Source: Halomonas salipaludis (lineage in GTDB: Bacteria; Pseudomonadota; Gammaproteobacteria; Pseudomonadales; Halomonadaceae). Taken from it: a stretch of DNA of 64,000 nt. Every line of letters begins with the position of its first letter. The first letter of the stretch is position 1. The stretch covers positions 22,524 through 86,523 of the forward strand of contig NZ_NSKB01000012.1 in NCBI RefSeq assembly GCF_002286975.1. The letters run 5' to 3'. The notes below the pieces were generated by a model. The model saw nothing but the letters and a program-made list of their open reading frames with translations. It did no database searches and had not been told where the DNA came from. The position numbers and the translations under genes were made by a program. Positions 1-64,000 of the stretch are shown here, piece by piece.

Positions 1-20
1 TGCCGAGGTAGCCAACCTCA

Positions 21-152
21 TCGCAACTGAAGTCACTCCCACCTTTGCCTTGGCGCCACTCCCCTGTGGGAGCGAATTCATTCGCGATTGCAGCGCGCAG
101 CGCTGCCCGGCCGTGGCCAGACGACTCCCATCGCGACTGACGTCGCGGCGAT
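21..152. repeat. Cluster of three REP-like palindromic units downstream of ureD
   Basis: Three related units of about 22 bp lie in the 171 bp after the ureD stop. Unit A (21-42) reads TCGCAACTGAAGTCACTCCC plus AC. Unit B (66-87) is in the opposite orientation, and its reverse complement matches A at 18 of 22 positions. Unit C (131-152) starts TCGCGACTGACGTCGC in the same orientation as A. Unit B contains GCGAAT-TC-ATTCGC. The alternating orientation is typical of repetitive extragenic palindromes. They may shape mRNA ends between ureD and the next urease gene. The family is inferred from sequence only. Confidence 0.6.
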
Positions 153-171
153 CTCGCTTGGGCCTGCCTCA

Positions 172-1065
172 TCATGTCAGCCAGATCCGTGGCGTATGCG
201 CCTGGCGCTCCAGCAGCGCAGGCCTGAGCAGTTCCCAGGCCTGCTGGCAAATCGCCCAGGCCTCGTTACGCTCATGCCCCAGGTAGCGCAGCAGCAGCAC
301 GCCGTGACGCAGCGTTACCGCCCAGCGGGTATTGTCCGGCAGTGCCTCGCGCAGCGCCTCGATGGCCGCTGCGGCATCGCTGTCGTTAAGCCCTACTGCC
401 CACAGCGTCGCCTGCACGCTGGCACCGCCCTGCCCCCAGCGGCCGCGAAAGCGCCGGTGCTGGGGATCCAGCGGCTGGCGCTCCAGCCACAGTGGCTTGC
501 CGTCCCGGATCAGGCGGAAGCGCTGCTCGATGCACCCGGAAACGTACGGCAAGCGGCTCGCCGGGCGGCCCAGCGCCAGCACCTCCCAGCCCAGGCAGCG
601 CGCATTGCCGTGCAGCGCTATGTCGGTCAGCTGTGCGCCGCGCGAGCCATCGAAGGCGATGGTCTCCTGGGGCAGCCACTCGAGGCTGGCACCGTCGTCG
701 ACGCTGAGCCGGGTCTGCTGGCACCAGGCCACTCCTTGGCTATCGGCCTTGTAGAGTTTGTTGGCCGCCGGCGTGGTCAGCAATGCATGACTGCCGCCCG
801 CCAGGCGCGCCGAGATATTCAGCGCATCGCCGCTGACCAGGCCACCGGGGGGATGCAATAGATAGACGTGGCAGGCCCCTTCGCGGCCTTCGGGGTAAAA
901 GGGACGCTGCACGCGCAGCGGGCCCTGGTGGCGCGCCTGGACCATGCGGGTGACGCCGTCACGGCGCTCGAACCCCAGCGCCAGCGAGGCCGCCCAGTGA
1001 CGCTCGGCATCGAAACGATGCCCCGAATCGTGAGCGCTTGGCAGGGCGTGCGGAATAGCCGTCAT
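172..1065 (-). CDS. ureD: Urease accessory protein UreD
   Basis: UreD (UreH) works with UreF and UreG as the chaperone that delivers nickel and CO2 to the urease active site in the cytoplasm. The 297-residue product has the expected family length. It carries the recognisable UreD core: a GACHVYLLHPPGGLVSGD segment near residue 64 and TTPAANKLYK about 30 residues later. UreD has no catalytic residues of its own. The structural urease genes should lie beyond the window's left edge, as ureD usually opens ureDABC operons. A sigma-54 promoter at 1107-1122 lies just upstream, and the urea transporter operon precedes it on the same strand. Confidence 0.95.
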   Translation of the reverse strand: MTAIPHALPSAHDSGHRFDAERHWAASLALGFERRDGVTRMVQARHQGPLRVQRPFYPEGREGACHVYLLHPPGGLVSGDALNISARLAGGSHALLTTPAANKLYKADSQGVAWCQQTRLSVDDGASLEWLPQETIAFDGSRGAQLTDIALHGNARCLGWEVLALGRPASRLPYVSGCIEQRFRLIRDGKPLWLERQPLDPQHRRFRGRWGQGGASVQATLWAVGLNDSDAAAAIEALREALPDNTRWAVTLRHGVLLLRYLGHERNEAWAICQQAWELLRPALLERQAHTPRIWLT

Positions 1066-1106
1066 CTAGCGGGTTCCATCAAATGGGTGAACGATACGCA
1101 GTATGT

Positions 1107-1122
1107 TGCAAGCAGCGTACCA
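1107..1122 (-). promoter_or_regulatory. Sigma-54 (-24/-12) promoter of ureD
   Basis: On the minus strand the sequence is TGGTACGCTGCTTGCA, against the consensus TGGCACG-N4-TTGCA. Only one defined position differs, and the GG and GC pairs are exactly 10 bp apart, as sigma-54 requires. Predicted transcription starts near 1096, about 31 nt before the ureD ATG at 1065. NtrC-like sites lie upstream at 1199-1245. This is a sequence match, not an experimental result. Confidence 0.72.
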
Positions 1123-1198
1123 TCTTGGTGAAAAGCCACTAGCACCCATAAAAAACAATCGCTTAAAGTGTATACAAAAGCGTCGCCGCTGACCTAAT

Positions 1199-1245
1199 GC
1201 ACCATATAAGCGCCCCATCGGAATATCTTCGCACCACATTGGCGC
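1199..1245. promoter_or_regulatory. Two NtrC-like binding sites upstream of ureD
   Basis: The NtrC consensus is GCACC-N5-GGTGC. Site 1 (1231-1245) is GCACC-ACATT-GGCGC, with one mismatch in ten. Site 2 (1199-1213) is GCACC-ATATA-AGCGC, a good left half with a poorer right half. They lie about 80-125 bp upstream of the sigma-54 promoter, a normal enhancer distance. Confidence 0.5.
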
Positions 1246-1326
1246 ACCTTGAGAGCAGAGCGCACCACCAGAGGGCAAAACCCGCCAAGCGACTAACCAC
1301 CGGGCGGGTGCTGGGCGCTGCCGAAC

Positions 1327-2024
1327 CTAGACCGTCAGATGCTGCTTGATCAGTTCGTCGGAGAGCTCGGCGATGGGCCCCTTGGCCACGTGGCGGCCGC
1401 GATCCATGATCACGAAGCGGTCGGCGTACTTGCGGGCGAAGGGCAGCTTCTGCTCCACCAGCAGCACGGTCAGGCCGTCCTCATCGATCAGGGTGCGGAT
1501 GACCTCGCCGATCTGAGCGACGATATTGGGCTGAATGCCCTCCCCCGGCTCGTCGAGGATCAACATCCTCGGCTCGATCACCAGCGCTCGGCCGATGGCC
1601 AGCTGCTGCTGCTGGCCGCCGGAGAGATCGCCGCCGCGCCGGTGGCGCATCTCCTGGAGCACCGGGAACAGCTCATAGATGCGTTCGGGAATGCTGCGCT
1701 TGCCGTCGCTGCGCGCAGCGAGGCCGGTACGCAGGTTCTCCTCGACGCTCAGCAGCGGAAATATCTGCCGCCCCTGGGGCACGTAACCGATGCCCAGCCG
1801 CGAGCGCTCCTCGACCCGCTTGCGGGTCAGCTCGATGTCATCGGCGAAGCGCAGGCTGCCGTCGGCCACCCGCTCCTCGCCCATCACGCACTTGAGCAGG
1901 GTGGTCTTGCCCACCCCGTTGCGGCCCATCACGCAGGTGCACTCACCGGCCGGCACCTCGAGGGTCAGGTCCCACAGGGTATGGCTCTCACCGTAGTACT
2001 GATTGAGCTTGTCGACCTTGAGCA

Positions 2025-2025
<1 letters not shown>
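1327..2025 (-). CDS. urtE: Urea ABC transporter ATP-binding subunit UrtE
   Basis: One of the two cytoplasmic ATPases that power high-affinity urea uptake. The 232-residue protein shows Walker A GRNGVGKT (34-41), signature LSGGQ (134-138) and Walker B LILDEP (155-160). It resembles the LivF-type ATPases of branched-chain amino acid transporters, but the urt context fixes the assignment. The start codon overlaps the urtD stop (TGATG), so the two are translationally coupled. It is the last gene of urtABCDE, 261 bp before ureD. Confidence 0.95.
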
Positions 2026-2854
<829 letters not shown>

Positions 2855-2858
<4 letters not shown>

Positions 2859-3973
2859 GGGGTCACCTCCTGGGCGTCGGCGTCATTGCGACGCCGCTTG
2901 AAACGATAGGCGAGCAGTCCGGCCACGCCCTTGGGCAGGAACACCGTGACCAGCACGAACATCGCGCCGAGGGCGAACAGCCAGGCATCCGGCATGACGC
3001 CGGTGAATACCGTCTTGGCGTAGTTGACCAGGATCGCCCCAATCACCGCGCCGTACAGCGTGGCACGACCACCCAGTGCAACCCACAGTACGATCTCGAT
3101 GGAGAAGATCGGCGAAAACTCGCTGGGGTTGATGATACCCACCTGAGGCACATAGAGTGCGCCGGCAAGGCCGGCAAGCATCGCCGAGACCACGAATACG
3201 AACAGCTGGAAGCGTTCGACCCGGTAACCGATGAACCGCGTGCGCGCCTCGGCATCGCGGGTCGCCACGCAGACGCGGCCGAGCTTGCTGCCGACGATGG
3301 CGCGACACACCACATAACCCACCGCCAGGGCCACCCCGGTGGCCAGGAACAGCCCCAGCCGAGTGGCATCGCTCCTCAGGTTGTAGCCGAGAATATCGCG
3401 AAAATCGGTCAGTCCATTATTACCGCCGAAGCCCATCTCGTTGCGGAAGAAGGCCAGCATCAGGGCGAAGGTCAGCGCCTGGGTGATGATCGACAGATAG
3501 ACCCCGGTAACCCGCGAACGGAACGCCAGGAAGCCGAACACCAGCGCCAGCGCCCCCGGCGCCAGCAGCACCATGATGAAAGCGAACCAGGCCATGTCGA
3601 ACCCCTGCCAGTACCACGGCAGGCTCTCCCAGTTGAGGAAGACCATGAAATCCGGCAGTTCGGGATGCCCGTAGACCCCACGGTCGCCGATCTGGCGCAT
3701 CAGGTACATGCCCATGGCATAGCCGCCGAGGGCGAAGAAGGCGCCGTGGCCGAGGCTGAGGATCCCCAGGTAACCCCACACCAGATCCACCGCCACCGCC
3801 AGCAGCGCATAGCTGAGGTACTTGCCGAACAGGTTGACGGTATAGGCGTTGACGTGGAGCGGATGCCCCGCCGGCACCACCAGATGCAGCAGCGTGACCA
3901 GCGTCATCGCCGCCAGCAGTACGCCGAGGAATAGCTGGGTCGAGCGCTCATTGAACGGTTGCGTTAACCACAT
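2855..3973 (-). CDS. urtC: Urea ABC transporter permease UrtC
   Basis: Inner-membrane permease of the LivM class that forms the urea channel with UrtB. The 372-residue sequence is a series of hydrophobic segments starting near residue 15, with the LivM-type signature GYLGILSLGHGAFFALGGYA near residue 67. A charged C-terminal tail (RFKRRRNDADAQ) follows the last membrane helix. It lies 5 bp after the urtB stop and overlaps urtD by 4 bp. Confidence 0.95.
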
Positions 3974-3978
3974 CGCGA

Positions 3979-5658
3979 TCAGCCCTCCGCCGCACGGCCC
4001 TTTTGCGGAAAGAGTCCGCGGGGGCGCTTCTGAATGAACAGGATGATGAACACCAGCACGATGATCTTGGCCAGCACGGCACCTGCCCAGGGCTCGAGAA
4101 TCTGGTTGATCACGCCCAGCGACAGGCCGGCGACCAGGGTGCCCCAGAGGTTACCCACGCCGCCGAACACCACCACCATGAAGGAGTCGATGATGTAGTT
4201 CTGGCCCAGGTTGGGGCCGACATTGGTGAGCTGCGACAGCGCCACGCCGGCGAGCCCGGCGACACCGGAGCCCAGCGCGAAGGTCATGATATCGACGCGG
4301 GTCGCGCGGATGCCCATGGAGCGCGCCATGGCCCGGTTCTGGGTCACCGCACGCACCTCCAGGCCGAGCCGGGTACGGCGCATGATCAACATCAGGGCGG
4401 CGAATACCACCAGGGTAAAGCCCAGCACGTACATGCGATTGAGGGTCAGCGACAGAGCATCGTTGACGACCAGCGAGCCACTCATCCACTCCGGCGTCAC
4501 CACGGTGCGGTTCTGAGGGGAAATCGCCGTGCGCACCAGCTGCTGGAGAATCAGGCTGATGCCGAAGGTCGCCAGCAGCGTTTCCAACGGCCGCCCCTTG
4601 AGAAACTGGATCACGCCGCGCTCGATGGCGATGCCAGCCAGGGCTGCGACCATGAAGCCTGCGGGTATCGCCAGGATCAGCGCCAGCCCTGGCTGGCCCG
4701 GCAGTAGCTGCTGCATCGCCCAGGTGGTGTAGGCGCCGAGCATGATCAGCTCGCCATGGGCCATGTTGATGACCCCCATTACGCCAAAGGTGATGGCCAG
4801 GCCAATCGCTGCCAGCACCAGCACCGAGCCGAGACTCAGCCCGAAGTAGAGCGTCTCGAGGCCACGGTTGATGCGCAGATTCTGTTCGATGCTGTTGACC
4901 GCCTCCTGGGCGGCGGCAGCCAGCAGCGGGTCGTCGCTGCTGGCCGCACGATTGAGCGCCACACGCACCCGAGAATGCAGGCTGCCCTGCAGGGTCTCGA
5001 CCGCCTCGACCTCGCCCTGTTCGAGACGATGAATGGCCAACGCCAGGGTCAGGCGCTGGCGCACCCGGGAATCCGCTTCCTCATCGATTACGGCCGCGAT
5101 GGGCTCGGCCAGCTCTGAGTCGACCTCGCCGAGCAGACGCTCCGCCGAGGCGCGGCGCAGCTCGAGGTCGGCCGCGTAAAGGTCGACCACCGCGATGGCG
5201 CTGCGCAGCTGGTTGCGCAGCGCATTGTTGATACCGATACGATCCAGCTCGCGGCGCGACATCTCGCCGAGCGCCTCACCGTTCAAGGCATCTTCCACCG
5301 GCCAGTCGCGGCCCGTGTTGTCGAGCACCACCACGAAGCGACCGTCATCAGCGCGCTGCAGGCGGCCGTCGAGCAGCGACTGCAGCCAGTAGCGGGCCCG
5401 GTCATCTTCGCTGGCGACGATGGCATCGATGGCTTCGCCCTTGGCCGGGAAGCTGTCGACGTCCAGTGCTTCGAGCAGTTCAAGGGCCGCGGTGTCGCGC
5501 TCGGCGTCCTGGGCATGGGCAATGGCGGGGGGCAGGATCAGCATCAGCAGGGCCAGCAGGCCCGCCAGCAACGCCTGGAGCCAGCGCCGCGCCCACCACT
5601 GGGCACGGCAACGGCCGGCCTCGGCCAGCGTCGGCCAGGGCCACGGGAAATTCCTCAT
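3979..5658 (-). CDS. urtB: Urea ABC transporter permease UrtB
   Basis: LivH-class permease of the urea importer. I chose the ATG at 5658, where the protein (559 residues) begins MRNFPWPWP and runs into a signal-like hydrophobic stretch (LLAGLLALLMLILPPAIAHA); the open frame further upstream reads as non-coding. After the signal comes about 190 residues of charged, probably periplasmic domain, then the membrane permease from about residue 245, with ITFGVMGVINMAHGELIMLG. The long N-terminal domain is a known feature of UrtB and absent from LivH. The gene follows urtA after 79 bp. Confidence 0.93.
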   Translation of the reverse strand: MRNFPWPWPTLAEAGRCRAQWWARRWLQALLAGLLALLMLILPPAIAHAQDAERDTAALELLEALDVDSFPAKGEAIDAIVASEDDRARYWLQSLLDGRLQRADDGRFVVVLDNTGRDWPVEDALNGEALGEMSRRELDRIGINNALRNQLRSAIAVVDLYAADLELRRASAERLLGEVDSELAEPIAAVIDEEADSRVRQRLTLALAIHRLEQGEVEAVETLQGSLHSRVRVALNRAASSDDPLLAAAAQEAVNSIEQNLRINRGLETLYFGLSLGSVLVLAAIGLAITFGVMGVINMAHGELIMLGAYTTWAMQQLLPGQPGLALILAIPAGFMVAALAGIAIERGVIQFLKGRPLETLLATFGISLILQQLVRTAISPQNRTVVTPEWMSGSLVVNDALSLTLNRMYVLGFTLVVFAALMLIMRRTRLGLEVRAVTQNRAMARSMGIRATRVDIMTFALGSGVAGLAGVALSQLTNVGPNLGQNYIIDSFMVVVFGGVGNLWGTLVAGLSLGVINQILEPWAGAVLAKIIVLVFIILFIQKRPRGLFPQKGRAAEG

Positions 5659-5737
5659 CGGGCTTTTCCTCTGGAATGAAGTCAAAGGAGATGGCGTACC
5701 GTTCCGCCGCCCCGAGGGGCGGCGGAGAGCGTAGGAC

Positions 5738-7075
5738 TTACTCGGCCAGGGCAGCTTCGGCTTCTTCGGCCGCGGTGCTGCCACCACAGGAACCGGTGGA
5801 CACGTTGAAGTTGCCGCAGCGCATCGGCGCGCGCCAGTCGGCAATCAGGTCGCGCGAGCCCGGCAGATAGTCGGACCATGCATCACCGGCCACGGTGGAG
5901 GGCGTCTGCCAGACGATGTCGAACTGGCCGTTGTCCTGGATCTCACCGATCAACACCGGCTTGGTAATGTGGTGGTTGGGCATCATCGCCGCATAGCCGC
6001 CGGTAAGATTGGGCACCGTCACGCCAATGATGGCGTCCTTGACCGCGTCGACATCGGTGGTACCGGCCTTGCGTACCGCCTCGGCCCACATGTTGAAGCC
6101 GATGTAGTGGGCCTCCATGGGATCGTTGGTCACCGCCTCCTCGTCGCCGGTGTAGTCGATCCAGGCGTCGATGAAGTCGTAGTTCTCATCGGTATCGACA
6201 CTCATGAAGTAGTTCCAGGCCGCCAGATGACCGACCAGCGGAGCGGTGTCGATCCCGGTCAGTTCCTGCTCGCCCACCGAGAAGGCCACCACCGGGATAT
6301 CCGCAGCATCAACGCCCTGGTTGGCGAGTTCGGTGTAGAACGGCACATTGGCATCGCCGTTGATGGTCGAGACCACCGCGGTCTTCTTGCCTTCGCTGCC
6401 GAAGCGACGGATGTCGGAGACGATGTTCTGCCAGTCGGAGTGGCCGAAGGGGGTGTAGTTGATCATGATGTCTTCGTCGGCCACCCCGAACTCATCCTTC
6501 AAGTAGGCCTCGAGAATGCGATTGGTGGTACGCGGAAAGACATAGTCGGTCCCCGCCAGCACCCAGCGCTCCACGCCGACCTGATCATGCAGGTAGTTGA
6601 CGGCGGGAATCGACTGCTGGTTGGGTGCCGCGCCGGTGTAGAAAACGTTCTCGGAGGACTCCTCGCCCTCGTACTGCACCGGATAGAACAGCAGGCCGTT
6701 GAGCTCCTCGAACACCGGCAGCACCGCCTTGCGCGAGACAGACGTCCAGTTGCCGAAGACCACGTCGACCTCTTCCTGAGCCAGCAGTTCGCGAGCGCGC
6801 TCGGCGAACAGCGGCCAGTTGGAGGCGGGATCGACTACCACTGCCTCGAGCTCACGACCCAGCAGGCCGCCCTGCTCGTTTTGCTGCTCGATAAGCATTT
6901 CGACGGTGTCCTTGAGCACCGTTTCACTGATCGCCATGGTGCCCGACAGCGAGTGGAGGATACCGACCTTGATCGGATCGTCGGCCAGCGCCTGGCCGGC
7001 GCCGGTCAGGGTGCCCGCCGCCAGCATGGCGGCGATGAGACGACGGGGAGTAAAGGATGCCTTGGGTGCGTTCAC
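5738..7075 (-). CDS. urtA: Urea ABC transporter substrate-binding protein UrtA
   Basis: Periplasmic urea-binding protein. I placed the start at a GTG (7075) because AAGGAG lies 7 nt upstream and the product then opens with a signal peptide (MNAPKASF...AGQALA, cleavage near residue 31). The in-frame ATG at 7132 would add an arginine-rich leader lacking this logic. The mature part begins DDPIKVGILHSLSGTMAISE, typical of UrtA/AmiC-type binding proteins; total 445 residues. It is the first gene of urtABCDE. A sigma-54 promoter and NtrC-like sites upstream predict induction by nitrogen limitation. Confidence 0.95.
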   Translation of the reverse strand: MNAPKASFTPRRLIAAMLAAGTLTGAGQALADDPIKVGILHSLSGTMAISETVLKDTVEMLIEQQNEQGGLLGRELEAVVVDPASNWPLFAERARELLAQEEVDVVFGNWTSVSRKAVLPVFEELNGLLFYPVQYEGEESSENVFYTGAAPNQQSIPAVNYLHDQVGVERWVLAGTDYVFPRTTNRILEAYLKDEFGVADEDIMINYTPFGHSDWQNIVSDIRRFGSEGKKTAVVSTINGDANVPFYTELANQGVDAADIPVVAFSVGEQELTGIDTAPLVGHLAAWNYFMSVDTDENYDFIDAWIDYTGDEEAVTNDPMEAHYIGFNMWAEAVRKAGTTDVDAVKDAIIGVTVPNLTGGYAAMMPNHHITKPVLIGEIQDNGQFDIVWQTPSTVAGDAWSDYLPGSRDLIADWRAPMRCGNFNVSTGSCGGSTAAEEAEAALAE

Positions 7076-7202
7076 GAGATTCTCCTTGCGGAATCTGGTT
7101 GTTATACGCCGTCGCGGGCGCCTGGCCCGCACTGCGGCGTTGTGTCCAGCGTCGCGTCAGCCCGCAGCGGGTACCGCGCGTGGCTATCGCATAGGAGATA
7201 TC

Positions 7203-7217
7203 GCAAGGGTTATGCCA
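7203..7217 (-). promoter_or_regulatory. Sigma-54 (-24/-12) promoter of urtABCDE
   Basis: The minus strand reads TGGCATAACCCTTGC: TGGCAT, 5 bp, then TTGC, with GG and GC separated by exactly 10 bp. Predicted transcription starts near 7191, giving a leader of about 116 nt to the urtA GTG. It lies in the 362-bp gap between urtA and the acyl-CoA dehydrogenase gene. Confidence 0.72.
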
Positions 7218-7295
7218 GCGCCGACAAGAGGCCCTGGTTTGTTAGCCATTTCAATCAGTTGAGAATAATAGGTTGAGGCGTCATCGACGCCCAGC

Positions 7296-7375
7296 GCACC
7301 ATTAGCGTGCAATGCATGGGGCGCGCACCAGTGCAATGCGCCAAAATGATGAAACAGCGCGCACCCACACGGTGC
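7296..7375. promoter_or_regulatory. NtrC-like enhancer sites upstream of urtA
   Basis: Three candidates: 7361-7375 GCACC-CACAC-GGTGC, a perfect match to GCACC-N5-GGTGC; 7296-7310 GCACC-ATTAG-CGTGC, one mismatch; and 7325-7339 GCACC-AGTGC-AATGC, weak. They lie about 80-160 bp upstream of the sigma-54 promoter, the usual place for an NtrC enhancer. No gene is apparent in the rest of the 7076-7437 gap. Confidence 0.65.
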
Positions 7376-7437
7376 AGCGTGCGTAAAACAAGCCGGCCGC
7401 CCAACGGGCGGCTGGCTTGCATCAGGGCCGGCGGCAC

Positions 7438-9240
7438 TCAGTCGGGATAGAAGGCGGCCTCGTCGAGGGCCATCAATGGCTCGGCCCCGGCATGGATCTG
7501 CTGCTCGAGGGCCAGGGTATGCGGCAGCATGCGGGCAATGAAGTGGCGACCCACGCTGAGCTTGGCCTGATAGAACGCCGCCCCGGCCGGGCCATCCTGG
7601 CGCAGGCCATGCTCGGCGGCACGGGCCATCTTCCACCACATCCAGGCATAGGTAACGTGGCCGAACAGCTGCAGGTAATCGTGGGCCGCGGCGCCGAGCT
7701 CCTCGGGGTGGCCATCAGCGCGCTCCAGTAGCGCGGCAGTGACCGCCTCGAGACGCGCCAGCTCCTGCTCACAGGCGCGCTGGAACGGCGCCAGGGTATC
7801 GCTGGCCTCGCTGGCCAGGTCGGCGCGCATCACCGCGGCGAAGCGCTCGACGTAGGCGCCACGATTGCGAAATAGCTTACGCCCCACCAGGTCCATGGCC
7901 TGTATACCGTTGGTGCCCTCGTAGATCATCGCGATGCGCGCATCGCGCACGTACTGCTCGGCGCCCCACTCCACGCAGTAGCCGTTGCCGCCGTAGAGCT
8001 GCTGCGCCTCGACGGTGGCCGCGAAGCCGCGGTCGGTGAGAAATGCCTTGGCTATTGGCGTCAGCAGCGCCACCAGGTCGGCGGCCTGCTCACGCGCCGC
8101 GGCATCGGGATGAAACTTGACGCAGTCGAGCTGGCTGCCGACGAAGGCGGCGAAGGCTCGGCCGCCCTCGTTCCAGGCGCGGGTATTGAGCGCCATGCGG
8201 CGGACATCGGGATGCACCAAAATGGGGTCCGCGGGCTTGTCGGGGGCCGCCGGGACGCTCGGGGCACGACTCTGCAGACGTTCACGAGCGAAGTCCATGG
8301 CGCTCTGGTAGGCCACTTCGCCGAGACCGAGCCCCTGGATGCCGATCGACAGGCGCTCGTAGTTCATCATGGTGAACATGGTCGCCAGGCCCTGGTGCGG
8401 CTCGCCGATCAGGATGCCCTCGGCGCCGTCGAAGTTCATCACGCAGGTGGCACTGCCCTTGATGCCCATCTTGTGCTCGAGGCCGCCGCAGCTCAGCGCG
8501 TTGCGCTCGCCGAGGGTGCCGTCGGCATTGACCTTGAACTTGGGCACCAGGAATACCGAGATGCCCCGGGAGCCGGCAGGCGCATCGGGCAGTTTGGCCA
8601 GTACCAGGTGGACGATGTTGTCGACCATGTCGTGCTCGCCGCCGGTGATCCAGATCTTGCTGCCGGTAATCGCGTAGCGGTCGTCTGCGAGCGGCTCGGC
8701 GCGGGTCTTGATCAGCCCCAGGTCAGTGCCGCAGTGGGGCTCTGTAAGGCACATGGTGCCCAGCCACTCGCCGCGGTGCATGGGCGGCAGGTAGATCTGC
8801 TTGATGGGGTCCGGGGCGTACTGGTCGAGCAGCAGGGTGGCGCCATTGTTGAGCGCTGGATAGAGCGCGAAGCTGGCGTTGGTGGCGTAGAGCATCTCCT
8901 CGAAGGCCACCGTGAGCATCTTGGGCAGGCCCTGTCCGTCGTAGTCGGGATTGCCGCCAAGTCCCAGCCAGCCGCCCTCGGCGAGGGTCTTGCAGGCCGC
9001 CTTGAAACCGGCAGGCGTGCTCACCTCGCCGTCCTTGAGATGGCAGCCCTCGGCATCCCCCGTCTGGTTGAGCGGGAACAGTTCGGCCTCGGTGACCCGT
9101 GCCCCCTCCTCGAGGATGGCATCGGCGAGCTCGGCACCGAACTCGGCGGTAGCCGGCATCGCTGCCCACATCATAGGTGCTTCCAGCACCTCGTTGAGGA
9201 CGAAACGCATGTCGGTCAGTGGTGCCCGGTAAAAGGCCAT
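7438..9240 (-). CDS. Acyl-CoA dehydrogenase, long C-terminal-extension type
   Basis: FAD-dependent enzyme that oxidises acyl-CoA to trans-2-enoyl-CoA in beta-oxidation. The 600-residue protein is the long bacterial type, with an extra C-terminal helical domain beyond the usual ~390 residues. Visible family motifs are LTEPHCGTDLG, the FAD/substrate-binding segment KIWITGGEHD, and YGGNGYCVEWG followed by IYEGTNGIQAMD, whose glutamate is the usual catalytic base. It stands alone between the urt promoter region and the tct operon. The exact chain-length preference cannot be read from sequence. Confidence 0.93.
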   Translation of the reverse strand: MAFYRAPLTDMRFVLNEVLEAPMMWAAMPATAEFGAELADAILEEGARVTEAELFPLNQTGDAEGCHLKDGEVSTPAGFKAACKTLAEGGWLGLGGNPDYDGQGLPKMLTVAFEEMLYATNASFALYPALNNGATLLLDQYAPDPIKQIYLPPMHRGEWLGTMCLTEPHCGTDLGLIKTRAEPLADDRYAITGSKIWITGGEHDMVDNIVHLVLAKLPDAPAGSRGISVFLVPKFKVNADGTLGERNALSCGGLEHKMGIKGSATCVMNFDGAEGILIGEPHQGLATMFTMMNYERLSIGIQGLGLGEVAYQSAMDFARERLQSRAPSVPAAPDKPADPILVHPDVRRMALNTRAWNEGGRAFAAFVGSQLDCVKFHPDAAAREQAADLVALLTPIAKAFLTDRGFAATVEAQQLYGGNGYCVEWGAEQYVRDARIAMIYEGTNGIQAMDLVGRKLFRNRGAYVERFAAVMRADLASEASDTLAPFQRACEQELARLEAVTAALLERADGHPEELGAAAHDYLQLFGHVTYAWMWWKMARAAEHGLRQDGPAGAAFYQAKLSVGRHFIARMLPHTLALEQQIHAGAEPLMALDEAAFYPD

Positions 9241-9370
9241 GGTGTCTCTCCTGGTCGGCGGCGGTCACCGTCTATCGCGGCAACCACCAAAATTCAAACG
9301 ATTGCTTGAATTCTAGACCAGTCACCTACGGGCTGTCATAGCGACCTTGGGCGTAGACCGCCAATAGCAG

Positions 9371-9403
9371 CGCGGGGGCGCCGGCTGTGCCGACGCCCCC
9401 GCG
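9371..9403 (-). terminator. Hairpin downstream of tctA
   Basis: CGCGGGGGCG (9371-9380) pairs with CGCCCCCGCG (9394-9403), with an inner CGGC-TGT-GCCG stem. It lies 21 bp after the tctA stop. There is no clear T-run, so it may be a transcript-end stabiliser rather than a strict intrinsic terminator. Confidence 0.6.
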
Positions 9404-9424
9404 TAGCTCCTGAAGGACCACGTC

Positions 9425-10921
9425 TCAGGCCTGAGCGCGTACTCCGGCAATGGCCTTCTTGACCAGCGGCAGAGCCAGCGACAGCACCGCGATGATCAGC
9501 AGCCACATCGAGATCGGCTTGTCGATGAAGATCGACCAGTCGCCGCCGGAGATCTGCAGCGCGCGACGCATCGACTCCTCCATGATGGCGCCCAGGATCA
9601 GTGCCAGGATCAGCGGTGCCGCGGGGAAACCGAACAGCCGCATGCCGAGCCCCAGCAGGCCGAAGCCCAGCAGCAGCAGCAGGTCGAAGACGCTGAAGCT
9701 CATGCCGTAGACGCCGATCATGCAGAAGATCAGGATCAGCGCCAACAGCAGCGGACGCGGCATATCGAGGATCTTGGCGATCAGCGGAATCAGCGGCAGG
9801 TTGAGCACCAGCAGGAAGATGTTGCCGATGTACATGCTGGCGATCACGCCCCAGAACACATCCGGACGGCTCTCGATCATCGCCGGCCCGGGGGTCACGC
9901 CCATCACCAGCAGCGCCCCCAGCAGTACCGCGGTGGTGCCCGAGCCGGGTACGCCGAGGGTCAGCAGCGGCACGAAGGAGCCGGTACAGGCGGCGTTGTT
10001 GGCCGCCTCCGGCGCCGCCACGCCCTTGATGTTGCCCTTGCCGAAGGTGTCACCGTCCTTGGCCAGGCGCTTCTCCATGCTGTAGCCCAGGAACGAGCCG
10101 ATGGTGGCGCCGGCCCCCGGCAGCACGCCGGTGAAGAAGCCCAGGATCGAGCTACGCCCGATCGGCGCGGCGATGTCGCGACACTCGCGGCCGGTGAGCT
10201 TGAGCGAACCGATGGCATTGCGCGGCTGCTCCTTGCCCCCACCGCCGCGCAGCAGCATGTAGAAGACCTCGGCCAGGGCGAAGATACCCAGCGCCACGAC
10301 CAGGAAGTCGATGCCGTCGAGCAGGTGGGCGGCACCGAAGGTGTAGCGCTCGGTGCCGGTCTGCAGGTCGATGCCGATGATCGAGATCATCACCCCGACC
10401 ACCGCGGCGATCAGGCCCTTGACCAGCGACTTGTCGGACAGCGAGACCACCGCGGTGAGGCCCAGCACCATCAGCGCGAAATACTCGGCGGGACCGAAGC
10501 TCACTGCCACCTTGCCGAGCAGCGGCGCCACCAGCATCAGGAAGACGATCGACACCGTGCCGCCGATGAAAGAGGAGTAGGCCGCGATTGCCAGCGCCTT
10601 GCCGGCCATGCCCTGCTTGGCCAGCGGGTAGCCGTCGAAGGAGGTGGCCACGGTGCCGGCGACGCCCGGCGCGTTGAGCAGGATCGACGACGTCGAGCCG
10701 CCGAAGATTGCGCCATAGTAGACGCCGGCCATCAGGATCAGGCCCGATGACGGCTCCATGGCGAAGGTGATCGGGATCATCAGCGCCAGCGCACTGATCG
10801 GCCCGAGGCCGGGCAACATGCCGATGATGGTACCAGCAAACACCCCGAAGAAGACGTAGGCGATGTTCATGGGCTCCAGCGCAATGCCGAAGCCGTACAT
10901 CAGGTTATTGAAGGCTTCCAT
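9425..10921 (-). CDS. tctA: Tripartite tricarboxylate transporter large permease TctA
   Basis: Large membrane subunit (498 residues, about twelve hydrophobic segments) of a TctABC secondary transporter for citrate-like carboxylates. Family signatures are GMLPGLGPISALALM near residue 36 and GVPGSGTTAVLLGALLVMGVTPGP in the second half. I used the ATG at 10921 (MEAFNNLMYGFG); an upstream in-frame ATG would add an arginine- and serine-rich leader reaching into the tctB-tctA gap. It follows tctB by 34 bp. Confidence 0.95.
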   Translation of the reverse strand: MEAFNNLMYGFGIALEPMNIAYVFFGVFAGTIIGMLPGLGPISALALMIPITFAMEPSSGLILMAGVYYGAIFGGSTSSILLNAPGVAGTVATSFDGYPLAKQGMAGKALAIAAYSSFIGGTVSIVFLMLVAPLLGKVAVSFGPAEYFALMVLGLTAVVSLSDKSLVKGLIAAVVGVMISIIGIDLQTGTERYTFGAAHLLDGIDFLVVALGIFALAEVFYMLLRGGGGKEQPRNAIGSLKLTGRECRDIAAPIGRSSILGFFTGVLPGAGATIGSFLGYSMEKRLAKDGDTFGKGNIKGVAAPEAANNAACTGSFVPLLTLGVPGSGTTAVLLGALLVMGVTPGPAMIESRPDVFWGVIASMYIGNIFLLVLNLPLIPLIAKILDMPRPLLLALILIFCMIGVYGMSFSVFDLLLLLGFGLLGLGMRLFGFPAAPLILALILGAIMEESMRRALQISGGDWSIFIDKPISMWLLIIAVLSLALPLVKKAIAGVRAQA

Positions 10922-10955
10922 GGAAGTATCTCTCTCACGTGACGTTGACGTCGGC

Positions 10956-11438
10956 TCAGAGCGGCAGAATGCCCGTCGGCAGATAGACATCCATGACCTT
11001 GGTCATGGTCAGATACAGCGCCAGCACGACGCCAAGCGATACCGCCATGTTGACCCCGTGGCGACGGTAGCCGTAGTACCAGGCCAGCCCGAAGGAGAGC
11101 GTGGTGGAAGCGACAACGAACCCGATGGGTGCCAACAGCAGCGCGTAGAGCACGATGGCCAGCGAGGTGATCACCACCCGCGACCAAGGACGCAGCAGCA
11201 GCGGCTGGGCCTGTTCATTGGGGTCGAGCTCGTCGGGTATGTCCTGTGCCTTGGGTTTTTCAAGGAACAGCAGCAGTGAGAGGCCAAGCAGCGTGAAGCC
11301 CAGCACCTTGGGGAACAGGTCGGAATCGACCGGGCGCGGCAGCGGGAAGTTGGGGATCTGCCAGGCCATGGCCAGGTAGCCTACTGCCACCAGTGCCAGG
11401 CACAGCGCCAGGATCTGGTTTACGTTGAGTCGTGTCAT
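10956..11438 (-). CDS. tctB: Tripartite tricarboxylate transporter small permease TctB
   Basis: Small membrane subunit of the TctABC system, 160 residues with four predicted membrane helices (residues about 8-27, 42-60, 86-120 and 130-150) and a charged loop between the second and third. Sequence conservation in TctB is low, so the call rests on size, topology and position between tctC and tctA. A 28-bp palindrome separates it from tctC. Confidence 0.9.
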   Translation of the reverse strand: MTRLNVNQILALCLALVAVGYLAMAWQIPNFPLPRPVDSDLFPKVLGFTLLGLSLLLFLEKPKAQDIPDELDPNEQAQPLLLRPWSRVVITSLAIVLYALLLAPIGFVVASTTLSFGLAWYYGYRRHGVNMAVSLGVVLALYLTMTKVMDVYLPTGILPL

Positions 11439-11492
11439 GAGGAGTCTACCCCGAACCCTATGAAGGCGGGTTCAAGTGTCACATTCAAGAAC

Positions 11493-11520
11493 GCGTGGGC
11501 CTCGCTAGCGAGGCCCACGC
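11493..11520. repeat. Perfect 28-bp palindrome between tctC and tctB
   Basis: The arm GCGTGGGCCTCGCT (11493-11506) is followed at once by its exact reverse complement (11507-11520). In RNA it forms a very stable hairpin 23 bp after the tctC stop and 54 bp before tctB. There is no T-run. A likely role is to protect or attenuate the transcript so that the binding protein is made in excess over the permeases. Confidence 0.75.
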
Positions 11521-11543
11521 CGCAACAGCGCTGGGTGGTCGAC

Positions 11544-12542
11544 TTAGTCGCCGAGCAGGCCCAGCTCGCTCAGCACTTCGCTGAACTGCTCTTTCTGCGC
11601 GTCGAGGAAATCGCCGAACTCTTCGCTATTCTGATAGGCATCGAGCCAGCCCAACTGGTCGCGGGCGTCGGCCCAGCCATCGGTCTCGAGCATCTCGGCG
11701 AAGAGGTTCTCGTAGTAGGCCACCGCCTCTTCCGGCATGTTCGGGGTGCCCATCACGCCGCGCCAGATATCGAAGGTGTAGTCGATGTCCTGTTCGAGGT
11801 AGGTCGGGATGTCGGCCAGGGCACCACCCAGGCGCTCCGGCGCGGAGACGCCCAGCGCACGGATATCGCTGCCCTCGCCCAGCTGGCCTGCGGCTTCGCC
11901 GGCACCGGTGATGACCGCTTCGACGTGGCCGCCCATCAGATTGGTCATCGCTTCACCACCGCCAGAGAACGGGATGTAGTTGACGTCCGAGGCATTGAGA
12001 CCTGCTGCCGAGGCCATGCCAGCCATAGAGATGTGGTCCATGGAGCCCGGCGCGCTACCGCCGCCGACGCTGAGGCTGGTGTCCGCTGCCATGGCTTCGA
12101 TCAGGTCGTTGAGACTCTGGTATTCGGAGTCGGCCGGAACCAGCACGATGGAGTAGTCGGTGATCAGGCGCGCGATCGGCGTGAAGTCGGTGTGATCGTA
12201 GCGCGAGGTGCCGGCCAGCGGGACCAAGATGATCGGCGGGCTGGTGGCGAAGATCTTGTGCGGGTTGCCGTCGTCGCGGGCAATCTGCGCCCAGGCCACG
12301 GCACCGCCGCCGCCCGGGGTGTTGATCGCCGCGTAGTTTTCCTCGGCGAGGCCCTCTTCCTGGATCACCCGCGAGGAGGTGCGCACCAGGGTATCCCAGC
12401 CGCCCCCCGGATTGGCCGGGGCGATGAACTCTACCGAGCTGGTCGGCTGCCAGTCGTCGGCCTGGGCCGTGGCGGCGCCGAAGGCCATGGTCGCGGCCAG
12501 CGGCAGGGCCAGGAAGGATAGACGGGTAAGCTTGGCGGTCAT
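11544..12542 (-). CDS. tctC: Tripartite tricarboxylate transporter substrate-binding protein TctC
   Basis: Periplasmic binding protein of the TctC/Bug family, 332 residues. The ATG at 12542 has GGAGAACGCC just upstream and opens a standard signal peptide (MTAKLTRLSFLALPLAATMA...ATAQA, cleavage near residue 27). The mature protein has the family opening WQPTSSVEFIAPANPGGGWD and the ligand-pocket motif NTPGGGGAVAWAQ. First gene of tctCBA, 187 bp after the response regulator gene, which probably controls it. Confidence 0.95.
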   Translation of the reverse strand: MTAKLTRLSFLALPLAATMAFGAATAQADDWQPTSSVEFIAPANPGGGWDTLVRTSSRVIQEEGLAEENYAAINTPGGGGAVAWAQIARDDGNPHKIFATSPPIILVPLAGTSRYDHTDFTPIARLITDYSIVLVPADSEYQSLNDLIEAMAADTSLSVGGGSAPGSMDHISMAGMASAAGLNASDVNYIPFSGGGEAMTNLMGGHVEAVITGAGEAAGQLGEGSDIRALGVSAPERLGGALADIPTYLEQDIDYTFDIWRGVMGTPNMPEEAVAYYENLFAEMLETDGWADARDQLGWLDAYQNSEEFGDFLDAQKEQFSEVLSELGLLGD

Positions 12543-12729
12543 GGCGTTCTCCACTTCAATTGCTTTGGTTGTTATCGGCACGCTTGCGGTGCCTCGATAC
12601 GTCTCGTCCTGCACCCTAGTGCAAGGTGATTCGGGCCGACAAGCTTGTGGCGATAAACGATAAAAAGCGCATTAGCGGCATTCTGCTCATTATGTTCACG
12701 CCGAAGTATTGCAGGACGAGTGCCGTCCC

Positions 12730-13470
12730 TCATCCGCCCTCGCCCAACCACTCATCGGCACTGCCCACCAACCGGTAGCGGCGCTCCGGCCTGCCTACAT
12801 CACCATAGCCCAGTTCGGCACGCGCCACGTCCACCGATACCAGAAATTCCAGGTAACGCCGCGCCGTGGAGCGACTGGCGCCGATCAGAGTAGCCAGCTG
12901 CATGGCGGTTAGCGGGCCGGCCTCCTCACGCAGGGCACCCACTACCGCTCCCAGCGTCAGGCGGTCGATGCCCTTGGGCAGTGCCGTGCGGCTGGCGGCG
13001 GGAGCCTTTTCGGTACTCGCGCGCATGCGCCCCAGGGTGCGGTCGAGCTCCTCCTGGCTCATCTCGGCCTTGTGGTCCAGCGCGGCACGCTCCTGGCGAA
13101 AACGATGCAGCATCTGCGCCATGCGCGCACCTTCGGTGGGCTTTATCAGGTAGTCGAAGACACCACCACGCAGCGCCTCGGCGATGGTTTCGACCTCCTT
13201 GGCGGCGGTGATCATCACGATGTCGAGATGCGCGTGACGACGACGCATCTCCCACAGCAGTTCGAGACCCTCGACGTCGGGGATATAGGCATCCAGCAGC
13301 ACCAGATGAATGCTGCTCGCGTCGCGGGCGAGAATCGCCATCGCCTCGGCGCCGGTCTTGGCCATGCCGACCACCTCGAAGCCATCGCTCCGCTCGATGA
13401 AGGCGCGGTTGATATCGGCGATGCGAAAATCGTCCTCGACGATCAGGATCCCATACACGGGTTCGCTCAT
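12730..13470 (-). CDS. Response regulator, CitB/DcuR family
   Basis: DNA-binding partner of the kinase encoded just upstream. The receiver domain shows the acidic pair at 13-14, phospho-acceptor Asp60 (VLLDAYIPD), Thr88 and Lys110. After a linker comes a C-terminal helix-turn-helix of the CitB type (residues about 185-220, TAMQLATLIGASRSTARRYLEFL). Length 246 residues; the ATG at 13470 begins MSEPVYG, as expected for the receiver fold. Related regulators control citrate or C4-dicarboxylate uptake, so the adjacent tctCBA operon is the obvious target. Confidence 0.92.
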   Translation of the reverse strand: MSEPVYGILIVEDDFRIADINRAFIERSDGFEVVGMAKTGAEAMAILARDASSIHLVLLDAYIPDVEGLELLWEMRRRHAHLDIVMITAAKEVETIAEALRGGVFDYLIKPTEGARMAQMLHRFRQERAALDHKAEMSQEELDRTLGRMRASTEKAPAASRTALPKGIDRLTLGAVVGALREEAGPLTAMQLATLIGASRSTARRYLEFLVSVDVARAELGYGDVGRPERRYRLVGSADEWLGEGG

Positions 13471-13516
13471 CTGTTTCCCTATTGTTGTATGCGTTGCTGG
13501 CGTGTTGTTGCCGTGC

Positions 13517-15238
13517 TCAGGCATCGCTGACGCTGGTCGCACGGCACAGTGTCTTGTCGAGCACCACGGTGAAACCGGCACCACCCAGCTCGCTGTCCTC
13601 CAGGGTGATGGCGCCGCCGTTCTCCTCGCATAGCCGGCTGACCAGCGCCAGGCCGATACCGCGATGCTTGCCGGGCTTGGTCGAGAAGCCCTCGCTGAAG
13701 ATCGATTCGACCTGCTCGGGCGGCACGCCGGGGCCGTTGTCCTCGACCTCGATCAGCAGCTGGTCGCCGAGATCGGTGAAGAAAAGCCGCACCCGCGGCT
13801 GGCGCGGGCCAGCGTCGGCATCGAGGCCAGCCGCGCTGGGTGTGCCGATGCCCTGCACTGCGGCATAGCAGGCGTTGTCGAGCAGATTGCCGATCACCGT
13901 CATCAGCACCTCCTGACCGTGCAGCGTCAGCGGCTCGCCGAGCGAGCTCTGTTCGTCGATCTCGAGCTGCACGCCCAGCTCGCGGGCGCGGGTCAGCTTG
14001 CCCATCAGGGTACCACTGAGGACCGGGTCGGCGACGTGGGCCATCAGAAACGCCATCTGCGCCTGAGCCCGCTCGCTCTCCTGATGAATCAGCGCCAGCG
14101 CCTCCTTGACCCGGTCGAGCTGCAGCAGGCCGGAGATGGTATACAACTTGTTGGAAAACTCATGGGCCTGGGCACGCAGCATGTCGACGTCGCGGGTCAC
14201 CGCGCTCAGCGCCTGGGACAGGTCGACGATCTCGCGCCGGCTGCGGAAGGTCGCCACCGCCCCCTCGACCTCACCTTCGTGCATCACCGGCACGCGGTTG
14301 ACCACCACCGGATGATCGCCCAGCCACATCTCCTGGTCGAACTGGCGTTCGCCACTGTCGAGCACCTCCATCAGCCGCGAGTTGGGCACCACCTCCTGGA
14401 CCGGCTGGCCGAGCACCTCACGCTCGCTGGGCAGGTCGAGAAAGCGTCGCCCCTGCTGGTTGAGCAGGGTGATCTGCCCCTCGTGGTTGACCGCCAGGAT
14501 GCCCTCGTGGATCGACTGCAGGATGGCCTCCTTCTCCATCGCCAGGCGTGCGATCTCGTGAGGCTCGAGCCCCAGGATCACGCGCTTGAGGTGGCGCGAC
14601 AGACCATAGGCGCCGGCGAAGCCGAACACGATCATGAGTGCCACCAGCATCCAGCCGAGGTTGGTATGTTCGATGACATCCAGCTCCACGCGATCGAGCA
14701 TGAAGCCTACCGAGACGATGCCGACGATATTGCCCTCGGCGTCGAATACCGGCGTCTTGCCGCGAATCGCCTCGCCCAGCGAGCCGGTGGCCTCGGAGAC
14801 GTAGGACTCGCCGTGGATCAGCGCACGATCGTTGTCGCCACCGACCATCGACAAGCCGAGCCGCTCCTCCAGCGGGTGGGAATAGCGAATGCCTTCCTCG
14901 TCGCCGACCACCACGTAACGGGCCCCGGTCTCGCGGCGGATGCGCTCGGCGATGGGCTGGATGGTGGCACTGGGATCGTCGTCGTTGAAGGCCTCGATCA
15001 CGGCCGGGATGCTGGCCACCGAGAGCGCCACCGACAGCGCCCGCTGGCCGATCTGGTCGGCGATGATCTCGGCCTTGCGGTGATTGAGGTAGGCGCCCTG
15101 GGCCAGCAGCATGCCGGCCAGCAGCGCGCCCACCAGCAGCATCACCTGCAGCCGGAAACTGCGCAGCTTGAGCCCACGGCGGCTGCGGCGCCGCCAGCGG
15201 GCGACTTCGGCGATGACGTCAGGACGGGTAGTGCGCAT
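13517..15238 (-). CDS. Sensor histidine kinase, CitA/DcuS family
   Basis: Membrane kinase sensing a carboxylate. Layout: a first membrane helix (about residues 30-50), a periplasmic PAS-like sensor domain to about 170, a second helix, a cytoplasmic PAS domain (about 215-320), then the kinase core with AQAHEFSNKLYTISGLL, whose His is the probable phosphorylation site, and ATP-binding motifs GNLLDNACYA, VEDNGPGV and KPGKHRGIGLALV. I chose the ATG at 15238. A GTG at 15250 would create a 4-bp overlap with the preceding RlpA-like gene. Pairs with the response regulator 46 bp downstream. Confidence 0.92.
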   Translation of the reverse strand: MRTTRPDVIAEVARWRRRSRRGLKLRSFRLQVMLLVGALLAGMLLAQGAYLNHRKAEIIADQIGQRALSVALSVASIPAVIEAFNDDDPSATIQPIAERIRRETGARYVVVGDEEGIRYSHPLEERLGLSMVGGDNDRALIHGESYVSEATGSLGEAIRGKTPVFDAEGNIVGIVSVGFMLDRVELDVIEHTNLGWMLVALMIVFGFAGAYGLSRHLKRVILGLEPHEIARLAMEKEAILQSIHEGILAVNHEGQITLLNQQGRRFLDLPSEREVLGQPVQEVVPNSRLMEVLDSGERQFDQEMWLGDHPVVVNRVPVMHEGEVEGAVATFRSRREIVDLSQALSAVTRDVDMLRAQAHEFSNKLYTISGLLQLDRVKEALALIHQESERAQAQMAFLMAHVADPVLSGTLMGKLTRARELGVQLEIDEQSSLGEPLTLHGQEVLMTVIGNLLDNACYAAVQGIGTPSAAGLDADAGPRQPRVRLFFTDLGDQLLIEVEDNGPGVPPEQVESIFSEGFSTKPGKHRGIGLALVSRLCEENGGAITLEDSELGGAGFTVVLDKTLCRATSVSDA

Positions 15239-15246
15239 ACGGGGCC

Positions 15247-15669
15247 TCACTCGGCGCTGACGCGCACCGGCGCGACACCGCTGCGTAGCATGTCGAGCTC
15301 CTCGGCGGCGCGCCGCGACAGGTCGATGATACGGCCACGCACGAAGGGGCCACGATCGTTGATGCGCACCACCGTTTCGCGGCCGTTGTCGAGATGGGTG
15401 ACGCGCACGCGGGTACCGAACGGCAGGCTGGGATGCGCCGCAGTAAGCGCCCGCTGATCGAAACGCTCGCCGCTAGCGGTCTGGCGACCGTGGTAACGGT
15501 CGGCATAGTAGGAGGCGATGCCCTCCTCGGTGGCCACGCCAGCGCCCGACTGGCGCGACGCCTCGCGGCTAGCGCAGCCAGCGAGCAGCACGGCCAGCGA
15601 CAGCAGCGCACATAGTACCATTAACCGCACTGACCCGCGGGCGGCAAGGCGCGTGGGAAGTCCATGCAT
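15247..15669 (-). CDS. RlpA-like septal ring lytic transglycosylase family lipoprotein
   Basis: A 140-residue protein with a lipoprotein signal ([11 protein letters not shown], lipidated Cys about residue 32) and one double-psi beta-barrel RlpA domain: [20 protein letters not shown], then [26 protein letters not shown]. RlpA domains cleave or bind peptidoglycan. The SPOR domain of full-length RlpA is absent, so this is a short paralogue. The gene ends exactly where the CitA-like kinase gene begins, an unusual partnership that may be only transcriptional. Start at 15669; an internal ATG at residue 17 is also possible. Confidence 0.85.
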
Positions 15670-15700
15670 GTCGAGCGGCCTACCTCTGACAAAGTCGCAC

Positions 15701-16570
15701 TCAGGCGCTGTCGGCGTTGGCCTCGGGGGTGGGGTGCTTACCCTCCTGCCAGCCACCGCTGCCGGCCCCGCGCGGGTCGAACCACGCCAGGCGCGCATGC
15801 AGCGCCACTACCTGGCCGACGATGATCAAGGTCGGCGGCTTGATAGTGCCCGCCGCAACGTCCGCGGGCAAGTGCCGCAGGGTGCCAACATGCACCCGCT
15901 GGCGAGCCGTGGTGCCCTGCTCGATCAGCGCCAGGGGAGTGTCGTCGGCCAGGCCATGGGCGCGCAGCGCCGCGCTGATGATCGGCAGCCCTCCCAGCCC
16001 CATGTAGAACACCAGGGTCTGTCCGGGGTGGGCCAGGGTCGCCCAGTCCAGCTCGCAGCTGCCGTTCTGCAGATGACCGGTGATGAAGCGCACCGATTGG
16101 GCATGGTCGCGGTGAGTCAGCGGAATACCGGCATAGGCGCCACAGCCCGCTGCTGCGGTGACCCCGGGGATCACCTCGAAGTCCACGCCAGCCGCCGCCA
16201 GGGTTTCGAGTTCTTCGCCGCCGCGGCCGAAGATGAACGGATCGCCGCCCTTGAGGCGCACTACGCGCTTGCCCTGGTGCGCCCAGTCCACCAGCGCCTG
16301 GTTGATGCCCTCCTGAGGCACACTGTGCTGCGAACGCGCCTTGCCGACGTAGCATCGCTGGGCCTGGGGATTAGCCATGGCCAGGATCTCCTCGCTGACC
16401 AGTCGGTCATGCAGGATTACCTCGGCGAGTTGCAGCCGCTTGAGCGCCTTGAGCGTCAGCAGCTCGGGATCGCCCGGACCGGCGCCCACCAGAGCAACCT
16501 GACCGCGCGGAAAGTCACGGCGATTGGCCAGGCCGACATCGGCGGTTAGCGAGGGATAAGAGGCCATCAT
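15701..16570 (-). CDS. cobA: Uroporphyrinogen-III C-methyltransferase (SUMT)
   Basis: Transfers two methyl groups from S-adenosylmethionine to uroporphyrinogen III, giving precorrin-2 for sirohaem or cobalamin. Motifs present: [41 protein letters not shown] and [22 protein letters not shown], the full SUMT set. About 289 residues, with a tail of some 40 residues beyond the usual core. It is a stand-alone CobA rather than the CysG fusion. Adjacent ATGs at 16570 and 16567 are both possible starts; no strong ribosome site is visible. Confidence 0.93.
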
Positions 16571-16656
16571 AAGAACCAAAAGGAATAAAAGAGACAACAG
16601 ATATGCCGAAGTTTAGAGCATCATGGCAGGCGCCGCCAGCCTGTCGGACACACGAT

Positions 16657-16688
16657 ACTGCCCCGCCGGCCGAGGCCGACAGGGCAGT
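16657..16688 (-). terminator. Hairpin downstream of the symporter gene
   Basis: ACTGCCC (16657-16663) pairs with GGGCAGT (16682-16688), with an inner CGGCC-GA-GGCCG stem. It lies 20 bp beyond the symporter stop and ahead of cobA on the same strand. No T-run is seen. Confidence 0.5.
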
Positions 16689-16708
16689 GACTAGCGCTGC
16701 AGGCGAGG

Positions 16709-18118
16709 TCAGGCGCCGCGCGGACGCCGCAGGCGCGGGCTCGCCACCTCACCGATGACCACCACCAGCGCCAGCAGGGCCAGCAGCCACGGCCACTGCG
16801 ACGCCAGATGCAGGGTCGCGATGCCCAGCGCATCGACGAAGATCAGCAGGATCCCCAGCGGGCTGACGTAGCGAATCATGAACAGCCACAGCGCGTGCTG
16901 GGTATCGGACAGGCCGAGCTCGGCCTTGAATATCTCGTGGCGCAGCAGGAAGCCGGCCATCAGCGCCATCGCCAGGCCACCCAGCGGCATCATCCAGCGC
17001 GAGGTCAGGTAGTCGAGCCAGTCGAAGGCGTTGCGCCCCGCCAGGGTCCAGTCGGCGCCCCAGTTGAACGACAGCATCGCCAAGCTGCTGACCAGCCACA
17101 GCACGATGCCCACGCCCCAGGCGGCGTGCTTGCGCGCGATCCCCTTGCTCTCGTTGAGCCAGGCCACGGTGGCCTCGATCATCGAGATCGACGAGGTCAG
17201 TGCCGCCATCGACAGCATCACGAAGAACAGGACGCCGAACAGCGTGCCCAGCGGCATCGACTGGAAGGCCAGCGGCAGGCTCATGAAGATCAACCCCGGC
17301 CCCTCGCCGGGATCCATGCCGTTGGCGAAGATGATCGGGAAGATCGCCAGGCCGGCCATCAGCGCCACCACGGTATCGGCGGCCGCCACGCTGAAGGTGG
17401 TGCGGGCAATCGAGCTGCGGTCGGGCAGATAGGCGCCGTAGGTGAGGATCGCCCCGGAGGCCAGCGACAGGGTGAAGAAGGCGTGCCCCAGGGCCGCCAG
17501 CATGCCCTCGCTGGAGAGGCCTTCGGCGTTGAAGGAGAACAGGAAGGCGACCGCCGCGCCGAAGCCGCCGGAGAAGACGCCGTAGCCGATCAGGATCGCC
17601 AGCATGATCACCATGCCCGGCATCATCCAGCTGACGCTGCGCTCGATGCCGGCCTGGACCCCCTTGCTGACGATCAGCATGGTCAACACCACCACCAGCG
17701 TGCTCCATAGGCCGAGGTTGAAGGGGTTCTCGTTGTTGGCGACGAAGATCGCCACCATGTCGTCGACGCTCGACCCGCCCAGCGAGCCGCTGAGCATCTT
17801 CCACAGATAGGAGAACGACCAGCCGGCCACCACCACGTAGAAGGAGAGGATCATGAACCCCGCCAGCATCGCCATCCAGCCCACCAGCGACCACAGCCGC
17901 CCGTGTCCCGACTCGCGGGTGACGCGCCGGATGGCGTCGATGGGACTGCCGCGTCCGCGCCGGCCAAAAGCGATCTCGGCCATCATGATCGGCACCCCCA
18001 CCGCCAGGATGCAGGCCAGGTACACCAGCACGAAGGCGCCACCGCCAAATTCGCCAACGATATAGGGAAATTTCCAGATATTGCCGAGGCCCACCGCGGA
18101 GCCGGTGGCGGCGAGCAC
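16709..18118 (-). CDS. Sodium:neurotransmitter symporter (SNF) family amino acid transporter
   Basis: Sodium-coupled amino acid importer of the LeuT fold, about twelve membrane segments. The readable frame opens with the family's first-helix motif LAATGSAVGLGNIWKFPYIVGEFGG, which binds sodium and substrate. The only permitted in-frame start is GTG 18118, inside that first helix, so the natural N-terminus is missing. An ATG with an AAAGG site sits at 18168 in another frame; a one-base indel would join it. Bacterial relatives carry tyrosine, tryptophan or leucine. Its upstream region holds the same GTTTC-N4-GAAAC palindrome as the hmgA promoter, hinting at an aromatic substrate. Confidence 0.8.
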   Translation of the reverse strand: MLAATGSAVGLGNIWKFPYIVGEFGGGAFVLVYLACILAVGVPIMMAEIAFGRRGRGSPIDAIRRVTRESGHGRLWSLVGWMAMLAGFMILSFYVVVAGWSFSYLWKMLSGSLGGSSVDDMVAIFVANNENPFNLGLWSTLVVVLTMLIVSKGVQAGIERSVSWMMPGMVIMLAILIGYGVFSGGFGAAVAFLFSFNAEGLSSEGMLAALGHAFFTLSLASGAILTYGAYLPDRSSIARTTFSVAAADTVVALMAGLAIFPIIFANGMDPGEGPGLIFMSLPLAFQSMPLGTLFGVLFFVMLSMAALTSSISMIEATVAWLNESKGIARKHAAWGVGIVLWLVSSLAMLSFNWGADWTLAGRNAFDWLDYLTSRWMMPLGGLAMALMAGFLLRHEIFKAELGLSDTQHALWLFMIRYVSPLGILLIFVDALGIATLHLASQWPWLLALLALVVVIGEVASPRLRRPRGA

Positions 18119-18284
18119 GAACCCCAGCGGCCGAGCCAGAGATTCTTGGGTTGTTGTCTTGTCGTCATTGCCAAACCTTTCGAGGAAGCTTGTTATTGTC
18201 GGCGATTACCGAACGATTCGCTACCGAAGCGCCAGACATCATCGTCATTGACCAGATAAAACGTCATGAACGGCATAAAATAAC

Positions 18285-18298
18285 GTTTCTTTTGAAAC
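18285..18298. promoter_or_regulatory. GTTTC-N4-GAAAC palindrome between symporter and marR
   Basis: GTTTCTTTTGAAAC is an inverted repeat in the gap between the divergent symporter and marR genes. A second copy lies at 18961-18974 in front of hmgA. Palindromes of this size fit a MarR dimer. The gap (18119-18462) otherwise contains only an AT-richer stretch around 18240-18300 that probably holds both promoters. Confidence 0.6.
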
Positions 18299-18462
18299 GA
18301 TATGCTGCGTGAAGCGCCCCCGACAAGCGCTGATCGTCGCCTGTCACCCTTGCCTCGCCAGAAAATCGTCACGAAAACCTGACACCTGCACCCGAGCACC
18401 ATCCCGCGCTTCCTCGGTTACACTGGGGCACGACTCGAACGACACGACACAGGATACTTGCC

Positions 18463-18933
18463 GTGAGCCACGCCCCCTCATCGCCGCCGCCCGAGCTGCA
18501 GCTGGAGCAGTTCCTGCCCTATCGCCTGGCCCATCTCGCCGAGCGCATCAGCCAGTCGTTGGCGCAGATCTACGCCCGCGAGTTCGAACTCAGCATCGCC
18601 GAGTGGCGCATCCTGGCATGGCTGCATCAGCGCAGCAGCCTAACCGCCAGCCAGATCTGCGAGCTCACCGACATGGACAAGGCGCGGGTCTCGCGGGCCG
18701 TCAAGTCGCTGGGCGAGCGCCAACTGCTGGCCCGCCAGCGCACCCACCGCGACCAGCGCAGCATGCGCCTGAGCCTCACCGAGGCGGGACAGGCACTGAT
18801 GGCCGAGGCGATCCCACTGGCCCTGGCGTGGGAGGGCGAGCTGGTCGACGCACTCAGCGGCGCCGAATATCGTGACCTGTTCCGGCTGCTCAACAAGCTC
18901 GATGCACGCCTGGATCAACTGGTCGAGGCTTGA
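18463..18933 (+). CDS. MarR family transcriptional regulator
   Basis: A 156-residue winged-helix regulator. The DNA-binding core is at about residues 45-115: LTASQICELTDMDKARVSRAVKSL, then the wing RTHRDQRSMRLSLTEAG. Start codon is GTG. It stands 68 bp before hmgA and is flanked on both sides by GTTTC-N4-GAAAC palindromes, so it probably represses itself, the symporter gene and hmgA-fahA-maiA. The likely effector is a pathway intermediate such as homogentisate; this is inference from position. Confidence 0.88.
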   Translation: MSHAPSSPPPELQLEQFLPYRLAHLAERISQSLAQIYAREFELSIAEWRILAWLHQRSSLTASQICELTDMDKARVSRAVKSLGERQLLARQRTHRDQRSMRLSLTEAGQALMAEAIPLALAWEGELVDALSGAEYRDLFRLLNKLDARLDQLVEA

Positions 18934-18960
18934 CCCGACCCAGGCCTCCGGCTAGATTTA

Positions 18961-18974
18961 GTTTCAAATGAAAC
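18961..18974. promoter_or_regulatory. GTTTC-N4-GAAAC palindrome in front of hmgA
   Basis: GTTTCAAATGAAAC (arms GTTTCA and TGAAAC) is a perfect inverted repeat 28 bp before the hmgA ATG, in an AT-rich pocket. It matches the arms at 18285-18298. The position would block transcription or early elongation of hmgA. Confidence 0.65.
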
Positions 18975-19001
18975 AAAATAAGTCTAGTCAGGAGATTCGC
19001 C

Positions 19002-20315
19002 ATGCCATCCCAGCATGCCGTGCCGTCGTACCACTGCGGCTTTCGCAATCACGTCTCGAGCGAGGCGCTGCCCGGCGCCCTCCCCGAGGGCCAGAACTCG
19101 CCGCAGCGCTGCGCCTACGGCCTGTATGCCGAACAGCTGACCGGCTCGGCCTTCACCGCGCCGCGCGGCCACAACCTGCGCAGCTGGCTATACCGTATTC
19201 GCCCCTCGGTGGTGCAGAGCGCCTACCGCCCGCTCGACCATCCACGCTGGGTGACCGCCCCCGACGCCTCGGCGCTGGCCGATCCCAACCAGATGCGCTG
19301 GGACCCGCTGCCGCTGCCCACTGAGCCCAGCGATTTCATTGACGGCCTGACCACCATCGGCATCAACGGCGATGCTCAAGGCCAAGCCGGCTGTGGCGTG
19401 CACGTCTACGCCTGCAACCGCAGCATGCAGCGCTTCTTCTACGACGCCGATGGTGAGCTGCTGATCGTGCCGCAGCTTGGCGATCTGGTGGTGCGCACCG
19501 AGATGGGCGTGCTCGAGGTGGGCTGCGGCGAGATCGCGGTGATACCGCGCGGCGTCAAATGCCAGGTGCGGCTGGCCGAGGGCAGCGAGGCGGCACGCGG
19601 CTATGTGTGCGAGAACTACGGCGCCCCCTTCGAGCTGCCCGGACTTGGCCCGCTCGGCGCCAACGGCCTGGCCAACCCCCGCGACTTCCTGACCCCGCCC
19701 GCCGCCTATGAAGACGTGGCGGGCGAGTTCGAGCTGCTGGTGCGTTTCGCCGGCCGGCTGTGGGTGACCCAGCTCGACCACTCGCCGCTTGACGTGGTCG
19801 CCTGGCACGGCAACTACGCGCCCTACAAGTACGACCTGGCCCACTTCAACACCATCAACACGGTGAGCTTCGACCACCCCGACCCATCGATCTTCACCGT
19901 GCTGACCTCGCCCTCGGACACCGCGGGCGTGGCCAATATCGACTTCGTGATCTTCCCGCCGCGCTGGATGGTGGCCGAGAACACCTTCCGCCCGCCCTAC
20001 TTCCATCGCAACCTGATGAGCGAGTTCATGGGCCTGATCCATGGCGAGTACGACGCCAAGGCCGAAGGCTTCGTGCCCGGCGGCGCCAGCCTGCACAACT
20101 GCATGTCGCCCCATGGGCCGGATGCCGAAACATTCGACAAGGCCTCCAGCGCCGATCTCAAGCCCCACTATCAGGCCGCCACCCTGGCCTTTATGTTCGA
20201 GAGCCGCTATCCGTTCCAGACCGTGCCCGGCGCACGCGACGCCAACTTCCGCCAGCGCGACTACGTCGATGTCTGGTCGACGCTGCGCTCCCACTTCGAC
20301 GACGAGCGGCCCTGA
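19002..20315 (+). CDS. hmgA: Homogentisate 1,2-dioxygenase
   Basis: Non-haem iron enzyme that opens the homogentisate ring to maleylacetoacetate, in the central step of phenylalanine and tyrosine breakdown. The 437-residue length is typical. The metal-site region is clear: [16 protein letters not shown] (His and Glu ligands), then [15 protein letters not shown] (second His). The N-terminus [21 protein letters not shown] is characteristic. First gene of hmgA-fahA-maiA; fahA follows after 28 bp. Confidence 0.97.
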
Positions 20316-20343
20316 TTCCCCTGACGACAAGGATTCCACGACG

Positions 20344-21378
20344 ATGAAACTCGCCACCCTCAAGCTCGACCCCAAGCAGCAGCGCCGCGACGGCGAACTG
20401 GTGATCGTGTCCCGCGATCTGCGCCAGGCCGTCAGCGCCAGCGATATCGCCGACACCCTGCAGCAGGCCCTCGAGGACTGGGACGCTGTCAGCCCTCGGC
20501 TCGAGCAGCGCTACGCCGAGCTCAACGCCGGCAGCGCCATGGGCGCCTTCGATCTCGACACACGCGAGCTGCACTCGCCGCTGCCGCGCAGCTACCACTG
20601 GGCCGATGGCTCGGCCTATCTCAACCACGTCAAGCTGGTACGCCAGGCGCGCGGCGCCGAACTCCCCGAGAGCTTGTGGAGCGACCCGCTGATGTATCAG
20701 GGCGGCGGCGACGTCTTCCTCGCCCCGCATGAGGACATCGCAGCGCTCAGCGAGGAGCACGGCATCGACTTCGAGGGTGAGATCGCGGTGATCACCGACG
20801 ACGTGCCCATGGCGGTAACGCCGCAGCAGGCCGCCGGCCATATCAAGCTGATCATGCTGGTCAACGACGTCAGCCTGCGTGGATTGATCCCCGGCGAGCT
20901 GGCCAAAGGCTTCGGCTTCTTCCAGGCCAAGCCGGCCTCGAGCTTCTCGCCGGTGTGCGTGACCCCCGACGAACTGGGCGACGCCTGGCAGGACGGCCGC
21001 GTGCACCTACCGCTGAGCGTGCACCTCAACGGCGAGAAGTTCGGCGAGCCCGAGGCCGGGCCGGACATGATCTTCGGCTTCCCCGAGCTGGTGGCTCACG
21101 CCGCCAGGACCCGCCACCTGGGTGCCGGCGCCATCGTCGGTTCGGGCACCGTGTCCAACCCCGACCCCGACGGCGGCCCTGGCAAGCCGATCGCCGACGG
21201 TGGTGTCGGCTACAGCTGCCTGGCCGAGGTGCGCATGGTCGAGAAGATCCTGTTCGATGAGATCAAGACGCCCTTCATGCGCTTCGGCGACAGGGTGCGC
21301 ATCGAGATGTTCGACCGCCACGGCCACAGCATCTTCGGCGCCATCGACCAGCAGGTGGTAAAGTATCAGCCCAAGTGA
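20344..21378 (+). CDS. fahA: Fumarylacetoacetase
   Basis: Hydrolyses fumarylacetoacetate to fumarate and acetoacetate, the last step of the homogentisate route. At 344 residues it is the short bacterial type, lacking part of the N-terminal SH3-like domain of the ~420-residue animal enzyme. The catalytic domain has DFEGEIAVITDDVPM (metal-binding acidic residues), FFQAKPASSFSP and GSGTVSNPDPDGGPGKPI. Start at 20344, 28 bp after hmgA; maiA starts 19 bp downstream. Confidence 0.94.
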   Translation: MKLATLKLDPKQQRRDGELVIVSRDLRQAVSASDIADTLQQALEDWDAVSPRLEQRYAELNAGSAMGAFDLDTRELHSPLPRSYHWADGSAYLNHVKLVRQARGAELPESLWSDPLMYQGGGDVFLAPHEDIAALSEEHGIDFEGEIAVITDDVPMAVTPQQAAGHIKLIMLVNDVSLRGLIPGELAKGFGFFQAKPASSFSPVCVTPDELGDAWQDGRVHLPLSVHLNGEKFGEPEAGPDMIFGFPELVAHAARTRHLGAGAIVGSGTVSNPDPDGGPGKPIADGGVGYSCLAEVRMVEKILFDEIKTPFMRFGDRVRIEMFDRHGHSIFGAIDQQVVKYQPK

Positions 21379-21397
21379 GCGGCCAGGAGAGGCAAGC

Positions 21398-22042
21398 ATG
21401 ACCACGCTATACGGCTACTACCGCTCCTCGGCGGCCTACCGGGTGCGCATCGTCCTCAACCTCAAGGGGCTGGCCTACGACCAGGTGCCGGTCGACCTGG
21501 TCAAGGGTGGGCAGCGCTCTGAGGAGAGCCTCGCCCGCAACCCCCAGGGGCTGGTGCCGGTGCTCGAGACCGATGACGGGGTCCAGCTGACCCAATCACT
21601 GGCGATCTGCGAGTACCTGGAGGAGTGCCATCCGACCCCGCCACTGCTGCCGGCGGACCCCGCCGGACGGGCGCGGGTGCGCGCCCTGGCGCAGCTGATC
21701 GCCTGCGAGATGCATCCGCTCAACAACCTGCGCGTGCTCAGGTACCTGGTGGATGAGCTGGGCGCCAGCGACGCAGCCAAGCTGGCCTGGTACCGCCACT
21801 GGATCGCCGAGGGCTTCAGCGCGCTGGAGGCCCAGCTCTCCCGCGCGGCGGGCAGCGGCGACTTCTGCCACGGCGACTGCCCGACCCTTGCCGACGCCTG
21901 CCTGGTGCCCCAGGTGTTCAATGCCGAACGCTTCGACTGCGACCTCGGCGACTACCCACGCATCCAGTATATCGTCGCCAACTGCCGTGCCCTGCCCGCC
22001 TTTGAGCAGGCCGCGCCGGCGGCGCAGCCCGACGCACGCTAA
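21398..22042 (+). CDS. maiA: Maleylacetoacetate isomerase
   Basis: Glutathione-dependent cis-trans isomerase of the zeta glutathione S-transferase class; converts maleylacetoacetate to fumarylacetoacetate. The 214-residue protein has the N-terminal thioredoxin-like domain with SSAAYRVRIVLNLKG (residues 10 on) and the all-helical C-terminal domain with CPTLADACLVPQVFNAERF. The Ser-Ser pair of the zeta-class active site is kept, but the following Cys of the animal enzyme is Ala12. AGGAGAGG precedes the start. Last gene of the hmg operon. Confidence 0.95.
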   Translation: MTTLYGYYRSSAAYRVRIVLNLKGLAYDQVPVDLVKGGQRSEESLARNPQGLVPVLETDDGVQLTQSLAICEYLEECHPTPPLLPADPAGRARVRALAQLIACEMHPLNNLRVLRYLVDELGASDAAKLAWYRHWIAEGFSALEAQLSRAAGSGDFCHGDCPTLADACLVPQVFNAERFDCDLGDYPRIQYIVANCRALPAFEQAAPAAQPDAR

Positions 22043-22129
22043 CTCCCCCTACCGACACGGCGCCGTGCAACACGCACAGCGCCGGTTTCTCAGCCCACGG
22101 TCATGCCATCCCCTCGCACCAGTACGCCA

Positions 22130-24106
22130 TCAGCGGAACCACAGCGCATCGAGGATCCCGCTCGGGTAAGTGAGGCTCATGAAGTGCGCCATGGCGACCA
22201 GGAAGACCCCCGCACCCGCTGCCAGAATCACGGCAATCCAAGGCTTGAGCTTGGCAATGAACAGCAGGAAACCCAGGCAAAACAAAATCGCCGACGAGAC
22301 CAGCCCCAGGCTGAGAATCATGCCCACGAGGGCGAAGAAACCCAATATCCAGAGCATCTCTTCACGCAGCGGCAACCATGTCCAACCAGCACCGGCGAGC
22401 GTCAACCTGACCACCTCAGCCGCCATGGAGGCCAGGATGATCGCCATGGCAAGCAGCGGGAAGACGCTTCCGAGCAGCGACATCTGACGAGTTTCATGCC
22501 AGGTCAACAGCGACAGTGCGAGCAGGCCGATGAACAGGAGGATATCGATGTTGCTGAGGCGAAGCTTGCCTCCCTCCTGAGCCTCCGAATCCCCCGCCCC
22601 ATCGCGCTTGAACTGCGAGGTAGGCTCATTGGCTTGCGTACGCTTACGGCGGAAATGCTGCAACAACGGCAGGAACAGCGAGATGCCAATCATGGCAGCG
22701 ATGATAGCGACACCAGGCCGTGCAAAGGCACTGCTGCCTTGGAACTGCACGGCTTGGTAGAAGTAGGTTTCAGCACCGGCAGCGAGCACGAAACCGATCA
22801 GGAAGGCGGGACGCGACCAGCCGGCACGCTTCATCAGTACACCCAGCAAGCCGACCAGGCCCAGCGCTATGAGGTCACCGGTGGAGCGCGTCGCTTGATA
22901 GGCCGCGAACAGGATCAGCGTAGTGATCAAGGGCGCCAGAATGACAAAGCGGACACGGGTCAGGCTGGCGACGGGCCCCGCCAGGCCAAGGCAGAGTGCC
23001 GCGCCCAGGATATTGGCCAGCGCCAACGACCAGATGATCGTGTAGGTCAGGTCGAGATGCGTTTCGATCATTCCGATCCCGGGCTGCAGGCCCAGCAGCA
23101 AGAGCCCGCCGAGGAAAACGGCGGCGGTGCCCGAACCGGGGATGCCGAACAGCAAGGTGGGCACCATGGCACCACAGGCGGTGGCATTGTTGGCCGACTC
23201 GGGGGCAATCACCCCGCGAATGTCGCCTTTACCAAACTGTGATTTGTCCTTGGCACTCTGCACGGCATGGCCGTAGGTCAGCCAGTCCACCACCGAACCG
23301 GCCAGGCCGGGAATGGTGCCGATCAGGCTCCCCGCCCCGGCGCAACGCATCACCAGGCCGCGCTCTCTTGCAACGTCCCCGAAGCCTTGTCGCCAGCCCT
23401 TGCCAAGGGCATAGGTCTGATTGGCGATGGCCCCGCGCCCCTTCAGCAGGTCGATGATCTCCGGCAACGCGAAGATACCCAGGCCGACGACCACCAGCGG
23501 CAAGCCATCGTAGAGATAGTCGATATCGAGGTTGAGCCTGAACTCACCCGTGGCCGGTGCCATGCCGATACCACCTACCAGCAGCCCCAGGCCGCACGCC
23601 GCCAGGCCCTTGAACATGTCGCCCCCTGACAGGACGGCCACCATCGACAGCCCCAGCAGCGTCAACATGAAGAGCTCTGAGGACGAGAAAGAGAGCACCA
23701 CCGGCCGCGCAACGACGATGAACAAGGTAAGCACAATCGCGCCTATCAGGCCGCCGATCATCGACGAGAGAAAGGCACTCGACAAGGCGCGTGCCGCCTG
23801 GCCCTGCTTGGCGAGGCTGAACCCATCCAGCACAGTGGCTTGTGAAGCACTTGACCCGGGAATACCCAATAACACCGATGCAAAGGTGTCCCCGGTAGGA
23901 ATGACCGCCACCAACCCCATCAACATGCCCAAAGCAATCGCAGGATCCATGCCATAGAGGAATGGCAACAGTATTGACATGCCTGCAATGCCGCCTAGCC
24001 CGGGGATAATGCCTACGATTAGCCCGATGGAAACACCAAGCATCATGTAGAGCAGATGGGGCAAGGTGAAAACTTGCCCTAAGCTAGATAGCAATACATC
24101 AAACAT
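22130..24106 (-). CDS. Fused TctA-TctB tripartite tricarboxylate transporter permease
   Basis: A 658-residue membrane protein. Residues 1 to about 495 are a complete TctA large permease (GIIPGLGGIAGMSILLPF near residue 31; FGIPGSGTAAVFLGGLLLLG in the second half). A hydrophilic linker (RKRTQANEPTSQFKRDGAGD) then leads into about 140 residues with four membrane helices of TctB type. No separate tctB occurs in this cluster, so the fusion supplies both membrane subunits. The matching binding protein is encoded 74 bp upstream, separated by a hairpin. The substrate is unknown; a PrpF-type isomerase in the cluster suggests an unsaturated tricarboxylate. Confidence 0.9.
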   Translation of the reverse strand: MFDVLLSSLGQVFTLPHLLYMMLGVSIGLIVGIIPGLGGIAGMSILLPFLYGMDPAIALGMLMGLVAVIPTGDTFASVLLGIPGSSASQATVLDGFSLAKQGQAARALSSAFLSSMIGGLIGAIVLTLFIVVARPVVLSFSSSELFMLTLLGLSMVAVLSGGDMFKGLAACGLGLLVGGIGMAPATGEFRLNLDIDYLYDGLPLVVVGLGIFALPEIIDLLKGRGAIANQTYALGKGWRQGFGDVARERGLVMRCAGAGSLIGTIPGLAGSVVDWLTYGHAVQSAKDKSQFGKGDIRGVIAPESANNATACGAMVPTLLFGIPGSGTAAVFLGGLLLLGLQPGIGMIETHLDLTYTIIWSLALANILGAALCLGLAGPVASLTRVRFVILAPLITTLILFAAYQATRSTGDLIALGLVGLLGVLMKRAGWSRPAFLIGFVLAAGAETYFYQAVQFQGSSAFARPGVAIIAAMIGISLFLPLLQHFRRKRTQANEPTSQFKRDGAGDSEAQEGGKLRLSNIDILLFIGLLALSLLTWHETRQMSLLGSVFPLLAMAIILASMAAEVVRLTLAGAGWTWLPLREEMLWILGFFALVGMILSLGLVSSAILFCLGFLLFIAKLKPWIAVILAAGAGVFLVAMAHFMSLTYPSGILDALWFR

Positions 24107-24135
24107 AGGAAGAATCTCGTAATAAATGGCAGCGT

Positions 24136-24167
24136 GCCGGGCCGCCCACCCAAGCGGACAGCCCGGC
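24136..24167 (-). repeat. Stem-loop between TctC-like gene and fused permease
   Basis: GCCGGGC (24136-24142) pairs with GCCCGGC (24161-24167), with inner CCGC and GCGG. It occupies the same place as the palindrome of the first tct operon: after the binding-protein gene, before the permease. Confidence 0.5.
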
Positions 24168-24180
24168 GTCTAGGTGCACG

Positions 24181-25293
24181 TCAGATTGAGGCACCAAAGC
24201 GACTTTCGAGCCACTCGGCCAACCATTCACGAGTACCATCATCGAGGGTCATCACCTCCTGCAGGTGACGCTCTGCCACGCTTCCATTGACCAGGCTATA
24301 GGGGCCGAGCTGGGCTTCGGACTCTTCCAGGAAGCGCTCGTCATTGATGAATGCGCTAGCAGCGCTGCGGTAGTCATCGATGATATCCTGAGGCGTATCG
24401 GCAGGTAGCATGATCAGCTTCTGCAGCGCAAAGCCGGCGGCAAAAAACTGGCGAAATGCATCGTAGGCAGGACCTTCGGGGGCGGCACCGTGGAGTTCTG
24501 CATAGACTTCACTGAAGGTAGGCAGGTCGGGGAACGCCGGGTCGCGCACCAGCTCACCCTCATCATTCAGCATGCCCAGCGAGAATAACGGGATGGCGTC
24601 TCCCGCTTCCACCAAAGGCTCAACGCTGCTGAAATACGCGGAGGTGGTCTGAAAATCGATCTTGGCCTCTCCGCGCTCGAAAGCCAGGCGGCCTTCGCCA
24701 CGGCTGCGCATGCCGAACACCGCCGTCACGTCCATATCCAGCATATCCAGCGCTATCAATACCGGCATCTCGAGACCGGTAGGGGTTTGCGCGGCAAACT
24801 TCACCGGGGTTTCGAGAAGCGCCGCCATGACAGCGTCCTGGTCTTCGCCCAATTCGCTGCTGGCATACACCACCCCGCCGGTGGGCGAGGCGAGGACCGG
24901 CAGCCAGTCGGCATAGTCGTAGCGTACGCGATCTTCGTTCAGCATGGCCGGGAACTGCGTCGATGCCGACGTGGCAAGGATATGACTGCCGTCGCTGCTT
25001 GCCCGTCTGGCGAACACGTTGGCCCCATTGATCGAACCGCCGCCAGGCACATTGTCGATCATGATGGTGGGGGCACTTTCCAGGTATTCAGTAAGCCAAG
25101 GGGCAAGGAATCGCGCCCACACATCGGTACCACCACCCACACCAAACGGGACGGTGAACGTGACATTGCCCGGCACATTGCTATCGGCATGGCCGTAGCT
25201 TCCAAACAGCAGCGCAGCACTCACTACGCCAGCCTTAACAAGCTTGCCAAGCCCGGGGGCCAAGCCAGTTTCTTTGCGGTGAAACAGTTTCAT
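24181..25293 (-). CDS. Tripartite tricarboxylate transporter substrate-binding protein (TctC family)
   Basis: Periplasmic solute-binding protein, 370 residues. A long signal peptide (hydrophobic core AGVVSAALLFGSYGHA, cleavage near residue 36) precedes NVTFTVPFGVGGGTDVWARF, the Bug/TctC-type first strand and loop, and IDNVPGGGSINGANVFAR. It is longer and more divergent than the tctC at 11544-12542, so probably recognises another ligand. It sits between a PrpF-like gene and the fused TctA-TctB permease. Confidence 0.9.
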   Translation of the reverse strand: MKLFHRKETGLAPGLGKLVKAGVVSAALLFGSYGHADSNVPGNVTFTVPFGVGGGTDVWARFLAPWLTEYLESAPTIMIDNVPGGGSINGANVFARRASSDGSHILATSASTQFPAMLNEDRVRYDYADWLPVLASPTGGVVYASSELGEDQDAVMAALLETPVKFAAQTPTGLEMPVLIALDMLDMDVTAVFGMRSRGEGRLAFERGEAKIDFQTTSAYFSSVEPLVEAGDAIPLFSLGMLNDEGELVRDPAFPDLPTFSEVYAELHGAAPEGPAYDAFRQFFAAGFALQKLIMLPADTPQDIIDDYRSAASAFINDERFLEESEAQLGPYSLVNGSVAERHLQEVMTLDDGTREWLAEWLESRFGASI

Positions 25294-25344
25294 GGCGTTA
25301 CTCCTTTCTACTTATAGGATATATGCGATACTAGGCTTACCATC

Positions 25345-25362
25345 CAAGCGCCAAGGCGCTTG
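25345..25362 (-). repeat. Short hairpin between prpF-like gene and binding-protein gene
   Basis: CAAGCGCC-AA-GGCGCTTG is a perfect 8-bp stem about 50 bp ahead of the binding-protein gene. It may be an attenuator or RNA-end stabiliser in the prpF-tctC transcript. No T-run follows. Confidence 0.45.
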
Positions 25363-25399
25363 CCATTCGGGGCCAAAAGGGCCTATAAAAAAGTCAAAA

Positions 25400-26494
25400 T
25401 CATGCGCTGAGTGCTGGATAAAAGATGTCCCCACTCATTATTTTGCGTGCTGTTCTTATCATCGAGACGCGCGATACGTCACCACTTCCTCCGCCACCGT
25501 GTGACACATCGAGCTCCATGACACCGAGAGGGTGCTCGATACTCACACTTTGCAGAAGATCCCCCGGGCCAAGGTGGCCTGCCTTGACTGCCACACGGTT
25601 GGCCAGCGTCCCCTCGACGCTTATGGCACTTGCAAGTGCTATTGCCCCGGTCACGGCTATCGACTTATGGCAGCTATGTGGGACGAAGTATCGGGCACGC
25701 AGGGTACACGCCGGCGCATCCGAACAGGAGACGATGATCGGCTTGGGCAGAACGCTCTGAGTCACGTCTCCCATGCCCATGAGCCGCCCCGCCTGGCGCC
25801 TAATCTCTTCCAGGCGGTCCAGCATGTCACGGTTGGCATCCAGCTGCTCGGCCGTTTCATTGCCTTGCACACCCAGTGCGTTGGCTTCCACCAACACCAC
25901 GGGAGTTGCCGCATCAATGCAGCTCACCTCGACCCCATCAATGACATCGACGGTGTTGCCGGTGGGCAGCAGGTGCCCGGTCTTGGCGCCGACGACATCC
26001 AGAAAGCTCAGACGTATCCCTGCGGCACTGCCGGGTACACCGCTAATCGAGACATCACCTTCGTAGCAGACCTGCTTGTTCGGCGTGGAAACCTGGCATT
26101 CGATGAACCGCTGAGTGTTGAGATTGCGGACACGAACACTGGTGATACCTTCATCAGCCTCGACCAAGCCGGTTTCAATGGCGTACGGGCCAACTGCCGA
26201 AAGCATATTGCCGCAATTTGGATTGAAGTCGACATGTCGCTTCAGCACATCGACCTGGGCAAAAAGATAATCGACATCGGCATCTGGATGGGTGGATCGC
26301 TCGACAATGGCCACCTTGCTGGTCAGTGGATTTCCCCCACCGATACCATCGATCTGCAGCAGATGACCCGAGCCCATCAGCCCCAGGAGCAAATCGGCCC
26401 TGGCCGCTTCCGAATCGGGTAGATCCCTCATTCTCAAGAAGGGCCCCCTAGAGGTGCCCCCCCTCATGATGATGCAGGGAATGCTATTGCTCAT
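25400..26494 (-). CDS. PrpF-family isomerase (4-oxalomesaconate tautomerase-like)
   Basis: Cytoplasmic isomerase of the PrpF fold (two diaminopimelate-epimerase-like halves), 364 residues. Visible motifs: IIMRGGTSRGPFL at the N-terminus, IDGIGGGNPLTSKVAIV, and FNPNCGNMLSAVGPYAI with the cysteine expected in this fold. Relatives include 4-oxalomesaconate tautomerase (GalD), 2-methylaconitate isomerase (PrpF) and aconitate isomerases. Its position beside a tricarboxylate uptake system fits isomerisation of an imported unsaturated tricarboxylate. The exact substrate cannot be decided from sequence. Divergent from a LysR gene. Confidence 0.87.
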   Translation of the reverse strand: MSNSIPCIIMRGGTSRGPFLRMRDLPDSEAARADLLLGLMGSGHLLQIDGIGGGNPLTSKVAIVERSTHPDADVDYLFAQVDVLKRHVDFNPNCGNMLSAVGPYAIETGLVEADEGITSVRVRNLNTQRFIECQVSTPNKQVCYEGDVSISGVPGSAAGIRLSFLDVVGAKTGHLLPTGNTVDVIDGVEVSCIDAATPVVLVEANALGVQGNETAEQLDANRDMLDRLEEIRRQAGRLMGMGDVTQSVLPKPIIVSCSDAPACTLRARYFVPHSCHKSIAVTGAIALASAISVEGTLANRVAVKAGHLGPGDLLQSVSIEHPLGVMELDVSHGGGGSGDVSRVSMIRTARKIMSGDIFYPALSA

Positions 26495-26557
26495 GAATCA
26501 TATCTCGGCTCATGTTTGACGTGATATGAGCTTGTCACCCCGCCTTTGATGCCTCAA

Positions 26558-26577
26558 ATGCAAATATACATGCAAAT
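26558..26577. promoter_or_regulatory. Direct repeat in prpF-lysR divergent promoter region
   Basis: ATGCAAAT occurs at 26558-26565 and 26570-26577, a 12-bp period, in the AT-rich 148-bp gap between the divergent prpF-like and lysR genes. It may be bound by the LysR protein. The classical T-N11-A palindrome is not obvious. Confidence 0.4.
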
Positions 26578-26642
26578 TATGGCGATACGCGCATTAATGT
26601 GCTAGCGTTATTAGTTGAAAACAATGATGCAAGAGACATGTC

Positions 26643-27560
26643 ATGCTACATAGGGTCGAGTTCCTGGATCTACAGGCGTTCGTGCTGGTCGCCGAGCTGG
26701 GTAACTTTCACGAGGCTGCCAAGCGGTTGCATCTCTCACAGCCGGCATTGTCACGCCGCATTCAGAAGCTAGAAGAGGTCCTGGAGGTGTCGCTGCTCGA
26801 GCGCACCACCCGCCGTACACGCCTGACGGCGATCGGAGTGGACTTTCTGCCGAGGGCACGTCGGGTCATCGAAGAGTACGAGTCTTCGATCTTCGGCATC
26901 AGGGAGCTGGCGACCCACAAGAAAGGCACCCTGACCATCGCCTGCCTGCCGACGGCCGCCTTCTACTTTCTGCCCAGTGTCATTCGGGTGTTCAGCGAAG
27001 CCTGGCCCGGCATACGCATCCGCATTCTCGACGTCAGCGCCAACGAGGGGTTGGAGAAGGTGGTAAGGGGGGAGGCGGATTTCGGCATCAACATGATCAG
27101 TGCGCAGAACCCCGAGGTGGACTTCACGCCCTTGCTGAAGGACCCCTTCGTGCTGGCACTGCGCTCCGATCACCCATTGGCCCATAAAGCCGAGATCCAG
27201 TGGGACGACCTTCACGACGTGCGCTTGATCACGGTGAGTCGCGACAGCGGCAACCGTACTCTGCTGGACAACGCCCTATCCGCCGATGGTATCCGCTTGA
27301 ACAGCTTCTACGAGGTGCAGCATTTGTCCACCTCGCTGGGTCTGGTCGAGTCGGGGTTGGGCGTGGCGATCCTGCCCCGTATGACGATGCCGGGTGCCGA
27401 CCACGACACGCTCTGTTCACGACAACTTCCGGCACCCAACATACAACGGACCATCGGCCTGGTGACCAGCAACTCGCATAGCCTGTCGGGGACGGCACAG
27501 CTGTTCATCGACCTGTTGCTCGAGAAGTGGGGGAACGACAGGGAGGGTGAGTTTCACTAG
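26643..27560 (+). CDS. LysR family transcriptional regulator
   Basis: A 305-residue LysR protein with an N-terminal winged helix (NFHEAAKRLHLSQPALSRRIQKLEEVLEVSLLERTTRRT, residues about 19-60) and a periplasmic-binding-type effector domain from about residue 90. It is divergent from the prpF/TctC/TctAB cluster, with starts 148 bp apart, so most likely regulates that cluster in response to its carboxylate. ATG at 26643; no strong ribosome-binding site is visible. Confidence 0.92.
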   Translation: MLHRVEFLDLQAFVLVAELGNFHEAAKRLHLSQPALSRRIQKLEEVLEVSLLERTTRRTRLTAIGVDFLPRARRVIEEYESSIFGIRELATHKKGTLTIACLPTAAFYFLPSVIRVFSEAWPGIRIRILDVSANEGLEKVVRGEADFGINMISAQNPEVDFTPLLKDPFVLALRSDHPLAHKAEIQWDDLHDVRLITVSRDSGNRTLLDNALSADGIRLNSFYEVQHLSTSLGLVESGLGVAILPRMTMPGADHDTLCSRQLPAPNIQRTIGLVTSNSHSLSGTAQLFIDLLLEKWGNDREGEFH

Positions 27561-27603
27561 GTTGGTTTGTACGAAAAGTCGGCGAGCGATAGCCAGTTAC
27601 GGC

Positions 27604-27630
27604 AAAAACCCCGCGGCATGGGCCGCGGGG
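27604..27630 (-). terminator. Rho-independent terminator of hppD
   Basis: On the minus strand a perfect 9-bp GC stem (27609-27617 with 27622-27630, 4-base loop) is followed by TTTTT. It lies 30 bp after the hppD stop. This is the clearest intrinsic terminator in the window. Confidence 0.88.
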
Positions 27631-27659
27631 TAAGCGTCAGGAGCGGTATGTCGAGGGGC

Positions 27660-28760
27660 TCAGTCGTCCTTGATCACGCCGCGGCGGATCTGATCCTCCT
27701 CGATGGATTCGAACAGCGCCTTGAAGTTGCCCTCGCCGAAGCCGTCGTTGCCCTTGCGCTGGATGATCTCGAAGAAGATCGGGCCGATCACCGTTTCGGT
27801 GAAGATCTGCAGCAGTACCCCCTCGCCTTCGGCACCGTCGACCAGCAGGCTCAACTCGCGTAGCTCGGCGACGTTCTCCTGATGATTGGGCACCCGCGCA
27901 TCGACCTTTTCATAGTAGGTGTCCGGGGTGGAGAGGAAGGTCACGCCGTTGGCACGCAGGGCACGCACCGTGGCATAGATATCGTCGGTGGCCATGGCCA
28001 GGTGCTGGATGCCTTCGCCGTTGTACTCGCGCAGGAATTCGGCGATCTGCGAGTTGTCGTCGGCGGACTCGTTGATCGGGATGTGCATCTTGCCGCACGG
28101 CGCGGTCATCGCCCGCGACAGCAGCCCGGTCTTCTTGCCCTTGATGTCGAAGTAGCGATTCTCGCGGAAGTTGGCGATGTCGGTATAGAAATCGGCCCAC
28201 TTGTCCATCTGGCCGCGGTCGACGTTGTGGGTCAGGTGGTCGAGCACCTTGAGACCGACGCTGCGCTCGTTGGGTTGGCTACCAGGAATCTTCTCGAAGT
28301 CGATGTCGTAGATGGTGCGGCCCTGGCCGTCGACCCGGTTATCGACGAAGTAGAGCAGCGAGCCGCCGATACCGCGTACCGCCGGAATGCCGACCTCACC
28401 GGGCCCGACCGGATTCTCCACCGGCTCGGCGCCGTTGGCCACGGCATGCTCGAAGGCCTGCTCGGCGTCGGCCACCTTCCAGGCCATGGCGCAGGCGCTG
28501 GGGCCGTGGATCTTGGCGAATTCGGCGGCGTGGCTGTTCGGCTCGGCGTTGAGCACGAAGTTGACGCCCTCCTGCTGGAACAGCGAAACCTGTTTGGAGC
28601 GGTGCTTGCGGGTCTCGGTGAAGCCCATCTGGATGAACAGCTGGCGAAGTGCCTCCAGGCCTTCGGCGCTGGGTGCGGTGTATTCGACGAACTCGAAGCC
28701 GTTGGTGCCGATCGGATTGTTTGCGCTCTGCTGCGCAGCGACCTGTGCCGGTGCGTTCAT
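27660..28760 (-). CDS. hppD: 4-hydroxyphenylpyruvate dioxygenase
   Basis: Fe(II) enzyme that converts 4-hydroxyphenylpyruvate to homogentisate. The 366-residue protein contains two vicinal-oxygen-chelate domains. Probable iron ligands are His175 (VLDHLTHNV), His253 (GIQHLAMATDD) and Glu331 (GPIFFEIIQRKG), with the expected spacing. I used the ATG at 28760 (MNAPAQV, GGAGG upstream) rather than the upstream alternative start at 28829. The gene is monocistronic, ended by a strong terminator. Its upstream region contains a TyrR-box-like motif shared with phhA. Confidence 0.97.
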   Translation of the reverse strand: MNAPAQVAAQQSANNPIGTNGFEFVEYTAPSAEGLEALRQLFIQMGFTETRKHRSKQVSLFQQEGVNFVLNAEPNSHAAEFAKIHGPSACAMAWKVADAEQAFEHAVANGAEPVENPVGPGEVGIPAVRGIGGSLLYFVDNRVDGQGRTIYDIDFEKIPGSQPNERSVGLKVLDHLTHNVDRGQMDKWADFYTDIANFRENRYFDIKGKKTGLLSRAMTAPCGKMHIPINESADDNSQIAEFLREYNGEGIQHLAMATDDIYATVRALRANGVTFLSTPDTYYEKVDARVPNHQENVAELRELSLLVDGAEGEGVLLQIFTETVIGPIFFEIIQRKGNDGFGEGNFKALFESIEEDQIRRGVIKDD

Positions 28761-28891
28761 GGAGACCTCCTCAGGGTGTTGTTGTGGGTCGTGACCAATG
28801 TCGTGCCCCCAGACTAGAGCCCCGGCCACACCGCGAGCAGTGCTATTTCATGCCTCTGGCAAGGTGTTCTGGCAATGCAGCGTCGGCCGTT

Positions 28892-28918
28892 GTAACGGTT
28901 CCTTGCCAGCCACTGGCA
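28892..28918 (+). promoter_or_regulatory. TyrR/PhhR-box-like motif plus palindrome upstream of hppD
   Basis: GTAACGGTTCCTTGCCA (28892-28908) matches a sequence upstream of phhA at 15 of 17 positions. Read as TGTAAC-N6-TTGCCA it resembles the TyrR box TGTAAA-N6-TTTACA at 9 of 12 positions. Overlapping it is TGCCAG-CCA-CTGGCA (28904-28918), a perfect inverted repeat. It lies about 130-160 bp upstream of the hppD start. PhhR, encoded at 44843-46414, is the natural candidate. Confidence 0.55.
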
Positions 28919-28982
28919 GCCGTGATGCTGCGCCGCCGCTGCGGTCGAAACCCCTGACACCCCGTAACGAAAGCCTTACAGC

Positions 28983-29591
28983 TCACGGCAGCATCGCGCC
29001 GCTGGCGAGCCGCCATGCCACCCACGCCAGGATCATCGCGATCAGTGCGTCGATGATCTGCCATACGCGGGGGCTGGCCAGACGCGGGGCCAGCCAGCCT
29101 GCAGCAGCTACCAGCCCGAAGAACCAGCCGAACGAGGCCAAAGCGGCGCCGATGAAGAAACCCAGCGGGCTCGGCTGCACCGCGCCGATGGCGCCCAGCA
29201 GTACCAGGGTCTCCAGATAGACCTGCGGGTTGAGCAGGGTTACCGCCAGGGTCGCCGCCAGCGCAGCACGCCAGGAACCCTGGGAGCCCGTGCCGGCCAC
29301 CAGTGCATTGCTGAGCATCGCGCGGCGCAGTGCCAGCCACGCCTGCCAGGCAAGAAACGCCGCTCCCGCCCAGCGCGCCACCTCCATCAGCAGCGCCTGC
29401 TGGGCAATCAATGCCCCTAGCCCCAGCACTCCCAGGCCAATTAACAGCCAGTCACACAGCGCACACACCCCGGCCACCAGCCAGGCATGCTCACGACGTA
29501 GCCCCTGCTGCAGCACGAAAGCATTCTGGGCGCCGATGGCGACGATCAGGCCGGCACAAATCAGTAGTCCATGGGTGAGGGAAATCAGCAC
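28983..29591 (-). CDS. LysE/ArgO family amino acid exporter
   Basis: Inner-membrane exporter, 202 residues, six predicted helices. The start is GTG 29591 with AGAGGAG 7-8 nt upstream; the longer open frame begins with a non-family leader. Family motifs: GLIVAIGAQNAFVLQQGLRREHAW at the N-terminus and VTLLNPQVYLETLVLLGAIG in the middle. ArgO and LysE export arginine or lysine, preventing toxic build-up. The divergent ArgP-like regulator fits this assignment. Confidence 0.92.
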   Translation of the reverse strand: MLISLTHGLLICAGLIVAIGAQNAFVLQQGLRREHAWLVAGVCALCDWLLIGLGVLGLGALIAQQALLMEVARWAGAAFLAWQAWLALRRAMLSNALVAGTGSQGSWRAALAATLAVTLLNPQVYLETLVLLGAIGAVQPSPLGFFIGAALASFGWFFGLVAAAGWLAPRLASPRVWQIIDALIAMILAWVAWRLASGAMLP

Positions 29592-29728
29592 GCGCAACTC
29601 CTCTTGGCAGCATCGATTGGAAGATCGTGCCGAGCAGGCTACGCTGTGCGCTAAAATTAATGAAATTACTAAAGCAACTGAGTGATTAGAAATAATGATG
29701 AGCGAATCGACCGCCACGGCGCGCCAAG

Positions 29729-30676
29729 ATGCTCGACTATAAGCTGCTCGCGGCGCTGGCTGCGGTGGTCGACCAGGCCGGCTTCGAGCGCGGCGCGCGC
29801 CAGCTCGGCCTGACCCAGTCGGCGGTATCCCAGCGCATCAAACTGCTCGAGGCCCGCCTCGGACAGCCGGTACTGATGCGCAGCCCGCGCCTGGCGCCGA
29901 CGCCACTCGGTCAGCGCCTGCTCAACCATGTGCAACAGGTGCGGCTGCTCGAACACGACCTGCTCGATGAGGTCCCGGCACTGGGCAGCGGCGATGAGCC
30001 GCGGCTGCGCCTGGCCATCAACGCCGATAGCCTGGCGACCTGGTGGCCGGAGGCCGTGGGCCGCTTCAGCGACCGGCATCGGGTGCTGTTCGAACTGGTA
30101 GTGGAAGATCAGGAGGTCGCGCTCAAGCGCATGCGCGACGGCGAGGTCGCCGGCTGCATCTGTGACTCACCGCGCCCGGTGCAGGGGGCACGCAGCCACG
30201 CGCTGGGCAGCATGCGCTACCGTGCGCTGGCAAGCCCGGCCTTCATTGCCCGTTATTTTCCCAATGGCATGACAGCGGCGGCGCTCAAACGCGCCCCGGC
30301 GCTGGTATTTGGGCCCGATGATCGGCTCCAGCATCGCTTCCTGGCGATGTACGGCGTCGAACCACCGTTCCCCTATCACCTGTGCCCGTCATCACAGGGC
30401 TTCGTCGGGCTGGCCCTGGCCGGTCTCGGCTGGGGGATGGTACCGGAGCGTCAGGCCGCTCGCGAACTCGGCGATGGGAGCCTACAAGAGATCGACCCCA
30501 GCGGCCATCTGGCCGATGGCCGACTAGTGGATCTCTCACCGCAGCGGGTCGTCGACATCCCACTCTACTGGCATCACTGGCGTCAGGGTGGCCAGGTGCT
30601 GGATGCCCTGACCGATCACCTGCTGTCGCTCAGCGATAGCTGGCTGGTGCCGCCGGACGCCACGCCCGGCGGCTGA
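29729..30676 (+). CDS. argP: LysR-type regulator ArgP (IciA)
   Basis: Activator of the LysE/ArgO exporter in response to arginine or lysine. The 315-residue product begins MLDYKLLAALAAVVDQAGFERGARQL, with the ArgP-specific helix-turn-helix LTQSAVSQRIKLLEARLGQPVL, then the effector domain. Divergent from the exporter gene, 137 bp between starts, the standard arrangement for this pair. Confidence 0.93.
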   Translation: MLDYKLLAALAAVVDQAGFERGARQLGLTQSAVSQRIKLLEARLGQPVLMRSPRLAPTPLGQRLLNHVQQVRLLEHDLLDEVPALGSGDEPRLRLAINADSLATWWPEAVGRFSDRHRVLFELVVEDQEVALKRMRDGEVAGCICDSPRPVQGARSHALGSMRYRALASPAFIARYFPNGMTAAALKRAPALVFGPDDRLQHRFLAMYGVEPPFPYHLCPSSQGFVGLALAGLGWGMVPERQAARELGDGSLQEIDPSGHLADGRLVDLSPQRVVDIPLYWHHWRQGGQVLDALTDHLLSLSDSWLVPPDATPGG

Positions 30677-30681
30677 CGCGC

Positions 30682-31875
30682 TCAGGCGGCTACGCTGCCG
30701 TGGGGGTCGATGACGAATTTCTTCGCCACGCCACCATCGAAATCGGCATAGCCCTGCGGCGCGTCGTCCAGCGAGATCACCTGAACGTTGACCGCCTGGG
30801 CAATATGCACCCGCTCGAACAGGATCGCCTGCATCAGCTGGCGATGGTACTTCATTACCGGGCACTGGCCGGTGTGGAAGGAGTGCGACTTGGCCCAGCC
30901 CAGGCCCAGGCGCATCGACAGATTGCCGTGCTGGGCATCGGCGCTCTCGGCCCCAGGGTCCTCGGTGACGTAGAGCCCGGGAATGCCGATCTGGCCGCCG
31001 GCACGGGTGATGTCCATGCAGGCGTTGAGTACCGCAGCGGGCTGCTCATGAGAGTGATCGTGACCGTGGCAACGCGCCTCGAAGCCCACCGCATCCACCG
31101 CACAGTCGACCTCGCGATCACCGAGAATCGGTTCGAGCATGTCGGCCATCGGCGTATCCTGGCGCAGATCGAGGGTCTCGCAGCCGAAGCTTTCGGCCTG
31201 GGCCAGGCGCTCTGGGTTCATGTCGCCGACCACCACGCAGGCCGCCCCCAGCAACTGCGCCGAGACCGCCGCCGCCAGGCCTACCGGGCCGGCACCGGCA
31301 ATGTAGACGGTACTGCCCGGCCCCACTCCGGCGGTCACGCAGCCGTGGAAACCGGTGGGGAAGATATCCGAGAGCAGCGTCAGGTCGCCGATCTTGTCCA
31401 TGGCGAGCTCGCGGTCGGGGAACTTGAGCAGATTGAAGTCGGCGTAGGGCACCATCACGTACTCGGTCTGGCCACCGACCCAGCCGCCCATGTCGACATA
31501 GCCGTAGGCCGCCCCGGGGCGCGCCGGATTGACGTTGAGACAGATGCCGGTCTTGCCCTCCTTGCAGTTGCGGCAACGACCGCAGGCAATATTGAACGGC
31601 ACCGAGACGATATCGCCGACCGCGACGAACTCCACGTCTCGGCCACACTCGATCACCTCGCCGGTGATCTCATGGCCCAGCACCAGTCCCTGTGGCGCAG
31701 TGGTGCGGCCGCGCACCATATGCTGGTCACTGCCGCAGATATTGGTGGTGATTACCCTGAGAATCACCCCGTGCTCGCACTTGCGCTTGCCCAGCGCCAG
31801 TTCGGGAAAGGGAATGGCCTGGACCTCGACCTTGCCGGGGCCCATGTAGACCACCCCGCGATTGGCTTGACTCAT
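30682..31875 (-). CDS. fdhA: Formaldehyde dehydrogenase, glutathione-independent
   Basis: Zinc and NAD-dependent enzyme of the medium-chain dehydrogenase family that dismutates or oxidises formaldehyde to formate without glutathione. The 397-residue length is right. Catalytic zinc residues: Cys47 (NICGSDQH) and His68-Glu69 (LGHE). Structural zinc cysteines: 98, 101, 104 and 112. The Rossmann motif GAGPVGLAAA follows. The insertion GHDHSHEQPAAVLN is typical of the Pseudomonas putida-type enzyme. It converges with argP (5-bp gap) and is divergent from cfa. Confidence 0.95.
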   Translation of the reverse strand: MSQANRGVVYMGPGKVEVQAIPFPELALGKRKCEHGVILRVITTNICGSDQHMVRGRTTAPQGLVLGHEITGEVIECGRDVEFVAVGDIVSVPFNIACGRCRNCKEGKTGICLNVNPARPGAAYGYVDMGGWVGGQTEYVMVPYADFNLLKFPDRELAMDKIGDLTLLSDIFPTGFHGCVTAGVGPGSTVYIAGAGPVGLAAAVSAQLLGAACVVVGDMNPERLAQAESFGCETLDLRQDTPMADMLEPILGDREVDCAVDAVGFEARCHGHDHSHEQPAAVLNACMDITRAGGQIGIPGLYVTEDPGAESADAQHGNLSMRLGLGWAKSHSFHTGQCPVMKYHRQLMQAILFERVHIAQAVNVQVISLDDAPQGYADFDGGVAKKFVIDPHGSVAA

Positions 31876-31940
31876 GGCTGGCGTCCTTCACTTGTGGTGT
31901 TGTTGGCGCCTACAGCCTAGTCGAGCCAGCCTGGTCGAAC

Positions 31941-31975
31941 GTCTCAGGTGAGGCATCGACATGCCTGAAAGAGAC
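31941..31975. promoter_or_regulatory. Nested inverted repeat between fdhA and cfa
   Basis: An inner palindrome AGGCAT-CGAC-ATGCCT (31951-31966) is framed by GTCTC (31941-31945) and GAGAC (31971-31975). It lies 66-100 bp upstream of fdhA and about 165 bp from cfa. A dimeric regulator site is likely; no regulator gene adjoins. Confidence 0.5.
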
Positions 31976-32137
31976 ATGCGCCGAGTTCACTGCCCGCCGG
32001 CGGAGTTACCACGCCGGTTGTCGATCGTCTATGCTCAGTAAACACCTCGTCGCAAGCCTAACAAGATGTCACCGCACGCCCTGCCGTCACCCTAGCCAAT
32101 GCCCGGAGAGTCCACGCTAACGGAACAGGAGACTGCC

Positions 32138-33289
32138 ATGACCAGCGACCCCCGCATCGGCCCCGTCCCGCTCCCCGACACCCGCGCCCGTCGCGTCGTC
32201 GAGCAGTTGCTGGAGGGCTCCGGCGTGACCCTCAACGGCAGCGCCGACTGGGACATTCAGGTGCACCATCCCGATCTCTTCTCGCGGGTGCTCCACCAGG
32301 GCACCCTGGGGCTCGGCGAGGCCTACATGGATGGCTGGTGGGAGTGCCCGCGCATCGACGAGATGGCCTGCCGGCTGCTGATGCACGGGCTCGGCGAACG
32401 CGCCCATACGCCCTCCGAACGGCTGATGTACCGCCTGCAGACCGGCTTCTTCAATCTGCAGAGCAAGGCGCGGGCGTATATCGTCGGCGAAGCGCACTAC
32501 GACCTCGGCAATGATCTGTTCGAGCGCATGCTCGACCCCACCATGTGCTACTCCTGTGGCTACTGGAAGCGCGCCGACTCTCTGCACCAGGCTCAGCTCG
32601 ACAAGCTCGACCTGGCGGCGCGCAAGCTCGAGCTAGAGCCCGGCATGCGGGTGCTCGACATCGGCTGCGGCTGGGGTAGCTTTGCCGAATACGCTGCCCA
32701 CCACTACCGCGCCGAGGTGACCGGCATTACCATCTCCCACGAGCAGGCGGCGCTGGCCCGCGAACGCTGTGACGGCTTGCCGGTAGAGATCCTGCTGCAG
32801 GACTACCGCGACCTCGACGGCCGCTTCGACCGTATCGTCTCGATCGGCATGTTCGAGCACGTCGGCCACCGCAACTATGCCACCTACTTCAAGACCGTGG
32901 AGCGCCTGCTCGAGCCCGACGGCCTGTTCCTGCTGCATACCATCGGCTCCAACAGCTCCGACATCACCGCCGACCCCTGGGTCAACAAGTACATCTTCCC
33001 CAACGGTGTGCTGCCCTCGGCGATGCATATCGCACGGGCTGCCGAAGGGCACCTGCTGCTCGAGGACTGGCAGAATTTCGGCGCCGACTACGACCCCACC
33101 CTGATGGCCTGGCTGGCCAACATAGACGCCAACTGGCACCAGATCGCCGACGTCTACGGCGAGCGCATTAGGCGCATGTTCCGCTACTATCTCTCGGTGT
33201 GCGCCGGTGCCTTTCGCGCCCGCGACCTGCAGCTCTGGCAGCTGGTGTTCTCGCGCGGGCGTGCCGGGCGCTACGACGCCCCGCGCTAA
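32138..33289 (+). CDS. cfa: Cyclopropane-fatty-acyl-phospholipid synthase
   Basis: Methylates cis double bonds of membrane phospholipid chains using S-adenosylmethionine, usually on entry to stationary phase or under acid or salt stress. The 383-residue protein has an N-terminal lipid-binding region, the SAM motif VLDIGCGWGSFAEYAA, the bicarbonate/active-site segment ILLQDYRDL and GMFEHVGHRNY. The ATG at 32138 has AGGAG 8 nt upstream; an earlier in-frame ATG at 32099 has no such site. Confidence 0.95.
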   Translation: MTSDPRIGPVPLPDTRARRVVEQLLEGSGVTLNGSADWDIQVHHPDLFSRVLHQGTLGLGEAYMDGWWECPRIDEMACRLLMHGLGERAHTPSERLMYRLQTGFFNLQSKARAYIVGEAHYDLGNDLFERMLDPTMCYSCGYWKRADSLHQAQLDKLDLAARKLELEPGMRVLDIGCGWGSFAEYAAHHYRAEVTGITISHEQAALARERCDGLPVEILLQDYRDLDGRFDRIVSIGMFEHVGHRNYATYFKTVERLLEPDGLFLLHTIGSNSSDITADPWVNKYIFPNGVLPSAMHIARAAEGHLLLEDWQNFGADYDPTLMAWLANIDANWHQIADVYGERIRRMFRYYLSVCAGAFRARDLQLWQLVFSRGRAGRYDAPR

Positions 33290-33459
33290 CCGAGCCATGA
33301 CAAAGCGTCACGCCCTGTAGTCAATCGCTTACATCCTTTGCAGGGTGACGCCTCCTCATGCTTAGGCGTATATTTGCCTGCTTATATAATGAGGTGCCCA
33401 ACACCCGACGAACAACAAGAAACACCAACGCAGCGGAACGCCTAGCCAGGAGGCCAACC

Positions 33460-34374
33460 ATGCCTGCCGATGACAGCGTGCTGCCCGAGACCATGGAGAG
33501 TCTCGCGCAGCTCAAGGCCATGACCGAACGTATCCCCGGCATGATCTTCCAACTCTTTCGCAGCACCAGCGGCCAGCTGCGCTTTCCCTATCTGGCCGGC
33601 AATGCCACCCTGGTCCGCGCAGGCGAGCGCCGCCTGCTCGCCGACGATGCCAGCTATGCTTTCGCACGTATTCACGCCGAGGATTTTCCACGCCTGATGG
33701 CCGCCATCGAGCGCTCGGCCAAGTCGCTGACGCCGCTGGCCAATCAGTTTCGGCTCTATCAGCCGTGTGGCGAGGTTCGCTGGATCTCGGTGCGTGCCCA
33801 GCCCGAATGGCGCGGAGACGGCACGCTATGGCATGGCCTGATGATGGATGTCAGCGAGCAGGTCGCCCATGAGGCGCATCTGCGCGAACTCTCCGATACC
33901 GACGAACTCACCGGCCTGGCCAATCGCCGCAAGTTGATGTGCCGCCTGGACGAGGAGATCTCCTCCGCACGCCGCCACGGCTCGCCGCTATCGCTGATGC
34001 TGATCGATCTCGACCACTTCAAGGGTATCAACGACACTTGGGGACACTTGCAGGGCGACCAGGTGCTCGAGGACCTGGCAAGACTCTGTGAGCAGCAGCT
34101 GCGTGAGGAGGACATCCCCGCGCGGCTGGGCGGTGAAGAGTTCGCCGTGATCCTGCCGCTGACGCCGCTATCGCACTGCCTACCGCTTGCCGAGCGCCTG
34201 CGCGAGGCGATTGCCCTCCACGACTTCGGGTTTGGTGCGGGGCGCGTCACGGCCAGCATCGGCATCGCCGAGTACCGTCTCGGCGAGCCCCGCGAGGCCT
34301 TTATCGAACGCGCCGACCGCCGGCTCTATCGCGCCAAGCACCAGGGCCGCAATCAGGTACTGAGCCAGCCCTGA
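33460..34374 (+). CDS. PAS-GGDEF diguanylate cyclase
   Basis: Makes cyclic di-GMP from GTP. The 304-residue protein has a PAS-like sensor (residues about 25-135, RLYQPCGEVRWISVRAQPEW) and a full GGDEF domain with the active-site motif GGEEF. The upstream REED five residues before it matches the RxxD inhibitory site, so product feedback is expected. No membrane helices, so it is cytoplasmic. The ATG at 33460 has AGGAGG upstream. Convergent with the globin gene, 9 bp apart. Confidence 0.93.
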   Translation: MPADDSVLPETMESLAQLKAMTERIPGMIFQLFRSTSGQLRFPYLAGNATLVRAGERRLLADDASYAFARIHAEDFPRLMAAIERSAKSLTPLANQFRLYQPCGEVRWISVRAQPEWRGDGTLWHGLMMDVSEQVAHEAHLRELSDTDELTGLANRRKLMCRLDEEISSARRHGSPLSLMLIDLDHFKGINDTWGHLQGDQVLEDLARLCEQQLREEDIPARLGGEEFAVILPLTPLSHCLPLAERLREAIALHDFGFGAGRVTASIGIAEYRLGEPREAFIERADRRLYRAKHQGRNQVLSQP

Positions 34375-34383
34375 CCCACCCTT

Positions 34384-34788
34384 TCAGCGCCGCCGACACA
34401 TTTCCGCAGGGTGACGCAGCTGAGCCAGCAGGTAGGCCTTGAGCTCGGCATCCACGCCCTGCTCGTCGAGCGCCGTTGCCATGCACAAAAGCCAAGCGTC
34501 GCGCTCCTCGGGGCCGATATCCAAGTGACGATGCGCCCCCGGGATGCTGATCGGCCCGAAACGCTCGCGATAGCGCTTGGGACCGCCCATCCAGCCGATC
34601 AGAAAGGTGGTCAGCTTGTCCCGCGCCTCGCCGAGATCGGCGGGATGCATGGCGCGAATCCGCTGCGCCTCGGGCAGCCGCTGCATCGCCGCATAGAAGC
34701 GCCCGACGAGTGCGGCCACCGCCGCCTCGCCGCCCAGCGCCTGCAGGGTACTGTCGCCAACGCCGTAGATTCGTGCCGTATCGCTCAT
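34384..34788 (-). CDS. Group II truncated haemoglobin
   Basis: A 134-residue 2-over-2 globin of the GlbO class. Opening LGGEAAVAALVGRFYAAM is the B-helix motif; FLIGWMGGPKRYRERFGP is the CD/E region; the proximal haem ligand is probably His88 (AHRHLDIG), with the group II-specific Trp99 (RDAWLLCM). Such globins bind oxygen or detoxify NO and peroxide. The start lies 1 bp after the stop of the SMC gene, with AGGAG inside the SMC coding end, so it is translationally coupled as the fourth gene of that operon. That is where JetD or MksG would be expected in a nuclease-bearing system. Confidence 0.92.
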   Translation of the reverse strand: MSDTARIYGVGDSTLQALGGEAAVAALVGRFYAAMQRLPEAQRIRAMHPADLGEARDKLTTFLIGWMGGPKRYRERFGPISIPGAHRHLDIGPEERDAWLLCMATALDEQGVDAELKAYLLAQLRHPAEMCRRR

Positions 34789-34789
34789 C

Positions 34790-37700
34790 CTACGTCTCCT
34801 CGCTGACCGGCTCGCTGACATGGATGCCGAACAGGCTGGCTTCGCCGGCGCTGCGACCGAGCTGCTCGGGTGCGACGCTGCGGCCGTCGCGGACCATGAC
34901 ATGACCGCCCTGGCCCTGAACACCGCCGATCACGCTGCCCACCAGGTAGGTGGGGAAGATTGCCGGGTCGTTCTCGTAGTTGGGATTGTGGATCAGGCCG
35001 ATCATCTGGAAACGCCCGCGGGTGTTGCGCAGCGACTCCAGCGAGTCCTGAATCAGCCGCCGGTGGGAGAGCTTGGAGAACAGGCCGTCGAGCAGGATCA
35101 CGCTCTCGCGGCTGTTGCGCGCCCGCCGCTTGTGGTGGCCGGGCAGTTCGCGCAGCTCGCGCTCGATGGCGAACTCCGAGAGCTTGACCAGCCACATCAG
35201 CGATACCGCCTCGCGCTGGCCCTCGGACATGTCCTCGTTGAGCGAGAACAGCCGACCGTGGGGACGGATGGCGTCGTGCTTGAGGCGAATCGCTACGTCG
35301 TGGAACAACCCGCGGTAGATGCGCCGGCGAATCTGGCGCAGCAGGTCGTCGTCGCGGCGCCGTGCATCGCCGTCGGGCATGCCACCGTCGCGCTCGGCGC
35401 GGCGCTTCTGCGCCAACTGGTGCTCGTCGATGTCCGCCAGCAGGGTGGTGATCAGCTCGCGCAGCGGCTCGCCGTCGATCAGCGACGCCTTGACCTCGAA
35501 ATAGGCGCCGCCCTCGCCGTGGCTGCGCGCCACGCGCTTGAGGATATCCAGGTTGCCGGCGGCGTCGGCGATGATCGAGCTCAACCGCTCGACCAGGGTG
35601 CCTTCGATCTGCTCGCGTGAGGCATGCAGCCGCTCGACACGCTGGCGATGCTCGCCGAGCTGAGCGTCGAGCTGGTCGTGCAGCGCCGCCAGATCGGCCA
35701 AGGCCGCTGCACTGACGCCCTTCAATGCCGCCAGCCGCGCGCGCTCGGTATCGCTGAAGGCACGGCTCTGGGCAGCCGCCTCCAGCGCCTCGGCCAGGCG
35801 CCGTTCGAGGGCACGCACCGCCTTGTCCTGGCGCTCGCGGTCGCGCGCCCGTTCACCCAGGTTGAGATCATCAAGCGCATCGATCAGGGTCTGCTGGCAG
35901 GCCTCCAGCGCCGCCGGATCGGGCAGCGCCGCCTCACTGCCTGCCAGCCGCCACCAGTCGTCCAGCGCTGCCTGACGCGGCGCCTGGTCGGGGTCGTCGA
36001 GGGGCCAGGCGCACTGCGGCTCGGCCTCTGCCAGCCGCTGCCCCCAGCCGCTGGGCAGCTCGCGGACCACCGCCAGCCACGCCAGGGCCAGATGGTCGAC
36101 CCACTCCATGGCCCGGCGCTGGACGCCGAGCCGCTCGCTGACGCTGTCACGCTCCTCGCGCTTGGCCTTGAGCTGCTCACGGCACTCGCCGCGCTCGCGC
36201 TTGACCCGAGCGATCTCGCGCTCGAGTTTCTGCCCGCCGCCACCGGCGTCGCGCACGTCGAGGTAGGCGCGGATCCGCGTGAACGAGAAGTCGGCGCGGC
36301 GGTTGGCCGTGGCCAACTGCGTCTCGAGCTGCTCCTGCACCTCGGCGGCGGTCTCGATAAAGGCCACGCCACCCTCGGCCTCGAACTCGGCCAGGGCGCG
36401 CAGCCGGTCGCGTTCGCCATCGGCGAATAGCCCGCGCTGCTCGGCGTCGAGTTCGCTGAGACGGCGCTCGAGGGTCTCGCGCTGGGCCTCGGCGTCATGC
36501 AGTCGCTCGCCGACCTCGGCCTGGCGTTCGGCCAGGGCATCGAGGCGCGCCTCCAGCGCTGCGAGCCGCTCCGCGCCACCGGCGTTGGCAAACTGCTCCG
36601 CCGCCAGCCAGGTCTCGCCATGGCGCTCCAGCGCCTGCTGCGCATCGACCAGTTGCGGGCGTTGCTCGGCCAGTTCGCTCTCGGCCGCCAGTGCCGCCTC
36701 GGCGGCGGCCTCCAGGGCCAGCTCACCACCGGCTTCCAGGTAGCGCTGGTAGTCGTCGATGCAGCTCAGCGCGGCGTCGCTGAGGCGCGGCGCCAGCGCC
36801 GCCTGGCGCTCGGCCAACGCGGCCTGCTCGGCACCCAGCGCCTCCAGCGCATCGACCACTCCGGCCTCATCGGCCTGCCTGGCGCGTACCGCCAGGGCGT
36901 AGGCCTCGCCGTGGGGATCGAGACGCCGGCATTCGACCTCGAGTGCCACCTGGCGCTCGCGGTCGGCGGCCAGGCGCCGCTCGGTGGCCTGACGCAGCTC
37001 GTCCAGGTAGCGCGGGTCGAGGGCCGCCTTGACCGCCAGCGTCTCGACGCCCTGTACCGCACCAAGCGGCGAGCGGCCGGCCTCCAGCCGCGTCGTCAGG
37101 GCCCCGGCTTCGAGTACCGGCAGCGCCAGGCCGGCGTCGACCAACAGGCCGGCGACGTCTTCGGCATTGGCCTCGCCCTCGACCACCGGCGCGAACAGCA
37201 CCCCGGCGGCCTGGGCCAGCCACTCGCGGCGCCGGGCCTCGGGCCAATGCGCGGCGTTGAGCACTTCGTGCAGCGGCTGCCAGGCGATCTCCTCGCGCTG
37301 CAGCAGGCGCTCGGCCTCGGCTTCCACCGCACGGCGTTCGAGTGGGTCGCCGCTCAGGCTCTCCAGATAGCGCTGGCGCTCGGCAATGGCGCTATCCAGC
37401 GACTCCGCCTCGCTGAGCAGTCGCGGGTAGCGGCGCTGGGCATCGCGCAGCCAGTCCGCCGGGGCCAGTTCGCTGCGTTCGGCGAAGCTCAGCCGCGCCT
37501 GATGCAGCTCGCGCAGCTCGGCCTCGCGCTGGGCGAGGCGGTGCTCGGTATCCGCCAGTTCACGCTCGCGCTCGCGCAGGCGGCTACGCAGGTGCACCGG
37601 TTCGTCATCGCCGTGCAGCTCGGCGTAGCGCCGCGCCGCCTCGGCCAGCGGTGCCAGCCGCGCCTGCTCGCGGCGGGCATCCTGCTGGCGCTGCTCGGCG

Positions 37701-39673
37701 TCGCGGCAGCGGGTCTCGAGTTCGGCCAGCTGGGTCTTGCGCCGCGACCAGAAACCGCGCGGCTCCTCCTCCGGCCAGCCCTCGACGAAGGCCTGCCACG
37801 GCCCTTGACCCTGGCTGAGCAGGCCCTGCTCGCCGGCCAGGCGCTGCTGCTCGTCGCGCAGGGTGGCCGCCTCTTCGCGCAGCTCGCGGCACTGCTCGAG
37901 CAGCGGTTGGCGCTGCTGCTCGGCGGCCTCGCGGGCCTCCTCGATCAGCGCCTCGCGCTCGTGCTTCTCGGCCAGGCGCTCGGCGGGCACTTCATGGGGG
38001 TGACGCTGGCGGAACTCGGCGTGCCAGGCGGCGACCTGCTTGAGCTCGCCGCTGCGACCCAGATGCGCGTTGAGGGCGCGGCGCGCCTCATCGGCCTCGC
38101 GGCGGCTGGCCTCGGCGGTGTGTTCCGGCGCCTCCAGCTCGGCCTCGCTGAACAGGCCGTCGGCGAGCGCCTGGGTATAGAAACTCTGGTTGTCGACGAA
38201 CTCGCGCTGCTGCCCCTCGAGGCGCTCACGGTCGTGCTCGAGGCCCTCGAGCTGCTGCTCGAGGCCGTCGAGGTCATGGCCTAGCTCATCGAGGTAGGTG
38301 CGGTCGGCGATCACCTCTTCGCGGAAGCGGTTGCCGTCCAGCGCTTCGAAGGCATCGGCCGCGCTGTCCAGCGCCTCCAGCGCACGGTGGCGCGCGCTGT
38401 CGTCGTTGAAACTCAGCGTCTCTGCCAGCCAGTCGCGGGCGGCGGCAAAGGTCACGTGGCCCAGGTCGCGGGCACTCAGCCACTCGGCATCGGGCAAGTG
38501 AATCAGCCGGCGGTGGGCATCGACCCGCGCGCCGCGCTCGGAGAGCGCCTGGCGGACGCTGCGCTCGCTGGCGCCGCTGAGCCGTGCCAGTAGCCAGGTC
38601 GAGACCCGCGGCCGGCCGGTGTCGCCCACCGCCCAGGCCAAGCCCGCCAGGGGCGCGGCATCGACGTCGGCGTCGGACGGCTGCCGCGGCAGCCCCGGCA
38701 GGCCGGCCAGGGCCTGGCCGCCAAGCAGGCGCTCGAGGCTGGCCAGCCCCTCGTCGAGGCGCTCGCGGGCTTCGCGGGCCTCGAGCAGCGCCGCGCCGTC
38801 GGCACTCAGCGTCGCCAGGTTGGCCACCTTGTCGGCAGTGCGACGCTGGTCGCTCTCGGCTTCGTCGAGGCGATGGCGCAGCTCGGTGATATGGGTGCCG
38901 GAGTTGAGGATCACCTCCTCGATCAGCTCCTCGCTCTCGTCGGTCTCGCCGCGGGTCGCGCCGGAGAGGATCTCCGGCGCCAGCACCTCGAAGAAGAACG
39001 CCTGGTCGGCCTTCTCGCCGCCGCGCGGCTTGATGGCGTTGAAGATCTGGCTCTTGTCGGCGCCGCCCTCCTTCTGGAAGGCGGCCAGCTGCGCCAGCTC
39101 ACGGCGCGACACATGGGCACCCACCGCGTCCAGCCACTCCTCGCGGTTGTGGGTCAGGCGCACGTTGCGGCTTGCCATGGCGGTCTTGATATCGCTGTTG
39201 GCGTACAGCGCCAGCATGCCGTCGGCGGTCAGGTGGTGGACCGGGATGTCCTCGAGCCGCCCGGGGTAGTGGTAGAACGACAGGCCACTGCCGTCGCTGT
39301 AGCCATAGAAGCCGAACACGAAGGTCTCGCCGGCGACCTCTTCGCCGGCGGCGGCGAGCATGTCCTCCTGGCGCTCGCCGCCGCTGCGAGAGCGAAACTC
39401 GACGCGCAGATGGCTCCAGCTGCGCCCCTGGCCGGCGACGGTCGATGGCGAGCACTTGCGTCGCGTGCGCGAGATCAGCGTGCGGTCCCGCGACAGCAGA
39501 CCGATCAGCGCCTCGGCGAGGGTGGTCTTGCCGAAGCCGTTCTCCATGCTGATGGCGCTGGACTGGCCGCGCAGGTCGAGCAGCAGGTGACGCATCTTGG
39601 CGTCCCACGGCGAGGCGATGTCGCCGTGCTTGTTGAGCAGGTTGGCGACTTCGATACGGTTGATCACGCTCAT
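34790..39673 (-). CDS. Giant SMC-like ATPase (MukB/MksB-type)
   Basis: A 1627-residue SMC-like ATPase, closer in size to MukB (about 1490) than MksB or JetC (about 900-1100). The N-terminal head has MENGFGKTT (43-51), a Walker A in which the first glycine is Met. About 1,100 residues of Glu/Arg/Ala-rich coiled coil follow, with a central non-coiled stretch near 740-850 likely to be the hinge. The C-terminal head has the signature SEGQ (1483-1486) and Walker B VILLDGLF, where Gly1530 replaces the usual catalytic Glu. The start overlaps the preceding gene by 4 bp (ATGA). It should clamp DNA with the two upstream proteins. Whether it organises the chromosome or excludes plasmids is open. Confidence 0.82.
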   Translation of the reverse strand: MSVINRIEVANLLNKHGDIASPWDAKMRHLLLDLRGQSSAISMENGFGKTTLAEALIGLLSRDRTLISRTRRKCSPSTVAGQGRSWSHLRVEFRSRSGGERQEDMLAAAGEEVAGETFVFGFYGYSDGSGLSFYHYPGRLEDIPVHHLTADGMLALYANSDIKTAMASRNVRLTHNREEWLDAVGAHVSRRELAQLAAFQKEGGADKSQIFNAIKPRGGEKADQAFFFEVLAPEILSGATRGETDESEELIEEVILNSGTHITELRHRLDEAESDQRRTADKVANLATLSADGAALLEAREARERLDEGLASLERLLGGQALAGLPGLPRQPSDADVDAAPLAGLAWAVGDTGRPRVSTWLLARLSGASERSVRQALSERGARVDAHRRLIHLPDAEWLSARDLGHVTFAAARDWLAETLSFNDDSARHRALEALDSAADAFEALDGNRFREEVIADRTYLDELGHDLDGLEQQLEGLEHDRERLEGQQREFVDNQSFYTQALADGLFSEAELEAPEHTAEASRREADEARRALNAHLGRSGELKQVAAWHAEFRQRHPHEVPAERLAEKHEREALIEEAREAAEQQRQPLLEQCRELREEAATLRDEQQRLAGEQGLLSQGQGPWQAFVEGWPEEEPRGFWSRRKTQLAELETRCRDAEQRQQDARREQARLAPLAEAARRYAELHGDDEPVHLRSRLRERERELADTEHRLAQREAELRELHQARLSFAERSELAPADWLRDAQRRYPRLLSEAESLDSAIAERQRYLESLSGDPLERRAVEAEAERLLQREEIAWQPLHEVLNAAHWPEARRREWLAQAAGVLFAPVVEGEANAEDVAGLLVDAGLALPVLEAGALTTRLEAGRSPLGAVQGVETLAVKAALDPRYLDELRQATERRLAADRERQVALEVECRRLDPHGEAYALAVRARQADEAGVVDALEALGAEQAALAERQAALAPRLSDAALSCIDDYQRYLEAGGELALEAAAEAALAAESELAEQRPQLVDAQQALERHGETWLAAEQFANAGGAERLAALEARLDALAERQAEVGERLHDAEAQRETLERRLSELDAEQRGLFADGERDRLRALAEFEAEGGVAFIETAAEVQEQLETQLATANRRADFSFTRIRAYLDVRDAGGGGQKLEREIARVKRERGECREQLKAKREERDSVSERLGVQRRAMEWVDHLALAWLAVVRELPSGWGQRLAEAEPQCAWPLDDPDQAPRQAALDDWWRLAGSEAALPDPAALEACQQTLIDALDDLNLGERARDRERQDKAVRALERRLAEALEAAAQSRAFSDTERARLAALKGVSAAALADLAALHDQLDAQLGEHRQRVERLHASREQIEGTLVERLSSIIADAAGNLDILKRVARSHGEGGAYFEVKASLIDGEPLRELITTLLADIDEHQLAQKRRAERDGGMPDGDARRRDDDLLRQIRRRIYRGLFHDVAIRLKHDAIRPHGRLFSLNEDMSEGQREAVSLMWLVKLSEFAIERELRELPGHHKRRARNSRESVILLDGLFSKLSHRRLIQDSLESLRNTRGRFQMIGLIHNPNYENDPAIFPTYLVGSVIGGVQGQGGHVMVRDGRSVAPEQLGRSAGEASLFGIHVSEPVSEET

Positions 39674-40494
39674 GCGTCGGCCTCCTGGTGGGCGGCTTGT
39701 GGCATTTCCGCTGAGGCCTCGTCGGCCAGGCGCCCCTCGGCCAGCGACTGCAGGTGGCCGAGCTGGTGCAGGCCGACCTGCTCGCTCTCCAGGGCGCCGA
39801 GCAACGTCTGCTGCCAGATATCGCCGCCGGCCTCGTCGCCCTCCTCGACCAGCGTTTCCCGCGGCGACTCGAGCAGCCCGGCGCGAGCCTGCAGGTCGAT
39901 GAAGGCGCGCACCCGGCGGTTGAGGTCCTCGCCGCGTTCATCGAGCAGCGCGCGGCTGGCCTCCGGCGCCGCCTCACCCAGGCTGCGCAGCGCCTCGAGC
40001 TGCTCGCGCAGCAGGTCTAGCAGCTCGTTGCTGGCGAAGGTCGCCTCCTGGTAGCGGCTGACATCGGACAGCGCACGGTTGTAGCGGGTATAGAGCAGGG
40101 TATGCATCAACAGCCACAGCTGCAGGTACCACTGGGCCAGCTCGGCGCGGCTCTCCTGGCGCAGCTTGAGGGCCTCGAACACCGGCTCGCGGGTGTACAG
40201 CGGCGGCTGCTCGAGATCCGGGTCGGGCAACAGCGCGTAGTAGCGCGAGCCCGGCGCAATGCCCGGATAATCGCCGGACTCGAAGGCCTTGAGACGCAGC
40301 CCCTGGCCAGCCAGGAAGTCGCGCAGCGCCTCGCGCTCGAGATCGCTGGCATCATCGATCAGCGCGCAGACATCGCGCTCGGAGAGCTGCCCCTCGCGGG
40401 CGGCACGCCGCTTACGGCCGCTGCCCGGGGCGCGTTCGGCACTGCGGTAGCGCAGCAGGTAGGCGACCACTTCGCCCATTTCACTCATGTTCAT
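39670..40494 (-). CDS. MukE/MksE/JetB-like accessory subunit of the SMC complex
   Basis: A 274-residue soluble protein. Size and position between a kleisin-like gene and an SMC gene fit MukE/MksE (KITE) subunits, which dimerise and bind the kleisin. It has a basic patch (SGRKRRAARE, 25-34), a region reading like a winged-helix subunit (LSERDVCALIDDASDLEREALRDFL), helices with LWLLMHTLLYTRYNRALSDV and an acidic tail. It overlaps both neighbours by 4 bp, so the three are made in fixed ratio. I do not recognise a close named family member; the role rests on context. Confidence 0.68.
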   Translation of the reverse strand: MNMSEMGEVVAYLLRYRSAERAPGSGRKRRAAREGQLSERDVCALIDDASDLEREALRDFLAGQGLRLKAFESGDYPGIAPGSRYYALLPDPDLEQPPLYTREPVFEALKLRQESRAELAQWYLQLWLLMHTLLYTRYNRALSDVSRYQEATFASNELLDLLREQLEALRSLGEAAPEASRALLDERGEDLNRRVRAFIDLQARAGLLESPRETLVEEGDEAGGDIWQQTLLGALESEQVGLHQLGHLQSLAEGRLADEASAEMPQAAHQEADA

Positions 40495-41882
40495 TGCGGA
40501 TCATCCTGATCGGAGAGGCGCAGTGACGGGGTCACTGCGCCGCGGACACATCGGCCGTCAGCGAGGGTCAGCTCGAACGGCGTGGCGTCGATGCCCACCG
40601 CCAGGCGGTCATCGAGCAGTTGGGTATCGACGAAGGTGTTGAGCAGCTGGGCCAGGCAGTCGCCCTCTTCGAAGCGGTGCCAGCCCTCGGCCAGCGCCGC
40701 CGGCAGCGACAGCGGCTCGCGCTGGATGCGCTGGCGCAGCGCCGGGCCACGGGCCTCGAGGAAGCGCGCCAGCAGCGGGTCCTCGGGGGCCGCGTCGTGC
40801 TGCTCGTCGAACACCAGGGCGGCGTGGCTGGTCTCGGCACGGCGCGACTCCAGCAGCGGAATCAGCGGCGCCATGCGCGGCACCGCGACCTGCACGTGCA
40901 GCGGCATCAGCCGCGCCACCAGCGCCTGCTGTAGCGCCGCCGGCGGGGCGCTATTGAGCAGTCCGCGGGCCAGGTCGGCGAAGTCGACCACGCCCATCGA
41001 CTGGATGCGCCCCTCGGCGATATCGGCGAGCAGCTCGGCGAGGCGCCGCGAGAGGTTCTCGATGGCGGTCAGCACCCGGCCGATGGCGCTGGACAGCATG
41101 CGCAGGTCCCACTCCTCGCCGCTGGCCGCCTGCTCGGCCTCACGCCACTCGGCGAAGCGTTCCATCAGCCGCGGTGCGGTGAGCTGGGCGCGGGCGTCAA
41201 GCAGGGTACGCTGAATGCTCGACAGCGCGTTGTGATAGTGGCGCTGGTTGTCGAGCAGTGCCGCCAGCTTGCCTTCGCGGGTGGGATTCTCGCGCACCCG
41301 GCGCAGCTCCTGGGTCAGCCCGCGGATCGCCAGCAGGATCTGGTTGGTGATATCCGGCACCCGGGCGAAGTCGCCGCGGGCCAGCGCCGCCAGCACCTTG
41401 GCGGCGTCGTATTCGGAGTACAGCAGGTCCTCGACCTGGCTGGCCAGGGTCACCGCCTGGCGGCCGCTGGCGGTCAGCCGCACCTGGCCGGTCTGGCCCT
41501 GCTTTTCGATCAGCGCGGTGCGCTTGGTGCTGCGCGAGGCGCGCGCGGCGCTATCCTCGACGCCGAGTTGGCGAAAGTGCAGCTCGCTGGGAGTGGCCAG
41601 CAGGTTGATGACGAAGCTGAGGTCGTCGTGGGGCAGGTCCGGGTAGGTTTCGCGCAGCTGCGCCAGGCAGCGGCTCTGCGAGACGAAGGCGCTGTTGGTG
41701 GCAAAGTCGACATCGAGCAGGTAGTCGAGCAGCAGGCAGCCGAGGTCCAGCCAGTAGCCGTCGCGCAGCCCGCGGCGGCTCTCCTGGCTGACCTGCACGA
41801 ACGGCGAGCCGGGCTCGTGGCCGCTGTCGTGCAGGTCGATTAGCCGCGTGGTGGCGACGAGTAGCTTGCTCCAGGCGGTCAT
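40491..41882 (-). CDS. Kleisin-like MukF/MksF/JetA-type subunit
   Basis: A 463-residue soluble protein, first gene of the SMC operon. MukF is about 440 and JetA/MksF about 470-500 residues. The N-terminal ~120 residues look like a winged-helix domain (LRETYPDLPHDDLSFVINLLATPSELHF, then TGQVRLTASGRQAVTLASQ). A long helical middle follows (about 150-320), then a C-terminal part with FELTLADGRCVRGAV that could be the head-binding winged helix. Start ATG at 41882, 322 bp from the divergent recQ. Subunit identity is inferred from order, size and coupling. Confidence 0.68.
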   Translation of the reverse strand: MTAWSKLLVATTRLIDLHDSGHEPGSPFVQVSQESRRGLRDGYWLDLGCLLLDYLLDVDFATNSAFVSQSRCLAQLRETYPDLPHDDLSFVINLLATPSELHFRQLGVEDSAARASRSTKRTALIEKQGQTGQVRLTASGRQAVTLASQVEDLLYSEYDAAKVLAALARGDFARVPDITNQILLAIRGLTQELRRVRENPTREGKLAALLDNQRHYHNALSSIQRTLLDARAQLTAPRLMERFAEWREAEQAASGEEWDLRMLSSAIGRVLTAIENLSRRLAELLADIAEGRIQSMGVVDFADLARGLLNSAPPAALQQALVARLMPLHVQVAVPRMAPLIPLLESRRAETSHAALVFDEQHDAAPEDPLLARFLEARGPALRQRIQREPLSLPAALAEGWHRFEEGDCLAQLLNTFVDTQLLDDRLAVGIDATPFELTLADGRCVRGAVTPSLRLSDQDDPQ

Positions 41883-42001
41883 GGGTCTTCCCTGAGGGCA
41901 AAGCCACCATTATGCCAAGGAGTGCCCCTCCAGGTCATGGACGATTATGGAAAACCCGAACGGTAGAGACCAACCCGGGGCTGATCCGGCGGCAAGCCTA
42001 C

Positions 42002-42064
42002 GAGGAGGCGCTGTAAACCCATCCCTGGGCGCTACCTTGCGCCATCCATGGCGCAAACCTCCTC
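42002..42064. repeat. Nested inverted repeat between the SMC operon and recQ
   Basis: In the 322-bp gap 41883-42204, TTGCGCCAT-CC-ATGGCGCAA (42037-42056) is a perfect 9-bp stem, framed by GAGGAGG (42002-42008) and CCTCCTC (42058-42064). Between the outer left arm and the inner stem lies CTGTAAACCCATCCCTGGGC. The structure looks like an intergenic repeat or small MITE-like element. The rest of the gap must hold both divergent promoters; I see no gene or clear promoter match. Confidence 0.5.
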
Positions 42065-42204
42065 TTCGACTTGCCCCCGGCGCCCCTCACGTGTCAGGCC
42101 GTAGTCGCTTGTGGCATCAGCGCTAGCACCCAGCCGAGTTGTGCAAAGCCGAGGCGCGCCCAGCGGTGTAGGATAGAGGCTTTGGCCATACAGGGAGGCT
42201 CGCC

Positions 42205-44184
42205 ATGCCCCGCGATTCACTCGACACCACGCTCAAGCAGGTCTTCGGCTACGACGACTTTCGTCCCGGCCAGCGCCAGGTGGTCGAGGCGCTGGTGGCA
42301 GGCCGCTCGGCGGCGGCGATCTTTCCCACCGGCTCCGGCAAGTCGCTGTGCTACCAGCTGCCGGCGCTGCACCTGCCGCACCTGACGCTGGTGGTGTCGC
42401 CGCTGCTGGCGCTGATGCAGGACCAGCTCGACTTCCTGGCCCGCCACGGCATCGCCGCCGCCAGCATCGACTCGCGCCAGAGCCGCGAGGAGGCCAGCGC
42501 GGTGATGGACGGCGTGCGCCGCGGCGAGATTCGCGTGCTGATGATCTCGGTGGAGCGCCTCAAGAATGAGCGCTTCCGCGGCTTCCTGCGCCAGGTGCCG
42601 GTGTCGCTGCTGGTGGTCGACGAGGCCCACTGCCTCTCGGAATGGGGCCACAACTTCCGCCCCGACTACCTCAAGCTGCCCGACTACCAGCGCGAGTTCG
42701 GCATTCCCCAGGCGCTGCTGCTCACCGCCACCGCCACGCCGCGGGTGATCGAGGACATGCGCGCCAGCTTCGCCATCGACGCCGAGGACGTCACCCTGAC
42801 CGGCTTCTATCGCCCCAATCTCAACCTGCTGGTCGAGCCGGTGGCCGCCGAGCAGCGCGCCCGCGCCCTGCGCGACTGGCTGCGTCCGCGCCTGGAAGGC
42901 CCCTCGCCGCAGCCGAGCATCGTCTACGTCACCCTGCAGAAACGTGCCGAGCAGCTCGCCGCCTACCTCAGCAAGGCCGGCATCGACGCCCGCGCCTACC
43001 ACGCGGGCATGCAGAGTGAGGCCCGCGACGCCCTGCAACAGGCGTTCATGGCCGGCGAGGTCAACTGCATCGTTGCCACCATCGCTTTCGGCATGGGCAT
43101 CGACAAGGCCAATATCCGCAACGTGGTGCACGTCGACCTGCCCAAGTCGATCGAGAACTACAGCCAGGAGATCGGTCGCGCCGGGCGCGACGGCCAGCCC
43201 TCCGACTGCCTGATGCTGGGCGGTCGCGACGCCCTGGCGGCACTCGAGAACTTCGTTTACGGCGACACCCCGGAGCGCGACGGCATCCTGCGGGTGCTGG
43301 AGGTGATTCGCGAGGCGGCGCCCCACGGCCAGTGGGAGCTCACCCTGAATGCCCTCTCGCAGCACAGCAATATCCGCCCGCTGCCGCTCAAGACGCTGCT
43401 GGTGCAGCTCGAGCTGCGCGGGGTGATTGCGCCACGCTACGCCTACTTCGCCGAGTACCGCTTTCAGTACCGGCTCGAGCCCGAGGCGCTGATCGAGCGC
43501 TTCAGCGGCGAGCGGCGCGACTTCGTCGCCGCCATCGTCGAGGCGGCACCGCGCGCCAAGACCTGGTGCAGCCTGGACCTCGACGCGCTCAACCGACTGG
43601 GCGCCGAGCGCGGCCTCGATGTGGCCCGGCCGCGGGTGATCCGGGCGCTGGAGTACTTCAACGACCAGGGCTGGATCGCGCTGGAGAGCAAGCAGATGAC
43701 CGAGGTCTATGCGATCACCCAGCCGGATCTCGACGTGCAGGCCCTGGCCGACGCGCTGTTCGACTACTTCCGCGACAAGGAGCGCGCCGAGATCGCCAGG
43801 CTCGAGGCGATGCTGGCGCTGTTCGAATCCGACCAGTGCCTCAGCCGCCGGCTCGCCGAGTACTTTGGCGATGCCCACGCGCCGCAGCAATGCGGCCACT
43901 GCTCGGCCTGTCGCGGCCAGGTCGCACGGTTGCCCGGCGGCGAGGCGCCAGCACCGCTGGACGCCCAGCAGGTGGCGACGCTGTGCCAGCCGCTGCTCAA
44001 CCGCATCGCCGAGAGCGCCGATGCACCGGCACCCAGCGTCGATCTGCTGACCCGCTTCCTGACCGGCCTCACCACACCGCTGCTGACCAAACTCAAGGCA
44101 CGCCAGCTCGATGGCTTCGCCGCCCTGGAGGCGTGGCCCTACGCCGAGGTACGCGAGGCGCTTGGCCAGCAGTTCGATGGCTGA
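42205..44184 (+). CDS. recQ: RecQ-family ATP-dependent DNA helicase
   Basis: 3'-5' helicase for recombination and fork repair. The 659-residue protein has motif 0 (GYDDFRPGQRQVVEAL), Walker A TGSGKS (42-47), the DEAH box and RecQ aromatic loop (VVDEAHCLSEWGHNFRPDY), TATATPRV and the motif V-VI block HVDLPKSIENYSQEIGRAGRDGQPSDC. A zinc site follows (CLSRRLAEYFGDAHAPQQCG with HCSAC). The C-terminal region after the zinc site is short and I do not see a typical HRDC domain. Divergent from the SMC operon and 6 bp from the convergent membrane-protein gene. Confidence 0.93.
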   Translation: MPRDSLDTTLKQVFGYDDFRPGQRQVVEALVAGRSAAAIFPTGSGKSLCYQLPALHLPHLTLVVSPLLALMQDQLDFLARHGIAAASIDSRQSREEASAVMDGVRRGEIRVLMISVERLKNERFRGFLRQVPVSLLVVDEAHCLSEWGHNFRPDYLKLPDYQREFGIPQALLLTATATPRVIEDMRASFAIDAEDVTLTGFYRPNLNLLVEPVAAEQRARALRDWLRPRLEGPSPQPSIVYVTLQKRAEQLAAYLSKAGIDARAYHAGMQSEARDALQQAFMAGEVNCIVATIAFGMGIDKANIRNVVHVDLPKSIENYSQEIGRAGRDGQPSDCLMLGGRDALAALENFVYGDTPERDGILRVLEVIREAAPHGQWELTLNALSQHSNIRPLPLKTLLVQLELRGVIAPRYAYFAEYRFQYRLEPEALIERFSGERRDFVAAIVEAAPRAKTWCSLDLDALNRLGAERGLDVARPRVIRALEYFNDQGWIALESKQMTEVYAITQPDLDVQALADALFDYFRDKERAEIARLEAMLALFESDQCLSRRLAEYFGDAHAPQQCGHCSACRGQVARLPGGEAPAPLDAQQVATLCQPLLNRIAESADAPAPSVDLLTRFLTGLTTPLLTKLKARQLDGFAALEAWPYAEVREALGQQFDG

Positions 44185-44190
44185 CGCCGA

Positions 44191-44802
44191 TCAGTGCCGC
44201 CAGCGTTGCCAGCCGATCATCAGCAGATGCACCGGCAGGTAGACCGCCAGCGGCCACAGCAGGGTAAGCAGGAACAGGTAGAGCAGCGGGTCGAGGGTCT
44301 CCTGGGTCTGGCCGAAGGGGCCGTGGACCCAGTTGATATTGCGCTCGGCCTCGGTGAACAGATAGGTCAGCGGCACCACGACCCAGGTCAGCAAGGTCTG
44401 CCACAGCAGCGCGCGGCGCGCATAGCCGAGCTTGGCCACGCCGATACCCGCCACCAGCGGCAGCACCACATGATAGAGCGACATGGCCCGCGCCATGGGC
44501 GGATGCTCGGGGTCGAACATGTACTCGGTGCCACCGATGGGGTGGACGCCGGTGAGTGCCGCGGTGGCAACGTCGAAGCTCCACAGGCCACCGACCAGCG
44601 CCACCGCCAGCCACTGCATCGACATCAGGGTGCGGTGCTCGGCCCACAGCGCCACCAGCAACAGGAAGCTCGCCACATTGCACAGCCAGAAGAAGTTCTG
44701 CGCACCGAGCAGCACCACGTAGCTCGGCGCCCAGATCAGGATCCATAGCGTAAAGGCCAGCTTGAGCCAGCGCGGCACCACTGCCGGTGGATAATCGACC
44801 AT
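44191..44802 (-). CDS. Conserved integral membrane protein of unknown function
   Basis: A 203-residue protein with about five or six hydrophobic segments (residues about 11-30, 33-50, 57-76, 106-126, 134-152, 171-196). It has a histidine-containing loop (FDPEHPPMARAMSLYHVVLPLV) and a Trp-rich end (MIGWQRWRH). I recognise no family motif. It starts 40 bp after the phhR stop on the same strand with AAGGAG upstream, so may be co-transcribed with that regulator. No function is proposed. Confidence 0.75.
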   Translation of the reverse strand: MVDYPPAVVPRWLKLAFTLWILIWAPSYVVLLGAQNFFWLCNVASFLLLVALWAEHRTLMSMQWLAVALVGGLWSFDVATAALTGVHPIGGTEYMFDPEHPPMARAMSLYHVVLPLVAGIGVAKLGYARRALLWQTLLTWVVVPLTYLFTEAERNINWVHGPFGQTQETLDPLLYLFLLTLLWPLAVYLPVHLLMIGWQRWRH

Positions 44803-44842
44803 GACCGTCTCCTTGTCGGTGCACTGCCATCACTCTAGCAGT

Positions 44843-46414
44843 TCAGGGCAGCTCGCTATCACCACTGCCAATGCCGTGGCGCTTGAGCTTGTTGGCAATG
44901 GTGGTATGCGACACCCCGAGCCGCTTGCCGAGCTGGCGGCTCGAGGGGTACTGCGGATAAAGCGCGGCGAGCACGCGCTTCTCCACCTCGCCGAGAATCT
45001 CGCCCAGCCCGCCGTCGAGGTCGATACCGGCCAGGCCCGGTGCCTGGCCGACGTCCGGAAGGCGCAGGTGCTGCGGCTCGATGGTCGCCTGTTCGCACAG
45101 CGACACCGCCTGGAACAGCACGTTCTCGAGCTGGCGCACGTTACCCGGCCAGTGGTAGCTGGAGAGCCTGGCCAGCGCCGCCGGCGTCAGCTGCGGTAGC
45201 GGGCAGCCGATCTGGCGCGCGGCGCGGTCGAGGAAGTGCCCTGCCAGTTCGTCGATGCCGTCGAGGCAGTCGCGCAGCGGCGGCACCTGCAGCGACAACA
45301 CGTTGAGCCGGTGGTAGAGGTCGTGGCGGAACAGCCCCTCGGCACATAGCTGCGGCAGGTCCTGCTGGGTGGCACAGATCACCCGTACGTCGAGGTAGGT
45401 CTCCTCGTCGCTGCCCACACGGCGAAAGCCGCCGTCCTGCAGGAAACGCAGCAGCTTGACCTGTAGCCGCGGGCTCATCTCGCCCACCTCGTCGAGGAAG
45501 ATGGTGCCGCCGGCGGTGAGCTCGAGCAGCCCCAGCTTGCCCTCGGGGCGCGCGCCCTCGAAGGCGCCCGGGGCGTAGCCGAATAGCTCGGTCTCGGCCA
45601 TCGACTCGGGCAGGCCGGCACAGTTCAACGCCATGAACGGCGCCTGGCCGCGCGGGCTGGCCAGGTGGCAAGCCCGCGCCAGCAGCTCCTTGCCGGTGCC
45701 GGTTTCGCCCTCGATCAGCAGCGGCGCGTCCAGCGGCGCCATGCGCCGCGCCTCGCGAATCAGCTCGGCGAGCCGTGGGCTGGCCTGAAAGATCGCCTCG
45801 AAGCCGCGCAGCTCCTGGCGCTGTACCTGGTAGATGCGTTCGCCGATGCGATCGGCGCGATGCAGGGTCACCACCGCGCCGGCCAGCGACGCCACGTCAT
45901 CGTCGTTCTCGCTGTGCAGCGGCGCGATGTCGGCCAGGTAGGTGGCCTCCTTGAGCTTGAGGCGCAGGCCGTTGACGCGGGCATTGTTGCGGCGGATCAG
46001 TTCGGGCAGGTCGAAATCCGGCAAGTAGCGGTCCAGCGACAGCCCCGGCACTTCGTCGACGCGGACCCCGAGCATCTGCCCCGCGGCGCGGTTGGCGGCG
46101 ACGATGCGCCCTTCCATGTCGATCGACATCACCGGATCGGAGAGCGACGACAGCAGCGCATCGAGCTCCAGGTGGCGCCGTTCGCTGGGCATCAGGTTGA
46201 CGCGCTTGACGCTGAATACCCCGGGGATGGTTTCCAGGGTCGGCCTGAGCGTCGCCAGCTGGGCATTGAGCAGCCGCGGCAGAAACAGATAGATGGTATT
46301 GCCGTGATCACCGCCGACCTCGCCGCGCGCCACGTTGACGCCATAGTCGGCGAAGCGGGAGACGATGTCGCGCAGGATGCCGATACGGTTCTGGCAGTGG
46401 ATCTTGAGACGCAT
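44843..46414 (-). CDS. phhR: TyrR/PhhR-type aromatic amino acid regulator
   Basis: Regulator of phenylalanine and tyrosine catabolism, 523 residues. It starts at ATG 46414 with the ACT domain (MRLKIHCQNRIGILRDIVSR), then a PAS domain (about 85-185), the AAA+ domain with Walker A GETGTGKE, and a C-terminal helix-turn-helix SSRQLGKRLGVSHTTIANKL. The sigma-54 contact motif GAFTGA reads GAFEGA, as in TyrR-like proteins that may work with sigma-70. Divergent from phhA, its likely target. The upstream extension to 46507 is not needed. Confidence 0.93.
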   Translation of the reverse strand: MRLKIHCQNRIGILRDIVSRFADYGVNVARGEVGGDHGNTIYLFLPRLLNAQLATLRPTLETIPGVFSVKRVNLMPSERRHLELDALLSSLSDPVMSIDMEGRIVAANRAAGQMLGVRVDEVPGLSLDRYLPDFDLPELIRRNNARVNGLRLKLKEATYLADIAPLHSENDDDVASLAGAVVTLHRADRIGERIYQVQRQELRGFEAIFQASPRLAELIREARRMAPLDAPLLIEGETGTGKELLARACHLASPRGQAPFMALNCAGLPESMAETELFGYAPGAFEGARPEGKLGLLELTAGGTIFLDEVGEMSPRLQVKLLRFLQDGGFRRVGSDEETYLDVRVICATQQDLPQLCAEGLFRHDLYHRLNVLSLQVPPLRDCLDGIDELAGHFLDRAARQIGCPLPQLTPAALARLSSYHWPGNVRQLENVLFQAVSLCEQATIEPQHLRLPDVGQAPGLAGIDLDGGLGEILGEVEKRVLAALYPQYPSSRQLGKRLGVSHTTIANKLKRHGIGSGDSELP

Positions 46415-46443
46415 GCAGGGTCCTCGAGCACCATCGCGGATGC

Positions 46444-46496
46444 CGCTAACGTTAGCGTCAAGCGGCCGTGACTCTGCTGTCAAGCTAGCGTGACAG
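46444..46496. promoter_or_regulatory. Two palindromes in the phhR-phhA gap
   Basis: CGCTAACGTTAGCG (46444-46457) is a perfect 14-bp palindrome and CTGTCA-N8-TGACAG (46477-46496) a perfect interrupted one. Both lie within 85 bp upstream of phhR, so they could serve its autoregulation. They differ from the TyrR-box-like motif at 46563-46579. Confidence 0.5.
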
Positions 46497-46562
46497 CTGG
46501 CCACCACTCAAGGCGCTGAGGTCGTTAATCTGTGCTTGCGCGTCGGTCGAATGCGACTTTCC

Positions 46563-46579
46563 GTAACGTTTTCTTGCCA
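46563..46579 (+). promoter_or_regulatory. TyrR/PhhR-box-like motif upstream of phhA
   Basis: GTAACGTTTTCTTGCCA matches the hppD upstream motif (28892-28908) at 15 of 17 positions. It lies 123 bp before the phhA start, a plausible activator position. Binding by PhhR is inferred. Confidence 0.55.
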
Positions 46580-46701
46580 TCTCCGGCGACACGGCCAGTT
46601 TATTTCGTCCAGAACCTCCTACCCGCATGACAGCGCAGCGCCGACACTGAAGTGAATTCCCATGCTCGACAATAACCACAAGCTTCAGGGAGAGCCTGCC
46701 C

Positions 46702-47505
46702 ATGACCGCACACAAGACCGCCAAGGCGAGCAAGTACCAGGCCCGCATGCCCGATGAGCGCGGCCATATCCGCTACAGCGACCAGGATCACGCCACCTGG
46801 CAGACGCTGGTCGAGCGCCAGACGGCGATCATCGACGGCCGCGTCTGCCAGGCCTACCTCGACGGCCTCGAGCGCCTGGCACTGCCCCATGATCGCATCC
46901 CCCAGCTGGCCGAAGTGGATCGGGTGCTGGAAGCCGCCACCGGCTGGCGCACCGCCCAGGTGCCGGCGCTGATTCCGTTCGATACCTTCTTCGAGCTGCT
47001 CGCCAGCCGCCGCTTCCCGGTGGCAACCTTCATCCGTGCCCCGGAGGAGCTCGACTACCTGCAGGAGCCGGACATCTTCCACGAGATCTTCGGCCACTGC
47101 CCGATGCTCACCAATCCTGACTTCGCCGAGTTCACCGCCACCTATGGCAAGCTGGGCCTGGCCGCCACGCCCAAGCAGCGGGTCTACCTGGCGCGACTCT
47201 ACTGGCTGACCGTGGAGTTCGGCCTGGTCGATACACCCCAGGGGCGGCGCATCTACGGCGGCGGTATCATCTCTTCGCCCAAGGAGACCTTCCACGCTCT
47301 CTCCGAGGCACCCGAGCACCACCCCTTCGATCCCGTGGATGCGCTGCGTACGCCCTACCGCATCGATATCCTGCAGCCGCTCTACTACGTGCTTGACGAT
47401 CTGCATACCCTGCACGACCTTTCACGGCAGGACATCATGGCCATGGTCGAGCAGGCCATGACGCTCGGCCTGTTCGAGCCCAAGTTTCCGCCTAAGGCGG
47501 CCTGA
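46702..47505 (+). CDS. phhA: Phenylalanine 4-monooxygenase
   Basis: Pterin- and iron-dependent enzyme that hydroxylates phenylalanine to tyrosine. The 267-residue monomeric bacterial type lacks the animal regulatory domain. Iron ligands are His127 and His132 (DIFHEIFGHCP) and Glu172 (YWLTVEFGLV). It leads the phhA-phhB-aminotransferase operon and is divergent from phhR. Confidence 0.97.
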   Translation: MTAHKTAKASKYQARMPDERGHIRYSDQDHATWQTLVERQTAIIDGRVCQAYLDGLERLALPHDRIPQLAEVDRVLEAATGWRTAQVPALIPFDTFFELLASRRFPVATFIRAPEELDYLQEPDIFHEIFGHCPMLTNPDFAEFTATYGKLGLAATPKQRVYLARLYWLTVEFGLVDTPQGRRIYGGGIISSPKETFHALSEAPEHHPFDPVDALRTPYRIDILQPLYYVLDDLHTLHDLSRQDIMAMVEQAMTLGLFEPKFPPKAA

Positions 47506-47583
47506 GGCGCACGGCGTGCCGCGCGAGACCTTTTCAGACCGTTACGGTCTCATCTATCACTATTCAGCCAATCAGGAGACCCC

Positions 47584-47922
47584 ATGAGCGATCTATCACA
47601 ACAGCAGTGCGAAGCCTGCAGCTGGGACGCCCCCCACGTCACCGAGGCCGAGATCAGTGAGTATCGCCAGGCCATTCCCGAGTGGCAGATCGTGGAGCGC
47701 GATGGCATCATGCAGTTGGAGCGCGTGTTCACGTTCCGCAACTTCAAGCAGGCCCTGGCGTTCACCAATCGCGTAGGCGAGATCGCCGAGGCAGCCGGCC
47801 ACCACCCGGCGCTCCTGACCGAATGGGGCAAGGTCACCGTGACTTGGTGGTCGCATGAGATGAAGGGCCTGCACAAGAACGATTTCATTCTTGCCGCCAG
47901 AACCGACGAGGTAGCCGAGTAA
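47584..47922 (+). CDS. phhB: 4a-hydroxytetrahydrobiopterin dehydratase
   Basis: Regenerates the pterin cofactor for PhhA by dehydrating the 4a-carbinolamine. The 112-residue protein has the family motif [20 protein letters not shown] with the catalytic histidines. It lies 78 bp after phhA with AGGAG upstream of the ATG, and its stop codon abuts the next start (TAAATG). Confidence 0.96.
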
Positions 47923-49110
47923 ATGTTCGAGCCGATTCAGCGGGTCCCCGGGGATGCCATCCTCGGATTGATCGAGGCCTTCAACCAGGACACCAACCCC
48001 AACAAGGTCGACCTCGGGGTCGGTGTCTATCGTGATGCCAAGGGCAACACGCCGGTGATGCGGGCCGTCAAACAAGCCGAGGCGCTGCTGCTCGACAACC
48101 AGACCACCAAGACCTATATCGGCTCTCACGGTGATCCACGCTACGGCCAGGTAATCCAGCCGCTGATCTTCGGCGCCGACTCAGCGGTGCTCGAGGCACG
48201 CCGCGCCAGCGTCACCCAGTCGCCGGGCGGCACCGGCGCACTGCGCCTGGCCGCCGACTTCATCAACACCCAGTTGCCCGGCAAGGGCATCTGGGTCAGC
48301 GACCCGACCTGGCCCAACCATCAGGGCATCTTCCAGGCCGCCGGCCTCAAGCTCAGCAAGTATCCCTACGTGGACGCTGACAATCGCCTCGACTTCGACG
48401 GCATGCTGGCGGCGATCAAGCAGATCCCGGTGGGCGACGTAGTAGTGCTGCACGCCTGCTGCCACAACCCGTCCGGCTTCGATCTCTCCCAGGCCCAGTG
48501 GCGCGAGGTGCTCGAGGTGGTCAAGGAGCGCGAGCTGCTGCCGCTGATCGACTTCGCCTACCAGGGCTTTGGCGACGGCCTCGACGAGGACGCCTTCGGC
48601 GTGCGGCTGTTCGCCGAGAACCTCGATGAGCTGCTGATCACCAGCTCCTGCTCGAAGAACTTCGGCATCTACAGCGAGCGTACCGGCGCGCTGATCGCGG
48701 TAGCCAAGAACACCGAGCAGATGGAGAACGTGCGCTCCCAGATGGCCATCGTGGCCCGCGAGAACTACTCCAACCCGCCCTCCCACGGCGGCGCGGTGGT
48801 CACCGAAATTCTCGAGTCGGCGGAGCTCGCCGCCGTCTGGCGCGAGGAGCTCAGCGAGATGCGCAACCGCATCAACGGCCTGCGCCAGGACTTCGTCGCC
48901 GCGCTCAAGCCTTACGGCCTCGACGCCAAGTACGCCTGCATCGCCGAGCAGCGCGGCATGTTCTCCTACACCGGCCTGACTCCCACCCAGGTCGACCGCC
49001 TACGCGATGAGTTCGGCATCTACATGGTGCGCTCCGGGCGCGCCAACGTGGCCGGTTTCTCTACCGAGAACCTCGACTACCTGGCCAAGGCGATCGCCGC
49101 GGTCAACTGA
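47923..49110 (+). CDS. Aromatic amino acid aminotransferase (class I, PLP)
   Basis: Pyridoxal-phosphate enzyme of the AspC/TyrB family, 395 residues. The PLP lysine is Lys245 (SSCSKNFGIYSERTG); HNPSGFD and the C-terminal RSGRANVAGF (substrate carboxylate Arg) are present. Third gene of the phh operon, so its in vivo job is likely tyrosine to 4-hydroxyphenylpyruvate, feeding HppD. Aspartate activity cannot be excluded from sequence. Confidence 0.94.
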   Translation: MFEPIQRVPGDAILGLIEAFNQDTNPNKVDLGVGVYRDAKGNTPVMRAVKQAEALLLDNQTTKTYIGSHGDPRYGQVIQPLIFGADSAVLEARRASVTQSPGGTGALRLAADFINTQLPGKGIWVSDPTWPNHQGIFQAAGLKLSKYPYVDADNRLDFDGMLAAIKQIPVGDVVVLHACCHNPSGFDLSQAQWREVLEVVKERELLPLIDFAYQGFGDGLDEDAFGVRLFAENLDELLITSSCSKNFGIYSERTGALIAVAKNTEQMENVRSQMAIVARENYSNPPSHGGAVVTEILESAELAAVWREELSEMRNRINGLRQDFVAALKPYGLDAKYACIAEQRGMFSYTGLTPTQVDRLRDEFGIYMVRSGRANVAGFSTENLDYLAKAIAAVN

Positions 49111-49136
49111 GTCAGCCCCTCGCCACCGCTCCATCC

Positions 49137-49161
49137 AGCGCCCGGGTTCTCCCCGGGCGCT
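49137..49161 (+). terminator. Terminator of the phh operon
   Basis: AGCGCCCGGG-TTCTC-CCCGGGCGCT forms a perfect 10-bp stem 26 bp after the aminotransferase stop; its last T extends into TTT, a short T-run. Confidence 0.75.
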
Positions 49162-49267
49162 TTGCCGTGTGGTCCCTGCGTTGACGGCATCACTTGACCA
49201 TTCAGTCAGGCAGGGCGACACTGCCGTCAGCCTTGTATACAAATTAAACAACCCGTGAGGCGCCATC

Positions 49268-50770
49268 ATGGCCACCACCGCTGTGCACTACCCTTGGTAC
49301 AAGAAGGAGGATACCGACGCCTTCTTCGCACTGTTCCAGAACAACATCGCCAACTTCGTGATCATCGCCCTGACCATGCTCGGCATGGGCTTTCCTGCCG
49401 GTATCGTGTTCGGTCAGGTGCTGCCCGGCGCCGCCGTGGCGGTGATGGTGGGCAACTTCTACTACGCCTGGAGCGCGGCACGCCTGGCGCGCAAGGAGAA
49501 TCGTGCCGACGTCACCGCGCTCTCCTACGGCATCTCCACGCCGGTGATGTTCGTGTTCCTGTTCGGCGTACTGCTGCCCGCCATGCAGCTCACCGGCGAC
49601 GCCGACCTGGCCTGGAAGATCGCCGTGGCGGCCTGTTTCATCAGCGGTGCCATCGAGGCGCTGGTCAGCCTGATAGGCCGTTGGGTACAACGTCATCTGC
49701 CGCGGGCGGCCATGCTCGGCGCCGTGGCCGGCGTGGCGCTGACCTTCATCGCCGGCGAGATGCTGTTCAAGACCCTGGAGATACCGGTGATCGGCCTGCT
49801 GGTGATGGCGATCATCATCGTCGGCCTGATCGGCCGGATCAGCATGCCGTTTCGGATTCCCACCTCGCTGTTCGCCATCGTCATTGGCACCGCGCTTGCC
49901 TACCTGATCGGTGCCACCGAGGACGGCCAGTTCAGCGACGCCTTCACCCATCTCGGCTTCTACCCGCTGCTGCCGACCCTGGCCTGGTTCGAGGGCCTGG
50001 GGCTGCTGTTCACCAGCATGCTGGCGGTACTCACCGTGGTGCTGCCGATCACCCTCTACAACGCCATCGAGACCATGAACAACGTCGAGGCCATGGAAGC
50101 CGCCGGCGACAAATACGACGTCCGCGAATGCCAGGCAGTGGACGGCGCCGGCACCATGATCGGCGCGCTGTTCGGCGGCGTTTTCCCGACCACGGTGTAT
50201 ATCGCCACCGTCGGCGCCAAGTGGATGGGTGCCGGGCGCGGCTATAGCATCCTCAACGGCGCGGTCTACGCCGTGGCTACCATGTTCGGCCTGATCGCCA
50301 TGCTGGCGGCGATCATTCCGGTCTCGGTGGTGGCACCGATCCTGGTGTTCGTCGGCATGTCGATGATCGCCACTGCCTTCCAGACCAACGACACCCGCTA
50401 CTACCCGGCGGTGGCGCTGGCGATGCTGCCCTACTTCGCCAACTATGTGATGACCCGCTTCAACAACGCCGCCGGCGAAGTGGTCACCGATATCTCCACC
50501 GCCATCGTGGCGCTGGGCCAGGGGGCGATGTTCACCGCCATCCTGCTCGGCGCCATGACCGTGTCGGTGATCGACCAGCAGTTCCGGCGTGCCGCCGTGT
50601 TCGCGCTGTTCGCCGCCGGTTTCTCCTATATCGGCCTGATGCACGCCCCGCGCCTGGCCTTCAACGCCGCCCCGGACTTCGCCCTCGGCTACCTGGTCAT
50701 GGCGCTGTTCTTCGGCTTCTACGCCCTACAGGGCGTCCGGCGAGAACGCCCGCTGCCGGCCGGCGACTGA
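49268..50770 (+). CDS. NCS2-like nucleobase permease family transporter
   Basis: A 500-residue inner-membrane protein with about twelve helices. The layout and motifs (LYNAIETMNNVEAMEAAGDKY, then a GALFGGVFPTTVYIATVGAK loop and PILVFVGMSMI) resemble the xanthine/uracil and AzgA branches of the NCS2 family. The substrate is uncertain: relatives carry purines, pyrimidines or other small molecules. It lies after the phh terminator on the same strand and is likely its own unit. A bidirectional hairpin follows. Confidence 0.83.
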   Translation: MATTAVHYPWYKKEDTDAFFALFQNNIANFVIIALTMLGMGFPAGIVFGQVLPGAAVAVMVGNFYYAWSAARLARKENRADVTALSYGISTPVMFVFLFGVLLPAMQLTGDADLAWKIAVAACFISGAIEALVSLIGRWVQRHLPRAAMLGAVAGVALTFIAGEMLFKTLEIPVIGLLVMAIIIVGLIGRISMPFRIPTSLFAIVIGTALAYLIGATEDGQFSDAFTHLGFYPLLPTLAWFEGLGLLFTSMLAVLTVVLPITLYNAIETMNNVEAMEAAGDKYDVRECQAVDGAGTMIGALFGGVFPTTVYIATVGAKWMGAGRGYSILNGAVYAVATMFGLIAMLAAIIPVSVVAPILVFVGMSMIATAFQTNDTRYYPAVALAMLPYFANYVMTRFNNAAGEVVTDISTAIVALGQGAMFTAILLGAMTVSVIDQQFRRAAVFALFAAGFSYIGLMHAPRLAFNAAPDFALGYLVMALFFGFYALQGVRRERPLPAGD

Positions 50771-50784
50771 TGCCTTGAAAGCAA

Positions 50785-50811
50785 CGGGCCCCGTCCACTG
50801 GACGGGGCCCG
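50785..50811. terminator. Bidirectional hairpin between convergent permease and MATE genes
   Basis: CGGGCCCCGTCC-ACT-GGACGGGGCCCG is a perfect 12-bp stem midway between two converging genes, 14 bp and 7 bp from their stops. It can end transcription from both sides; T-runs are absent. Confidence 0.75.
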
Positions 50812-50818
50812 CTGGCAT

Positions 50819-52147
50819 TCAGCCTTGGCGGGTGATCCGATAGAGCTGCCAGGCCAGCAACCCTGCCAGCAGGTTACCCAGCGCTGCCCCCATCGCCAGT
50901 CCCGTCAGGCCACCGGCCAGCATGCCCAGCCACAGGCAGGGCAGATAGCATATGAATAGCCGAGCGGCGGACATCAGCATGGCGCGCAGCGGCCAACCCA
51001 GGGCATTGCCCGCCGACACCACGATCATGCACAGCCCGAGCAGCGCATAGCTGGGCAGCAGGAAGCGGATCAGCAGGGCCAGGTCGTCGCGAATTTCGGG
51101 ATTGCCCGACAGCCCCTGTGCCACCCACGGCGCAGCCGCGGCCATGACGAGCCCCAGCAGCAGCTGCCAGGCCACCACTGCCTTGGCGGCAAGCCGCATC
51201 AGGCGACGTATCTGTGCCCAGTCGCCGGCGCCGTAGCAGCGCCCCAGCCAGGGTGGCAGCGACATGGTCAGCGCCAGCACCAGCATCAGCGACAGGGTCT
51301 CGAGGCGGCTGGCGAGCCCCCAAGCCGCTACCGCGGTTTCGCCCAGCTGCGAGACCACCGAGATCGCCAGCATCGCCGCCAGCGGCGGCATCAGCTGACT
51401 GACCATGGCGGGGCCGGCGATACCGGCGAACGGCAGCGCCGAACGGCGTGCCTCGAGCAACAGGCCGCTGCGCCCCAGCCAGTCGGCGCGGCGCAGTCGC
51501 GGCCATAGAATCAGTCCGCCACTGCCAAAGGCGACCACCGTGGCCCAGGCGGCACCGGGTAGCCCCAGGCCAGCCCAAGGGCCGACGCCAAAAATCAACA
51601 AGGGGTCAAGCAGCAGGTTGATCAGGCTGGTGATGACCATCAACTTGCCCGGCAGCCGGGTATCGCCATGGGCGCGACACAGGCTATAGCCGAAATAAAG
51701 CACCGCACCGAACCAGGCCGCCAGCAGCTGCGGGCCCCAGTAGTCGCGGATTAGCGCCAGGCTCTCGGGGCCGGCCCCGAGGCGGCTGAAGATGGCCTGC
51801 TGGGCCAGCCAGAGGGTGATCGCCAGCAGGCCGATCACCAGCCCGCCCAGGCCCAGCACCAGGCTACCCAAGCGCCTGGCACGCCGCGCTTCCCCGGCAC
51901 CCAGCGCACGCGATATCAGCGCGGCGATGGCGATGCCCAGGCCGACCTGAATGCCGATGATCAGGAACGTCAACGGAAAGGTATAGGATTGGGCTGCCAG
52001 CGGCGCAGTGCCCAGGCGGGCGATAAAGGCGCTGTCGACCAGTTGAAAACCCAGCAGCGCCAGCACGCCGATGGCCATCGGCCAGGTTTGGCGCCAGAGT
52101 TGAACGGCGAGCGGCAGTGAGGAAGAGGTGGCGGCGGACACGGGCAC
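50819..52147 (-). CDS. MATE family multidrug efflux transporter
   Basis: Cation-coupled exporter of the DinF branch of MATE proteins, 442 residues, twelve predicted helices in two similar halves. Family features: MAIGVLALLGFQLVDSAFIARLG at the first helix, the conserved RALGAGEARRARRLG loop, and INLLLDPLLIFGVGPWAGLGLPGAAWAT in the middle. Transports drugs or metabolites in exchange for sodium or protons; the substrate cannot be predicted. Confidence 0.92.
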   Translation of the reverse strand: MPVSAATSSSLPLAVQLWRQTWPMAIGVLALLGFQLVDSAFIARLGTAPLAAQSYTFPLTFLIIGIQVGLGIAIAALISRALGAGEARRARRLGSLVLGLGGLVIGLLAITLWLAQQAIFSRLGAGPESLALIRDYWGPQLLAAWFGAVLYFGYSLCRAHGDTRLPGKLMVITSLINLLLDPLLIFGVGPWAGLGLPGAAWATVVAFGSGGLILWPRLRRADWLGRSGLLLEARRSALPFAGIAGPAMVSQLMPPLAAMLAISVVSQLGETAVAAWGLASRLETLSLMLVLALTMSLPPWLGRCYGAGDWAQIRRLMRLAAKAVVAWQLLLGLVMAAAAPWVAQGLSGNPEIRDDLALLIRFLLPSYALLGLCMIVVSAGNALGWPLRAMLMSAARLFICYLPCLWLGMLAGGLTGLAMGAALGNLLAGLLAWQLYRITRQG

Positions 52148-52203
52148 TCCAGTCGATCGGGGCGCCTAGTCTACTCGATCTCGCCAGCGGCTTGGCAGCC
52201 GGC

Positions 52204-54207
52204 TCAGCTAACGATGCGCGGCTGCTGACCGACCAGGCCGGTCAGCAGCCGGGTAGTATCGGCGGCACTCATCGGCTTGAAGAAGTAATAGCCCTGCACC
52301 AGGTCGCACTTCATCTCGCGTACCAGCTCGAGCTGCTCTTCATTCTCCACTCCCTCGGCGATCACCTCGAGCCCCAGCCGATGACCGATGAACACCGCCG
52401 CGGCCATTATCGCGCGGTCGCTGGGATCCTTGGGTGCGTCGCGCACGAAACTGCGATCGATCTTCAGCGAGGTGACCGGAAACAGCTTCAGGTAGCTGAG
52501 CGACGAGTAGCCGGTGCCAAAATCGTCGATGGCGATCTTCATGCCGCGGTGATAGAGGCCGCGCAGGGTGTTGAGAATGTGCTCCTCGGCCTCGATCAGC
52601 ACGTTCTCGGTCAGCTCGATGCCGATATCCAGGGGCGTCAGGTCGAATTCGCTCATGCAGGCTTCGAGATGCTTGAAGGTGTTGGCCATGGCCAGCTGCT
52701 TGCCGGAGAGATTGATATCGACCCGTGCACCGCCCAAGCCTCGTCGTTTCCACTCGGCCTGTTGCCGACACGCTTCGCGGATCACCCACTCGCCGATCCG
52801 GTGAATCAGCTGCGAGCGCTCGGCGACCGGAATGAACTCCGCTGGTGAAATGGCCCCGCCCTCCTTGGGGAACCAGCGCAGCAACGCTTCGAGGTTCTCG
52901 ATACGCCCACTCATGGCGCTGACCTGGGGCTGGTAGTGAAGCACCAGCTCGTTGTCGGCCAGAGCCAGCTGCAGCCGCTCCGCCAGGCGATGCTGGTGCA
53001 GCAGCTCATCGTGAATCTTCTGGTTGAAGAACCAGCAGCGGTTGGGCGCCGACAGCTTGGCACGGTTCTTGGCGGCGTCCGCATTGTGAATCAGCTCACG
53101 GGCATTGGCGCCGTTATCCGGGAACAGGCTGACCCCCAGGCTGGCGGTGACATGCACTTCACGGCCATCGAGCAGGAACGGCCGCGTGAAGCTGTCGAGC
53201 ACCTTCTCCACCAGCTGTAGCACGTCGTTACTTTCACGCAGGTGCGGAAAGGCCAGCACGAACTCGTCGCTGCCGAACCGAGACAGTAGATCCGAGCCAC
53301 GCTGACAGTAGCGCAGCCGTTTGGACACCATCGACAGCAGCAGGTCACCCTGTTCATAGCCCTTGGCATCGTTGATCTCGGCGAAGCGGTCGAGATCGAC
53401 GAACAGCACTGCCAGATATTCACCGTGGCGCTCTGCCGTGACGATGAACTCTTCCAGCTCGCGCTCGAAGGTATGTCGGTTGGGAAGCTGGGTCAGGGCA
53501 TCGTAGCGGGTCACGTACTCGAGCTCTCGACGCGCTTCCTTCTGTTCGGAGAGATCGACATCGACGCAGAACATCAGCGGATCATCGCTGTGCTCGGCCA
53601 GCATCAAATGCTGGGAGAAGACCGCCACCGGCATCCCGGCTTTGTTCTTGAGCTCGAGCTCGGCGGCAGGAATCTCGATGCCCTTCTCGATCCAGGCATG
53701 ATGCGCCGCAATCACGCTATCACGCATGTAGCCGGGAATGATCAGGTCTTCCAGCAACTGGCCTCGCGCCTCTGCTGGCAGGTAACCATAAAGCTTGGTG
53801 CTCGCGTCGTTCCAGTAGATCACCCGGCGACAGCTGTCATAGCCCTGCACGGCCACCTTGGGCAGGCTTTCGAGCAGCGCACGAAAGCGCAGCTCGCTTT
53901 CATTGTGGCGCTGCTCGGCCAGCGCCAGAGCACTCAGCTCGTCATCGGCCGCCACTTGGCCCAGGCCCGCACTCGTTGTCGCTGCCTCAACCGCCATGGC
54001 ACCCGCCTCATGGCGATCGGCCCGGTATTGGCGACGCCGTCCGAACCACCACCCACCGGCCATCGCCGCGGCCAGCCAAAGGCTCAACGGTATCAGCAGC
54101 CAGGCACCGGATGCCGGACCGACCAGCAACAACACTGCCCCCAGCAACGCCAGTAGCAGCACCAGGCTAAGTAATAGGCCGCTGCGCGATCGTTGTCGCT
54201 TATACAA
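52204..54207 (-). CDS. Membrane PAS-GGDEF-EAL cyclic di-GMP phosphodiesterase
   Basis: 667 residues: two N-terminal membrane helices (about 10-50), a PAS domain (about 100-215), GGDEF (about 225-390) and EAL (about 405-660). The GGDEF signature is degenerate (GSDEF) though the RxxD site is kept, while EAL residues are intact: ENLEALLRW, IELTEN, IDDFGTGYSSLSYL, KIDRSFV, EGVE and QGYYFFKP. So the net activity is probably cyclic di-GMP breakdown. The start appears to be TTG (54207) with GGGGAG 7 nt upstream; no ATG in frame is near. Confidence 0.9.
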   Translation of the reverse strand: MYKRQRSRSGLLLSLVLLLALLGAVLLLVGPASGAWLLIPLSLWLAAAMAGGWWFGRRRQYRADRHEAGAMAVEAATTSAGLGQVAADDELSALALAEQRHNESELRFRALLESLPKVAVQGYDSCRRVIYWNDASTKLYGYLPAEARGQLLEDLIIPGYMRDSVIAAHHAWIEKGIEIPAAELELKNKAGMPVAVFSQHLMLAEHSDDPLMFCVDVDLSEQKEARRELEYVTRYDALTQLPNRHTFERELEEFIVTAERHGEYLAVLFVDLDRFAEINDAKGYEQGDLLLSMVSKRLRYCQRGSDLLSRFGSDEFVLAFPHLRESNDVLQLVEKVLDSFTRPFLLDGREVHVTASLGVSLFPDNGANARELIHNADAAKNRAKLSAPNRCWFFNQKIHDELLHQHRLAERLQLALADNELVLHYQPQVSAMSGRIENLEALLRWFPKEGGAISPAEFIPVAERSQLIHRIGEWVIREACRQQAEWKRRGLGGARVDINLSGKQLAMANTFKHLEACMSEFDLTPLDIGIELTENVLIEAEEHILNTLRGLYHRGMKIAIDDFGTGYSSLSYLKLFPVTSLKIDRSFVRDAPKDPSDRAIMAAAVFIGHRLGLEVIAEGVENEEQLELVREMKCDLVQGYYFFKPMSAADTTRLLTGLVGQQPRIVS

Positions 54208-54520
54208 GATGTGCTCCCCTGCAGCGCCACCCGAATATCCCCGCGAGTGAGCGCATCAATTTCATGAGCCAATCTTACATGGCTTCGCCTCCTGGCGCAG
54301 CGGGCAGCAACCCTGCAGCCCCGTCCTCCGTCGATGAGTTCGCCCATTACACACCGGCTGACTGACCTAATAGTAGCCACCTATCCGCGATATGACGAAA
54401 TTTCTACACAGAGCACGTTTTATTGACATTATTTTTCATTTGTTTTCATTCTGTTTCGTGTAGTACCCAATCCACGCCGAGTCATCCGGACTTCGGCCTC
54501 GATTAAGAAAGGAAAAGACC
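54208..54520. promoter_or_regulatory. AT-rich divergent promoter region
   Basis: This 313-bp gap separates the GGDEF-EAL gene from the dioxygenase gene. Positions about 54395-54460 are strikingly AT-rich for this genome, with TTGACA (54423-54428) as a possible -35 and TTTTCATT repeated at 54433-54440 and 54443-54450. The -10 is weak (TCATTC). The AT-rich tract and tandem repeats suggest a regulated promoter for the dioxygenase. No gene or RNA is evident. Confidence 0.5.
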
Positions 54521-55315
54521 ATGAAACAGGAAAGCCTCAAGCACGGTTACGACGTAACCAGCATGCCCTTTGACTTTGCTCGCAGCTACTGGGAGCCCAA
54601 GGTGCACAGCGAACTGGCCGAGCAACACTGGAGCGCCACCGACGTGCGCGCGCAGATCGACCTGCCGGCCTGGCAGGGCTATCTCGCCGACCTGCCCCGC
54701 GACCCCTATGTCAACCAGCGCTGGAAGCGCATGGACTGGCTGATGCTCAACGATCGCGACGAAGTCGAGGTCATGGGCGACTGCCCGATGGCACAGGGCG
54801 GGTTGTTCAATGATGCGGATAGCATGGCCGACGTGCTGCGCTACTATCCCAGTTTGGAAACGTCCTTCATCGAACGCAGCGACGTCAAGGCGTTCGTCAA
54901 GGCGTGGGCCAAGCTGTGGGGGATCGGCGCTCGTGAGCCGATCCTGATGCAGATCACCGGCATGCGCGGCAGCGAACCGCTGGACCCGCTGCAGGGCCAG
55001 GGTATCCACTCCGATGGCTGCAAGTACCTGAGCATCATGGTGGTGAGCCGCGACAACGTCAGCGGGGCCAACAGCCTGCTGTTCGCCGACAAGGCCGGTA
55101 CACAGCCGCTCACCAAGCAGGTTCTGGCACCTGGTGACGTGCTGCATATCCGCGACGACAAGCTGTTCCACGGCGCCGACGGTATGACTCAGGATGATCG
55201 TGACAAGCCCTATGAGCGCTTCATCATCATCATCAACAGTCGCTTCGTCGATGCCTTCCAGAACAAGATGCTGCGTCGTCACTTCCCGGATGCGGTGCTC
55301 AACGAAGGTCACTGA
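54521..55315 (+). CDS. 2-oxoglutarate/Fe(II) dioxygenase, amino acid hydroxylase-like
   Basis: A 264-residue cytoplasmic oxygenase of the family that includes the isoleucine 4-hydroxylase of Bacillus. The iron triad is His163-Asp165 (QGIHSDGCKY) and His217 (KLFHGADG); Arg233 (YERFIIIINSRF) probably binds 2-oxoglutarate. Such enzymes hydroxylate free amino acids. Neither neighbour is an amino-acid biosynthesis gene, so the substrate is unknown. The start has AAAGGA upstream. It is monocistronic, with an AT-rich promoter and a strong hairpin at the end. Confidence 0.88.
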   Translation: MKQESLKHGYDVTSMPFDFARSYWEPKVHSELAEQHWSATDVRAQIDLPAWQGYLADLPRDPYVNQRWKRMDWLMLNDRDEVEVMGDCPMAQGGLFNDADSMADVLRYYPSLETSFIERSDVKAFVKAWAKLWGIGAREPILMQITGMRGSEPLDPLQGQGIHSDGCKYLSIMVVSRDNVSGANSLLFADKAGTQPLTKQVLAPGDVLHIRDDKLFHGADGMTQDDRDKPYERFIIIINSRFVDAFQNKMLRRHFPDAVLNEGH

Positions 55316-55361
55316 CCGCTAATCCGTTAGCCAGGAAGACTCCCCGCGCTTAACCATCCCA

Positions 55362-55394
55362 AAGCCGGTGCACGCCTCGTGCGTGTACCGGCTT
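55362..55394 (+). terminator. Terminator after the dioxygenase gene
   Basis: AAGCCGGTGCACGC pairs with GCGTGTACCGGCTT around a 5-base loop, one G-T wobble in 14 pairs, 46 bp after the dioxygenase stop. Also lies 68 bp after the convergent yceI-like stop and could serve both. Confidence 0.7.
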
Positions 55395-55462
55395 CTTGGT
55401 TGCCGTCCCGGCACAAGGCGCCGGGAGCGAACGATGGTGTACCGCAACACCCCAGAATGGGA

Positions 55463-56047
55463 TTACTGACGGATGCCTTCGAAAGTGACGTAGAGCTCGA
55501 GCTCATGCATCGATTCGGGGAAATCACTCATATCGATGCCGTAGTCTTCCAGGGTCAACATGGTCGAACCCTCGAAGCCGGCACGGTAGGAGCCCCACGG
55601 GTCTTCGCCCTCCCCCATCAGCGTCACCGGCATCTCGATCTCGCGGGTTTCGCCCTTGAGCGTCAGCTCGCCGGTCAACACGCCCTCGCCGTCGTCACCC
55701 GGTTCGAAGCCGGTGGTAACGAAGCTCGCCTCGGGGTACTGGTCGGCGTCGAGGAAGTCGTCGCTGAGAATGTGACGATCGCGCTCTGCATGGTTGGTAT
55801 CCAAGCTGGTCACATCGACGTCGAGGGAAACGCTCGAGGCCTCGAGGTCGTCCGGGTCATAGCTGAACTCACCGCTGAAATCGCGGAACGTGCCGAGGAT
55901 ATAGGAGTAGCCGAGATGATTGATCTTGAACTGCACGAAGGCGTGCTGGCCCTCGATGTCGATCACATAGTCATCGGCCTGGGCCTGACTCAGCGGCACC
56001 AGGGCGGCGGCGCCGATGGCGGTCAGCAGTGCGGTCTTCTTCAACAT
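55463..56047 (-). CDS. YceI family periplasmic protein
   Basis: 194 residues with a signal peptide (MLKKTALLTAIGAAALVPLSQAQA, cleavage near residue 23) and the YceI lipocalin-like barrel (YVIDIEGQHAFVQFKINHLGYS, then FVTTGFEPGD and LTGELTLKGETREIEMPV). YceI proteins bind isoprenoid quinone-like lipids. I used the ATG at 56047, 29 bp after the cytochrome b561 gene, a well-known partnership. The longer open frame upstream is the shadow of that gene. Confidence 0.93.
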   Translation of the reverse strand: MLKKTALLTAIGAAALVPLSQAQADDYVIDIEGQHAFVQFKINHLGYSYILGTFRDFSGEFSYDPDDLEASSVSLDVDVTSLDTNHAERDRHILSDDFLDADQYPEASFVTTGFEPGDDGEGVLTGELTLKGETREIEMPVTLMGEGEDPWGSYRAGFEGSTMLTLEDYGIDMSDFPESMHELELYVTFEGIRQ

Positions 56048-56076
56048 TCCAATGTCTCCGTTGCGTCGTTGCCCGC

Positions 56077-56643
56077 TCACTTGGCGGGAAGCTTGGGTTG
56101 ACCGGCCCGTGGGCGCAGCATGCGCACCAGGGTATCGTGCCGGTCGATGAAGTGATGCTTGAAGGCAGCCAGGGCGTGCCCCGTGGCGAGGATCATCAGT
56201 GCCAGCGCGCTGTACCAGTGCACATTCCCCGCCACACTCGCCTGGTTGGGCAGGCCATGCACGATCGCTGGCGCCTCGAACCAGCCGAACACGCTGATGC
56301 CGCGGCCGTTGGCGGTCGAGATCATGTAACCACTGATCAGCACCACCAGCAGCAGCACATACAACAGGATGTGCCCGGCGTGGGCCGCTACGCGCTCGAG
56401 GCGATGGCCTTGTGCATGCGGCGTAGGCTGGATGAGCCGCCAGGCGACTCGCAACAGCGTTGCCAGCAGCAGCAGCACGCCTAGTGAGCGATGCCACCAA
56501 GGGCCCAAGTTGTACCAGTTATCGAAATAGCTGAGCCCGGTCATCCACCAGCCCAAGGCGAACAGACCGATGATGACTACGGCACTTAGCCAGTGCAGCA
56601 GGATGGCCACCAGGCCCCAGCCCTTCGTGGTATTGCGCCACAT
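56077..56643 (-). CDS. Cytochrome b561
   Basis: Inner-membrane dihaem protein of about 188 residues, start at ATG 56643 (MWRNTTKGWG). Four helices, with haem-ligand histidines in HWLSAVVIIGLFALGW, GPWWHRSLGVLLLLATLLR, AAHAGHILLYVLLLVVLISG and HWYSALALMILATGHALAAFKHHF. It passes electrons between quinol and periplasmic partners. Located just upstream of yceI; the two form one unit. Confidence 0.93.
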   Translation of the reverse strand: MWRNTTKGWGLVAILLHWLSAVVIIGLFALGWWMTGLSYFDNWYNLGPWWHRSLGVLLLLATLLRVAWRLIQPTPHAQGHRLERVAAHAGHILLYVLLLVVLISGYMISTANGRGISVFGWFEAPAIVHGLPNQASVAGNVHWYSALALMILATGHALAAFKHHFIDRHDTLVRMLRPRAGQPKLPAK

Positions 56644-56757
56644 AGTTACGGTCCCATGTAATAAACCGAATATTCCTGACGGTAGCCTAGTGGCTTTGCC
56701 GCAGTGGCGCAGCGCCAGCGCGGGAAATGCATCGTTCACGTTAGAGAAACGGTCGCC

Positions 56758-57444
56758 TCAGCGAGCTTGTAGCTGTTCCAGCAGCAGCGTCGCGGTGGGA
56801 GCACTCGAGGCCGGGTTCTGGCCGGTGACCAGCAGGCCGTCATTGACCTGATAGGGAGCGAAATCATCCACGCTACGCAGGTAGTCGCCACCCAGCCGCT
56901 TGAGCTCGTCCTCGAGCAAGTGCGGCACCACCTCACTCAGACCGACGGCCTGCTCTTCGCTATTGGCGAATCCCGTGACCCGCTTGCCCTTGACCAGCGG
57001 CTCGCCATTGGCGGCCTTGGCCTTGAGCAATACCGTAGGTGCGTGGCATACCGCGCCCACCGGCTTGCCGGCAGCGACGAAGGCCTCGATCAACCTCAGC
57101 GAATCGGCGTTGTCGGTCAGGTCCCATAGTGGGCCGTGGCCGCCGGGGTAGAAGATGGCATCGTAATCGGCGGCGTTGACCGTATCCAGGCGCAGGGTGC
57201 TGGCCAGCTGGGCCTTGGCGTCGTGGTCCGACTCGAAGCGGCGGGTCTCCGCGGTAAGGGCGTCCTCCTGGGTGGAGTTGGGATCTACCGGCGGCTGGCC
57301 GCCCTTGGGCGAGGCTAGGGTGACCTCGGCACCGGCGTCCTTGAAGACATAGTAGGGAGCGGCAAACTCCTCGAGCCAGAAGCCGGTCTTGTGACCGCTA
57401 TCACCCATGGCGTCGTGCGAGGTCAGTACCATCAAAATCTTCAT
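56758..57444 (-). CDS. DJ-1/PfpI family protein (Hsp31/glyoxalase III-like)
   Basis: 228 residues, class I glutamine amidotransferase-like fold. The nucleophile elbow is Cys133 with His134 (GAVCHAPTVLL), and the acidic partner is near Glu25-Glu26 (GFWLEEFAAPYYVF). The GGHGPLWDL loop (101-109) is typical of the Hsp31-like branch that removes methylglyoxal or repairs glycated proteins. The gene appears monocistronic. Exact activity is inferred. Confidence 0.9.
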   Translation of the reverse strand: MKILMVLTSHDAMGDSGHKTGFWLEEFAAPYYVFKDAGAEVTLASPKGGQPPVDPNSTQEDALTAETRRFESDHDAKAQLASTLRLDTVNAADYDAIFYPGGHGPLWDLTDNADSLRLIEAFVAAGKPVGAVCHAPTVLLKAKAANGEPLVKGKRVTGFANSEEQAVGLSEVVPHLLEDELKRLGGDYLRSVDDFAPYQVNDGLLVTGQNPASSAPTATLLLEQLQAR

Positions 57445-57537
57445 CGTTACCCTCCGGGAACGCGTGTCGGCATGCCCTGAATAGATGGCGACGCTCGGCC
57501 AAGGTTCAACCCCGCGGCCAATAACCTCGCAGATCGC

Positions 57538-58749
57538 TCAGCGACCGCTAGGCGATGCCAGCAGTTGCTGAGTCTGCCAGGCGATCATTTGCGCCTCGTC
57601 GGTGGCCAATACCCATAGCCCGATGGTGCTCTTGGCGCCGGCAATCGAGGTCGCGTGAGCGCGGTTCGCGGCCGTATCCAGGTGCGCGCCCAGCCAGTCA
57701 CAGCCGTCGACGATGGCGGCGCGGACCGTGTCGGCACGTTCACCGATCCCGGCAGTGAACACCAAGTGGTCGAGTCCGCCAAGCGCTGCCACCAAACTGC
57801 CGATCTCACGTACGATACGATACACGAACAGCTCGACGGCGAGCTGTGCCGCCGGCTCACTGCTGGCCAGTAGCTGGCGCATATCGGCGCTGATACCGGA
57901 GACACCCAGCAGTCCGGCCTCGCGGTACAGCAGTCGCTCTACCTCAGCGGCACTCATGCCGCACTGCTGAATCAAGTGCAGCACCAGGCCAGGGTCGAGA
58001 CTGCCGCTGCGGGTGCCCATCATCAGTCCATCCAGTGCGGTAAACCCCATGCTCGAGGCCACGCTTCGCCCCCAGGCGATAGCACATAAGCTCGCCCCGC
58101 TGCCGAGGTGAGCAATGACCACCCGATCTCCGGGCTGCCCGCCCAGCTCCTCGCTGAGCCGTCGGCTGACATAGTCGTAGCTGAGGCCGTGGAAACCGTA
58201 GCGGCGCATACCCTCGTCGTGAAACCGCTGCGGCAGCGCAAAGCGCTGGGCCAGCGCCGGCTGCCCGGCGTGAAAGGCGGTATCGAAGCAGGCGACTTGC
58301 GGCAGGTCGGGACAGCGCTCGGCCAGCGCGCTTACCGGCGCCAGGCAGTAGGGTTGATGCAGCGGCGCCAGTGGCGTCAGCGCCTCGAGCGCTGCCAGAG
58401 TTTCTGTATCGATACGGGTCGCCTCACAGTAGTGCACGCCACCGTGGACGATGCGATGCCCCACCGCGGCAAGACGCTGCCAGCCAATCTCGGCCTCCAG
58501 CCAGTCGAGCAGATAGGCCAGGGCCGCCTGCTGTTGAGCGTCATCGCCGTCGCCGTCAAGGGTCAGCGAATGCTCCTGGCGCGGCCGCCCAGGGTCGGCG
58601 TCGAGCTGCCAGCGCGGCGCGGCACCAAGCCCGCTGATCTGCCCGCTCAGCGCGCAGGGCATTGCCTCAGGCGCGCTCGCGGCGGCCGCCTCGAAGAGCG
58701 CGAACTTGAGGCTCGACGAGCCGCTGTTGAACACCAGCACCAGGCTCAT
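57538..58749 (-). CDS. ackA: Acetate kinase (acetate/propionate/butyrate kinase family)
   Basis: Makes ATP and a short-chain acid from the acyl phosphate. Start ATG 58749 (MSLVLVFNSGSSSLKFALF) gives 403 residues, typical AckA length. Motifs: NSGSSSLKF, HRIVHGG, FHGLSYDYVSRRL, GTRSGSLDPGLVLHLI and FTAGIGERADTVRA. It overlaps the phosphotransacylase fusion by 4 bp, so it works on that enzyme's acyl phosphate; propionyl or butyryl specificity is possible. Confidence 0.94.
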   Translation of the reverse strand: MSLVLVFNSGSSSLKFALFEAAAASAPEAMPCALSGQISGLGAAPRWQLDADPGRPRQEHSLTLDGDGDDAQQQAALAYLLDWLEAEIGWQRLAAVGHRIVHGGVHYCEATRIDTETLAALEALTPLAPLHQPYCLAPVSALAERCPDLPQVACFDTAFHAGQPALAQRFALPQRFHDEGMRRYGFHGLSYDYVSRRLSEELGGQPGDRVVIAHLGSGASLCAIAWGRSVASSMGFTALDGLMMGTRSGSLDPGLVLHLIQQCGMSAAEVERLLYREAGLLGVSGISADMRQLLASSEPAAQLAVELFVYRIVREIGSLVAALGGLDHLVFTAGIGERADTVRAAIVDGCDWLGAHLDTAANRAHATSIAGAKSTIGLWVLATDEAQMIAWQTQQLLASPSGR

Positions 58750-60170
58750 GTCGGCTCCGCCTGGCGCTGATGGCGCGCCACCAGCAGTGCCAGGGCACAG
58801 GAAGCGAGCCGGGTGATGGCATCGTCGGCGCGGCTGGTCAGCACGATCGGCACCTGCGCGCCCATCACCAGGCCGGCACCGCTGGCATCGGCCAGGTGGG
58901 TCAACTGCTTCATCAGCATGTTGGCGGCCTCCAGGTCGGGAGCTACCAGGATATCCGCGCGCCCGGCCACCGTCGAGTCGATGCCCTTGGTCCTGGCGGC
59001 GTCTTCCGAGATGGCGTTGTCGAAGGCCAGCGGCCCATCGAGCAGCCCGCCGCTGATCTGCCCGCGCTCGGCCATCTTGCACAGCGCCGCGGCATCCAGG
59101 GTCGAGGCCAGGCGTGGATTGATCGTCTCCACCGCCGATAGCAACGCTACCTTTGGCAACTCGATATCGACCGCGTGGGCCAGCTCGATGGCGTTCTGCA
59201 CGATATCGCGCTTGACCTCGAGACCCGGGGCGATGTTGATTGCCGCGTCGGTGATGAACAGCGGCCGCGGATAGGTGGGCACGTCGAAGGCCATCACATG
59301 GCTTAGCCGCCGCCCGGTGCGCAGGCCCGAATTGCGCGAGACCACCGCCTGCAGCAGCTCCTCGGTGTGCAGAGCGCCCTTCATGAGAGCATTGGCACGC
59401 CCCTCCCGGACCAGCGCCACGGCCTGTTCGGCGGCGGCGTGGCTGTGCTGCGTGGCGATCAACTCGAAGCCATCGATATCGATCTCTGCCGCCTCGGCAG
59501 CAGCCCGGATGCGCGCTTCCGGGCCCACCAGCAGCGGGATGATGAAGCCTTTGCTAGCGGCCTCCCAGGCACCTTTGATCGAGACCTCGTCGACCGGGTG
59601 CACCACCGCCATGGTCAGCGGATCAGTATGCTCGGCGGCATTCAACAGCTCATGCAGGTGGCCCCGCTCTGCCAGCCGCAGCTGCGGCATCACGGTGCGC
59701 CGCCGGCGTACCTTCTCGCGCGGCGCCACCACCTCGGCTTCGCCTTCGATGACGCTCTCGCCCTTCTGGTTGGCGCAGCGGCAGTCGAAGGTGATGCGCG
59801 AGCTTCGTGCGTCCTTGTCGCGCACCTTGACGCTGACGGTGAGCACGTCACCGAGCCGCACCGGCGCCAAAAATCGCAGCGACTGCCCGACATAAATAGT
59901 GCCAGGCCCCGGCAGTTCGGTACCCAGCACAGTGGAGATCAGCGCTCCCCCCCACATGCCGTGGGCGATCACCTCCTGGAAACGCGAGCTCTTGGCATAG
60001 TCCTCATCGACGTGAGCAGGATTGATGTCGCCGGACATGATGGCGAACAGCTTGATGTCTTCGAGGGTCAGGCGCTTGTGGATAGAGGCGCTGTCGCCGA
60101 TCTGGATCTCGTCGAAGGTGCGATTCTCGATATCGTCGTCGCGGGGTGCTTGCGCGTCGCTCATGGTCAT
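58746..60170 (-). CDS. MaoC-phosphotransacylase fusion (enoyl-CoA hydratase/phosphate acyltransferase)
   Basis: A 474-residue two-domain protein. Residues about 15-150 are a MaoC-type hot-dog hydratase (RLTLEDIKLFAIMSGDINPAHVDEDYA with the catalytic Asp-His). After a basic linker (REKVRRRRT) residues about 160-470 form a phosphate acetyl/butyryltransferase (VHPVDEVSIKGAWEAASKG, PTYPRPLFITDAAINIAPGL, GGLLDGPLAFDNAIS). The combination could hydrate an enoyl-CoA or turn acyl-CoA into acyl phosphate for AckA. Overlaps both neighbours by 4 bp. Confidence 0.93.
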   Translation of the reverse strand: MTMSDAQAPRDDDIENRTFDEIQIGDSASIHKRLTLEDIKLFAIMSGDINPAHVDEDYAKSSRFQEVIAHGMWGGALISTVLGTELPGPGTIYVGQSLRFLAPVRLGDVLTVSVKVRDKDARSSRITFDCRCANQKGESVIEGEAEVVAPREKVRRRRTVMPQLRLAERGHLHELLNAAEHTDPLTMAVVHPVDEVSIKGAWEAASKGFIIPLLVGPEARIRAAAEAAEIDIDGFELIATQHSHAAAEQAVALVREGRANALMKGALHTEELLQAVVSRNSGLRTGRRLSHVMAFDVPTYPRPLFITDAAINIAPGLEVKRDIVQNAIELAHAVDIELPKVALLSAVETINPRLASTLDAAALCKMAERGQISGGLLDGPLAFDNAISEDAARTKGIDSTVAGRADILVAPDLEAANMLMKQLTHLADASGAGLVMGAQVPIVLTSRADDAITRLASCALALLVARHQRQAEPT

Positions 60171-60940
60171 GCCCTGATATGGTGGCCGGCATCCACGTAG
60201 AGCGTGGTGCCGGTCAGCGCGGCGCCGGCCGCAGACGCAAGATAGACCACCGACTGGCCGACTTCATCGACACTGGCCAGGCGCCGCAGCGGTGAGCGCG
60301 TCTCGCCGTCGTGGACGAGGGCATCGAAATCCTTGAGGCCGGACGCGGCACGGGTACGGATCGCCCCCGGCGACACCGCATTCACACGAATCCCGGCCGG
60401 CCCCAGCTCGGCGGCCAGGTAGCGGGTCGCCGACTCCAGCGCGGCCTTCACCGGCCCCATCAGGTTGTAGTTGTCGACCACCTTGTCCGCGCCGTAGTAG
60501 GACATGCAGATCAGGCTGCCGCCGTCGCGCATCAGTGGCTCGGCCAGCCGCGCCATGCGGATGAAGGAGTGGCAGGAGAGATCCATGGCCAGCGCAAAGC
60601 CATCGCGGGAGCAGTCCACCACGCGGCCATGCAGATCCTCCAGCGGCGCATAGGCGATGGAGTGCACCACGAAGTCGAGCCGCCCCCAGCGCTCGACGGC
60701 CCGCCTGAACAGCGCCTCGAGCTGGGCATCGTCCTGAACGTCGCAGCAGTAGAGCTCGGGCTCGCCAAGCTCCGCGGCCAGCGGTGCAACGAAGCGCTCG
60801 GCCTTGAGCGAGGCATAGCTGACGATCTGTTCGGCACCCGCCTTGTGACAGGCTTGCGCACAACCGTAGGCGATGCTGTCGCGATTGGCCAGGCCGGTGA
60901 CGATGCCGACCTTGCCCTCCAGGGAAAACGCGTGGCCCAT
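60167..60940 (-). CDS. FabI-like enoyl reductase (SDR family)
   Basis: 257 residues, start ATG 60940 (MGHAFSLEGKVGIVTGLANRDSIAYG). The atypical glycine pattern GLANRDSIAYG and the active-site Tyr158-x6-Lys165 (NYNLMGPVKAALE) match enoyl-ACP reductase FabI, with Tyr148 in place of the second tyrosine. Operon context with a hydratase-phosphotransacylase and an acyl kinase suggests it may act on short enoyl-CoA rather than serve as the main FabI. 4-bp overlap with the next gene. Confidence 0.88.
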   Translation of the reverse strand: MGHAFSLEGKVGIVTGLANRDSIAYGCAQACHKAGAEQIVSYASLKAERFVAPLAAELGEPELYCCDVQDDAQLEALFRRAVERWGRLDFVVHSIAYAPLEDLHGRVVDCSRDGFALAMDLSCHSFIRMARLAEPLMRDGGSLICMSYYGADKVVDNYNLMGPVKAALESATRYLAAELGPAGIRVNAVSPGAIRTRAASGLKDFDALVHDGETRSPLRRLASVDEVGQSVVYLASAAGAALTGTTLYVDAGHHIRA

Positions 60941-61138
60941 CTCGACCCTCTCCTTGTCAGTGGCAGTCCGGTAGCGGCAGGCGGAGCACCTTTGCTGCCG
61001 CACTGCAGCATAGACTAGCGTAAGATGCCCCACCGTGCAGGTTGCGCGACTGCCCGAGCTGCATCTGCATGCCCAGACCAACCCGCTGGTACTCAGCGAC
61101 GCGCGCTGACAGCACTGCTCAACGAACGGCTGTAGCGC

Positions 61139-62134
61139 TCAGAGGGTACCGCCTATCTCGATATGAAAGCCCAGGTCGATCACCCGCTGGGTGATCGGCG
61201 TGCCCTGGATGCGCGCCAGCAGCTCGCGGGCGGCGGTCTCGCCGATCGCCTCACGGGGGGTGAGCACGCTGGCCAGGCGCGGTGCCATGACTTGGCCGAC
61301 GTCGTGGCCATGAAAGCCGGCGATGGCGACTCGCTCGGGCACCGCCACGCCGCGCCGCAGACACTCGAAGTAGGCTCCCACCGCGACGTCGTCGTTGGTG
61401 CAGAACAGTGCGTCGGTATCAGGGTGCTCGGCCAGTAGCTCGGCCATCTGCGCCGCCCCGACGCTGTAGGAGGAGCGCATCGAGGTATACAGCGTCAGCG
61501 GCGTCAGGCCGTGCTCACTCATCGCCTGGCTATAGCCCTGCTCGCGCTGGCGGGTACGTTCGTCGAGGCGCACCGCCAGGTAGACGATATGCCGGCGACC
61601 GCGACGAATCATCTCGCTGACCATGGCATGGGCAGCGGCCACGTTGTCGTAGCCCACCGCTTGGTGAAACGGCGCCAGGTGGGTATCCATGATCTCGACG
61701 CTGGGGATCCCAGCGGTCTCGAGCATGCGGCAGGTGCGTCGCGTGTGCAGGCTGTCGGAGAGGATCACCCCGTCGACATTGTAGGAGAGCAGCGAGGCCA
61801 GGCTGCGCTCCTCGAGTTCCGGGCTGTAACCGTAATGGGATAGCATCAGATGATAGCCGGCCGGCTCGGTGGTCACCTCGATGCCCTTGATCACGTCGGC
61901 GAAGACCTGGTTGGTCAGCGACGGCACCATCACGCCGATGGCCCGACTGGTCGCCTTGGAGAGGATATCCGGCGCGCGGTTGGGTATGTAGCCAAGCTCC
62001 TCAGCAACCGAGAAGATATGCTCGCGAAGCCCTTCGGAGACCGTCTGCGGGTCACGCAGACAGCGGCTGACGGTCATCTTGGTCGCCCCGACGCGGTCGG
62101 CGATATCCTGGAGTGTTGGTCGTTTTTTCTTCAC
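61139..62134 (-). CDS. gntR: LacI family regulator, GntR-like
   Basis: 331 residues. N-terminal helix-turn-helix and hinge (LQDIADRVGATKMTVSRCLRDPQTVSEGLREHI, 8-40), then a periplasmic-binding-type sugar-acid domain. Sequence and its place 67 bp after gluconokinase point to GntR, which represses gluconate uptake and phosphorylation until gluconate or its 6-phosphate binds. Confidence 0.9.
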   Translation of the reverse strand: MKKKRPTLQDIADRVGATKMTVSRCLRDPQTVSEGLREHIFSVAEELGYIPNRAPDILSKATSRAIGVMVPSLTNQVFADVIKGIEVTTEPAGYHLMLSHYGYSPELEERSLASLLSYNVDGVILSDSLHTRRTCRMLETAGIPSVEIMDTHLAPFHQAVGYDNVAAAHAMVSEMIRRGRRHIVYLAVRLDERTRQREQGYSQAMSEHGLTPLTLYTSMRSSYSVGAAQMAELLAEHPDTDALFCTNDDVAVGAYFECLRRGVAVPERVAIAGFHGHDVGQVMAPRLASVLTPREAIGETAARELLARIQGTPITQRVIDLGFHIEIGGTL

Positions 62135-62201
62135 GAAGCCCTGAGCGTCAGCGGTGAGTGGCGAAAATCGTCACTCACCTTAGCCAATGTGCAGGCAGAA
62201 A

Positions 62202-62720
62202 TCATGCCCTCCGCGGCGTACTCACGAGCCACGCTGCGGCGCGTTCAATGATCGACTCGGGCGGCTCGCTGACCGCCACACTGAGCGCTTCTTCCGGTAC
62301 CGGTGGCTCGAGATCGGCCAACTGGCTGTCGAGCATGCCATCCCCCTTGAAGAAGTGTCCTTCACGCCCGGTGAGGCGTTTGCGCAGCAGCGCCCGGCTC
62401 CCTTGCAAGTAAACAATCGCCAGCTTAGGGTCGCCGCTCCGCAGAATATCGCGATAGCGCAGCTTTAGCGCCGAACACCCAACTACCACCGAGCGGTCGG
62501 CGTGACGATAATCGGCAAACACGTCTGCAAGAGTCATCAACCAGCCCCGACGATCATCGTCATCGAGCGGCGTGCCGCGCGCCATCTTGGCAATATTGGC
62601 CGCCGGGTGATGATCATCGCCGTCGATGAAATCGGCATCCAGACGCTCCGCCAGCAAGCGTCCAACGTGGGACTTTCCCGAGCCCGAAACCCCCATGACC
62701 AGAATACGATACGACGTCAT
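62202..62720 (-). CDS. gntK: Gluconokinase
   Basis: Phosphorylates gluconate to 6-phosphogluconate, feeding the Entner-Doudoroff or pentose-phosphate route. Start ATG 62720 gives 172 residues. P-loop GVSGSGKS (10-17), then DADFIDGDDHHPAANIAKM, the gluconate-binding signature, and GREGHFFKGDGMLDSQ. It follows the TRAP permease gene by 17 bp and precedes gntR, so the three probably form one operon. Confidence 0.95.
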   Translation of the reverse strand: MTSYRILVMGVSGSGKSHVGRLLAERLDADFIDGDDHHPAANIAKMARGTPLDDDDRRGWLMTLADVFADYRHADRSVVVGCSALKLRYRDILRSGDPKLAIVYLQGSRALLRKRLTGREGHFFKGDGMLDSQLADLEPPVPEEALSVAVSEPPESIIERAAAWLVSTPRRA

Positions 62721-62737
62721 TACACAACGTTCCTGTC

Positions 62738-64000
62738 TCAATTGCCGCCCACGGCGGTGAGGTTAGGCAGCCAGGTCACCAGGCCGGGGAAGGCGATCAG
62801 GATCACCGCCATGATCAGCAGGGTGGCGTAGTAGGGCAGCATCGCCCGCACCAGCTGCTCCATGGTCACCTTGCCCACCCCGCAGCCGACGTACAGGCAG
62901 GTGCCCACCGGCGGGGTCAGCAGGCCGATGCCGAGAATGAACGCCATCAGCACGCCGAAGTAGACCGGGTCGATGCCCACCGAGGTGACGATCGGCGTCA
63001 GCATCGGCGCCATGATCACCATCGCCGGGGTCAGGTCCATCACGAAACCCACCAGCAGCAGCAGGCCGGCGACGATCAACAGCAGCCAGAACGGCTCCTG
63101 GGTGATCGCCTGCACCTGGGTCACCAGGGTCTGCGGCACCATGTTGATGGTCAGGAACCAGGCGATCACCGTGGCGAAGGCCAGCAGCAGCAACACCATG
63201 CCGGTCAGCCGTGCGGTGCGGATCAGCATGCCCCACAGCTCGCGGACGTGGAACTCGCGGTAGACCAGCAGCGAGATGACCAGCGAGTAGAGCAGCGCGG
63301 CGACCGCCGCCTCGGTGGCGGTAAAGATGCCGCCGATGATGCCGCCGATCACGATCACCGGCAGCACCAGGGCCAGCCAGGCGGCCTTGAACGCCTGCCA
63401 CAGGAGGTCGAGGCGGAACTTGCGGGTCTGCCCGGCGCCGCCGAAGCTGGCCATGATGAAGGTGGTGACCATCAGCCCGATGCCGATCATCACCCCGGGC
63501 ACGATGCCGGCGATGAACAGCCGGCTGATCGAGGTCTCGGTGACGATGCCGTAGAGGATCAGCGGGATCGACGGCGGGATGATGATGCCGATCACCGAGG
63601 AGACGGTGTTGATCGCGGTGGCCTGGGGTGCCGAGTAGCCCTGCTGCTTCATCGACGGGATCATCATCGAGCCGGTGGCGGCGGTATCGGCCACCGCCGA
63701 GCCGCTGATGCCGCCGAAGAACATCGAGCCGGTGATCGCCACCTGGCCAAGCCCGCCACGGATGAAGCCGACCAGCGCGCCGGCCAGCTCCATCAGCCGC
63801 CGGGCGATGCCGCCGGCACTCATCACCTCGCCGACCAGGATGAAGAATGGAATCGCCAGCAGCGGGAAGTTGTTGACCCCGCGTATCGACTGTTCGATGA
63901 GGATCGACAGCGGGATATCCGAGATCACCGCCATGACCACCGCGGCGATGCCCAGGCCAAAGGCGATCGGCAGCCCCAGCGCGAGGGAGGCGAACAGGAT
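62738..64000 (-). CDS. TRAP transporter large permease (DctM), 5' end outside the window
   Basis: Large membrane subunit of a TRAP carboxylate or sugar-acid transporter. The reading frame runs unbroken to base 64000, so the start lies beyond the window; 420 residues are visible against about 425-430 for the family. Motifs: NNFPLLAIPFFILVGEVMSAGG, FGGISGSAVADTAATGSMMIP and the C-terminal LTPPVGTCLYVGCGVG. Closely coupled to gntK, so the likely substrate is gluconate or a related sugar acid; small-permease and binding-protein genes should lie to the right. Confidence 0.93.
   Translation of the reverse strand: MLFASLALGLPIAFGLGIAAVVMAVISDIPLSILIEQSIRGVNNFPLLAIPFFILVGEVMSAGGIARRLMELAGALVGFIRGGLGQVAITGSMFFGGISGSAVADTAATGSMMIPSMKQQGYSAPQATAINTVSSVIGIIIPPSIPLILYGIVTETSISRLFIAGIVPGVMIGIGLMVTTFIMASFGGAGQTRKFRLDLLWQAFKAAWLALVLPVIVIGGIIGGIFTATEAAVAALLYSLVISLLVYREFHVRELWGMLIRTARLTGMVLLLLAFATVIAWFLTINMVPQTLVTQVQAITQEPFWLLLIVAGLLLLVGFVMDLTPAMVIMAPMLTPIVTSVGIDPVYFGVLMAFILGIGLLTPPVGTCLYVGCGVGKVTMEQLVRAMLPYYATLLIMAVILIAFPGLVTWLPNLTAVGGN

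Follow-up and report, generated by a model that had tools for sequence, protein, structure and literature searches.

A predicted nuclease-free Wadjet-group SMC operon of Halomonas salipaludis, a likely accessory condensin with a truncated haemoglobin gene behind it

MukBEF and several other members of the Wadjet group lack MksG/JetD, according to PMC7617805, and MksBEF of Pseudomonas aeruginosa coexists with Smc-ScpAB, as stated in PMC7485682. Here we analysed an SMC operon in a window of 64,000 nucleotides (the whole stretch of DNA studied) from Halomonas salipaludis. With Wadjet (JetABCD/MksBEFG) the operon shares the kleisin-KITE-SMC gene order, the 4-bp overlaps and JetA- and JetB-like predicted folds, and in its relatives a jetD-like Toprim gene comes next. 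It differs from Wadjet in the absence of jetD, in a 1627-aa SMC protein whose Walker B reads DG, in the added globin gene, and in being invisible to PADLOC models apart from a weak LmuB match. Similarly to MukBEF of E. coli and MksBEF of P. aeruginosa, it is a Wadjet-group operon without an MksG/JetD gene and with MukF- and MukE-like predicted folds, and cores of its type coexist with Smc-ScpAB as the P. aeruginosa complex does, judged by ScpA. However, its proteins match none of the Pfam or NCBIfam models or PDB chains of MukBEF/MksBEF, and the presence of jetD varies among its close kin. We propose, with a probability of roughly 0.55, that the operon encodes a nuclease-free JetABC/MukBEF-like complex, likely an accessory second chromosomal condensin, with the globin as a likely passenger.

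A sequence-only reading had described four minus-strand genes, and the same open reading frames (ORFs) and coordinates were recovered, in series at 34384-41882 and encoding 463, 274, 1627 and 134 aa (Table 1). The kleisin/KITE and KITE/SMC junctions are both -4 bp (ATGA), and the SMC/globin junction is +1 bp, the single base 34789 separating the SMC stop from the globin ATG. The length of the globin is counted from this ATG; the mechanical ORF extends upstream to a GTG and has 179 aa. A consensus scan found a promoter-like site ahead of the kleisin gene (0.1 expected in shuffles) and none near the SMC-globin junction, at 34300-35000. The gene names recQ, tyrR, phhA, aat, cfa, ggdef, fdhA, lytE and rarA were given from reading the proteins, without family searches.

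Table 1. Positions in the window of the operon, its motifs and signals, and the flanking genes.
Feature	Position	Strand	Remark
Kleisin-like subunit, 463 aa	40491..41882	-	JetA/MukF-like predicted fold
KITE-like subunit, 274 aa	39670..40494	-	JetB/MukE-like predicted fold; 4-bp overlaps on both sides
SMC ATPase, 1627 aa	34790..39673	-	Family without Pfam, PADLOC or NCBIfam model
Truncated haemoglobin (2-on-2 globin), 134 aa	34384..34788	-	Bac_globin match, PDB match
Walker A, ENGFGKTT, residues 44-51	39521..39544	-	Conserved in 17/17 aligned
ABC signature, MSEGQR, residues 1482-1487	35213..35230	-	MSEGQRE in 86/86
Walker B and D-loop, VILLDGLFSKLS, residues 1525-1536	35066..35101	-	Placed by motif, not alignment
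Shine-Dalgarno-like site for globin, GAGGAG	34796..34801	-	In last SMC codons, 7 bases before globin ATG
Promoter-like site, ATGACC-18-CATAAT	41909..41938	-	26 bases before kleisin ATG; consensus match only
recQ-like gene, left flank of slot	42205..44184	+	Divergent; name from reading protein
GGDEF-protein gene, right flank of slot	33358..34374	+	Convergent with globin; name from reading protein

No Pfam, PADLOC or NCBIfam model recognised any of the three core proteins. For the SMC, weak matches were obtained to an NCBIfam TrlF-type ATPase (0.0011, 17.7 bits against a cut-off of 350), PADLOC LmuB (0.0073), and Pfam XhlA (0.054) and ABC_tran (0.087), and PDB searches with the core proteins, by single sequence and by profile, gave coiled-coil or chance matches only. 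In predicted structures the 463-aa protein best resembled JetA/MukF and the 274-aa protein JetB/MukE, in agreement with the JetA kleisin and JetB KITE folds of Wadjet. The kleisin, KITE and SMC order read from the sequence alone thus stands: the predicted winged-helix/kleisin folds of the first two products hold, and the SMC motifs are conserved. This core, hereafter core A, was compared with JetC from a canonical Wadjet of the same genome and with a second core of the family, core B. When the profile of the SMC head was compared with that of either, the probability stayed below 1%, and Smith-Waterman scores of the SMC lay within those of shuffled sequences, being reached by 24 of 300 shuffles for JetC and 278 of 300 for core B. 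Core A showed no detectable sequence kinship with JetC or core B in these comparisons and is therefore taken as alike at the level of fold and motif. A MAFFT alignment of core B with JetC put Walker B in the wrong place.

The operon is not confined to the window's strain, since the same SMC was found in 77 of 250 genomes of the family. Kleisin homologues were seen in Halomonadaceae, Oceanospirillum, Terasakiispira and Endozoicomonas among the best 7997 candidates, those sharing most words, which alone were scored, so that absence elsewhere is not implied; the core kleisin was found in 0 of 21 other genomes of the same order.

The window SMC has Walker A, signature and Walker B motifs, as Wadjet SMC ATPases do. 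ENGFGKT[TS] was found in 83 of 86 SMC homologues, the other three having no match to the pattern in their first 90 residues. Gly1530 occupies the position where the catalytic Walker-B glutamate of Wadjet is expected, and, judged by motif position, DG (DGLF) replaces the expected DE in all 86 homologues found. The DE is present in JetC of the same genome (VVIDEAFGRGS) and in the core-B SMC (PIDEIGTL). Based on the glycine at this position, ATP hydrolysis would be slow or would use another residue, for which the glutamate in the signature motif, invariant in the 86 homologues, is a candidate. The complex may then be closer in action to an ATP-gated DNA clamp than to a fast motor.

In relatives of the window operon the fourth gene encodes a JetD-like Toprim nuclease and the globin is fifth. 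We examined 75 core-A loci, made up of 72 of 74 named loci (L095 and L107 were dropped as having no SMC gene) plus the window, L018 and L025; most were covered to about 4 kb beyond the SMC stop. An intact jetD (ORF above 330 aa with an alignment above 250 aa) was found in 24, a remnant in two (L043, L056) and none in 49. All 24 intact copies have the Toprim IEN and GDxD motifs, and Pfam JetD_C scored above its cut-off of 22 in four of four tested proteins (22.2 to 34.6 bits). A PDB search with the JetD profile returned nothing relevant, although Pfam JetD_C matched. Counted by genome, JetD_C adjoins the core-A SMC in 24 of 77, a lower bound for diverged genes, as are the DUF7281 counts below. 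The gene is also present in the Endozoicomonas outgroup, and its tree parallels that of the SMC (Pearson r 0.95, Spearman 0.68, 24 rows; r 0.74 in 22 rows without Endozoicomonas), so loss was likely commoner than gain. By parsimony jetD changed at least 14 times and the globin at least 4 times. Both genes were present in 8 of the 75 loci, jetD only in 16, the globin only in 8 and neither in 43, with the two jetD remnants and one globin remnant scored as absent. The presence of jetD differs even between very close kin, namely Chromohalobacter marismortui, which lacks it, and C. israelensis, which has it, and the window and Halomonas socia; it also differs between two strains of Salinicola salarius, where gain is as possible as loss.

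The core has been maintained without the nuclease. Core dN/dS was 0.01-0.12 (kleisin, KITE and SMC) in the six of eight compared pairs whose members both lack jetD, which by this comparative measure indicates that the core stays under purifying selection without jetD; the SMC ORF is full length in 74 of the 75 loci. ScpA was found in all 250 family genomes searched, and core A is therefore a second SMC system.

Core A occurs in 77 of the 250 genomes and core B in 117, and none has both. Within the five genera that hold both kinds (105 genomes) 45 have A, 41 have B, none has both and 19 have neither. These are raw genome counts, uncorrected for kinship, with core B counted at matches above 400 bits; nine genomes with weaker matches are not counted, and two of these (G169, G215) have core A. 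At least one of nine marker genes lies beside core A in 64 of the 75 loci. In Chromohalobacter both cores were found in the slot beside recQ, the right flank being a rarA-like gene instead of ggdef, and the globin can follow either core. Core B consists of a DUF3584 SMC (about 1240 aa, first gene), an MksE-like KITE, a 419-aa protein and a DUF7281 Toprim gene. The 419-aa protein has no Pfam family above cut-off and is a putative kleisin by gene order and size. Core B thus resembles core A in its slot, in a mostly present nuclease-like gene and in the globin that can follow, and differs in its gene order, SMC length, Walker-B DE and lack of detectable sequence kinship. DUF7281 matched in 101 of the 117 core-B genomes, a count by genome, whatever the distance to the SMC gene, that includes G246 below the family cut-off; in G252 and G106 the match and the SMC gene are on different contigs, and in G268 they are about 9 kb apart. 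The DUF7281 gene was adjacent in 11 of 18 core-B loci read. Core B as a nuclease-free counterpart throughout is ruled out by the 101 matches.

Taken at the sequence level, a nuclease-free accessory condensin of the Wadjet group is the most likely identity of the window operon. Retention without the nuclease and the either/or pattern of the two cores suggest that the complex acts on the chromosome. Like MukBEF and the MksBEF of P. aeruginosa, it would load on the chromosome and fold its DNA. Plasmid restriction would be its role in the relatives that carry jetD, and each of the repeated losses of jetD would have stripped the complex down to folding alone.

The fourth gene had been read as a truncated haemoglobin, and this was borne out by matches to Pfam Bac_globin (1.5e-28) and, as best PDB match, the 2-on-2 haemoglobin 2xyk (4.5e-25). 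The His and ERDAW columns are common to it and group II-type globins; we take the shared His column to be the haem ligand and the protein to be, presumably, a group II truncated haemoglobin. It differs from such globins in being the last gene of an SMC operon. The earlier statement that no SMC-globin operon is described agrees with our literature search, which found nothing joining a globin with SMC or Wadjet. The adjacency is not peculiar to this strain: the globin stands behind the core-A SMC in 16 of 77 genomes, directly in 8 and after the jetD-like gene in 8. The proposal of a haem sensor in the nuclease's place was not supported, as the globin comes after jetD in relatives; in the window it abuts the SMC gene because jetD is missing.

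Close globin orthologues (matches below 1e-60, at least 73% identity) numbered 21, with 23 further of the 44 matching genomes left out; 16 lie behind core A, three behind core B and two (L109, L119) in the slot without either core there, G012 having core B on another contig. As the globin also follows core B and twice stands coreless, the locus probably carries it as a passenger and not as a subunit, and it would do its own O2/NO chemistry while sharing a transcript with the SMC operon. It is possible but unlikely that the globin instead works together with the SMC complex, informing it, as a haem protein, of O2, NO or redox state and staying at the 3' end of both kinds of operon out of a need for co-expression. 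This would agree with the position of 19 of the 21 orthologues immediately 3' of an SMC core or of the nuclease gene belonging to it, with a distance of 1 to 16 bp from the SMC stop to the start of the globin match in all eight jetD-less core-A loci that have it, with purifying selection on the globin (dN/dS 0.05-0.13 in five pairs) and with the Chromohalobacter core-(jetD)-globin unit, intact despite its different right flank. However, the globin is absent beside the core-A SMC in 61 of 77 genomes, four of six core-B loci of genus g2 (L132-L135) are free of it, and homologues of 55-59% identity sit elsewhere in other genomes. In the globin tree, with 2 of 18 inner branches starred, the globins of genera g2 and g9 group by genus across different cores or none, so in these genera the globin is tied to the slot and not to the SMC; in g19 they do not, and the core-A globins stand apart from those of L119 and L120, as expected from co-inheritance with the core. 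The sequence-only suggestion of a condensin without nuclease whose expression or activity is tied to oxygen or NO divides: the condensin half fits, and the tie to gas is weakened by the globins behind core B or coreless and by the 61 SMCs without one.

The complex could also still serve defence, silencing or trapping plasmids without cutting or borrowing JetD from another Wadjet, which we consider distinctly improbable. Relatives carry jetD and core B of the same slot is mostly nuclease-bearing. The sequence-only reading of a Muk/Mks/Wadjet-like SMC operon without a nuclease gene holds, but the genome-wide search for JetD/MksG that it had proposed found, on another contig, a canonical type I Wadjet that has a JetD of its own (all of its four genes but JetB were scored). 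Strong JetD_C matches (E below 1e-30, taken as canonical Wadjet, with only the window genome's copy read) occur in 18 genomes, G017 with a stop in its copy left out, and coexist with core A in four and core B in nine. However, no JetD_C was found in G001-G003, of the same genus as the window, and the complex there therefore cannot borrow a recognisable JetD. The stable chromosomal site and the strong purifying selection without a nuclease are also unlike a patchy defence island.

More doubtful still is a bolder scheme, in which two unrelated Wadjet-group cores would be swappable cartridges of one slot, with removable nucleases and a haem protein as gas or redox control, and the window SMC family, with Gly for Glu, would be an ATP-gated clamp and a new SMC mode. 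That the operon is a decaying Wadjet remnant without present function is very improbable and was rejected on the low dN/dS of nuclease-free pairs and the otherwise full-length SMC, even though the nuclease is gone, jetD remnants and a globin remnant (L065) mark decay at the locus, and L086 has a short SMC ORF (1173 aa).

For the condensin reading, the nuclease varies among very close relatives while the core is kept under selection, and function with and without the nuclease is therefore directly comparable; the step that has been proposed from defence against plasmids to care of the chromosome would thereby become testable. The loss of the Walker-B glutamate across the family, if confirmed, would test which SMC step needs ATP hydrolysis, and genomes that hold one SMC core or the other, in part within a single slot, provide natural experiments in replacement.

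Four minus-strand genes had been proposed at 34384-41882 by the sequence-only reading, and were confirmed with products of 463, 274, 1627 and 134 residues and junctions of -4, -4 and +1 bp. The first three (core A) form a kleisin-KITE-SMC set, with the kleisin and KITE folds predicted, and the fourth encodes a truncated haemoglobin (globin). A consensus scan of 34300-35000 found no promoter-like site. Both flanking genes look like ordinary chromosomal genes. The core A locus is real and conserved, and the SMC ORF was full length in 74 of 75 core A loci (the window, L018, L025 and 72 of 74 named loci). The Salinicola tamaricis ORF (L086) had just 1173 residues, with ~1630 in relatives.

A search with residues 1440-1600 of the window SMC gave 86 proteins, where named from Halomonadaceae, Oceanospirillum, Terasakiispira and Endozoicomonas, the same groups as in the kleisin search. 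All 86 contained both the ABC signature MSEGQRE and the sequence DGLF, and 83 contained the Walker A motif ENGFGKT; whole-protein identity to the window SMC went down to 42% among 12 aligned members. At the Walker B position the core A family has hhhhDG, the canonical-Wadjet SMC (JetC) of the same genome VVIDEAFGRGS, and the SMC of a second core (core B, below) PIDEIGTL. As core A SMC and JetC share the spacing D-x-x-F-x-K/R-x-S, the glycine is read as occupying the place expected for the catalytic glutamate; profile and pairwise alignments gave no confirmation of this placement. In other SMCs, an E-to-Q change blocks hydrolysis.

In some relatives an ORF of ~370 codons follows the SMC gene, either overlapping its stop or directly adjoining it. 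All four such ORFs tested exceeded the Pfam JetD_C cut-off, one by only 0.2 bits, and 24/24 intact copies of this JetD-like nuclease gene (jetD) carried both Toprim motifs, IEN and GDxD. Among the 75 loci, jetD was intact in 24, a remnant in two and absent from 49, while 16 loci had the globin and one a globin remnant; whole-genome search found JetD_C adjoining SMC in 24 of 77 core A genomes. The remnants, of jetD at L043 and L056 and of the globin directly behind the SMC gene of L065, represent decay in progress. As one possibility, the globin had been suggested to take the nuclease's place, which was not supported: the eight loci with both genes have the order kleisin-KITE-SMC-jetD-globin.

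jetD has likely long been the fourth gene, with frequent losses and some gain or exchange, since it is present in Endozoicomonas (two of three named loci holding the SMC end) and its tree tracks that of SMC (Pearson 0.95, or 0.74 when Endozoicomonas is left out; Spearman 0.68; agreement of nearest rows in 14/22). The minimum number of changes on the SMC tree (FastTree) was 14 for jetD and four for the globin. Close relatives differing in jetD were C. marismortui and C. israelensis, two Salinicola salarius strains, and the window and Halomonas socia. The jetD-bearing H. socia is nested within jetD-less kin sharing one junction type, so that one regain by recombination explains the pattern as well as three losses do.

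Kleisin, KITE and SMC showed dN/dS of 0.01-0.12 in jetD-less pairs (six of eight compared). Whole-genome search found no JetD_C in three genomes of the window's genus (G001-G003). The genome-wide search that had been proposed for the window's own genome found one JetD; it belongs to a canonical Wadjet type I system located on a different contig, where PADLOC scored JetA1, JetC1 and JetD1 and ~0.6 kb between JetA and JetC leaves room for an unscored JetB.

The chromosomal slot beside recQ that holds core A can, in other genomes, hold core B, a DUF3584/MksE-like SMC core. Between recQ and a rarA-like gene, two genomes of genus g2 (G005, G064) carry a transporter-like gene followed by SMC2 (DUF3584, 1.5e-219), an MksE-like KITE, a 419-residue protein taken as the kleisin, and the globin, the core B genes and globin joined by 4-bp overlaps. 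The same stretch of G113 (L125, also g2) carries core A and globin. Four further g2 genomes (L132-L135) have core B in the slot without globin, one with a nuclease-like gene. At 11 of the 18 core B loci read, the next gene after the kleisin encodes an optional Toprim-like protein of about 290-310 residues. In L120, which has the order SMC2-KITE2-kleisin2-nuclease-globin, it matched DUF7281 (2.4e-11) and scored under the JetD_C cut-off; it likely represents another class of JetD-like nucleases, and 101 of 117 core B genomes have a DUF7281 match. Nuclease and globin are thus each optional for either core. What may be a third system is present in six genomes (G062, G158, G169, G215, G219, G235), where a DUF3584-type SMC only 26-28% identical to that of core B lies about 5-6 kb from a strong DUF7281 match; in G169 and G215 it accompanies core A.

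Across 250 family genomes, 77 had core A, 117 core B, none both and 56 neither (Fisher 3.7e-28, uncorrected for kinship). Within the five genera holding both kinds the counts were 45, 41, 0 and 19, with a chance product of 4.9e-15 that assumes independent genomes, which these are not; each of ten g2 genomes had exactly one core. Strong JetD_C matches (18 genomes) coexisted with core A in four and core B in nine, and ScpA was found in 250/250.

All 21 close globin orthologues found in these genomes sit in the slot, 16 behind core A, three behind core B and two with neither core there; one of the latter genomes (G012) has core B on a different contig. In g2, exchange of the SMC core upstream of a resident globin is most likely, because core A and core B globins mix in the tree (98% support). 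The closest partner of the lone globin of G012, in genus g9, is the one of L051, the G035 contig (93%). Genus g19 is the exception: its core A globins stand apart from the lone globin of L119 and the core B globin of L120, leaving room for co-inheritance with the core. Just 2 of 18 inner branches of the globin tree were starred. The globin match started 1-16 bp past the SMC stop in all eight jetD-less core A loci with globin, overlapped the preceding gene in L108 and L118, and lay 172 bases from it in L120. Selection for co-expression is possible. The dN/dS of 0.05-0.13 in five pairs indicates purifying selection on the globin. Elsewhere, the window's genome also encodes a distantly related truncated globin (33% identity; G000:C1:64520-64843).

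Positions of features in the window operon and in related loci
Feature	Position	Strand	Remark
Globin ATG	1 base after SMC stop	minus	read from window sequence
GAGGAG	within final SMC codons, 7 bases ahead of globin ATG	minus	
Promoter-like site	26 bases ahead of kleisin gene	minus	consensus scan only
recQ-like gene	left flank of operon		divergent; name from reading of protein
GGDEF gene	right flank of operon		convergent; name from reading of protein
Globin, neither core in recQ slot	L119 5001-5396		
Globin, neither core in recQ slot	L109 8762-9163		L109 = G012
DUF7281 Toprim-like gene	L120 14950-15825		fourth gene of core B operon
DUF7281 Toprim-like gene	L128-L132, L136, L138-L140, L142		fourth gene of core B operon
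Canonical Wadjet type I	L127 11575-18215 (G000:C31)		outside window; PADLOC

Gene content, motifs, distribution and selection are the level at which the core A locus is established. Its complex would bind ATP, close on DNA, and serve as a second condensin that folds or holds the chromosome, like P. aeruginosa MksBEF beside SMC-ScpAB (PMC7485682); with jetD it would restrict plasmids. The literature source for the step between the jetD-bearing and nuclease-free core is PMC10586767. Nuclease-free Wadjet-group members are already known, since PMC7617805 reports MukBEF and several others without the nuclease. The core A family, its Walker B glycine, the two-core slot and an SMC-globin operon were not found in searches of open-licence PMC papers.

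Cores A and B look interchangeable, each doing the same work alongside Smc-ScpAB. As core B mostly retains a nuclease-like gene, this work may lie in defence, in chromosome care or in both. The globin catches the eye but is probably the less important part; a removable nuclease and exchangeable cores are the stronger finding.
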